Assembly: GCA_902520595.1 (NCBI GenBank)
Contig: CABYOM010000010.1
Location: 1 to 35,446, forward strand
Origin: an uncultured Candidatus Poseidoniales archaeon
Lineage (GTDB): Archaea > Thermoplasmatota > Poseidoniia > Poseidoniales > Poseidoniaceae
Reading direction: 5' to 3'
Length of the DNA: 35,446 nt
A program made the position numbers and the translations under genes. Positions 1 to 35,446 of the stretch are shown here, one piece after another. A model generated the notes under the pieces. The model searched no databases. It saw only the letters and a list, made by a program, of their open reading frames with translations, and was not told the DNA's origin. How positions within the stretch are numbered: position 1 is the first letter of the stretch; each line of letters starts with the position of its first letter.

Positions 1-686
1 TGTCACAAGGTTATCTGAATAGGTTGAATATTGGCCGTTACCTACATGGCAACTGCTTCCCATTGAAAGCGCAGAATCACTGCTTAAGCCCCATTGATTT
101 CCAACACTCCAACCTGTTAAATCATCACAATTCAGATAAAGACTCGCTACTGTAAAACTACGAACCATTTGGTCATTTTGTTGGTTATCGTCCAGGACTG
201 CCGAGGTAGCACGTATCACCAGTGTATGGTTCCCAGAATATGAGGGCGTGAACACTTGGGTTACAGAGTTTGAAGATCCCCCGTTAATAGAATTCATGAG
301 TACAGTAGTGTTAATCATTTCAAAGAGCGAATATTCGTTGTGAAGAACTTTGATGTTTACATCAACCGTCCCTGATGCAGCAGTGCCAAGATTCTCGACC
401 AAAACATCAACTTGAATTGGTACATCAACTACTGCGTCAACGACATAAAGTTCTGCTGGCCTGTTGAATCCAATCACTGGGAAATTTGAAGAAAACATTC
501 GATATTGTTCTTCATCTCCTGCAGTCGTATACGAGAACGAAACATTCGATATTGTTACGTCGACACCGGTCGCTCGACCATGTGCCTCTCTGGCGCTATA
601 TTCGTTTAACTCCGCACCATGCAGTGTTGAGAAACTACAGCCAACCAGCAAACATAACAAGAGGATTGCTACGAACTTCTGCATGG
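1..686 (-). CDS. Secreted or lipid-anchored surface protein with CARDB-like domain (C-terminus cut by window edge)
   Basis: I read this frame directly on the minus strand: it opens at ATG 686 and is still open at position 1, giving about 228 residues. The N-terminus is a signal sequence: MQKF, a hydrophobic run, then LLVGC, which could be a lipobox, or an ordinary Sec signal ending near HGA. Residues about 75-185 look like a beta-sandwich of the CARDB type (VDVLVENLGT, then GNHTLVIRA, then DDNQQNDQMVRSF). After that comes a Cys- and Trp-containing segment (CDDLTGWSVG) resembling the start of a jelly-roll domain. Several NxT/NxS sequons are present. It lies 59 bp downstream of the membrane protein at 746-1561 on the same strand, so the two are probably cotranscribed. 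Exact function is unknown; a surface adhesin or substrate-binding role is inference. Confidence 0.75.
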
Positions 687-745
687 CGCTCAAAGCACCA
701 CATGTCTTCAATATATATGAGGCAATTGGGAGGTGGGTTCCCTGC

Positions 746-1561
746 TCATTTTTCGAGAGATGCTTTGACCTGTTCTTCAGACTGTTCGAGTTTCAACCTG
801 TCCTTGTTTTCTTTTGCTTTGGCAGCAAAATAAACTGTGAATGAAGGAATCAACACCATGGAAAAGCACCCTACAACTGCGGCTAATGCCCACAAAAATT
901 CTGTAGCGGCATCAACTGAAAACACTGCAATAGAATCAAATTCCTCGTTCACCGTTATCAAAACGATTTCAGGAGTCGTTACCCTGTCACCTGTTTCGGT
1001 TATTTCGACACGTAGGGATGAAGGCGTGTGCTCATATTCGATCATCTCACGTGCCTTGACGGTAGCCTCTTGGATGTCAGCTCCATAGACTGTTCCGTTG
1101 TTTCTACGAGCAGGATCAAATGATGTAAGTGCATGAATCACAACTGTACCCCCATCGTTTGACTCGACTTCATGAGTGGAATTTTTTTGACATTGTTCTG
1201 CACAACTGAATGCTTGGTCAGATTCTACACCGAGTAATCGATGGCTATACAATCCGGCCGCATTAATCAGTTTCACCTTCGATTGTGCCGACAAGTCGAT
1301 GGCAGATAGGTGAATCCAAGTCAAATTGGAACTGTTTGCAGGAATGTCCCACGCCCATATCGTGGTGTTTGTAGACTCTTGATAGATTCGGGTAGGCTCG
1401 TTGATTTCATGATCAGTCTCGTTAGCCTCTGTGGTGTAAAGGTAGTATGAAGGTGATACTGTGGCGCCATAAACGGCATATGATAGCAATAAAATCAATG
1501 TTACGGACAATCCCATAAGGGTCCGTAAAAGATTAGGATTCTGCGCTAAAGCCTTCTTCAT
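746..1561 (-). CDS. Membrane-anchored protein of unknown function, two membrane segments
   Basis: 271 residues from ATG 1561. A first hydrophobic segment spans about residues 13-33 (LMGLSVTLILLLSYAVYGA). A second lies near 222-247 (FLWALAAVVGCFSMVLIPSF) and is followed by a charged, probably coiled-coil cytoplasmic tail rich in K and E. The roughly 190-residue region between them carries several N-x-S/T sequons and two cysteines (C119 and C123, in SCAEQC), so it is probably outside the cell and beta-rich. I recognise no family. It is the first gene of a minus-strand pair with the secreted protein at 1-686, and it is divergent from the ribosomal operon at 1710. A surface-assembly or membrane-sensor role is only a guess. 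Confidence 0.7.
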   Translation of the reverse strand: MKKALAQNPNLLRTLMGLSVTLILLLSYAVYGATVSPSYYLYTTEANETDHEINEPTRIYQESTNTTIWAWDIPANSSNLTWIHLSAIDLSAQSKVKLINAAGLYSHRLLGVESDQAFSCAEQCQKNSTHEVESNDGGTVVIHALTSFDPARRNNGTVYGADIQEATVKAREMIEYEHTPSSLRVEITETGDRVTTPEIVLITVNEEFDSIAVFSVDAATEFLWALAAVVGCFSMVLIPSFTVYFAAKAKENKDRLKLEQSEEQVKASLEK

Positions 1562-1667
1562 CGAAATTGCTGATGAACCAATCTGTTTTGAACCCTTGTT
1601 ATTGCCATTTTTCGATTTACTGAACGAGAATCTGAACTTTCCACCGGGCTGTTTTACCCGTTCTCTT

Positions 1668-1674
1668 CATATAG
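1668..1674 (+). promoter_or_regulatory. Candidate TATA box of the ribosomal protein operon
   Basis: CATATAG lies about 39 bp before the S19e start codon. A start site about 26 bp downstream (near 1697) would leave a leader of roughly 13 nt. The 1562-1709 gap is the divergent promoter region between the membrane-protein pair and this operon; I see nothing else distinct in it. Confidence 0.4.
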
Positions 1675-1709
1675 GGGAGTTCGGTCGGCAAAATGCTCGG
1701 TGTCTTGTC

Positions 1710-2204
1710 ATGACGACTCTCTACGATATACCCGCTGAAATCTTTAACCCAGCTCTTGCTGCGCGACTCGAAGAAACCGAAAGCGTTTCTACCCCTAAGT
1801 GGGCTGAATTTGTTAAAACTGGTGTCGATCGAGAACGTCCGCCGTCGCAAGAGAACTGGTGGTTCCTTCGCTCTGCAGCAATCCTGCGAAAGGTTGCACG
1901 AGAAGGTCCAGTTGGCGTCACTCATCTTGCACAAGCATTCGGTGGTCGCAAGGATAACGGCGTCGGACCTAACACTCCAGGTGTTGCTTCACGCCACATC
2001 ATCCGAACTTCGCTCCAGCAACTCGAAGAAAAAGGCCTTGTCGAAAAAATCCCAGGTCGCATCGTTGAAGATGAAAACGGTGATCAACTCCAACTTTTCA
2101 AGGGCCGCTCAATTACCGCAGCCGGCCACAAGATGATTGACAGTGTTGCGCACGAATGCCGCCCACTGGCTGAAGAACAATACCCTGGACTCTCCAAGTA
2201 TTGA
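1710..2204 (+). CDS. rps19e: Small ribosomal subunit protein S19e
   Basis: 164 residues, typical of archaeal/eukaryotic S19e, a protein of the 30S head. Recognisable blocks are MTTLYDIPAEIF at the N-terminus, WAEFVKTG, then WWFLRSAAILRKVA, and RHIIRTSLQQLEEKGLVE, the winged-helix core. The frame is open further upstream, but ATG 1710 is chosen because the family begins with the DIP motif here. First gene of a tight plus-strand translation operon; PDCD5 follows 22 bp later, and PDCD5 is a classic archaeal neighbour of S19e. Confidence 0.95.
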   Translation: MTTLYDIPAEIFNPALAARLEETESVSTPKWAEFVKTGVDRERPPSQENWWFLRSAAILRKVAREGPVGVTHLAQAFGGRKDNGVGPNTPGVASRHIIRTSLQQLEEKGLVEKIPGRIVEDENGDQLQLFKGRSITAAGHKMIDSVAHECRPLAEEQYPGLSKY

Positions 2205-2226
2205 GGATGTGAACGAGGTGACAAGC

Positions 2227-2586
2227 ATGGTTTCAACTCAAGATGATGAGTTCAACCAACTTCGCGAACAACGTCGTCTTGCGTTGCAAAAACAACTTGA
2301 GCAGCAAGCAGCTCAACAAGCAGATGCTGAAGTGAAGGCGCAAGAAGCACAAATCGCATCACAAAATCTCGACGCAGCAATGAAGAATCTCCTTACTCCT
2401 GAAGCCCGTTCTCGTATCGCCGCGATATCAATGGCAACACCAGAACGTTCCCAAATGATTAAGCAAACCATTTTCCAACTCCACGCTGAAGGTAAACTGA
2501 ATGCGATAATGACTGATGAGCAATTAAAACAATTGCTCCTCTCCCAATCCAAGAGCCGCCGTAGTGCGTCCATCCGAAGAATCTGA
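2227..2586 (+). CDS. PDCD5/TFAR19-family DNA-binding protein
   Basis: 119 residues. The N-terminal half is a long charged helix rich in Gln, Glu and Ala ([20 protein letters not shown]). The compact domain follows, with [20 protein letters not shown], then [25 protein letters not shown], and a basic tail. This is the archaeal homologue of human PDCD5, a small nucleic-acid-binding protein whose archaeal role is unsettled. The start is ATG 2227 because GAGGTG lies 7 nt upstream. Its place between S19e and L39e is the usual archaeal order and supports a translation-related role. Confidence 0.92.
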
Positions 2587-2600
2587 GAAGGTGCTCGAAC

Positions 2601-2756
2601 ATGTCAAGAAATAAACCAGCAGCGAAAAAAATACGCCTCATGAAAGTGGGCAAGCAAAACCGGCGTGTCCCAGTTTGGGTCATGCTCAAGACTGACCGAA
2701 ACACTGTGTCGCATCCAAAGCGACACCACTGGCGCCGTAGTAAGCTCCAACGATGA
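2601..2756 (+). CDS. rpl39e: Large ribosomal subunit protein L39e
   Basis: A 51-residue very basic protein read directly from the sequence: [19 protein letters not shown] followed by [15 protein letters not shown] and a C-terminal [10 protein letters not shown]. The Trp of VPVWV and the RRxKL tail are L39e hallmarks; in known ribosomes this protein lines the peptide exit tunnel. AAGGTG sits 7 nt upstream of ATG 2601. Its TGA stop is immediately followed by GGTGA, which serves as the Shine-Dalgarno sequence of L31e. Confidence 0.93.
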
Positions 2757-2766
2757 GGTGATTTGA

Positions 2767-3042
2767 ATGGTACGTGCAAATGAATCAGAACTTATTGTCC
2801 CTCTGCGTAAAGCGTGGAGCATTACTCGCTACAAGCGAGCGCCTCGAGCAATCCAAATCATTCGCGAACATGTGATTCATCACTTGAAGGTTGGTGAAGA
2901 AGAAGAAGTATGGATTGACCCGAGTGTCAACGAACATATCTGGTCTCGTGGAATTGAGAACCCTCCTCGCAAGATTCGCTTGCAGGTTACTCGACACGAC
3001 GAACCTGATATTCCAATCGAAGTTAAATTGTTTGAGGAGTGA
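2767..3042 (+). CDS. rpl31e: Large ribosomal subunit protein L31e
   Basis: 91 residues, the normal family length. Characteristic blocks are [20 protein letters not shown], then [15 protein letters not shown], then [20 protein letters not shown] and the closing [10 protein letters not shown]. It is a 50S protein near the exit tunnel. A strong GAGGTGA 5 nt upstream of ATG 2767 overlaps the L39e stop codon, so translation is probably coupled. The L39e-L31e pair is conserved across archaea. Confidence 0.95.
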
Positions 3043-3047
3043 ATAAT

Positions 3048-3239
3048 ATGGGAAATATCCGACCAAGTTTTATCAAAATACGCGCAATTCACCTTGTTGA
3101 AGATCATGGTGACAAATTCACTGATGATTTCGATCATAACAAGAAAATGGTTCAACAACTTACCGATGTTGAATCGAAAAAGCTTCGAAACTGGATTGCT
3201 GGCTATGTCACGACATACCGACAACGCAGAGTCGACTGA
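3048..3239 (+). CDS. rps17e: Small ribosomal subunit protein S17e
   Basis: 63 residues, near the usual archaeal length for S17e: [20 protein letters not shown], then [21 protein letters not shown] and [13 protein letters not shown]. The family signature (start with GxIRPxxIK, end in RNxIAGYVT) is clear. A GTG at 3039 is also in frame, but ATG 3048 has GAGGAG 8 nt upstream, inside the end of L31e, and gives the family-consistent N-terminus. In many archaea L31e is followed by eIF6 and LX; here S17e takes that place. Confidence 0.9.
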
Positions 3240-3252
3240 ATGAGGCGATGAA

Positions 3253-3483
3253 GTGCCGGTGCGTGTCAATTGGGACCGCAACCCTGTGTCAGTCCACCAT
3301 AATTCGAAAGAGTTTCTTGAAGCATTGATAGTTCATTTGAGAAACAATCACGGTCTGCGAAAACGTTCACTCGTTATGGATGACAGAGAAGAAGGTGGAT
3401 ACCTCTTCTTTCTTTATCAGGCGTGTAATCCACAATGGATAATCGAATTTCAATACACACAAGAGTTTTCTGAGGAGGAATAG
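3253..3483 (+). CDS. Unknown 76-residue protein in the ribosomal operon
   Basis: Starts with GTG 3253, preceded by a GAGGCGATGA stretch that can serve as ribosome-binding site, and ends 2 nt before the start of the methyltransferase gene. The protein is compact and mixed in charge: an N-terminal beta-like stretch (VRVNWDRNPVSV), a helix (SKEFLEALIVHLRNNHGL), then hydrophobic beta strands (GGYLFFLYQACNPQWIIEFQY) and an acidic end. I recognise no family. Position and coupling argue for a translation-linked or RNA-binding role, possibly a very divergent small ribosomal protein (LX/L18a is absent here), but nothing in the sequence proves that. Confidence 0.7.
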   Translation: MPVRVNWDRNPVSVHHNSKEFLEALIVHLRNNHGLRKRSLVMDDREEGGYLFFLYQACNPQWIIEFQYTQEFSEEE

Positions 3484-3485
3484 AC

Positions 3486-4325
3486 TTGGGTGATCGCCAA
3501 GGCCTTCCCCTGCCAAAGAGGCCGTATACTCTCCATATCATTTTGGTAGGAGCATCACATCCTGGCAATCTAGGAGCAATATGCAGGAGCATGCTAAACT
3601 ACGGTTTTGATTCTCTGCGCTTGGTCAATCCTGTTTGCTCGCCCGATGATATTGAGGCACGTAACAGAGCTAAACATGCAGGTAGAATCCTTGATTCATG
3701 TCAAGTTTATTCATCGCTTGAGGAAGCAACTTCTGATTGTTCGCTTACAGTAGGCACATCAGGAAAACGCGAAGTTGGGAGTAAAACGACATTTCGCCAT
3801 TTCATGTATCCTTGGGAATTTGTCAAACGCCTTGAAGATTTTAGTGAATCAGTGTCACTTATTTTTGGAGAAGAGGGAAAGGGACTTTCAACAGAAGACC
3901 TCGAAATATGTGACTTCTTGGTCACGCTTCCTACTTGGGAAGGTTACCCCATATCGAACCTCTCGCATGCAGTAAACACGTGCGTTTACGAACTCCATCG
4001 TTCAACTGTACTTTCAAATCAAGGGTCAGATCCAGGACTGCCTGACATTGTCCCACTGGAACGAAGTATGAATCCAACATTGAAAGGCATCTTGCGTCAA
4101 GGTATTGATGAGATGGGTCAATCCCTACCGGGTAATGAGGAAAGAAGGCAAAGTTTCTCTCACAGTCTGCGACGGGGCATTTTGCGTTCAATGCCGACCG
4201 AAGATGAAGCAACTCGGCTCATTGGCGGAATCCTCGATGCTACCACAGCACTCCAATACGTCGAAGGAAATGATGAATGGAAAAGTCAGCGACGTCGAAA
4301 AATCACTCCTTCAGAAGAAGAGTAG
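3486..4325 (+). CDS. trmJ: SpoU/TrmH-family RNA 2'-O-methyltransferase, TrmJ-like
   Basis: 279 residues from TTG 3486; a strong GAGGAGG lies just upstream, in the end of the preceding gene. The three SPOUT motifs are visible: motif 1 near residues 24-41 (ASHPGNLGAICRSMLNYGF), motif 2 near 124-135 (SLIFGEEGKGLS), motif 3 near 148-169 (LPTWEGYPISNLSHAVNT), which build the knotted S-adenosylmethionine site. TrmJ methylates the ribose at position 32 of tRNA; the N-terminal placement of the SPOUT domain plus a C-terminal helical extension (about 180-279) fits TrmJ, though another tRNA or rRNA target is possible. Last gene of the operon. Its stop codon abuts the stop of queD on the other strand with no spacer. 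Confidence 0.87.
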   Translation: MGDRQGLPLPKRPYTLHIILVGASHPGNLGAICRSMLNYGFDSLRLVNPVCSPDDIEARNRAKHAGRILDSCQVYSSLEEATSDCSLTVGTSGKREVGSKTTFRHFMYPWEFVKRLEDFSESVSLIFGEEGKGLSTEDLEICDFLVTLPTWEGYPISNLSHAVNTCVYELHRSTVLSNQGSDPGLPDIVPLERSMNPTLKGILRQGIDEMGQSLPGNEERRQSFSHSLRRGILRSMPTEDEATRLIGGILDATTALQYVEGNDEWKSQRRRKITPSEEE

Positions 4326-4775
4326 TCATGGAATCCAAGATGCTGTGCTTTTTGGTGTTTCACGAACATGCATTGCTATGAGTCGAAGCCTATTTCCATA
4401 AGCGGTTGCGATGTGTGGTTCAACTTGCTCAAACGCCCACTTGGCTAGATTTTCTGCGGTTGGAATAAATGGAACGACAACAGTTCTGTGTCCGTCACCC
4501 ATTACCTCACATGCTTTACGTGCTTCTTTGTCACCCTCATAGACAACAAATGCATGATCGACTACATCATGGACATAGGTCATGAGGATGTCACTGACAT
4601 CTGAAAAATCCATGAGCATTCCTTCCTCGCTTACACCCGATTCTTGAACAGTATCGCCTTCGATTTCTGCTTCAAATCGATAGCGATGCCCGTGCATGTG
4701 TCGGCATTTACTCTTATGATTTGGAACACGATGTCCAGTATCAGTTTCTACATACCTGCGTATACGTGTTGTCAT
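4326..4775 (-). CDS. queD: 6-pyruvoyl-tetrahydropterin synthase-like protein QueD (6-carboxy-tetrahydropterin synthase)
   Basis: 149 residues. It converts dihydroneopterin triphosphate to 6-carboxy-tetrahydropterin, the second step of preQ0 synthesis. The zinc ligands are H15, H28 and H30 (CRHMHGHRYRFE); the catalytic Cys is C24. The PTAENLAKWAFE block near residues 105-117 and the late Glu in VRETP are also family features. Its ATG overlaps the queC-msrB stop by 4 nt (ATGA), so it is translationally coupled as the last gene of the operon. Confidence 0.93.
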   Translation of the reverse strand: MTTRIRRYVETDTGHRVPNHKSKCRHMHGHRYRFEAEIEGDTVQESGVSEEGMLMDFSDVSDILMTYVHDVVDHAFVVYEGDKEARKACEVMGDGHRTVVVPFIPTAENLAKWAFEQVEPHIATAYGNRLRLIAMHVRETPKSTASWIP

Positions 4776-5923
4776 TCTTCTCTCTCCTTGAAATCTATTG
4801 ATGCTGAATTAATACAATATCGTTGGCCTCCAAATGCTCTCGGTCCATCATTGAAAATGTGACCAAGGTGAGCGTCGCATTTCGAACAACGAACTTCTAT
4901 TCTTTGCATACCATGGCTGTTATCTTGAACATGTTTTATTCCAGCACGAGGGTGTTCAGTGTGGAATGAAGGCCATCCGCAACCTGAATCGAACTTCATT
5001 TCTGATGTGAATAGAAGATGATTGCAGCAAATGCAATAGTAATTTCCACTTCGCTTTTCATCCCAATATATTCCTGTGAATGCCCTTTCAGTTCCACTTT
5101 CACGAGTAACATAATATTGTTCTTCACTGAGTCTTTGACGGTATTCCTTATCTCTGTGATCCTTTTCAACTTCAAGAGCATTTGACAACACTTCATCCCA
5201 CGAGGTTTGATACTCGACCGGATCTGCGAGGTCAAGCTTGTGGAAAGCAAGGATACGCTCAATATCAGCACCGCTTTTACCCGAACTTCGACCTTCGTTA
5301 TCGGGGTTGTATGAAGTGTTCGTGTTTGCGAAGATCAGGTCAAAATTTAGACCGAGTTTATCCGTTGCATTGAGTGCATCTTTCAGTATTGTGACTTTAT
5401 CTCCTTCCAGATACGGCAATTTGAATCCAACCTTTTCGCTGTCCCAATTTCCAGTTGCAAAAGCATGTTCAATTGCGTTGTAAAATTCTGGCCTGCAGTC
5501 AGGATAGATTTCATGGTCGCCGGAATGAACACCCAATGCAATGTCAACTTGACAATCCTCTCTTGATGCAACAGAGAGCGCATAGCCATACAGTATTGAG
5601 GCAAATATCGCATTCCTGTTGGGAACGACAGTCGCTTTCATCTGCTCCGCTTCATAATGCCCTTCTGGAATCTCTTCTCCACCTTCGATAAGTGCACTCT
5701 CAAAAATGCTCATTGCGCTTGTAAGATCAATTATTCTGTGAGTAACGTGAATATCTTGGGTTTGAAGATATTCAATGTTCAATTGAGCCCGTTCTAGTTC
5801 AATACTGTGCTTTTGACCATACTGATACGACAAACAGTCGACCTTGTAACCATCTGCAAGTAGTCGAGTTAACAATGCGGTTGAATCCATTCCTCCTGAG
5901 AGGGCCATTACTGCGCGTTTCAT
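4772..5923 (-). CDS. queC: QueC (preQ0 synthase) fused to MsrB (methionine-R-sulfoxide reductase)
   Basis: 383 residues with two domains. Residues 1 to about 245 are QueC, the ATP-dependent enzyme that turns 7-carboxy-7-deazaguanine into preQ0: PP-loop ALSGGMDSTALL (7-18), YQYGQKHSIEL (33-43), VPNRNAIFASI (100-110), DPVEYQTSW. The family zinc motif is present as scaffold at 203-223 (TSYNPDNEGR, then SSGKSGADIER), but all four Cys positions are S204, S214, S217 and D220. Residues about 260-380 are a complete MsrB: zinc pairs C297/C300 and C346/C349, CGWPSF at 315-320, catalytic C370 in RYCINSASIDF. The reading frame is continuous, with no stop or frameshift at the joint. It overlaps queE by 1 nt (TAATG) and queD by 4 nt. 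Whether the QueC half is active without zinc is not decidable here; the conserved ATP site and the intact pathway around it favour function. Confidence 0.93.
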   Translation of the reverse strand: MKRAVMALSGGMDSTALLTRLLADGYKVDCLSYQYGQKHSIELERAQLNIEYLQTQDIHVTHRIIDLTSAMSIFESALIEGGEEIPEGHYEAEQMKATVVPNRNAIFASILYGYALSVASREDCQVDIALGVHSGDHEIYPDCRPEFYNAIEHAFATGNWDSEKVGFKLPYLEGDKVTILKDALNATDKLGLNFDLIFANTNTSYNPDNEGRSSGKSGADIERILAFHKLDLADPVEYQTSWDEVLSNALEVEKDHRDKEYRQRLSEEQYYVTRESGTERAFTGIYWDEKRSGNYYCICCNHLLFTSEMKFDSGCGWPSFHTEHPRAGIKHVQDNSHGMQRIEVRCSKCDAHLGHIFNDGPRAFGGQRYCINSASIDFKEREE

Positions 5924-6582
5924 TAATCAACACCCATCCATTTATGTGTCTGAAGACTTAATCTCCAGGGAGGTGACTCTTTAACAACGGATTCAGTTAA
6001 TGCGAAGTTTTTACCGTTCCATTCTACAGATTCAGAGTCCATATAGCAAGGTTGTAAAAAGTGGTGGGTGAAGCCATCGATTAACTCGTCGTAAATGGAT
6101 AGGTCTTGACCGACATATACACACTTCAGTTCATCGCCCGTTTTTTGTCTTATCTTTACATTTGGATACATTTGGTCTTTCGGCGAGATGCATATCCAAT
6201 CCAAGAGTCCCTCTGGGATGACGATTGTGCCGTTCGATTCGCATGAAAGCTGATACCCGCGTGCTTTGAACAAGCGATGCAATGGCCATAAGTCATTCAG
6301 CATAGGCTCGCCACCAGTGAAAATTATTCTTTTAGACGGATATTGCATGACCTCTCCCAGAATATCAATTGCTGACATTTCATCGAACTTTTCAAAATCA
6401 GTGTCACACCATTCACATTGGAGGTTACACTTCCCGAATCGTATGAACACATGTGGGATACCAGCATGCGCCCCCTCACCTTGGACCGAGTGAAAAATTT
6501 CTACAATTTTATACACCATTGCAAGGTCACTTGCCGAATCAACAGGTTCTGGACCAGACAATTCACATGCAGGTGACAACAT
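5923..6582 (-). CDS. queE: 7-carboxy-7-deazaguanine synthase QueE (radical SAM)
   Basis: 219 residues. QueE contracts 6-carboxy-tetrahydropterin to 7-carboxy-7-deazaguanine. The radical SAM cluster motif is CNLQCEWC at C52, C56 and C59, the CX3CX2C spacing. The substrate segment YKIVEIFHSVQGEGAHAG precedes it, FTGGEPML (about 94-101) follows, and ISPKD is seen further on. I use ATG 6582 because GAGGT lies 7 nt upstream, overlapping the folE stop; the family core begins only at residue 22 (MVYKIVE), so a start at 6519 is possible. It sits between folE (10-nt gap) and queC (1-nt overlap). Confidence 0.93.
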   Translation of the reverse strand: MLSPACELSGPEPVDSASDLAMVYKIVEIFHSVQGEGAHAGIPHVFIRFGKCNLQCEWCDTDFEKFDEMSAIDILGEVMQYPSKRIIFTGGEPMLNDLWPLHRLFKARGYQLSCESNGTIVIPEGLLDWICISPKDQMYPNVKIRQKTGDELKCVYVGQDLSIYDELIDGFTHHFLQPCYMDSESVEWNGKNFALTESVVKESPPWRLSLQTHKWMGVD

Positions 6583-6592
6583 CTCAATTACC

Positions 6593-7168
6593 TCACAATG
6601 GTCGAGCTTGAATCAACTGCATCAATTCTTGTCGCGGTTCAGCCTTTTCGAAAAATACGCCGCGCATTGCTGAGGTTGTCATTACTGAATTTTGTTTACG
6701 AACGCCTCTACATCTCATGCATCCATGCGACGCTTCGATGATGACAGCGGCACCAAGTGGATTCAAATATTTTTCAAGATCGTCAGCAACACCTTTGGTA
6801 ATTCGCTCCTGATTCTGCAACCGATGAGCATGTGCATCGACAATTCTCGCTAACTTACTGATACCAACAATTCGGTCAATTGGAATGTATGCTATATGTG
6901 CTCTACCGCTAAAGGGTTGAAGGTGATGCTCACATGTAGAATGAAATTCAATATCCCTCAAGAGAACGATTCCGTCATATCCTTCACCGTTGAATGTGGA
7001 CTGAAGGAGCTCTTCTGGGTCTGTTTTGTATCCTGAAAAAATTTCGTCCCACGATTCAATCACGCGCTGTGGCGTTTTTTCTAACCCTTCTCGCTGAGCA
7101 TCACCCTCGAGGTATTCGAGTAATGTTTTCACAGCATCTTCAGCCTGAATTTTTGTCACCATCATCAT
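6593..7168 (-). CDS. folE: GTP cyclohydrolase I, type IA
   Basis: 191 residues. It converts GTP to 7,8-dihydroneopterin triphosphate, the entry step for preQ0 and also for folate. Zinc ligands C79 and H82 (STCEHHLQPF) and C150 (HGCMRCRG) are intact, with KLARIVDAHAHRLQNQERIT between them. This is the bacterial/eukaryotic zinc type, not the iron-dependent MptA common in archaea. Three successive ATGs (7168, 7165, 7162) overlap the RHH stop codon (TGATG), with AGGAAG just upstream; the first is taken. Because a folate-dependent histidine pathway lies in this window, the enzyme may feed folate as well as deazaguanine (inference). Confidence 0.95.
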   Translation of the reverse strand: MMMVTKIQAEDAVKTLLEYLEGDAQREGLEKTPQRVIESWDEIFSGYKTDPEELLQSTFNGEGYDGIVLLRDIEFHSTCEHHLQPFSGRAHIAYIPIDRIVGISKLARIVDAHAHRLQNQERITKGVADDLEKYLNPLGAAVIIEASHGCMRCRGVRKQNSVMTTSAMRGVFFEKAEPRQELMQLIQARPL

Positions 7169-7332
7169 CACTTCCTGCCATGACGAGCATCGATTTCGTC
7201 CAACTGATCTAACAGTTTCCTGCAAGCTGTGCGGACAGCATCAGCCAGACTGACGAACTTATGCTCATCTCCGACATGCTTTCGTAAGTCATCAACCAAC
7301 TCCGCTGGCATATCCAATGATATCTTCGGCAT
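7168..7332 (-). CDS. Small ribbon-helix-helix DNA-binding regulator
   Basis: 54 residues from ATG 7332. An N-terminal beta strand, MPKISLDMP, is followed by helix A (AELVDDLRKHV) and helix B (SLADAVRTACRKLLDQLDEI): the CopG/NikR-like RHH layout, in which a dimer inserts the strand into the DNA major groove. A longer frame exists upstream, but this start gives the RHH strand and lies about 26 bp after a TATA box, so the message is probably leaderless. It heads the folE-queE-queC/msrB-queD operon (1-nt overlap with folE), and a tandem repeat lies just upstream of its promoter, suggesting it autoregulates the operon. Ligand unknown. Confidence 0.82.
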   Translation of the reverse strand: MPKISLDMPAELVDDLRKHVGDEHKFVSLADAVRTACRKLLDQLDEIDARHGRK

Positions 7333-7354
7333 AGTATGTCGTCCTACCAAGTGC

Positions 7355-7361
7355 ATATAAA
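7355..7361 (-). promoter_or_regulatory. TATA box of the RHH-folE-que operon
   Basis: On the minus strand TTTATAT is centred about 26 bp upstream of ATG 7332. That is the archaeal spacing from TATA box to transcription start, so the start codon itself would be the 5' end (leaderless mRNA). Confidence 0.65.
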
Positions 7362-7369
7362 TATTCTTA

Positions 7370-7391
7370 GAGTAATACTAGAGTAATATTA
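7370..7391. repeat. Tandem 11-bp direct repeat, probable RHH operator
   Basis: GAGTAATACTA (7370-7380) is followed at once by GAGTAATATTA (7381-7391): 10 of 11 bases are identical. The 11-bp period puts both copies on nearly the same helix face, which suits two RHH dimers binding side by side. It lies 8 bp upstream of the RHH TATA box, where bound protein could affect TFB/TBP loading. Confidence 0.6.
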
Positions 7392-7397
7392 TGGAAA

Positions 7398-7424
7398 GGT
7401 ATGTTAATACGAATTAATCATACC
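7398..7424. promoter_or_regulatory. Imperfect inverted repeat in the aminotransferase promoter region
   Basis: GGTATG, TTAAT, a 4-base centre, ATTAA, a one-base bulge, then CATACC: a dyad of 11 pairs. The AT-rich core (around 7411-7420) may also be the TATA element for the gene at 7464, giving a leader of about 20 nt. It may act as an operator for either divergent gene. Confidence 0.4.
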
Positions 7425-7463
7425 ATCTAACGCCAATGTTCAAAGAACCCCTTCGGTGCCATT

Positions 7464-8969
7464 ATGCTGATGTCAACTCGTGCTGCTGATGCTTTCGCCC
7501 ATCTTGAAAGTCTTCGAGACCCTACGATACATCGCGACACTATTGGTCTAAAAGACGAAGTCATCCTTCAATTCTTATCACATGATGATGGCCTTTCATC
7601 CGCTATCGTTGAAGCAGTTGAGCGTAGAAATTCACTTGCTGAGGAATTCGGAGACGAAATGATGTCCTTGCCTGAATCAGAATTAGTGAAGATCTTACAA
7701 TCAGATTACATTAATTTTTATCCTCCAGCAACTGTCAATCCTTACGTCGCTCTCGCAGCACGTGGGCCATGGATTGTGACTACACATGGAGCGGTTCTCC
7801 ATGACAATGGAGGTTACGGAATGCTTGGCAGTGGGCACGGTCCGTCTGACGTCATTTCTGCTATGTCCGGGAATTGGGTAATGGCGAATGTGATGACCCC
7901 TTCTTACAGTCACAAACGTCTTGCTGACCGCCTGCAACGCGAACTGGGCCACACCAGGGGTTCATGTCCATTCACCCGTTTCATTTGCATGAACAGTGGG
8001 TCCGAGTCCGTCACAGTGAGTCTGCGAATTGCTGACGTTAATGCACGGAAAATGACTGGACCCGGCGGTCGTCATGAAGGAAAAGAAATAATGCTGATGG
8101 CCGTAGAGAAAGCATTTCATGGTCGTACCGATAGACCTGCTCAAATTTCTCACTCTTGCAAAGCATCATATGACAAAAATTTAGCAACTTTTAGGGACCG
8201 TGAAAATCTCATTCTTGTTCCGGCAAACGACGTACCTTCCCTCGAAGCTGCTTTTGCCAAGGCAGAGGCTGATGGCCAATTCATTGAATTAATGGCAATC
8301 GAACCTGTTCAGGGAGAAGGGAATCCCGGATCATGTGTTGAACGCTCATTCTATGACGCAGCACGACGATTAACTCTGGAACATGGCTCGATGCTCTTGG
8401 TAGACTCCATTCAAGCAGGTATTCGCGGCCAAGGTTGCCTCTCAGTCATTGATTACGAAGGGTTCCAAGATGCTGAATGCCCAGATATGGAGACTTGGTC
8501 AAAAGCCTTGAATGCAGGGCAATACCCTCTTTCCGTTCTAGGTTTAAATGACCGTGCATCCGAAAATTATGTTGTAGGTATTTACGGGAATACGATGACT
8601 ACAAATCCACGTGCCCTCGAAACTGCATGTGCAGTTCTTGATATGATTACACCCGAATTGCGAGATAACATTCGGGATCGAGGAGACGAATTTGTAGAGA
8701 AATTGTATTCACTCGCAGTTGAAATGCCCGGCATAATTACTCAAGTTCAAGGAACCGGCCTGCTTTTGAGTGCTGAACTTCAAGCGAAAAAGTATCCTGT
8801 CGTTGGGTTCGATGCAGTCGAAACATGGTGCCGTAAACACGGTCTTGGTGTAATTCACGGTGGTACGAACGCCCTTCGATTTACTCCCCACTTTGGCATC
8901 ACATCTGCAGAGATTGATCTCATCATTGATGTTGTTCGTGATTCACTCAAACACTTTTCAATGGCTTAA
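7464..8969 (+). CDS. Class III PLP-dependent aminotransferase
   Basis: 501 residues. Fold-type I, class III (ornithine/lysine/acetylornithine aminotransferase group). Visible are MNSGSESVTVSLRIAD (phosphate-binding region), AFHGRT, AIEPVQGEGN, then LLVDSIQAG, where most relatives have DExQ, and the PLP lysine in WSKALNAGQYPLS. The C-terminal small domain ends with GGTNALRFTPHFGIT. The N-terminal ~75 residues are helical and longer than in short aminotransferases. The substrate cannot be fixed; an omega-amino acid, lysine or putrescine is plausible. It is divergent from the RHH-que operon and shares its 130-bp regulatory region. GGTG lies 6 nt before ATG 7464; ATG 7470 is an alternative. Its 3' end overlaps the ABC permease gene by 4 nt. 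Confidence 0.88.
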   Translation: MLMSTRAADAFAHLESLRDPTIHRDTIGLKDEVILQFLSHDDGLSSAIVEAVERRNSLAEEFGDEMMSLPESELVKILQSDYINFYPPATVNPYVALAARGPWIVTTHGAVLHDNGGYGMLGSGHGPSDVISAMSGNWVMANVMTPSYSHKRLADRLQRELGHTRGSCPFTRFICMNSGSESVTVSLRIADVNARKMTGPGGRHEGKEIMLMAVEKAFHGRTDRPAQISHSCKASYDKNLATFRDRENLILVPANDVPSLEAAFAKAEADGQFIELMAIEPVQGEGNPGSCVERSFYDAARRLTLEHGSMLLVDSIQAGIRGQGCLSVIDYEGFQDAECPDMETWSKALNAGQYPLSVLGLNDRASENYVVGIYGNTMTTNPRALETACAVLDMITPELRDNIRDRGDEFVEKLYSLAVEMPGIITQVQGTGLLLSAELQAKKYPVVGFDAVETWCRKHGLGVIHGGTNALRFTPHFGITSAEIDLIIDVVRDSLKHFSMA

Positions 8970-10186
8970 GACAGTGATGTGACTATGTCTTCTCGGCTGA
9001 ACTGCTTTGAGGCATAGTAGGCTGCAAGACTCGCATAAACTATGGATGAAACTGCCCAAATGATGACGTGTTCGGTAATTACTCGATTCATGAGTAATTC
9101 TCGTAGCGCAAGTAATATGTTGACAACTGGAATTGCAAACCAAAATCCTTCTATTCCATCCAAGTTAATCACTTGGGTAAACAGTGCCGGGAAAAGTATG
9201 AGCATGAGTGCTGGAGCCAATATCGAACCGGCTTCTTTTACGCTGTGTGAACGCATTGCTAAGGCGAGTTCAAATGCCACGACCATGATAGCAAACAACA
9301 TGATGGCGAGGACAATAAGTAATATGGATGCAATTGAAAGTTGGGGCACTCCAATAAAACTCGATGAAGCCAGATAGCCAATTGCGAACAGCAATCCAAA
9401 TATCTGTAAAAGAACACCTACGCCTGTGATTGTGGCAACAGCGAGCCACTTACCAAAAAGCAGTTCCATCCTGGTGCACGGCAAACAAAGAAGCGCCTCT
9501 AATGTACCTCTTTCCCGTTCACCTGCTGTCATGTCGATTGACGGTTGGATTGCGCTGGAATACGTCCAAATGGCAAGAACCAACGGAATGAAGAGTGACA
9601 ATATCATACCTGATTGCTCACCTGTCGTCGCTACGTCACCTGCTGAAATCTCTCCATCCCAACGTAGCGGGTCAAGAGTTTCGTTAACGTCCAATCCACC
9701 CTGCTCTATGCGTTCTTTAATCTCAGAATTTTCCCACTCATTCAATACATTCAATATTCGATTTCGTGCTTCATTTGAACGTTCAGATGTAGAAAGGTGC
9801 AGAATAGCATACCCCCAAATATCATCATTCGATTCAAATCGAAGTATGGCATCTGTCGAACTGTTTCTTACTCGTTCAAGGTCTTGACCTGGTTCAGACA
9901 AATATGTCGTGTCAGGTAGGCTCTCAATGGTATAATTCATACCGCTCGTAGATATGTTATCTGCAAGATTTTCTGGCAATCCATCTGTCTGAATCACAAT
10001 TGACAGTTCGAGCGCATCAAGTTCAGCGGCCTCAGATTCAAGTAGAACTGGGAACAATATGAACAGTAATGGGAACATCAAAAGTGGGATTACGATGATA
10101 GCGATGATGGTCCTCCAATCACGTGTAAATTCGACAACCTCTTTCTTTGCAATCGAGCGAACTCTTCGGAAACTCCCTTCACTCAC
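8966..10186 (-). CDS. ABC-2 type transporter permease (NatB-like)
   Basis: 406 residues. One membrane span sits near residues 24-50 (WRTIIAIIVIPLLMFPLLFI). A soluble external domain of about 150 residues follows, then about five spans in the C-terminal half, including the conserved AGERERGTLEALLCLPCTR loop that contacts the ATPase. This is the NatB/YhaP-type layout of ABC-2 exporters. The start overlaps the ATPase gene by 8 nt, a clear translational pair. Substrate unknown; Na+ or small-molecule export is typical of the family. Last gene of the mutase-epimerase-ABC series. Confidence 0.88.
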   Translation of the reverse strand: MSEGSFRRVRSIAKKEVVEFTRDWRTIIAIIVIPLLMFPLLFILFPVLLESEAAELDALELSIVIQTDGLPENLADNISTSGMNYTIESLPDTTYLSEPGQDLERVRNSSTDAILRFESNDDIWGYAILHLSTSERSNEARNRILNVLNEWENSEIKERIEQGGLDVNETLDPLRWDGEISAGDVATTGEQSGMILSLFIPLVLAIWTYSSAIQPSIDMTAGERERGTLEALLCLPCTRMELLFGKWLAVATITGVGVLLQIFGLLFAIGYLASSSFIGVPQLSIASILLIVLAIMLFAIMVVAFELALAMRSHSVKEAGSILAPALMLILFPALFTQVINLDGIEGFWFAIPVVNILLALRELLMNRVITEHVIIWAVSSIVYASLAAYYASKQFSREDIVTSLS

Positions 10187-11012
10187 TCTCCATCACCTCT
10201 TGACTAGATGGAGGGGTTTTAGGAGTGAACAACCTTCGCCACCAACCAGTAAATGCGCTTTCTCTTGCATTGTCTTCTTTCCTTGTTCGAGCTTGGTCCA
10301 TAGTCAAAGATACATACGCATCTTCCAGCGATTCGGTTTCAGTATCATCTAACAATTGTTGGGGTGAGCCATCGGCTCTGATTTCACCGTTGTGAATAAT
10401 GACAATGCGATCGCATACTTGTTGTGCTTCAGCTAATTGGTGGGTTGAGTAAATGACAGTACCACCTTCATCACGCAATTGGCGCACCAGTGCACGAACA
10501 GTACGAGCACTGGTAATGTCCAGTCCTGCAGTAGGCTCGTCGAGCAGTAGGATATTTGGGCCGTGGGCAAGTGCTCTTAGTAAGGCTGTTTTTTGCTTCA
10601 TTCCACGTGAAAAACCCTTTGTGTGTCGTCCTAAATTGTCCTTCATGTCAAGATGTTGTGCGAATTTTTCTGTCCTCGCCCATGCGATTGAATCTTTCAC
10701 CCCATGCATCCTGCTGTGATACCGTATGTTTTCCCAAGCAGTTAATCGAGAGTAGAGTCCGGTTGATTCAGGGACGACTCCCAATTCATGTCTCATATTC
10801 ACTACGGGTTCACCGTTGCTCAAAACGACCGTTCCACTCGAGGGTTTATACACGCCAGCCATGAGCCGAAGCAGTGTTGTTTTACCCGCTCCATTACTCC
10901 CGACAAGCCCTACAATCTCTCCGGAATAAATTTCAAGACTAATATCTTGAAGAGCTTCAACTTCTGCGAAGTTCTTTGTTACTTCACGAATTGAAAGAAG
11001 AGATTTTGCCAT
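10179..11012 (-). CDS. ABC transporter ATP-binding protein (NatA-like)
   Basis: 277 residues. Walker A GSNGAGKTT, Q-loop near VVPES, signature FSRGMKQKTALL, Walker B ILLLDEPTAGLD and H-loop STHQ are all present. A short C-terminal extension (after about residue 230) is typical of ABC-2 exporter ATPases. ATG 11012 is chosen over two upstream starts because it lies one base after the epimerase stop and GAGG is 6 nt upstream. It pairs with the permease gene that follows and presumably powers it. Confidence 0.92.
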   Translation of the reverse strand: MAKSLLSIREVTKNFAEVEALQDISLEIYSGEIVGLVGSNGAGKTTLLRLMAGVYKPSSGTVVLSNGEPVVNMRHELGVVPESTGLYSRLTAWENIRYHSRMHGVKDSIAWARTEKFAQHLDMKDNLGRHTKGFSRGMKQKTALLRALAHGPNILLLDEPTAGLDITSARTVRALVRQLRDEGGTVIYSTHQLAEAQQVCDRIVIIHNGEIRADGSPQQLLDDTETESLEDAYVSLTMDQARTRKEDNARESAFTGWWRRLFTPKTPPSSQEVMESE

Positions 11013-11013
11013 A

Positions 11014-11454
11014 TCATCCCTCATTGATAGACTGGGTAAGTTCGACCAATACTCCACCAGTCGATTTCGGGTGGACGAATGCGATCATTTTACCGCCTGA
11101 ACCTTTTCTTGGGACCTCATCTATCATCGTAATTTTGTGTTCAAGAAGGTAGGCAATCAAGCCTTCAAGATCCCCAACTCTGAAACATAATTGCTGTATT
11201 CCAGCGCCTCGTTTCGAAAGGAATTTTCCAATTGGTGTATTGGCTGATGTCGGTTCAAGGAGTTCAATTTGAGTTGGATGATCGTCTTCACTCGAAGCGG
11301 ATGTCGAGAAAAATCGAGTCGTCACTCCTTGGTCTTCAACCAATTCGTCATTCGGTTGTTCGATTAATCCAAGAAGCCTCCAAAATCTACTGCCATGTTC
11401 GAGTTCATCGACTGCAATCCCAATGTGGTCGATATGTATTGGTCCGAATTTCAT
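11014..11454 (-). CDS. mce: Methylmalonyl-CoA epimerase
   Basis: 146 residues, a VOC (glyoxalase-fold) protein. It interconverts the (S)- and (R)-methylmalonyl-CoA epimers between propionyl-CoA carboxylase and the mutase. Seen are HIDHIGIAV with a metal His, IELLEPT, GAGIQQLCFRV, and HPKSTGGVLVEL with the C-terminal His and Glu. Length is normal. It starts 9 nt after the mutase stop, and the ABC ATPase begins one base after its own stop, so all are probably on one message. Confidence 0.94.
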   Translation of the reverse strand: MKFGPIHIDHIGIAVDELEHGSRFWRLLGLIEQPNDELVEDQGVTTRFFSTSASSEDDHPTQIELLEPTSANTPIGKFLSKRGAGIQQLCFRVGDLEGLIAYLLEHKITMIDEVPRKGSGGKMIAFVHPKSTGGVLVELTQSINEG

Positions 11455-11463
11455 TTCCTCACC

Positions 11464-13065
11464 TCAAAAACCACTTGGCGCCATCCATGTACCAAAAACG
11501 TCCTTCATCGCTGCAATTATTTCTCCTAGGGTACAATCATTGCGGACCGCGTCCAATACGAGAGGGAATAAATTATCATCGCCAGCAGCAGCTAATCGAA
11601 TGGCTTCTAGGCATTTTGCTACAATTGCATTGTTTCGGATATTTCTCAATTCAGCGAGTCGGCGGCATTGAGATTCCCCAACTGTTGGGTCGAGTTTGAG
11701 AACCTCGGTTTCGGTTTCTTCATCCATGAGCCCATGATTGACACCAACGATTTTTCTTTTCTCTTGCTCGACATCATTCAAGTGCTGATAGGCCGCATTA
11801 TGTATCTCTCGTTGCTGCCAACCTTGCTCGATTGCCTTCATAGAACCACCGAGCGATTCAATTTTGAGTATCTGTTCAAACGCGAGGTCGTGAATTCTTT
11901 GTGTTAGAGCTTCGACATGGTAAGAGCCACCAAGCGGATCGACAACATCGGCAACGCCGCTCTCTTCGGCAATTATTTGCTGGGTCCGAAGAGCAACAGT
12001 AGCAGATTTTTCTGTAGGCAACCCGAGTGCTTCGTCATAGGAATTCGTGTGCAAACTCTGTGTTCCACCACATACTGCGGCAAGAGCCTGAATGGTCACT
12101 CGGGCTATGTTGTTCAATGGTTGTTGTGCTGTCAAACTTACACCAGCAACTTGAGTGTGAAATCTCAGCATTGCTGATTTTGGGTTTTTGGGTTGGTAGC
12201 GAGAAGAGATTAACTCATACCAAAGAGTGCGCGCTGCTCTAAACTTTGCAGCTTCTTCAAAGAAGTCGTTGTGGCAATTAAAGAAAAAAGAAAGCCTCGG
12301 GGCGAAAGCATCGATGTCAAGGCCTTTTTCAACAGCAGCCTCCACATATGCAAGCGCATTCGATAAGGTAAAAGCAACTTCCTGTACTGCAGTTGAGCCC
12401 GCTTCACGTATGTGATACCCGGATATAGAGATGGTATTCCATTTCGGGACATTTTGTGCACAATATTCGAAAATGTCAGTGATTAATCGCATACTTGGTT
12501 CCGGAGGGAAAACATATGTACCCCTCGCAATGTATTCTTTCAATATGTCATTTTGAATTGTTCCAAGTACCTCATGCGACGACACACCTTGTTCTTCAGC
12601 AACTGCAATGTACATGGCAAGAAGAACCATTGCAGGAGCATTGATTGTCATCGAAGTGCTCACTTTATCCAATGGAATACCTTCAAGGAGTTGCCGCATG
12701 TCATCGAGCATTGATATTGAAACACCAACTTTTCCTACTTCGCCAAACGACATATCATCATCAGCATCTAGACCTAATTGGGTCGGCAAATCAAATGCCA
12801 CTGAAAGACCTTTTTGACCTCTTTCGAGCAATAATTTGAATCTTTCATTGGTCGCTTTTGCACTTGAGAAGCCCGCATATTGACGCATAGTCCACAAACG
12901 CGAACGATACATTGTAGAGTGAATACCACGAGTGTAAGGAGGAGACCCGGCATCACCATTGTGAAGAGGTTCTGCCCCAACTTCGTCCAGCGTCTCATGG
13001 GTACTCTGTAAATCCAAATCCAGGCCGCTCAGTGTCTTCCAGTCTTCCTTGCGTTGACTGACCAT
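11464..13065 (-). CDS. mcmA1: Methylmalonyl-CoA mutase, large (catalytic) subunit
   Basis: 533 residues, the catalytic TIM-barrel subunit only. Family blocks include SPPYTRGIHSTMYRSRLWTM, then RQYAGFSSAKATNERFK, GLSVAFDLPTQLGLDADD, NTISISGYHIREAGSTAVQE and GGTQSLHTNSYDEALGLPTE. In archaea and some bacteria the B12-binding domain is a separate small protein; no such gene is in this window. It rearranges (R)-methylmalonyl-CoA to succinyl-CoA, feeding propionyl-CoA from odd-chain fat, Val, Ile or Met into the TCA cycle. Downstream: epimerase and ABC exporter. Upstream: an FKBP gene 41 bp away. Confidence 0.94.
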   Translation of the reverse strand: MVSQRKEDWKTLSGLDLDLQSTHETLDEVGAEPLHNGDAGSPPYTRGIHSTMYRSRLWTMRQYAGFSSAKATNERFKLLLERGQKGLSVAFDLPTQLGLDADDDMSFGEVGKVGVSISMLDDMRQLLEGIPLDKVSTSMTINAPAMVLLAMYIAVAEEQGVSSHEVLGTIQNDILKEYIARGTYVFPPEPSMRLITDIFEYCAQNVPKWNTISISGYHIREAGSTAVQEVAFTLSNALAYVEAAVEKGLDIDAFAPRLSFFFNCHNDFFEEAAKFRAARTLWYELISSRYQPKNPKSAMLRFHTQVAGVSLTAQQPLNNIARVTIQALAAVCGGTQSLHTNSYDEALGLPTEKSATVALRTQQIIAEESGVADVVDPLGGSYHVEALTQRIHDLAFEQILKIESLGGSMKAIEQGWQQREIHNAAYQHLNDVEQEKRKIVGVNHGLMDEETETEVLKLDPTVGESQCRRLAELRNIRNNAIVAKCLEAIRLAAAGDDNLFPLVLDAVRNDCTLGEIIAAMKDVFGTWMAPSGF

Positions 13066-13106
13066 GTACTGTCCATGGCGAGGGGCTTCATCAAGACTCC
13101 CACGTA

Positions 13107-13613
13107 TCAGTGTTGTTCAGAACCATCTCGGCCATGAGCATGTCCGTGTGAAACTTCCTCATCTGATGCTTTGCGCAGATCAATAATCTCTACAGCAAAC
13201 GTAAGTGATTTCCCAGCAAGTGTGTGATTGAAATCTGCAGTAATGTATTCATCTGAAAGGTGGACTATAGTGAATGGTGAAGGGCCGTGTGGCATTTGTG
13301 CAACTAATTGCAAGCCCTCGGTCAACTTCGCTTCAGATTCCAATTGAGCAAATTGTTCACGAGGTATCTGAAGAACTCCAGCCTCGTCTCTATCACCATA
13401 TGCGCGTTCAGCAGACAATGTGAATTCTCTCTTTTCGCCAACTTTAGCACCTAGAATCTCTTCTTCAAAACCCGGAATCATTTGCTTGTGTCCTACCAGA
13501 AATGTCAACGGTTCTCTACCCTCGCTGCTGTCAAAGATCTCACCATTTTCAGGTAATGTTCCGGTATAATGCACGCTTGCTACTGTGTTTTCGCTAACTT
13601 CTAATTCTGTCAT
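13107..13613 (-). CDS. slyD: FKBP-type peptidyl-prolyl isomerase, SlyD-like
   Basis: 168 residues. FKBP domain in two parts (VASVHYTGTLPENGEIFDSS and LTFLVGHKQMIPGFEEEI, then after the insert FNHTLAGKSLTFAVEIIDL), interrupted by the flap/insert domain (about residues 73-128) that gives SlyD proteins their chaperone activity. The C-terminus is short and His-rich (HGHAHGRDG), reminiscent of the metal-binding tail of bacterial SlyD but much shorter. The gene starts 4 nt after the previous stop with GGTGA as ribosome-binding site. It is a cytoplasmic folding helper. Confidence 0.93.
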   Translation of the reverse strand: MTELEVSENTVASVHYTGTLPENGEIFDSSEGREPLTFLVGHKQMIPGFEEEILGAKVGEKREFTLSAERAYGDRDEAGVLQIPREQFAQLESEAKLTEGLQLVAQMPHGPSPFTIVHLSDEYITADFNHTLAGKSLTFAVEIIDLRKASDEEVSHGHAHGRDGSEQH

Positions 13614-13617
13614 AATT

Positions 13618-14517
13618 TCACCTTCTGGTTGTCATTCGGGTAACTAAATCTCTCAGTTTGTCTGCAACTTCGCGTGGCAGTATTTCTTCATCAACTTTGA
13701 GTTCAATAAATTCAAGTGCATCAGTAACGCCCATTCGTTCACCTTTTGCCCAGACTTGACCGAGCACATTTGAACGGTGCTCTTGGGCTATTGAATCATC
13801 ATCAAGAAGATCACGTGCGGCATATTTGTACTCGAGATACTTTTGGCGGTTGAGCTTCTTTTCTTGCTTTTGCCGTCCGCCACCTTTCTTATCACCTCGA
13901 CGCTTTCTACGTCGACGGTCTGAAGATTGTTTGGCAACTTCTGTTTGAATAGTTTTAAACACGTCATTTCGAGACTTTTCAGATTTGTTTGAGACGTCTT
14001 TGGATACGGCTTGAACGACGTCTACTAAACTTTTCTCAGCCGATACAAACTCAATAGCTGGTTCAGGTTCAGTAATTTCAACTTCTGCCTGAACTTCAAC
14101 AGCATCGACACGCTGAGCCTTTGCATTCTTTCTCGATTCTTCTGATTTGCGACGTAATTCAGCCATACGGTCTTCTCGCGAGGCTTTTGGAACAGAAACT
14201 TCGGCTGTTTCAACCGAATTCGTGAATGTTGGTTTAGCGACGGTTTCGACTGGCTTTTTGCCTTCTTCCACTTGGGGCTTCGATTCTTGTGTTCCGAGTC
14301 TGTTTAGGGCTTCTTGTCGTCGTTTGGCCAGTTCATTATGAGCGATTTTGGAATCTTGTTGAGGTCGAGGGGTTGGTCGTTGTGCAGGAGCATTTCGGCG
14401 TTGACTTTGTGAACGCTCATTCATTCGCTTATTCCGTTGTGCACTTGCATCACGGGCAAAGGGGTTGAATGGTTCATCTTTTTTACGCCGCTCGCCGCTA
14501 ATGTTCAGTTCCCCCAA
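13618..14517 (-). CDS. Unknown basic, largely disordered protein with folded C-terminus
   Basis: 299 residues if the TTG at 14517 is used; there is no ATG between the upstream stop and that codon in this frame. Residues 1-75 are rich in R, Q, N and P (RSQSQRRNAPAQRPTPRPQQ). Residues 75-195 are charged and low in complexity. A strongly basic patch, DRRRRKRRGDKKGGGRQKQE, lies near 200-220. The last ~80 residues look folded and helical (YLEYKYAARDLLDDDSIAQ ... ALEFIELKVDEEILPREVAD). The build suggests nucleic-acid binding, and the neighbours kae1 and FKBP fit an information-processing locus, but no family is recognised. Confidence 0.72.
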   Translation of the reverse strand: MGELNISGERRKKDEPFNPFARDASAQRNKRMNERSQSQRRNAPAQRPTPRPQQDSKIAHNELAKRRQEALNRLGTQESKPQVEEGKKPVETVAKPTFTNSVETAEVSVPKASREDRMAELRRKSEESRKNAKAQRVDAVEVQAEVEITEPEPAIEFVSAEKSLVDVVQAVSKDVSNKSEKSRNDVFKTIQTEVAKQSSDRRRRKRRGDKKGGGRQKQEKKLNRQKYLEYKYAARDLLDDDSIAQEHRSNVLGQVWAKGERMGVTDALEFIELKVDEEILPREVADKLRDLVTRMTTRR

Positions 14518-14566
14518 ACTCTTCTCGCCATTGACTCCTTAAAAACAATTAGCGTTCAATCAAACA

Positions 14567-15580
14567 TTAAACGGCCCATGTCACTTGAGTTTGGTCAGTA
14601 CGTAGATACTGGTCGATGGCGCTTTCTTGAAGGGTTGTGATCCTTCCTTCTTTAAGTTCGATGTATCCCAAAAGAGCGATCATGGTACCATTATCGATGC
14701 AATACATTCTGGGTGGTGCATGTGATGAGGACTCCCTTTCCTCTGTCATTTGCTCACACATCGTACGCAATCTAGAGTTGCAAGCGACACCACCGCCAAG
14801 CAGAAGTTCTTTCTTACCCGTGTGAGAAAGTGCGCGTTCGGCAATTTCGACGCATGCTGCAAATGAATGTTCTTGGAGCGACCAGCAAACTGCACCCAGT
14901 TCAGCACCATTTTCAATCAGCCTTTGAGCAGCCGTCATTACGCCGGAAAAGGCGAGGTCCATGCCTCGAACTGCGAACGGTAATTCGAGCCCGTCCAGTG
15001 TTGGATTTTCTTGTGTACTGAGCCATTCTGCGGCCAATTTTTCAATCACTGGACCTCCAGGGAACGGGATTCCTTGGGCCCGTGCGAATTTGTCAAGCAT
15101 GTTTCCAATGCCGATGTCGAGTGTTTCACCGAGCACTCTGTAGCGCCCCTCAAGGTGGGCAATGACTTGGGTGTTACCTCCCGAAACGTAGAGTAAAACC
15201 GGATCATTACAGCCACATTGTTGGCGTCCAATTTCAATATGAGCCACACAATGGTTAACGCCGATGAGCGGTACTTCTAATCGGCTTGAAATGCCACGAG
15301 CAATAGCTGCTCCAACACGTAAGCATGGACCCAAACCTGGTCCTTGTGAATAAGACACTGCACCAATATCACGTGGATTTAATTCATATTTTTCGAGGAG
15401 TGTTGAGAAGAGAGAGTTGGCTATATCTTTGTGGTGATCTGCTGCCTCACGTGGGTGAATGCCACCTTTATCCGGTCGCACTGTATCAGATATTGCAGGA
15501 TAAGGAATTCCCATTTTATCGACCAATCCGAACGAAAGCGTGTGTGCTGTCGATTCGATGCCGAGCGTCCAAAGTGTCAT
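14567..15580 (-). CDS. kae1: Kae1/TsaD, catalytic subunit of tRNA t6A synthesis (KEOPS)
   Basis: 337 residues from ATG 15580; ATG 15589 is also possible. It transfers the threonylcarbamoyl group to A37 of ANN-decoding tRNAs. Seen are LGIESTAHT at the start, SYSQGPGLGPCLRVGA, the metal site NHCVAHIEIG (HxxxH), LLYVSGGNTQVI, and the archaeal ending YLRTDQTQVTW. ASKHA ATPase fold. The Bud32 kinase, often fused at the C-terminus in archaea, is absent: the protein ends after the Kae1 core. It is divergent from hutI with 58 bp between starts, and the first gene of the long minus-strand series that includes FKBP and the mutase. Confidence 0.95.
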   Translation of the reverse strand: MTLWTLGIESTAHTLSFGLVDKMGIPYPAISDTVRPDKGGIHPREAADHHKDIANSLFSTLLEKYELNPRDIGAVSYSQGPGLGPCLRVGAAIARGISSRLEVPLIGVNHCVAHIEIGRQQCGCNDPVLLYVSGGNTQVIAHLEGRYRVLGETLDIGIGNMLDKFARAQGIPFPGGPVIEKLAAEWLSTQENPTLDGLELPFAVRGMDLAFSGVMTAAQRLIENGAELGAVCWSLQEHSFAACVEIAERALSHTGKKELLLGGGVACNSRLRTMCEQMTEERESSSHAPPRMYCIDNGTMIALLGYIELKEGRITTLQESAIDQYLRTDQTQVTWAV

Positions 15581-15638
15581 CTCAATCATACACTCCAGAG
15601 AGCCATTGTTCTTCAACCCTCAGCATACAGGATGTCAT

Positions 15639-16913
15639 ATGCGGACCGTATATGTCAATGCTGGTCCAATGGCTCATCTCTCTGGCAAAGGGCCACTCAA
15701 AGGGCATTCCATGTTTGATGTTGACGCATACGTTTCAGCCAAAGGCATGGGATTGGTAGTCATCGATGATTCCATTGAATCGATTTCCCCTTCAGAGGAG
15801 TTAATCTCGGAATATGGTCGACCAGATGTTCAACAATCACCTGGTTCTGAAACTCAAGTCATATCATTAAATGGAAATGCCGTTATACCCGGGTTGGTTG
15901 ATGGCCACACCCATTTATTGTGGGCTGGAGATCGTTCGCGAGAACTCTCTTGGCGACACGGTGGAAAGTCATACAAAGAGATTTCACAAATGGGAGGCGG
16001 TATACAAGACACCGTACGCTCAACGGCATCAGCATCTGATGAGCATTTACTCAAGCTCGGATACTCGAGAATGCGTGCTGCACTGAGAACAGGTACTACG
16101 CATCTAGAAGTTAAAAGTGGGTACGGCCTTACAACTGATTCGGAAATGAGATTGATGGATATCGCTTCGAAACTAAAATCGATGGAACACTTGCCATCAA
16201 TGGATTTGACGTGGCTTGGAGCGCACGATACACCGCCGGGGATGAATACAGATGAGTATGTTGAGCAAATCCTTTCAGAACAATTACCCCAAATCGTTGA
16301 GCAAGGACATGCTCGGTCTGCTGACATATTCTGTGAACCTGGATGGTTCAGTACTGAACACTCCGAGGATATACTGAAGTCTGCACGTGAAAGTGGGCTT
16401 GAGTTAAGGATGCATATTGATGAGTTCGTTGACGGTGGTGGCGGAGATCTTGCTGCTGAATTAGGCGTCACAACTGCAGACCATGCATTTCATAGCAACA
16501 TGGATTCAAGAAAGAAAATGAATACGGCGAAGGTCAATACTGGATTTTTGCCGGGGACACCCTATGCATTGGGTACGCAATGGCCAGATTTCAACAGAAT
16601 GATTGAAGAACAGTTCACTTGGAGTATAGCAACAGATTTCAATCCGAATTGCAAGATGTTGAGTTTACCCTTCATGGGTTCACTGTTATCTCAACGTTGT
16701 TCAGTCCACCCACTCGCCTCACTGGTTGCTGCAACGCGCAACCCCGCAGAAACTACTCCTCATTCTTCTGGGAAAGCGCATGGAAGATTGGAACCAGGCG
16801 CAGTTGCAAACTTCAATGTCATTGATGGACCCTACTGGGAGGCATGGTGTTTGCAACCCTCGCACACTCCATTCGTTTCTACATGTATTTCTGGCAATCT
16901 CATCCATCATTGA
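15639..16913 (+). CDS. hutI: Imidazolonepropionase
   Basis: 424 residues from ATG 15639. It hydrolyses imidazolone-5-propionate to N-formimino-glutamate, third step of histidine breakdown. An amidohydrolase with metal ligands H90 and H92 (GLVDGHTHLLWAG), H259 (MHIDEFVDGGGG), H282 (TADHAF) and D333 (ATDFNPN); EVKSGYGLTTDSE is a HutI signature. The frame extends to 15540 but would run into kae1 on the other strand, and the family start fits 15639. It stands apart from hutH/hutU (about 4 kb away) and from the formiminotransferase genes (about 15 kb). Confidence 0.93.
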   Translation: MRTVYVNAGPMAHLSGKGPLKGHSMFDVDAYVSAKGMGLVVIDDSIESISPSEELISEYGRPDVQQSPGSETQVISLNGNAVIPGLVDGHTHLLWAGDRSRELSWRHGGKSYKEISQMGGGIQDTVRSTASASDEHLLKLGYSRMRAALRTGTTHLEVKSGYGLTTDSEMRLMDIASKLKSMEHLPSMDLTWLGAHDTPPGMNTDEYVEQILSEQLPQIVEQGHARSADIFCEPGWFSTEHSEDILKSARESGLELRMHIDEFVDGGGGDLAAELGVTTADHAFHSNMDSRKKMNTAKVNTGFLPGTPYALGTQWPDFNRMIEEQFTWSIATDFNPNCKMLSLPFMGSLLSQRCSVHPLASLVAATRNPAETTPHSSGKAHGRLEPGAVANFNVIDGPYWEAWCLQPSHTPFVSTCISGNLIHH

Positions 16914-16937
16914 TTTAAGATTATGTATCTTTGGAAA

Positions 16938-16953
16938 AGTAATTACTAATTTA
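16938..16953 (+). promoter_or_regulatory. Palindrome plus TATA element before the gene at 16974
   Basis: AGTAATTACT (16938-16947) is a perfect 10-bp palindrome that touches TAATTTA (16947-16953), centred about 24 bp before ATG 16974. The mRNA would be leaderless or nearly so, and the palindrome is placed where a repressor or TFB-proximal factor would bind. Confidence 0.45.
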
Positions 16954-16973
16954 ATGTTCTAAGAAGTGATAAA

Positions 16974-17318
16974 ATGAAAATCAATAATGTACTAATCGAA
17001 ACTGTGGTCTGTTCAGGGGCATCTGGGAAGGAAGCTAGGTTCAGAAGGATGCTGGAGGTTCGGCAAGAATTCAAACGTCGGCAAACTGGGTGTCTCGCAG
17101 CGTGGATTGCACCATCAACTGACGGACATGGATTATTTCTCGTCCACTCAGTCTTTACAGATCAAAAGTCATGGAAGAGAATTTCTGAAATGATTGTCAA
17201 GAAGCTTGATACCAAAGATGGTGGACTTGAAGGAGTAATCGGTGGCCCACCACTTGTCGGATTATTCGAATCTCCTCTCGAATCGCTTAATCTTTCTACA
17301 ACTTCTGAAAACGAGTGA
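16974..17318 (+). CDS. Small protein, possibly ABM-like (dimeric alpha-beta barrel)
   Basis: 114 residues. The pattern of a strand (NVLIETVVCSG), a long helix (ARFRRMLEVRQEFKRRQ), a strand (CLAAWIAP), a strand (GLFLVHSVFT), a helix (SWKRISEMIVKKL) and a final strand (VIGGPPLVGLFES) resembles antibiotic-biosynthesis-monooxygenase or stress-responsive ferredoxin-like folds, in which the FxSxFxDxxSWxxH segment is usual. The active-site His is not obvious. It is 60 bp downstream of hutI but appears to have its own TATA box. Function unknown. Confidence 0.65.
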   Translation: MKINNVLIETVVCSGASGKEARFRRMLEVRQEFKRRQTGCLAAWIAPSTDGHGLFLVHSVFTDQKSWKRISEMIVKKLDTKDGGLEGVIGGPPLVGLFESPLESLNLSTTSENE

Positions 17319-17335
17319 AATACCGCATCCTGTTG

Positions 17336-17361
17336 TGTCGCATAATGTATGTTATACGACA
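17336..17361. repeat. Hairpin-forming inverted repeat
   Basis: TGTCGCATAA, loop TGTATG, TTATACGACA: a 10-bp stem with one mismatch, 17 bp after the stop codon at 17318. It is not followed by a T-run, so it is not a classic terminator; it could be an mRNA 3'-end structure or a protein-binding dyad. The 17319-17576 gap otherwise shows only a TATA-like CATTATAG at 17537-17544, possibly for the gene at 17577. Confidence 0.45.
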
Positions 17362-17576
17362 TTGGAGTAAAATGTACCGATTAAGAGAAACCTCATTCAA
17401 AGAAATATGCTTCGCAGTAGCCCGTTTGCAGTCATGAATAAATCTCAGAGTGCTAAGTTTTGGTAAAAATCCACTCCAAGTAGGGGGGTTTGAGGCCAAA
17501 ACTGTGAATTTTTGATAGCTACTCAATTGATACGCGCATTATAGAAGATTCTAAGTCAAGAGGCCGGCTGGAACAA

Positions 17577-17738
17577 ATGATTCACATGGCTGTAGTAGAA
17601 GGATTTTGTTTGAAATGCAAAACCTATGGGGCGATTAAGAATGGTCAACTCATTAAAATGAAGAATGGGCGTACACGAATGGCCGGCGTCTGCTCACAAC
17701 CTGGATGCACCGGTAAGATTTCGAAGATCGTAAGTTGA
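17577..17738 (+). CDS. DUF5679-like zinc-ribbon small protein
   Basis: 53 residues, read directly. Two Cys pairs, FCLKCKTYGAIKN and CSQPGCTGKI, flank a central MKNGRTRMAG. The pattern CxKC-x-N-x-MKNGR-x-GxC-x-C matches the archaeal/bacterial DUF5679 zinc-ribbon family as I remember it. ATG 17577 is used; ATG 17586 is an alternative start just inside it. The family has no assigned function; small zinc ribbons of this type are thought to bind nucleic acid or ribosomes. It precedes a tRNA gene by 57 bp and is not in an obvious operon. Confidence 0.72.
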   Translation: MIHMAVVEGFCLKCKTYGAIKNGQLIKMKNGRTRMAGVCSQPGCTGKISKIVS

Positions 17739-17762
17739 ATCGAATTCCTCTCACCGATGCGG

Positions 17763-17769
17763 TTTAATA
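17763..17769 (+). promoter_or_regulatory. TATA box of the tRNA-Val gene
   Basis: TTTAATA lies about 30 bp before the 5' end of the tRNA, the expected archaeal arrangement for a short 5' leader. Confidence 0.5.
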
Positions 17770-17795
17770 CACCGTTTCTGTCGGAGGAATACCTA

Positions 17796-17872
17796 GGGCT
17801 CGTGGTCTAGGGGTTTATGACGTCGCCTTGACATGGCGAAGATCGAGAGTTCAATTCTCTCCGAGCCCACCA
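17796..17872 (+). tRNA. tRNA-Val (GAC anticodon)
   Basis: The acceptor stem GGGCTCG/CGAGCCC (17796-17802 and 17862-17868) pairs perfectly. The D arm has a GGGG-rich loop. The anticodon stem TCGCC/GGCGA carries the loop TTGACAT, so the anticodon is GAC and the tRNA reads GUC/GUU valine codons. The T arm is GAGAG-TTCAATT-CTCTC. Discriminator A17869 is followed by an encoded CCA (17870-17872). No intron. T-rich sequence after 17872 (CTCTTTCTTC) may end transcription. Confidence 0.96.
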
Positions 17873-17957
17873 CTCTTTCTTCAACAATGAAATATGCATA
17901 ATCACTATTTGTAAAGTGATTAAAGTTTTGTCTGTTTGAAAATCGAATCTCCAAAAA

Positions 17958-18323
17958 TCATTGACTGAGGTCTTCAGGATCAGGGAGATTCAAATCCTCT
18001 GGAACAATGATTGCCAAAGGTTTCTCATCTTCATCATTCATAGTGAAATCCGTTGAACCACCAGACCAGGAAGAAATTTCTTCGCTCTCTTCAAATTCTT
18101 CTTCAGGTATGGCGTGACTGTCTGATAAAGAGTAAACGGAAGGGTCGATAACTTCACGTTCAAGGATTGTACTGGGTGGTGGCGCTGCCCGCTCCTCTAA
18201 GTGAACTCCAGAATGAAACGTCCCACATTCAGAACAGCGAACACTTCCGACCTGTTCTATACAACCGCAAACAGGGCATGAAGCATACCCCTTCAGTGTG
18301 GCTAAAGGGTCACCCTCGGACAA
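17958..18323 (-). CDS. Short zinc-ribbon protein with acidic tail
   Basis: 121 residues from TTG 18323, chosen because GGAGTGA lies 4-7 nt upstream and overlaps the end of the previous gene; the frame is also open to an ATG at 18389 within that gene. After a short lead, a C4 zinc ribbon appears (CPVCGCIEQVGSVRCSECG), then an acidic, low-complexity tail (PEEEFEESEEIS, DEDEKPLAII) without membrane segments. The ribbon has the same short layout as the two ribbons in the large upstream protein, so the pair may share a partner or have arisen from one another. Function unknown. Confidence 0.65.
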   Translation of the reverse strand: MSEGDPLATLKGYASCPVCGCIEQVGSVRCSECGTFHSGVHLEERAAPPPSTILEREVIDPSVYSLSDSHAIPEEEFEESEEISSWSGGSTDFTMNDEDEKPLAIIVPEDLNLPDPEDLSQ

Positions 18324-18327
18324 GGTA

Positions 18328-20154
18328 TCACTCCACGAACATGTCTTCCTGGTATCCAGTAACAAGGTCGCCAGTGCCGTCTTCTTCAATCGTTACTGTT
18401 TCTTCATCATCATCAAATTCGACAATAACTCCGAACACTTCCTCGTCTTCAAAGGTTAGTCCAATGTGTGAGCCAATGTCGATTTCATCAACTTCATCGT
18501 CATCAGAATCATCCTCTTCATCCGACTCTTCATCGTCCATTTCTTCTGAATAGTCTTCAGAATCTTCTTCATCTTCTGATTCCTCTTCATCTGTTTCTGG
18601 TTCGCTGATATCCTCTTCCGCGTCCTCGTCTTCCGACTCTACGGAACGTGCTTCATCAGCATCGTCAACGACTTCTTTCATTGCCTTTGAACGAGCTCGC
18701 CAACCGGGGACGACTACAAAGTGCATAACCATTGAACCTATCATTCCCACAGCACCCAGTGCCATGAAGAGCAAACCATCCCAATAGAATCCAGCAGGCA
18801 TAGAAGTGTCTTCACCAGCTAAGGGTGTAAGGGAATTCTTACACTCTCCAACTTGAATTTCTGCATCACAGGGGTAGATGTCACCTTCTTGCCAATCGAG
18901 GTATCCGAGCTTCGAAGAAGTCTCTAATTCAACATTACCGCCACTGCCATCAACACTGAGTGGACCTATGCCGCCCAAGCCATTGATGACCCAGAGCGCG
19001 ATGAACAGTCCAAATGCGAAGTGGATTAATGGCCAATAAACGTCATTCCATTGCTTGCCCATCATACTGCGCTGCAAATCTGTAGGGAATGTTTTGTCTT
19101 TCTTTTTCGATAGACGTGAATCGTCGTCAATTGCTTCATCAACATCATCTAAGGATTCCAAGGCAGAAACAAATTCTACGATATCAATAGATCCATCGTC
19201 ATCACCATCAGTATTGACCAGGAATGATTCAATGTCTTTCGAGGAGACTCCCCTGTCAATAAGGCTCTCTATCGTCGAAGTAAATTCCTCGACCGAGACA
19301 AAGCCGTTGCCATCCTTGTCAAGGGAATTAAAGAATTTGTTTGGAGAATCACCTTTCTCATCCATAGCATTGGATATAAGTTCCAAAAGGGATTGTGTTT
19401 CGAATTCTTCAACATCAAGATCTTCAATCATGTCATCGAGGTTTTCGATTTCTTCATCCTCTTCTTCAGACTCGTCATCATCGTCTTCGTCATCATCGTC
19501 ATCACCATCGTCTTCGTCATCATCTTCAGACTCGTCATCATCGTCTTCGTCATCATCCTCAGAATCATCGTCTTCGTCATCATCTTCAGACTCGTCATCA
19601 TCGCTTTCATCATCAGATTCTTCTTCGTCAGACTCATCCTCTTCAGAATCTTCTTCAGGAATGGTATCAACATCTTTTGAATCACCATCGGTAGTAAGAC
19701 GCTCACCGGTGATCGTGAAGTGTAATTCTTGGAGGTCAATCAATCCATCACCATCTTCATCGATAGTTTCGATTAATCTTTCAACTTGAGAAGGGGGTAG
19801 GTCTGCTAAATTAAGGCTCAATAACCCCGATTTGAGTTCTGATGAGTCGATACGTCCATCGTCATTCGAATCGAATTTCCTGAAGAGAATTGGAATCGAA
19901 ATTCCAGTTTCGTTCAACCATTTGCGCAGTACTTCAACAACATCATCTGCAACAAATATTGTGCCGCAGTGAATACATTTTGTTGAGTCGAGAGGTACAA
20001 GTCCTCCGCAAGCACCGCACTCACCAAGTGCTTCATCTGATACACCAGAAAACGACACACCACACTCTGCGCAGTTTTCAGAATTTAGCGGAACAATCGC
20101 TCTGCAAGCGCCACATTCAGCCATTGCGATTTCTTCATTCGTCTCTTCGGACAT
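18328..20154 (-). CDS. Membrane protein with two zinc ribbons, four EF-hands and polyacidic linkers
   Basis: 608 residues from ATG 20154, which has AGGTG just upstream (a GTG two codons earlier, at 20160, is the alternative; numbering here counts from it). C4 ribbons lie at about 16-33 (CGACRAIVPLNSENCAECG) and 48-65. EF-hand loops are 97-108 (DSNDDGRIDSSE), 134-145 (DEDGDGLIDLQE), 281-292 (DKDGNGFVSVEE) and 318-329 (DGDDDGSIDIVE), all matching the 12-residue consensus. A polyacidic D/E/S linker (168-238) separates the pairs. Two membrane segments, about 376-395 and 461-485, enclose an external loop with C431 and C440, perhaps a disulfide. A second acidic tail (498-562) and a compact beta-rich end (563-610) follow. 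A calcium-responsive membrane protein is the natural reading; partner and output are unknown. Confidence 0.85.
   Translation of the reverse strand: MSEETNEEIAMAECGACRAIVPLNSENCAECGVSFSGVSDEALGECGACGGLVPLDSTKCIHCGTIFVADDVVEVLRKWLNETGISIPILFRKFDSNDDGRIDSSELKSGLLSLNLADLPPSQVERLIETIDEDGDGLIDLQELHFTITGERLTTDGDSKDVDTIPEEDSEEDESDEEESDDESDDDESEDDDEDDDSEDDDEDDDDESEDDDEDDGDDDDDEDDDDESEEEDEEIENLDDMIEDLDVEEFETQSLLELISNAMDEKGDSPNKFFNSLDKDGNGFVSVEEFTSTIESLIDRGVSSKDIESFLVNTDGDDDGSIDIVEFVSALESLDDVDEAIDDDSRLSKKKDKTFPTDLQRSMMGKQWNDVYWPLIHFAFGLFIALWVINGLGGIGPLSVDGSGGNVELETSSKLGYLDWQEGDIYPCDAEIQVGECKNSLTPLAGEDTSMPAGFYWDGLLFMALGAVGMIGSMVMHFVVVPGWRARSKAMKEVVDDADEARSVESEDEDAEEDISEPETDEEESEDEEDSEDYSEEMDDEESDEEDDSDDDEVDEIDIGSHIGLTFEDEEVFGVIVEFDDDEETVTIEEDGTGDLVTGYQEDMFVE
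19463..19642. repeat. 60-bp tandem repeat inside the EF-hand protein gene
   Basis: The 35-bp block at 19463-19497 recurs identically at 19523-19557, and its first 21 bp again at 19583-19603, a strict 60-bp period. It encodes a 20-residue D/E/S unit (for example, S-E-D-D-D-E at residues 191 and 211). The third unit has diverged. It is coding, not CRISPR. Confidence 0.85.
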
Positions 20155-20186
20155 TTCCACACCTGTTATCCCCAGCGCATCGTCGG

Positions 20187-20193
20187 ATATAAT
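20187..20193. promoter_or_regulatory. Shared, possibly bidirectional TATA element
   Basis: ATATAAT on the plus strand reads ATTATAT on the minus strand. About 26 bp to the left lies the leader of the EF-hand gene, with its AGGTG just inside; about 26 bp to the right lies position 20216, before ATG 20239. One element could serve both divergent genes, with start sites in a gap of only 84 bp. Confidence 0.4.
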
Positions 20194-20238
20194 GATTCAT
20201 AGACTTTGAACGATGAACTCTACTTAACAGGGCGACTC

Positions 20239-21126
20239 ATGAGGGGTGGAATTATCGAAAAAGGTCACATTTACACCACTGATTTTGATTCAGACGAAGA
20301 AGTACTTTCTTGGATTGATCGTCAGAGTCAGATGAAAGAAGAACACATACTGCTTTTTTCGCGTTTACCCCACAGACGCCTCCTCGAGCACATTGACATC
20401 AATGCAGTAGAAGCCTACTGGATTTCAGAAAGAGTAACTGATGGTGCCATTTTACCTGAAATGGATAGGATACTTGAGATCATACTCAATCATCTTTCAA
20501 ACCACACAGGAATCGTCGTTCTCGAAGGCCTTGAATGGCTTGTAACCAAAAACGGCGAGGATGCATCTTTAGCATTTGTTCGCAAACTTAGAGATTCAGT
20601 CCATAGGAGCGCTTGGTCGATTGTTTTACCTATTCGCGCACTCGCTTTTGAATCACTCTGGCTGGCCCGTTTACGGCGTGAAGCTCCATCAATTGAATTG
20701 CCAAAGCCAGAATCTGAATCGGAAATGGTACAATTTGCGGACGATGATAGAGAAAGTGAAGAGGCCGTTAGGGGAGTTAATATTGAACCACTCGAGAAAC
20801 TCCAAGATGGTGCACCGCAATTGATTATCCTGACACGACTACCGCAAGTAGGTTTTACTGAATCGCTGTTGCGAAAGAGAATACTTCAATGGAGGAGGAT
20901 GGGACTTGATGTTTCTGAAGTTGAACCAGCCTTAACAATGGAAAATGAAGATGCTTACGCGCTGTATGCTGCAGTTGAAGAGAAAGTTCGCAGGGCTGTA
21001 GACTTAGAGCGCCATTTGGATCAACTGGCTGGCTCAATATCTGCAACTGATGAGGCGACTTCTCGATTTCGAATCCGTCAATTAACTGGTTTAGATGAGT
21101 TGGAACAACGTTTGTATGGGCTCTAA
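20239..21126 (+). CDS. DUF835-like protein
   Basis: 295 residues from ATG 20239. A TTG at 20206 is also in frame but would lie upstream of the start site predicted from the TATA element at 20187. Residues about 10-155 resemble the DUF835 domain of euryarchaea: GHIYTTDFDSDEE, ILLFSRLPHRRLLEH, a helix (ILEIILNHLSN), the strand GIVVLEGLEWLVTKNG, LAFVRKLRDSVHRSAWSIVLPI and a closing LWLARLRREA. The fold is related to RecA/KaiC-like proteins without a Walker A motif. The second half (about 200-295) is helical and charged. No membrane segment. Divergent from the EF-hand gene; its end overlaps hutH by 4 nt. DUF835 is often found in archaeal signalling proteins; the role here is unknown. Confidence 0.68.
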   Translation: MRGGIIEKGHIYTTDFDSDEEVLSWIDRQSQMKEEHILLFSRLPHRRLLEHIDINAVEAYWISERVTDGAILPEMDRILEIILNHLSNHTGIVVLEGLEWLVTKNGEDASLAFVRKLRDSVHRSAWSIVLPIRALAFESLWLARLRREAPSIELPKPESESEMVQFADDDRESEEAVRGVNIEPLEKLQDGAPQLIILTRLPQVGFTESLLRKRILQWRRMGLDVSEVEPALTMENEDAYALYAAVEEKVRRAVDLERHLDQLAGSISATDEATSRFRIRQLTGLDELEQRLYGL

Positions 21127-22667
21127 CGTGGAAGACGCCCTACTTCTGCTTCAATCCGAGCTAACCACTTACTGTCAAGTAATTCGTTTGCAACGGCAAT
21201 AAGTTCTGAACTTGTGCTTCTGTCACCATCAAGAGGTGGGACAATTGCCCTCACCCTCTGCTTCAAAGCGAAAACATGTTTCGAAGGTTCGACATCATTG
21301 AATTCCAGAGCCTCGCAAGCAATGACGAGTTCACAAGCTATGATTTCCGCAATCCTCTTTGTAGCTTGTAGAAGATTCCAGCAGGCAGTTGCGCCCATAC
21401 TTACGTGGTCTTCTTGTCCAGCAGAAGTAGAAGTTGAAAACACCGCTCGGGGGGCTGCGTGACCGTGCAATTCAGAAAGAGATGCCCCTGCAACGTATTG
21501 AACAATCATCAATCCGGACTCAAGACCAGAATCTTTCGCTAAAAATGCTGGTAATTTACTCCTCGCTGGGTCAAGAATCTGATCAATTCGTCGCTCAGAA
21601 ATTGAACCGAGTTCAAACAATGCAGAAACCATCGAATCAGCAGTTAATGCCAAAATTTCACCGTGAAAATTTCCTTGAGAAATGACTTCATGGGATCCTG
21701 GATTTGACAAATCTGGGAAAATTAAAGGATTGTCAGTAGCGCTGTTGAGTTCAATACTGAGCGTATTTTGAAGAGCACTCAAACGCTCGTGAATTGCTCC
21801 ATGAACTTGAGGTGCACACCTGAACGAATAAGCATCCTGAACTTGGTCACAGTCAGAATGGGAATCTATGATTGGTGACTGATGCAGTATTTGCCGAATT
21901 CGTTGAGCTACGAGAATTTGCCCAGGGTGGGGTCGTGCATCATGGACTCTGTGATCGGATGGTTTGACACTTGCCTTTCTTGCTTCAATGGATGTACACA
22001 ATGCAAGATCGGCATAAACCAGTAAGTCTGCTATTTTCTGTTCTGCAAGTGCGAGATAACTGCACATTTGACTTGTTCCGTTAATTAACGACAATCCATC
22101 CTTAGCACGCAATTCTAGAGGGATGAGACCGTGTTTGGAAAGTTGGTTCATAGTAGGCTCAACCCCACCATCAGCCAAAACCTGTCCTTCTCCAATCAAG
22201 CTGAGCGCCATATGTGAAAGAGGCGCTAGATCTCCACTCGCTCCAAGGCTACCAATACGTGGAATGGCTGGAACAATATCATAGTTGAGGAAGTCGATCA
22301 ATTGCTTCAAAACATCAGGATGGACCCCTGAATTACCTTTTGCGAGGGAATTGATTCGAACTGCCATCATAGCGCGAACAGACTCCTTTGACATTAATTC
22401 ACCAATTGCAGTTGCATGTGAACGAATGAGATTTGTTTGTAATTGCGATAGATCTTCAGATGAGATTCGTTGGTGTACGAGTGCTCCAAAGCCAGTATTA
22501 ATGCCATAAACCGTCTCATCGTTTGCGAGAATCCGTTCGACTACAGATCGTGCAGCATGGACACGCGGCATTGCATTATTGGAAAGGGCAACTCGAGCAT
22601 CACCGGTGGCGATTCGAATGACTTCAGAAGATGTTAGTGTATATCCGTCAAGCGCAATCACTGTCAT
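21123..22667 (-). CDS. hutH: Histidine ammonia-lyase
   Basis: 514 residues, the usual length. First step of histidine breakdown, giving urocanate and ammonia. The MIO prosthetic group forms from A143-S144-G145 in IPRIGSLGASGDLAPLSHMA. Also seen are VYGINTGFGALVH, the tyrosine region near residue 54, LINGTSQM, and QDAYSFRCAPQVHG. The start has GAGGA overlapping the hutU stop, with only 2 nt between the genes, so hutU-hutH is a translationally linked pair. Confidence 0.97.
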   Translation of the reverse strand: MTVIALDGYTLTSSEVIRIATGDARVALSNNAMPRVHAARSVVERILANDETVYGINTGFGALVHQRISSEDLSQLQTNLIRSHATAIGELMSKESVRAMMAVRINSLAKGNSGVHPDVLKQLIDFLNYDIVPAIPRIGSLGASGDLAPLSHMALSLIGEGQVLADGGVEPTMNQLSKHGLIPLELRAKDGLSLINGTSQMCSYLALAEQKIADLLVYADLALCTSIEARKASVKPSDHRVHDARPHPGQILVAQRIRQILHQSPIIDSHSDCDQVQDAYSFRCAPQVHGAIHERLSALQNTLSIELNSATDNPLIFPDLSNPGSHEVISQGNFHGEILALTADSMVSALFELGSISERRIDQILDPARSKLPAFLAKDSGLESGLMIVQYVAGASLSELHGHAAPRAVFSTSTSAGQEDHVSMGATACWNLLQATKRIAEIIACELVIACEALEFNDVEPSKHVFALKQRVRAIVPPLDGDRSTSSELIAVANELLDSKWLARIEAEVGRLPR

Positions 22668-22669
22668 TT

Positions 22670-24703
22670 TTAATCCTCCTCAAATAAACTCTTGAGTAAA
22701 TGTGCGTCCATGTGATTTGGAAGAGTGACTTGTAGCAAAGGATCTGCATCCATCGCCCTCTTAATCGCAAATTCTGCGCCAGAGTTTCTCGCCCATGCTC
22801 TTCGAGCAACTCCATTATTGACATCCCATTGCAGCATTCTTTGCAATTTAATCTCACACTCTTCACTACCATCCAATAGCAATCCAAATCCGCCATTGAT
22901 GACTTCACCCCAACCGACTCCACCGCCGTTATGCAGACTAACCCAAGTCGCACCTCTGAACGCATCACCGACAAAATTGTGAACGGCCATATCAGCGGTA
23001 GTGATAGAACCATCTCGAATATTAGCAGTCTCTCGGTATGGACTATCGGTACCAGATACATCATGGTGGTCCCTTCCCAGAACAACTGGACCTGATATGC
23101 GACCTGATTGAATTGCAGAATTCATAGCAGAAGCAATTCTTCTACGTCCTTCATCATCAGCATAGAGTATGCGAGCTTGACTACCTACAACCATATCATT
23201 CTCTCCAGCGCTGCGTATCCATCGGATATTATCGATCATTTGCTGTTGTATCTCAGGTGGAGATTCACCAAGCATTGCTTCAAGAACTTCACAAGCTATT
23301 TCATCTGTAATTTTCAAATCTTCCGGGTCGCCCGAACAACAAACCCAACGGTATGGTCCAAAACCATAATCAAAACACATTGGACCCATGATGTCTTCAA
23401 CATAACTCGGATACTTGAAACGACCATCGTCGGCCAAGATGTCTGCTCCAGCACGACTTGCTTCGAGTAAGAACGCATTACCATAATCCCAAAAATACAT
23501 TCCATTCTCCGACATTGTATTGATTGCACTGGCATGCTTGCGAAGAGTTGAACGAACTTCATCAGCAAATTTTTCTGGGTCATTTGATAACATTGATGCA
23601 GCCTCATCATACGAATATCCAACTGGGTAATAGCCACCTTGAAAGGGATTGTGAAGGCTGGTTTGATCACTACCTAAGTCGACTCGAATACCTCGCTCAA
23701 CTAACCGCTCCCACAATTCAACAATATTGCCAATATACCCAATAGAAAGGGGTTTTTTCTGTCCTGCAGCAGAAATCATTTGGTCAATAGCATCATCAAT
23801 ATCCTCGCTGACGGTTGAGAGCCAACCTTGCTGGTGACGTTTGTATGCAGCGTGAGCATTCGACTCGGCAACAATGCACGATGCTCCTGCAATTACTGCC
23901 GCTTTGGCTTGTGCCCCAGACATCCCGCCAAGCCCTGAAGTGACAAAAGTCACGCCGCCCAACCCTTCATCAGCATTGAGCCCAAGGTGTGCCCGTGCTG
24001 CATTAAGTAAGGTGATAGTCGTGCCATGGACTATACCTTGAGGGCCGATATACATGTATGAGCCAGCAGTCATTTGGCCGTATTGGGTGACACCTAGCGC
24101 ATTGAGGCGTTCATAATTATCTTGGGTTGAGGCATTGGGGATCATCATTCCATTTGTGACAATTACACGTGGTGAATCAGGCGATGAAGGGAATAGGCCT
24201 AAGGGGTGTCCCGAATACATAACGAGAGTTTGATGATCCGTCATTTTGCTCAAGTATTCCATAACCAAACGGTATTGTGCCCAATTCTGGAATACCGAAC
24301 CATTCCCTCCATAGGTGATAAGTTCGTGAGGGAATTGGGCAACAGCAGAATCGAGGTTGTTTTGAATCATCAACATAATCGATGCTGCTTGTTGTGAGTG
24401 GGCAGGATAATGTTGAATTGGGTGAGCTTTCATCTCGTAGCCTGTCGGTCGATATCGCCACATTATAATGCGGCCAAATGAGTTGAGTTCTTCTAAAAAC
24501 TCCCCTGCTAAAGTTGCATGTTGTTCAGCGGGGAAATATCTCAGTGCATTCCTTAACGCCAATTGTTTTTCAGAAGCAGTCAATACTTGACGTCGTGGAG
24601 GTGCATGGTCAACAGTATCGTCCCAATCAGGCATCGACGGGATAATTTTAGGGATGCCTTCGCCAATCAGCTTCAATCCAGAGACTGATGACATATCCGC
24701 CAT
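22670..24703 (-). CDS. hutU: Urocanate hydratase (urocanase), long form
   Basis: 677 residues. Second step: hydrates urocanate to imidazolone propionate with tightly bound NAD+. Family blocks include RPTGYEMKAHP, ITYGGNGSVFQNWAQYRLVM, TFVTSGLGGMSGAQAKAA, DLGSDQTSLHNPFQGGYYPVGY and WDYGNAFLLEASRAGAD. The catalytic Cys lies in RWVCCSGDP (C455 or C456). Typical bacterial urocanases are about 555 residues, while this one matches the ~675-residue form known from animals and some bacteria, including an N-terminal extension and insertions. First gene of the hutU-hutH unit, with a TATA box about 34 bp upstream. Confidence 0.95.
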   Translation of the reverse strand: MADMSSVSGLKLIGEGIPKIIPSMPDWDDTVDHAPPRRQVLTASEKQLALRNALRYFPAEQHATLAGEFLEELNSFGRIIMWRYRPTGYEMKAHPIQHYPAHSQQAASIMLMIQNNLDSAVAQFPHELITYGGNGSVFQNWAQYRLVMEYLSKMTDHQTLVMYSGHPLGLFPSSPDSPRVIVTNGMMIPNASTQDNYERLNALGVTQYGQMTAGSYMYIGPQGIVHGTTITLLNAARAHLGLNADEGLGGVTFVTSGLGGMSGAQAKAAVIAGASCIVAESNAHAAYKRHQQGWLSTVSEDIDDAIDQMISAAGQKKPLSIGYIGNIVELWERLVERGIRVDLGSDQTSLHNPFQGGYYPVGYSYDEAASMLSNDPEKFADEVRSTLRKHASAINTMSENGMYFWDYGNAFLLEASRAGADILADDGRFKYPSYVEDIMGPMCFDYGFGPYRWVCCSGDPEDLKITDEIACEVLEAMLGESPPEIQQQMIDNIRWIRSAGENDMVVGSQARILYADDEGRRRIASAMNSAIQSGRISGPVVLGRDHHDVSGTDSPYRETANIRDGSITTADMAVHNFVGDAFRGATWVSLHNGGGVGWGEVINGGFGLLLDGSEECEIKLQRMLQWDVNNGVARRAWARNSGAEFAIKRAMDADPLLQVTLPNHMDAHLLKSLFEED

Positions 24704-24732
24704 GATTGTCCCTTGCAGGCGACGCCCTTGAG

Positions 24733-24741
24733 TATTTTTAT
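24733..24741 (-). promoter_or_regulatory. TATA box of hutU-hutH
   Basis: On the minus strand ATAAAAATA is centred about 34 bp before ATG 24703, predicting a start near 24711 and a leader of about 8 nt. The gap to the MFS gene end at 24767 is only 63 bp. Confidence 0.55.
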
Positions 24742-24766
24742 CGGGAGTTCTCCATACACCTCATGT

Positions 24767-26014
24767 TCATACCACCAGGTTGCGAGAACTTGGTCTCCAT
24801 AAAGTGAAGATTAAACCAGATAGAATCATCAGAAGAGCGAACGCTTGGAATCCGTTTTCAAGGGATAAATATCGATTTTCGAGAAGATATCCGGCTGAAG
24901 CACTTGAAACAGAAAAAGCGAGCGACATGATGAGCATGTCGATTGAAAACACCCTCCCACGAATTTCATCTTCAACCCACATTTGAGTCAATATGGTCGA
25001 TAAAACCCAATTAGCACCACTCGCAGAGTGAGCCAGCATAACCAAAAATACAGTCAACCAGACATTCACTCCGAGTGTGAATCCTACAAAGAAGTAGAAG
25101 AATCCTGAAATCATAACAAGTACGCCAACTAAAAGTGGCCATCTTTCTTCATTGGTAAGGAATTTTCGAGCAAGTATCGGTCCAGTTCCGGTACCAATTC
25201 CGCGAGCAAAGAAAAACAACCCGAACCCAAGCGCCACACCAAAACCGTCAACATCGGAACCTGCAACGACGAGGAAAACGCCTGCTAAACCACCACCAGC
25301 GATATTCCATGAGGCTTTGGCAAAAACAATTCGAAGAAGTCGCGTCTCCTTTGAAATCCGTTTCCAACCTTTACGAATATTCGAAGCTGCAGTGGAAAAT
25401 AAGGAACCTTTGAGGTCATCATCAAAAGTCTGTGGGATTGTCAATGGAGCGAGAAGAATCGCACTGATGAGGAATGTAAACGAATCGATGATGAATGCGG
25501 CATCAGTCCCATAATACTCGACAACAATTCCACCAATCATCGCCCCAAGACAAAGTGCTGTTGACCAAGATGCAGCATCCAATGCATTCGCAGTCGATAA
25601 GTGCTCCTTTGAAACAAGATTAGGTAATGCAGCCCTCTCAGCAGTAACATAGGCTCCGTGGAGCAGCATCATTATCCCAGACAATCCAAGCATCCAAGCG
25701 ATGTCTTCGGGACCATCCACAGCAAGAAAGCCAAGTGCTAAAAAGACCTGAAGTATGTTCGACCACATCATTATTTTTTTGCGATCGTATCTGTCAGCGA
25801 GTAAACCGCTGATTGGTTGTAGGAGTGCAAAACACAGCATGCGCACAGTGAATAATATGCCAAGAAGAAATTCCGACTCAGTATATTTGAAGATGAGCAA
25901 AAACAATGCAATGGTGTTGAACCATTCACCAAGCATCGAAATAACAGTAGCGGACCACAATCGTCGGTATTTTGAATTGGTTCGTATGAGTTCCCAATAA
26001 CCGATATTTTTCAT
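24767..26014 (-). CDS. Major facilitator superfamily transporter (MFS_3-like exporter)
   Basis: 415 residues with about 12 membrane segments. The loop between segments 2 and 3 has the MFS motif (GLLADRYDRKKIMMWSN). The N-terminal NSKYRRLWSATVISMLGEWF is typical of MFS_3 (EntS/TetV-like) exporters. ATG 26014 overlaps the stop of the molybdoenzyme gene by 4 nt (ATGA), so it is the last gene of the MBF1-to-MFS operon. Substrate unknown; export of a drug-like compound or metabolite is the family norm. Confidence 0.9.
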   Translation of the reverse strand: MKNIGYWELIRTNSKYRRLWSATVISMLGEWFNTIALFLLIFKYTESEFLLGILFTVRMLCFALLQPISGLLADRYDRKKIMMWSNILQVFLALGFLAVDGPEDIAWMLGLSGIMMLLHGAYVTAERAALPNLVSKEHLSTANALDAASWSTALCLGAMIGGIVVEYYGTDAAFIIDSFTFLISAILLAPLTIPQTFDDDLKGSLFSTAASNIRKGWKRISKETRLLRIVFAKASWNIAGGGLAGVFLVVAGSDVDGFGVALGFGLFFFARGIGTGTGPILARKFLTNEERWPLLVGVLVMISGFFYFFVGFTLGVNVWLTVFLVMLAHSASGANWVLSTILTQMWVEDEIRGRVFSIDMLIMSLAFSVSSASAGYLLENRYLSLENGFQAFALLMILSGLIFTLWRPSSRNLVV

Positions 26015-28308
26015 TCTTCTTCAGCTCCTTTCTTCTCGAAAGGTTCAGACTTGAGCGTAACTTCAATCCACTTTGACGTTGGTGTGTTCGAGATTCTAGC
26101 AGTGGAATTAAGTGGGACAAGGGAATTTGCTTCAGGGAAATATGTTGCTATATTTTGACGAGGTATGTCGTATGCTACAAGAACCCAATCAGACGATGTC
26201 CTCACTTCACCATTGAAATGGCTGGATATTGATACGATTTGGCGATTTTTCCAGCCTCGTTCGGCCATGTCAAGCGCATTCATCAAAACTATTCTTCTGT
26301 TACCACTGATGCCTCGGTAACGGTCATGTACATCATAAATCGTCGTGTTGTACTGATCATGTGAACGAATTGTCATCATGATGTACCTGTCTTTCGGAAT
26401 GGTGACATTCGGTAATTCATGGGTTGTGAATTGAGCTTTGGAGGAAGGTGTATCGAACGTTCTTGAATCGCGTGGGGGGTTAGGGAGAAGAAATCCATTC
26501 TCTTGACGGACGCGTATATTATAATCGTGAAAACCGGTTAAGCATTGTTCCATCAAGTCACGAATTCGATCATAATCATCAGTGAGTTCAGGCCAATTCA
26601 GAGGTGAATCTTCAAACAAATGGGTCGAGAGGTTTGACACAATCCACGGTTCGCTCCTCAGGTGTGTCGATGCGGGTTGAAGGCCACCGCGTGAACGGTG
26701 GACAACACCCATGGAATTTTCAACTGTGACAAATTGTTTTCCTGAACGCTGTACATCAAGTTCAGTCCGTCCAAGGCAAGGTAGTATTATTGCCTCTTTT
26801 CCGGTAACAAGATGGGAACGGTTGAGTTTGGTCGAAACTTGAACCGTTAGACCAACATTTCGCAAACCCTCAGCGGTTGCAAAAGTATCTGGGGTGGCAG
26901 AAAGAAAATTGCCGCCCATGCAAAAGAAAACATCGACTTTCCCCTTCCTCATAGCATGAATGGCATTGACGACATCATAGCCGTGCTCCTTGGGAATGGT
27001 TATGTTCAATCCCTGTTCCATTTTTTGAAGAAAGGATTCAGGGGCTGATTCCCAAATCCCAACAGTCCGGTCACCTTGCACATTCGAGTGCCCACGGACA
27101 GGGCAAAAGCCTGCCCCAGGGCGCCCGACGTGGCCGCCCATCAACAGCAGATTAACAACTTCCTGAATGAGCGAAACACCATTTGGTTGCTGCGTCAGAC
27201 CCATAGCCCAACAGGCGATTGTTGCCTTAGAATTCGATAAAACTTGGCCTACCTTTTCAATTTGGTCTCGGCCAATGCCTGAATCTCTTTCAATTGTATG
27301 CCAATCGATTGAAAGTGCTTTTTCGAGCATCGAATTATAACCTTCTGTTTGGTTATCAATGAATGCTTGGTCAAGGCCGCCATATTGGGAATGAACTTTG
27401 ATAAATCCTTTCAGCAATGCAGCATCACCTCCAATACGCACAGCCAGATGGTAATCTGCAAGTTTCGTAGTTGAAAAATTCAACTTCATGTAATCTTGAG
27501 GATGTTTGAATCGTTCAAGACCAGTTTCTGGTAAAGGATTGATATGGATAATGGTCGAACCTTTCAGTTTCGCATCACGTAGAGCAGTGAGCATGCGCGG
27601 ATGATTCGTTCCGGGGTTTTGACCAATAACCAGAATGACATCTGCTTGATTAAAGTCTTCAAGATGTACTGTACCTTTGCCGATACCGATAGTAGGGCCT
27701 AGGCCTTTACCACTGGATTCGTGACACATGTTCGAGCAATCAGGGAGGTTGTTTGTCCCAATACTGCGCACCATTGCTTGGTACAAAAAGGCGGCTTCGT
27801 TACTTGTCCTCCCAGAGGTGTAGAATACTGAGCGGTCAGGGTGGTCCATCGAATGTATTTTTGATGCAATGTGTTCAAATGCCTCTTCCCAAGACAACGG
27901 TGTGTAATTGGATGAATCTTTTTTGAGGATCATTGGATGGGTTAACCGACCTTGCTTGTTAAGCCACATGTCACTCTTTTCAGAAAGTTGATCGATGCTG
28001 TGTTTTGAGAAAAATTCCGGAGTCACTCTCGCTGTCATCGCTTCATCAGCGACAGCCTTTGCTCCATTTTCACAAAATTCGAATTGTGTGCGGTGTTCGG
28101 GGTCTGGCCAAGCACATCCTGGGCAGTCAAATCCGGATTTCTGATTCACCATTGCCAGGGCTTTGACAGAGCGTTTAACGCCCATGTTTTGTATCCCGTG
28201 TTTCATCGAGGAGGTGACGGCAGGAATACCAGCTGCCAGCTTCTTTTTTTTCTTCAATTTTAGAGGGTTTTTGTCAGGTGGTGAGACTGAACGGGCTTGT
28301 TTCCTCAT
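26011..28308 (-). CDS. Molybdopterin oxidoreductase, FdhF/YdeP-like alpha subunit
   Basis: 765 residues. An N-terminal Lys-rich lead (about 1-30) is followed by an Fe-S segment, DCPGCAWPDP, and FCENGAKA: three Cys instead of the four usual in FdhF, as in YdeP-type enzymes. The likely molybdenum-ligand Cys is in CSNMCHESSGKGLG. Also visible are YTSGRTSNEAAFLYQAMVR, VILVIGQNPGTNHPRML, GMGLTQ-like WAMGLTQQPNG, RPGAGFCPVRGHSNVQGDRT, and the C-terminal barrel with DVHDRYRGISGNRR. It is a formate-dehydrogenase-like enzyme of uncertain substrate. FdhD immediately upstream supports a Mo-bisPGD enzyme. No electron-transfer beta subunit is nearby, so its redox partner must lie elsewhere. Confidence 0.9.
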   Translation of the reverse strand: MRKQARSVSPPDKNPLKLKKKKKLAAGIPAVTSSMKHGIQNMGVKRSVKALAMVNQKSGFDCPGCAWPDPEHRTQFEFCENGAKAVADEAMTARVTPEFFSKHSIDQLSEKSDMWLNKQGRLTHPMILKKDSSNYTPLSWEEAFEHIASKIHSMDHPDRSVFYTSGRTSNEAAFLYQAMVRSIGTNNLPDCSNMCHESSGKGLGPTIGIGKGTVHLEDFNQADVILVIGQNPGTNHPRMLTALRDAKLKGSTIIHINPLPETGLERFKHPQDYMKLNFSTTKLADYHLAVRIGGDAALLKGFIKVHSQYGGLDQAFIDNQTEGYNSMLEKALSIDWHTIERDSGIGRDQIEKVGQVLSNSKATIACWAMGLTQQPNGVSLIQEVVNLLLMGGHVGRPGAGFCPVRGHSNVQGDRTVGIWESAPESFLQKMEQGLNITIPKEHGYDVVNAIHAMRKGKVDVFFCMGGNFLSATPDTFATAEGLRNVGLTVQVSTKLNRSHLVTGKEAIILPCLGRTELDVQRSGKQFVTVENSMGVVHRSRGGLQPASTHLRSEPWIVSNLSTHLFEDSPLNWPELTDDYDRIRDLMEQCLTGFHDYNIRVRQENGFLLPNPPRDSRTFDTPSSKAQFTTHELPNVTIPKDRYIMMTIRSHDQYNTTIYDVHDRYRGISGNRRIVLMNALDMAERGWKNRQIVSISSHFNGEVRTSSDWVLVAYDIPRQNIATYFPEANSLVPLNSTARISNTPTSKWIEVTLKSEPFEKKGAEEE

Positions 28309-28341
28309 CCACTCACCAGTGTGTCGTCACATGGGGGGTTC

Positions 28342-29130
28342 TCAAGTGTTGTTGTTCGCATGATGCATGTGAAGGCCAATTCCGACGTTACTGTTTGGTT
28401 TCATAAATGAAAATATTCGCATCCCCAAGAGTCGAGCAGTGTCGGCAGCAAGTGTCGAGCATGCACCAATGCAGACGATGGTCCCAATACCTGCGCGTGC
28501 TGCTTTTGCGACGATATCCCAACCACAACGACCAGAAAGGAGAAGATATTGTTCAACAAAAGAATCACCCTCAATTAACGCCTTTCCGATGGATTTGTCA
28601 ACTGCATTATGCCTGCCTATGTCTTCGGAAAGATGTTTTAGCATGGCACTGGGTGACCAAAGTGCAGCAGCATGCATTCCACCAGTTTGAGAAAAACCAC
28701 TCTGATTCTGCTTCATTAAGACGAGTTGTTGGTGAATGAGGTCATGTGAAAAATATCCATGTGTGCCGCTGAAAGGTGCCAAGTTGTCTGAGAGTTCGTC
28801 GAGTCCGTCACTGTTACACGCTCCGCAAGACGAGGTGACAATTCTATCAACAGAGTGTTTTGGAGTCAATTTTTGATTAATGTAGAGGTTTATCGATCCT
28901 GTATCCGAAACTTTCTGAGAAATTTCAGCATTGCTATATTCGCCGTAACCTTCTGCGAGAGCATGTCCGATGAACAGTGCGTCAAGGTCGGTAGGGGTGC
29001 CTAGGAGGCTGGCTATTTTGTCAGAATTTGAGTAAAGGTGAATTAATGTCTCGGAGGCCAATGAATCAGAATCAACCGCTGTTTTGCCTTCGGAATAACG
29101 GTGAACTCCGACGCGACGGCTGTGGCCCAT
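28342..29130 (-). CDS. fdhD: FdhD, sulfur carrier for formate dehydrogenase
   Basis: 262 residues from ATG 29130, 16 nt after the tsr3 stop; a longer frame reaching 29199 would overlap tsr3. FdhD passes sulfur from a cysteine desulfurase to the Mo-bisPGD cofactor of FdhF-type enzymes. The CxxC site is seen in VTSSCGACNSDG, followed by QTGGMHAAAL and EDIGRHNAVDK, and LLSGRCGWDIV near the end: all FdhD hallmarks. It lies 33 bp before the molybdoenzyme gene it presumably serves. Confidence 0.94.
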   Translation of the reverse strand: MGHSRRVGVHRYSEGKTAVDSDSLASETLIHLYSNSDKIASLLGTPTDLDALFIGHALAEGYGEYSNAEISQKVSDTGSINLYINQKLTPKHSVDRIVTSSCGACNSDGLDELSDNLAPFSGTHGYFSHDLIHQQLVLMKQNQSGFSQTGGMHAAALWSPSAMLKHLSEDIGRHNAVDKSIGKALIEGDSFVEQYLLLSGRCGWDIVAKAARAGIGTIVCIGACSTLAADTARLLGMRIFSFMKPNSNVGIGLHMHHANNNT

Positions 29131-29146
29131 GATGAGGGATAGAGAC

Positions 29147-29707
29147 TCATCTTGAAGTATCTTCGGAGTCATCAGGACGTTCAATGTCAAAAAATTCAAA
29201 TTGCAGGTCTACTAATTCGGCACTGGTTTTCGCTTGAGCATAGGCTTCAAGAGGTTCTTTATTCAGTTCAAAAAAACGCTGACCCCAGCGAAATGCACCA
29301 AGAATCTGTTGTGCTTGCTTTTCTTCACCAACAAGGTAGAGGACAGTTGCTAGTGCTTCTGCAGTGGTCAAACGTCCAGGCTTGCCCCAGTTAACAGGGT
29401 TCGCTGCTAACAGCAGAGGTAACATTCGAGGAATTAAGCGAGTTTTTTTCATCACTTGTTGGACGCTTTCTTCAATGTGTGCCCAACTGCAATCAAGGCC
29501 TACAAGCGAACCTCCACTAATCAAGATTTTATGATCTTCAGGTCCGAAAACCTTTCCACACAACGGTTCAAGAATAATGCCTCTTTTAGGGGCTGTGTTG
29601 ATGCGTTTGTGCAATTTCATATCACCACGTTTCGATGCAAGGACGGCGGTATTTTTTTTCGGATCGTCCTGCGCAAGCCAGATGGCATGAACGGAAATTT
29701 CGGGCAT
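29147..29707 (-). CDS. tsr3: Tsr3, 18S/16S rRNA aminocarboxypropyltransferase
   Basis: 186 residues from ATG 29707, 4 nt after the MBF1 stop with GGTGA as ribosome-binding site overlapping that stop. Tsr3 transfers the 3-amino-3-carboxypropyl group from S-adenosylmethionine to a hypermodified uridine in the decoding region of small-subunit rRNA. Diagnostic blocks are GLDCSWAHIEE, then PLLLAANPVNWGKPGRLTTA and ILGAFRWGQRFFELN. The N-terminus (ISVHAIWLAQDDPKKNT) and an acidic tail fit the family. Between MBF1 and FdhD in one operon. Confidence 0.95.
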   Translation of the reverse strand: MPEISVHAIWLAQDDPKKNTAVLASKRGDMKLHKRINTAPKRGIILEPLCGKVFGPEDHKILISGGSLVGLDCSWAHIEESVQQVMKKTRLIPRMLPLLLAANPVNWGKPGRLTTAEALATVLYLVGEEKQAQQILGAFRWGQRFFELNKEPLEAYAQAKTSAELVDLQFEFFDIERPDDSEDTSR

Positions 29708-29711
29708 AAAA

Positions 29712-30203
29712 TCACCGGATATCTTCCAAGTAGTCTCCAAGTGTCATTCCACGAGATGTTGAGGAATCAATGCGTCGTGTTTCCGATGGCGTTGATGCTA
29801 CGAACAAGGTAATGGAAAGAACTCTTTCAAACTTCTTTAAGACAGAATCCGTTGGACGTTTACCGCTTTCTGCAGCTTTGATAATATTGACTGTTTCAGC
29901 CATGCGCTTTCCAAGTGTAGCCTGATTCCAACCCTTTGATTTACGTGCATTTAAAATGCGTTGAGAGAAATCCTCAGCAAGTTCTTTTTCGGCTTTAAGC
30001 ATGATGTCTTTACCCTTCTTGCCCTTGGCAGAAAAGGAGGGGCGTGCTCTCATGTTTTGCGCTCGGGCTAGACCAGGTGCAGTTTCCTTAGGACCGAGAT
30101 TCATTTTATCTGAGCAGCGAGAACACGCAGCAACTTCTGTCTTACCCATTTTGACGTGACGGACGCTGACTTTCATTGCACCGCATAATTCACAATCTGC
30201 CAT
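29712..30203 (-). CDS. mbf1: MBF1-type transcription factor (zinc ribbon plus HTH)
   Basis: 163 residues from ATG 30203; the open frame extends upstream across the divergent PAN gene, but this start gives the family N-terminus. The C4 ribbon (CELCG near residues 4-8, CSRC near 29-32) is followed by a basic linker, then the Cro/C1-type HTH (QRILNARKSKGWNQATLGKR, AESGKRPTDSVLKKFER). MBF1 bridges TBP/TFB and regulators in archaea and eukaryotes and has been linked to ribosome quality control. Divergent from the PAN gene with 118 bp between starts; first gene of a five-gene minus-strand operon. Confidence 0.93.
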   Translation of the reverse strand: MADCELCGAMKVSVRHVKMGKTEVAACSRCSDKMNLGPKETAPGLARAQNMRARPSFSAKGKKGKDIMLKAEKELAEDFSQRILNARKSKGWNQATLGKRMAETVNIIKAAESGKRPTDSVLKKFERVLSITLFVASTPSETRRIDSSTSRGMTLGDYLEDIR

Positions 30204-30321
30204 ACAACCAGCCCTCAATTCATGGTTGTGGTGACTGTCTTTGAAGCCTTCGGAACGAATAACTGCAATTTGTTTGAGCGACGACTTAACAAACTGTAGC
30301 CACGACGAGTGTTTGAGTGCA

Positions 30322-31542
30322 ATGAGTTCAGATGTCGAAAAAAGCAACAACCCACTCACAGCAAAAACAGATGCTGAACTGGACAAGTTGGAGGAAGATT
30401 ATCAAAAACTACTCGAGGTTTCTGAGAACTTAATCAATGAAAGATCCTATCTGGAAACTGAAATTCGAACTCTCAAAAAGCGTGCAACACGACTTGATGA
30501 TGAAGTTCGTTTACTAAAATCACCTCCGCTCATTATCGGACATTTACAAGACGTTTTGGATGACAGGACTGCTATTGTGCGTTCATCGAACGGTACTGTA
30601 TTCCAAGTATCTCTCAATCAAAGACTGGAGCCTGAAAAATTGAAACCTGGGACGAGGGTGGCGTTGAACCAAGATACATTAGCCGTCATTGAAGTCCTTC
30701 ATGAGGCCTGGGACCCAATGGTGAGCGGTGCAGAGATGGTTGAGAAACCCGATATAACCTATGATTCAGTTGCCGGACTTGATGAGCAAGTCAAAACCGT
30801 CCGTGAAGCCATTGAACTACCGCTTCTTGAACCTGAACTTTTCGCCAAAGTAGGTATAACTCCCCCCAAGGGTATTCTTCTTGTTGGGCCACCTGGTTGC
30901 GGAAAAACATTGCTTGCAAAAGCAGTTGCCCAACAGACTGATGCGACTTTCATTCGCATGGTTGGCAGCGAACTCGCACAAAAATACATAGGAGAAGGTG
31001 GACGAATGGTTCGGGAACTCTTTTCCTTAGCTAAGGAGAAATCCCCGTCGATAATATTCCTCGACGAAATCGACGCCATAGGTGCGAAAAGGCTTGATGG
31101 TTCAACAAGCGGTGATCGAGAGGTTCAGCGGACATTAATGCAATTACTCGCCGAACTCGATGGATTTGATTCATTAGAAGATGTCAAAATTATTGCTGCA
31201 ACAAATCGTCCAGATATTCTTGATGATGCACTTTTGCGACCAGGTCGATTTGATAGGATTGTTACTATTCCATTGCCAGACTCCGACGGCAGAAAAGCAA
31301 TACTGAAACTCCACACCTCGAATATGTCGACCTCAAGGATACAACTGAAGGCAATTGTCGAAAAAACGGAAGGGTACTCAGGTGCTGAATTGAAAGCGAC
31401 ATGTGTTGAGGCGGGAATGATCGCAATTCGAGACAAGCGAAGTAAAATCTCACAATCGGATTTGCTCAAAGCTGTTGAACGAATCCAGGTAAAGAAATCA
31501 ACAAGTGGCGTGACGACATCTCCTGATGCTCTTTACGGGTGA
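30322..31542 (+). CDS. pan: Proteasome-activating nucleotidase (PAN)
   Basis: 406 residues from ATG 30322. An N-terminal coiled coil (DAELDKLEEDYQKLLE and on), an OB domain (LIIGHLQDVLDDRTAIVR), then an AAA+ domain with Walker A GPPGCGKTLLAK, pore loop MVGSELAQKYIGEGGRMVRE, Walker B IIFLDEIDAIGAKR and arginine fingers in LRPGRFDR. The last three residues are LYG, an HbYX motif that opens the gate of the 20S proteasome. It unfolds proteins for degradation. Divergent from mbf1; formiminotransferase starts 53 bp downstream. The 20S subunits are not in the window. Confidence 0.95.
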   Translation: MSSDVEKSNNPLTAKTDAELDKLEEDYQKLLEVSENLINERSYLETEIRTLKKRATRLDDEVRLLKSPPLIIGHLQDVLDDRTAIVRSSNGTVFQVSLNQRLEPEKLKPGTRVALNQDTLAVIEVLHEAWDPMVSGAEMVEKPDITYDSVAGLDEQVKTVREAIELPLLEPELFAKVGITPPKGILLVGPPGCGKTLLAKAVAQQTDATFIRMVGSELAQKYIGEGGRMVRELFSLAKEKSPSIIFLDEIDAIGAKRLDGSTSGDREVQRTLMQLLAELDGFDSLEDVKIIAATNRPDILDDALLRPGRFDRIVTIPLPDSDGRKAILKLHTSNMSTSRIQLKAIVEKTEGYSGAELKATCVEAGMIAIRDKRSKISQSDLLKAVERIQVKKSTSGVTTSPDALYG

Positions 31543-31595
31543 TTTTAGCCTTCTATAGCGTTAACATTCAAAGTCCGTCTCGACGACCTTTGTTT

Positions 31596-32642
31596 ATGCA
31601 AGCGATTGTTGAATGCGTACCTAATATCTCAGAGGGGCGAGATTCAGAGAAGATCGAACGAATTGTTGATGCCGTTCGTGACTTACCAAAATGTGCTGTT
31701 CTTGGTGTAGAGCCTGATAGTGACTACAACAGAACAGTCATCACAATTGCAGGTGAGCCGAATGCAGTCAAGGAGGCAGCTTTCCAACTCATTTGCAAAG
31801 CCATAGAAGAAATTGACATGACTCAGCATGAAGGCGAGCACCCGAGATTAGGTGCGGTCGATGTATGTCCCTTCGTACCGTTGAAAGGGGTTTCAATGGA
31901 TGATTGTACTCAGTTGGCCCGAACATTGGCTAAACGTGTTGGTGAAGAGTGTAATGTCCCAACATTCCTGTATGGTTTTGCTGCACTTCACGAAGAAAAG
32001 AATTTGCTATCAACAATTCGCAAAGGTCAATATGAGGGTTTACAGGCACGATTGTCGGATGGGGTAACCCCCCATTCTGAACATACGCGACTTCCAGATT
32101 TTGGCCCCTGTGAATGGAATGTCGATGCTGAAAAGAGTGGTGCGATAACGATTGGTGCTCGTGAAATTTTAGTTGCTTACAATGTCAACATCGATGAGCC
32201 CGACGCGAAGGTTGCTAAGAAAATAGGTTCGCTCGTGCGCTCCACTGGTCGTTTGATAAAACAAAATGATGGACGTAAAATGAGAGTTCCGGGCATGCTG
32301 GCCATGGTTCAAGGTATGGGGATTTCACTGGAAGCACACGGCATTAGCCAAGTTTCAATGAATCTACGTGATGTTGCCCAATGTCCAATGCATGTGGCTT
32401 TTGAAGCGTGCAAAAGTATCGCCAACGATCACGATGTGAGTGCACCAGGGAGCGAGTTAGTTGGACTGATACCTCTTCAAGCAATGCTTGAATCAGGCCG
32501 TTGGTATGCTGAGTCTGGAGTTACAGACGAACGTTCTCTCGTTGATGCTGCTATTCGTGGCTTAGGCCTGGATTCACTCGGAATGTTTGATCCTGATGAG
32601 AGAATTATTGAATGGGCTTTGAACAAGGCGGTGGGCGAATGA
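31596..32642 (+). CDS. ftcD: Glutamate formiminotransferase
   Basis: 348 residues from ATG 31596; the open frame reaches 31539, overlapping PAN, but the family starts with MQAIVECVPNISEGRD. It moves the formimino group from N-formimino-glutamate to tetrahydrofolate, the final carbon step of histidine breakdown. Blocks: DYNRTVITIAG, GEHPRLGAVDVCPFVPL, PTFLYGFAALHEEKNLL and LVAYNVNIDEPD. In animals this domain is fused to cyclodeaminase; here the two are separate genes sharing an ATGA overlap. Confidence 0.95.
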   Translation: MQAIVECVPNISEGRDSEKIERIVDAVRDLPKCAVLGVEPDSDYNRTVITIAGEPNAVKEAAFQLICKAIEEIDMTQHEGEHPRLGAVDVCPFVPLKGVSMDDCTQLARTLAKRVGEECNVPTFLYGFAALHEEKNLLSTIRKGQYEGLQARLSDGVTPHSEHTRLPDFGPCEWNVDAEKSGAITIGAREILVAYNVNIDEPDAKVAKKIGSLVRSTGRLIKQNDGRKMRVPGMLAMVQGMGISLEAHGISQVSMNLRDVAQCPMHVAFEACKSIANDHDVSAPGSELVGLIPLQAMLESGRWYAESGVTDERSLVDAAIRGLGLDSLGMFDPDERIIEWALNKAVGE

Positions 32643-33268
32643 ACTGGATGGATTTTACTCTTGGTGACTTCCAAGATGCTCTTGCTTCTTCGGAACCAAC
32701 GCCTGGGGGCGGGACTGCTGCTGCAGTCGCACTCGGGCAAGCATCCGCACTTACTAAAATGGTCGTTGGATTAACTGCTGGGAAAGAAAAGTGGAAATCG
32801 GGATGGAGTGACGCTGAAAGGGCAGCAGGAATTGTTGAATCGATATATGCGAGGGCGGGTCAATTAGCCCAACTTGATAGTGACGCTTTTGATGAGGTCA
32901 TGTTGGCATTTCGGATGCCGAAATCTACCGATAGTGAAATTTCAGTTCGTCGCAAAAGCATACGAACAGCGACATTGAGAGCTGCAGAGGTTCCATTCGA
33001 AACAGTACAGTTAGGGATGATGCTCATCTCATGCCTCCAAGGACTAGCAGAGCGCGGAAATGCGAACGCAGTTTCGGATGTAGGTGTTGCGGCACTTCTC
33101 GCTAGCGCAGCTGTAAAAGGTGCATTGTTTAACGTTGAAATTAATCTACAATCATTACCTAAAGAGATGGGAGCAGAAATGCGGACTGAAATCAAGAATG
33201 TAAGACAATCGTGCAGTGAAGTATCACGAGAGATAATGCATGCTGTGCACAATCGAATTGCAGGGTAA
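32639..33268 (+). CDS. fchA: Formimidoyltetrahydrofolate cyclodeaminase
   Basis: 209 residues from ATG 32639, overlapping the previous stop by 4 nt. It releases ammonia from 5-formimino-THF to give 5,10-methenyl-THF. The signature ASSEPTPGGGTAAAVALGQ opens the all-helical fold; LAQLDSDAFDEVM and GNANAVSDVGVAALLASAAV follow. Length matches the stand-alone bacterial enzyme. Its stop codon abuts the metG stop on the other strand without any spacer. Confidence 0.93.
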   Translation: MNWMDFTLGDFQDALASSEPTPGGGTAAAVALGQASALTKMVVGLTAGKEKWKSGWSDAERAAGIVESIYARAGQLAQLDSDAFDEVMLAFRMPKSTDSEISVRRKSIRTATLRAAEVPFETVQLGMMLISCLQGLAERGNANAVSDVGVAALLASAAVKGALFNVEINLQSLPKEMGAEMRTEIKNVRQSCSEVSREIMHAVHNRIAG

Positions 33269-35446
33269 TCAACGAACTTGTGAGCCAGTTGAGATTGGAC
33301 CATCAGTGGTAATCAAGCGCACATTGCCATCTCCGTCATCAGCGGCCAACATCATTCCTTCAGATGTAATGCCTCTTAGAGGTCTAGGCTTGAGATTTGA
33401 AACAAATACAATGCTTTTCCCGACCATTTCATCTGCAGAATAATATTCCTTGAGTCCAGCGCATATAGTGCGGCCATCTTCACTTCCATCATCGATTAAA
33501 ACCACATACAGGCGGTCTGCATTTGGATGGTCGTCTACGGAAATAATTTTTCCAATACGCAAATCGACTTCCATGAACGTTTCAAATTCAAGATAAGTTA
33601 TTCCTTCTGGTGCTTCGGTCATTTGGGTTTCCTCCTTAGGGGTTTTCTTCTTCTTTTTACCACCTTTAACCACGTGGCCCGGTTGTTCTTCAGAATCAGT
33701 CATCTCAACGAGCGACTGTTCCGAGGCGATAATTTCGTCTAAATCAAGGCGTTTAAAGAGAGGTTCAGGCTTTTCGTCGTTCCACGTCATTGGAACACTC
33801 CAATCGATGGCTGAATCCCAGTGGATGTGTGAAACATCACCGGATTGACCTAAGGCAGTCCATAATTTAGCGGAACTAAAAGGCATGAATGGCTGCATGA
33901 CAATGGCAAGATAGCGTGAAATTCGCCAACCGAACGAAAGGGAGGATAACGATTCAATACGTTCTTGATCATAGTTAGGATTTGAACCTCCATCTGTTTC
34001 TGAAAGATATTTCCAAGGTTCAACTGATTGAAGGAGTTGGTTGCCAAATTGGGCCGCGTTCATTGCAAATCGAAGCGCTTCTTTGAATCTGTGCCTCGAC
34101 AAAGATTCGGTAATAGATGAATGCAACTCTTCCAATTTGACTTGAGCATTCAGAGTTCGACCTAAATGGTCAAATTCAACAAAAGGCCCGTTCGGGGATG
34201 CAGGGAGTCGACCACCTAATGTCAAAACACGGTGAACAAAATTGCCATATGCTGCATTAAGTTCGTTGTTTATTTTCTCTACAAAATCTGGCCAGTTGAA
34301 ATCTGTATCGTGATTTTCAGGCATATTGATTCCAAGATAATAACGTAAAGTATCAGGATCAAATCGCTCGAGGAATGAAGGTAACCAAACTGCATGCTTG
34401 CGAGACTTAGAGAATTGTCCGCCTGCTAGCATAAGATATTCCATGGCAGGAACATTGGTCTCGAGAGAAAGATCACCCGGTCCTGGAAGCTGCACTGAAT
34501 CCTCAGAACCCAAACCGTTGTGAGCGTGGTTCAAGCCCATGATGAGGGCAGGCCAAATCACCGTGTGGAATGGAATATTGTCCTTGCCAAGGAAATACAA
34601 ATGGCGAGGTTTTGAGCCATCTGGTGCTACACACCACCAATTTTTCCAAGCATCTTCTCCAAGTTCGTGTTCATTTGCATAATCGGCGGCCCAAATACGT
34701 GCGCAGGTCGAATATCCCTGCACTGCTTCGAACCAAACATAAACACACTTGCCATTCCACTTTGCGTCATCCATTGGGAGAGGAATCCCCCATGAGAGGT
34801 CTCGGGTTACTGCACGCGGGCGAAGGCCCATATCCAACCATTGTTTTGTCATTGCACGTACATTCGATTTCCAAACGTCTTGCTGAGATTCTGCATGTTG
34901 TTCAAGTACTTTTTGAAACAAATCAAGGCGGTAAAAAAGATGCTCCGTATCACGAATTTCAATTTGGGCAGAAGGATTCATCTTCGAGACCGGATTTTTA
35001 AGTTCAGACGACTCGTATGTTGCGCCACAAGTATCGCACTGGTCGCCTCTTGCACCATCATCACCACATGCTGGACACGTCCCCTCGACATACCTGTCTG
35101 GGAGAAATCGGCCATTGCCGTCGTCATTGAGCTCGTAATATTGTTCCATAATTTTCGTTTCAAACAATTCCGCATTCATCAGTTTTACGAAGTTCTCTTG
35201 GACCATTTTTTTATGTCGTGGATCTGTAGTGCGATTGAACAAAGCACCACCATATTCAACACCCCTCACATCAATATTAGGCTCCCAGGTACAACCTAAA
35301 TCGAGTAGTGCTTGCTTGTTCATCACGTGGTACTGGTCGACAACCGATTGAGGAGTGGTTGAGTTTTGCTCTGCTGAAACGGTAATTGGGGTTCCGTGTT
35401 CATCTGAACCAGATACCATCAATACGCGATTACCCCGTGCCCGTTC
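33269..35446 (-). CDS. metG: Methionyl-tRNA synthetase with C-terminal tRNA-binding domain (N-terminus cut by window edge)
   Basis: About 725 residues are visible and the frame is still open at the right edge; the first ~35 residues with the HIGH motif are missing. VSGSDEHGTP is the Rossmann start. The zinc knuckle has CPACGDDGARGDQCDTCG. The class I KMSKS loop reads QFSKS in LAGGQFSKSRK, so its first Lys is Gln while the catalytic second Lys is kept. The anticodon-binding helices follow. After a Lys-rich linker (GGKKKKKTPKEE) comes a Trbp111-type OB domain (about the last 110 residues: FMEVDLRIGKI, HPNADRLYVV, LKPRPLRGITSEGM), which strengthens tRNA binding. Translation function, cytoplasm. 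Confidence 0.96.
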   Translation of the reverse strand, partial: ERARGNRVLMVSGSDEHGTPITVSAEQNSTTPQSVVDQYHVMNKQALLDLGCTWEPNIDVRGVEYGGALFNRTTDPRHKKMVQENFVKLMNAELFETKIMEQYYELNDDGNGRFLPDRYVEGTCPACGDDGARGDQCDTCGATYESSELKNPVSKMNPSAQIEIRDTEHLFYRLDLFQKVLEQHAESQQDVWKSNVRAMTKQWLDMGLRPRAVTRDLSWGIPLPMDDAKWNGKCVYVWFEAVQGYSTCARIWAADYANEHELGEDAWKNWWCVAPDGSKPRHLYFLGKDNIPFHTVIWPALIMGLNHAHNGLGSEDSVQLPGPGDLSLETNVPAMEYLMLAGGQFSKSRKHAVWLPSFLERFDPDTLRYYLGINMPENHDTDFNWPDFVEKINNELNAAYGNFVHRVLTLGGRLPASPNGPFVEFDHLGRTLNAQVKLEELHSSITESLSRHRFKEALRFAMNAAQFGNQLLQSVEPWKYLSETDGGSNPNYDQERIESLSSLSFGWRISRYLAIVMQPFMPFSSAKLWTALGQSGDVSHIHWDSAIDWSVPMTWNDEKPEPLFKRLDLDEIIASEQSLVEMTDSEEQPGHVVKGGKKKKKTPKEETQMTEAPEGITYLEFETFMEVDLRIGKIISVDDHPNADRLYVVLIDDGSEDGRTICAGLKEYYSADEMVGKSIVFVSNLKPRPLRGITSEGMMLAADDGDGNVRLITTDGPISTGSQVR

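Follow-up and report, generated by a model that had tools for sequence, protein, structure and literature searches.

Calcium signalling is usually seen as a eukaryotic hallmark, and archaeal cases are poorly known. A locus of Ca. Poseidoniales (Marine Group II) raises the question of what a protein with four canonical EF-hand loops, two zinc ribbons and two putative membrane spans does in an archaeon. The window analysed here, the whole 35,446-nt stretch of DNA, is contig 10 of a 1.42-Mb assembly (G000) that is about 70% complete, and the target is the ORF at 18328–20154 on its minus strand, whose homologues align between identical start and stop points. A sequence-only reading had described the EF-hands, the zinc ribbons, one acidic tract and the membrane spans; we find in addition a second acidic tract, a C-terminal domain, an apparent operon and a divergent partner gene. 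The target and its neighbours comprise the following features:

17958–18323, minus strand: small protein of 121 aa with a zinc ribbon and an acidic tail; TTG start 4 nt past the target stop
18328–20154, minus strand: target, zinc-ribbon/EF-hand membrane protein of 608 aa; ATG at 20154, TGA stop at 18328–18330
18331–18489, minus strand: conserved C-terminal beta-rich domain, ~50 aa (residues ~556–608); alignment, dN/dS 0.01–0.06, low-confidence four-strand model
18490–18654, minus strand: second acidic tract, residues 501–555, 67% D/E; residue composition
18709–19041, minus strand: TM hairpin with TM1 at ~372–394, a loop with C429 and C438, and TM2 at ~461–482; hydropathy, modelled helices, C429 invariant
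19159–19335, minus strand: EF-hand pair 2, loops at residues 279–290 and 316–327; Pfam EF-hand_7, ligands competent in 22/22 homologues
19399–19686, minus strand: acidic D/E/S linker, residues 157–252, 75% D/E; composition, fast evolving
19720–19887, minus strand: EF-hand pair 1, loops at residues 95–106 and 132–143; Pfam EF-hand_7, ligands competent in 22/22 homologues
19950–20121, minus strand: double zinc ribbon, residues ~12–68; 8 Cys invariant in 22 homologues, dN/dS 0.01–0.05
20155–20205, no strand: short divergent promoter region; conserved ATTATATC TATA-like box, from the upstream DNA of 26 homologues
20206–21126, plus strand: divergently transcribed DUF835 protein; PF05763, E 3.7e-14, 53.1 bits against a cut-off of 33.1

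The target contains exactly four strict 12-residue EF loops, starting at residues 95, 132, 279 and 316, with a spacing of 37 residues within either pair and of 135 residues from loop 2 to loop 3. Among 20,000 shuffles of its residues, four such loops never occurred and three occurred once, and Pfam EF-hand_7 matches the protein twice above cut-off (E 1.5e-16). Across 22 aligned homologues, with identity down to 31%, the ligand residues at positions 1, 3, 5 and 12 are kept in all four loops of every protein, position 12 being Glu throughout, and Gly6 and the hydrophobic residue at position 8 recur in 16–21 of the 22. All eight zinc cysteines are invariant in the same alignment; the DZR model (PF12773), which describes two CxxC...CxxC knuckles, scores 22.3 bits on the target against a cut-off of 27.3 and matches 18 of the 22 family members (E<0.001). 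The earlier claims that all four loops have complete ligand positions, that they form two pairs about 135 residues apart with a D/E/S tract between them (residues 157–252, of which 72 of 96 are D or E) and that two zinc ribbons precede them are therefore borne out. The conservation of the ligands strongly supports calcium-competent loops that would bind calcium.

Structure prediction, proposed by the sequence-only reading as a check, agrees with this assignment. The full-length model, built from a four-sequence alignment, has a pLDDT of 48 and a pTM of 0.26 and is usable for the EF-hands and TM helices only; it shows helix-loop(strand)-helix pairs at residues 87–149 and 271–341 (pLDDT ~60–80), for which the best Foldseek matches are troponin C and calmodulin. 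Both the loop pattern of the EF-hand superfamily (ligands 1, 3, 5 and 12; Gly 6; hydrophobic 8) and its paired helix-loop-helix are thus found in the target. Hydropathy confirms two membrane spans after the EF-hands with cysteines (C429, C438) in the loop between them, and the two hydrophobic segments support an association of the target with the membrane. The protein is extremely acidic, K and R are few outside the TM flanks, and positive charges lie beside both TM segments on the same side. From these basic flanks and from zinc ribbons of a type that suits the cytosol, both soluble ends would be cytosolic and the Cys-bearing loop external. The C-terminal domain is modelled as four strands at low confidence (pLDDT 51). 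Its SH3/Tudor-like label, given by pattern alone, stays a guess, because a Foldseek search of the model gave no significant match and profile searches of PDB and Pfam gave nothing convincing.

Calmodulin and troponin C are the best PDB matches in both sequence and fold, and like them the target carries canonical EF loops in two pairs; unlike them, it has these pairs 135 residues apart and combines them in one chain with zinc ribbons, acidic tracts and a TM hairpin. Calmodulin is soluble, with four EF-hands and a short central linker, whereas the target would be membrane-anchored. STIM1 and STIM2, the EF-hands of which are luminal, are likewise membrane proteins with an EF pair, and Pfam EF-hand_STIM1 matches 3 of the 22 homologues weakly. 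STIM combines an EF-SAM unit, a single-pass TM segment and a CRAC-activating coiled coil, whereas the target has two hydrophobic segments in a different TM layout, and a Pfam search detected no SAM domain in it. Calmodulin-like EF fusions of prokaryotes have been described mainly for bacteria, where EF pairs are likewise joined to membrane or enzyme domains such as 7TM and NADPH oxidase; the part of that source considered here describes neither the zinc-ribbon/acidic/TM-hairpin layout nor an archaeal host (PMC7016017). The target is a novel architecture assembled from known domains; no NCBIfam model covers it, which speaks against the possibility, raised at the outset, that the same protein is already widely annotated with a known function.

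We determined the distribution of the target by family searches of whole genomes, a scan of contigs alone having given 3 relatives. The genomes were grouped into the host's own family (f1), its sister family in the same order (f2) and another family of the class (f3), which we take to be Poseidoniaceae, Thalassarchaeaceae and Marine Group III, respectively. The target is nearly family-wide in f1 (42 of 43 sampled genomes, full-length or as fragments at contig breaks) and patchy in f2 (8/39); it was found in none of the 6 f3 genomes, and the other sampled Thermoplasmatota gave at most isolated EF-hand or zinc-ribbon matches. When 293 genomes of the phylum were searched with Pfam EF-hand_7, each of the 43 f1 genomes gave 4–17 matches and each of the 39 f2 genomes 1–13; 4 of the 6 f3 genomes gave one, and 11 of the other 205 genomes had any match at all. 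EF-hand pairs are expanded in this lineage and rare elsewhere in the phylum. The description of the assembly as unusual in an archaeon therefore stands outside the lineage and fails inside it. Literature searches, directed at EF-hands of Poseidoniales and at archaeal ATP synthase or NuoL with EF-hands, led to one relevant paper, which reports calcium-binding domains in protein-family modules specific to two Poseidoniales subgroups; the target family may be among these modules, and the main text of that paper describes neither an architecture nor a gene context nor EF-hands inserted into bioenergetic proteins (PMC9258230).

The zinc-ribbon, EF, TM and C-terminal blocks evolve at dN/dS ~0.01–0.19, indicating purifying selection, and the linkers at 0.24–0.7 in most comparisons, with a pair-dependent value of 0.09–0.72 for the second acidic tract. 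Synonymous sites are saturated in many homologue pairs; the unsaturated pair L016/L011 gives 0.05 for the zinc ribbons, 0.15 and 0.19 for the EF pairs, 0.13 for the TM segments with their loop, 0.035 for the C-terminal domain and 0.39 for the first acidic tract. In some relatives the first acidic linker contains additional EF-hands, a single one and a pair, which suggests that evolution can change the number of Ca2+ sites.

The gene neighbourhood is conserved as well. The divergent DUF835 gene, the target and the small zinc-ribbon gene occur in the same order in 11 of 11 loci with flanks, from both families. The zinc-ribbon gene follows the target in every one of these 11 and, where the junctions were compared, begins a few bases past the target stop, an arrangement suggestive of an operon. 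In the window, the ATTATATC TATA-like box lies some 32 nt upstream of the target ATG. All 8 target-bearing f2 genomes have a DUF835 orthologue, against 0 of the 31 without the target; among these 31, no DUF835 match was better than 1e-7, and the two weak ones fell in much larger ORFs. As the three genes are adjacent, this co-loss may reflect few independent events, at least 2 given that genus g5 is mixed. Galperin and colleagues list DUF835 among the output domains of archaeal response regulators, as an inactivated KaiC-like (iKaiC) domain (PMC5847659). A tRNA-Val(GAC) gene (17796–17872, plus strand) adjoins the 3′ end of the small zinc-ribbon gene and is convergent with the operon. Elsewhere in the window, one ORF (4772–5923, minus strand) fuses QueC (7-cyano-7-deazaguanine synthase; below cut-off) to MsrB (methionine sulfoxide reductase B; above cut-off), and it adjoins queE, queD and folE, named by sequence.

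The proposal of calcium sensing or buffering at the membrane is partly supported, by the Ca2+ ligands and the two hydrophobic segments, and the sequence as such cannot choose between the two roles. The co-inherited partner of signalling type favours sensing, while the acidic tracts fit buffering. We propose, with a probability of about 0.4, that the target is a Ca2+ sensor or hub confined to Ca. Poseidoniales, anchored in the membrane and facing the cytosol, and that it signals via its DUF835 partner. A rise in cytosolic Ca2+ would fill the EF pairs and change the packing of their helices, and this repacking would alter how a partner docks, the likeliest candidate being the DUF835 (inactivated-KaiC) protein. 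Proteins would dock onto the zinc ribbons and the C-terminal domain; the acidic linkers, disordered-like in sequence, would serve as flexible spacers that also collect Ca2+ near the membrane, and the small Cys-bearing loop as an anchor or as an input from outside. One further membrane protein (L038:8984-11530, G051:C55), otherwise unrelated to the target, appears to have a signal sequence, matches a beta-propeller weakly and contains a TM segment; its C-terminal tail after the TM segment is a zinc ribbon with an EF pair as in the target, and this reuse suggests a regulatory cassette. Homologues of Ca2+:cation antiporters (PF01699) are present and make low cytosolic Ca2+ plausible. We rejected their presence as a specific link, PF01699 being common in prokaryotes and found in 11 of 14 controls.

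The main rival holds that the target buffers or stores Ca2+ at the inner face of the membrane, in principle as calsequestrin does, with EF-hands of moderate affinity and acidic tracts of high capacity. About 110 D/E in ~150 residues of the two tracts, and an acidity of the linkers that persists despite sequence drift, speak for this role. The same linkers, however, differ widely in length and acidity across homologues (30–75% D/E), the EF ligands are kept far more strictly than bulk buffering demands, and a buffer has no need for two zinc ribbons, a conserved C-terminal domain or a co-inherited DUF835 protein; we consider it unlikely.

We regard as improbable, too, that the target is a structural scaffold, for example one that holds a membrane assembly, in which permanently Ca2+- or Mg2+-filled EF-hands make calcium a cofactor and no signal. 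A structural role is assumed for many EF-hands of prokaryotes, and such a scaffold is suited by the modular zinc ribbons and C-terminal domain and by an EF copy number that differs among relatives. The Glu at position 12 is linked to selectivity for Ca2+ over Mg2+, and its retention in all loops of 22/22 homologues argues against a scaffold, as does the signalling type of the partner.

The position of the cluster between hutI and hutH-hutU in most loci examined could point to an accessory of histidine utilisation, either a sensor or a regulator. Yet 33 f2 genomes keep hutU, two genes from the target, and 25 of these are without target and DUF835, so that target and DUF835 appear to be inherited together and not just as companions of the hut genes. 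On this ground we rejected a hut regulator, and since no ligand-binding domain was recognised in the target either, a hut accessory of any kind is very unlikely. A nucleic-acid- or ribosome-associated membrane protein, to which the zinc ribbons and the beta-rich C-terminal domain, SH3-like by pattern only, might point, is the least probable reading, as the extreme acidity disfavours nucleic-acid binding and no significant fold match was obtained.

A sensor of cytosolic calcium would not be the only EF-hand protein of these archaea. In genus g1, V-ATPase subunit I (L045:6938-9280, G000:C2; L094; L059) carries a cleanly inserted EF pair with intact calcium ligands within a His/Asp-rich loop directly before the membrane part; in other genera (L061–L065, L068, L071) subunit I has the same loop without the insert. 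In genus g11, the proton-pumping complex I subunit NuoL (L092, L097, L098, L099) carries, in a His/Asp-rich loop of its own, an EF pair about 55% identical to the V-ATPase pair. At this position of NuoL, one f2 genome (L100, G051) also has an EF pair, a more divergent one; L101–L107 served for comparison. NuoL of g1 lacks the EF pair, which indicates that g1 and g11 put the module into different proton machines. Curated family models confirm the identities of both host proteins, and the literature searched held no description of EF insertions in either. Two other proteins with EF-hand matches are (i) a 656-aa multi-TM protein (L088:1012-2976, G003:C8), also found in many f1 genomes, whose sole Pfam family is a C-terminal EF pair of the same subfamily as the V-ATPase and NuoL inserts, and (ii) a protein (L057:4859-6505, G000:C33) with Tudor-knot and other Tudor/agenet-like matches and a weak, apparently degenerate EF pair.

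Taken with the proposed sensor, these insertions hint at a calcium control previously undescribed in these archaea. A near-universal, lineage-restricted EF protein with a signalling-type partner provides a testable gene set in very abundant surface-ocean archaea, and the EF pairs in V-ATPase subunit I and NuoL make archaeal calcium regulation a direct biochemical question. It is a tentative and still rather doubtful idea that Marine Group II evolved a lineage-specific calcium-control network, in which a mobile EF module serves both in a sensor with an iKaiC partner and in proton machines. If this were true, cytosolic Ca2+ would tune energy conservation in abundant marine archaeal plankton.
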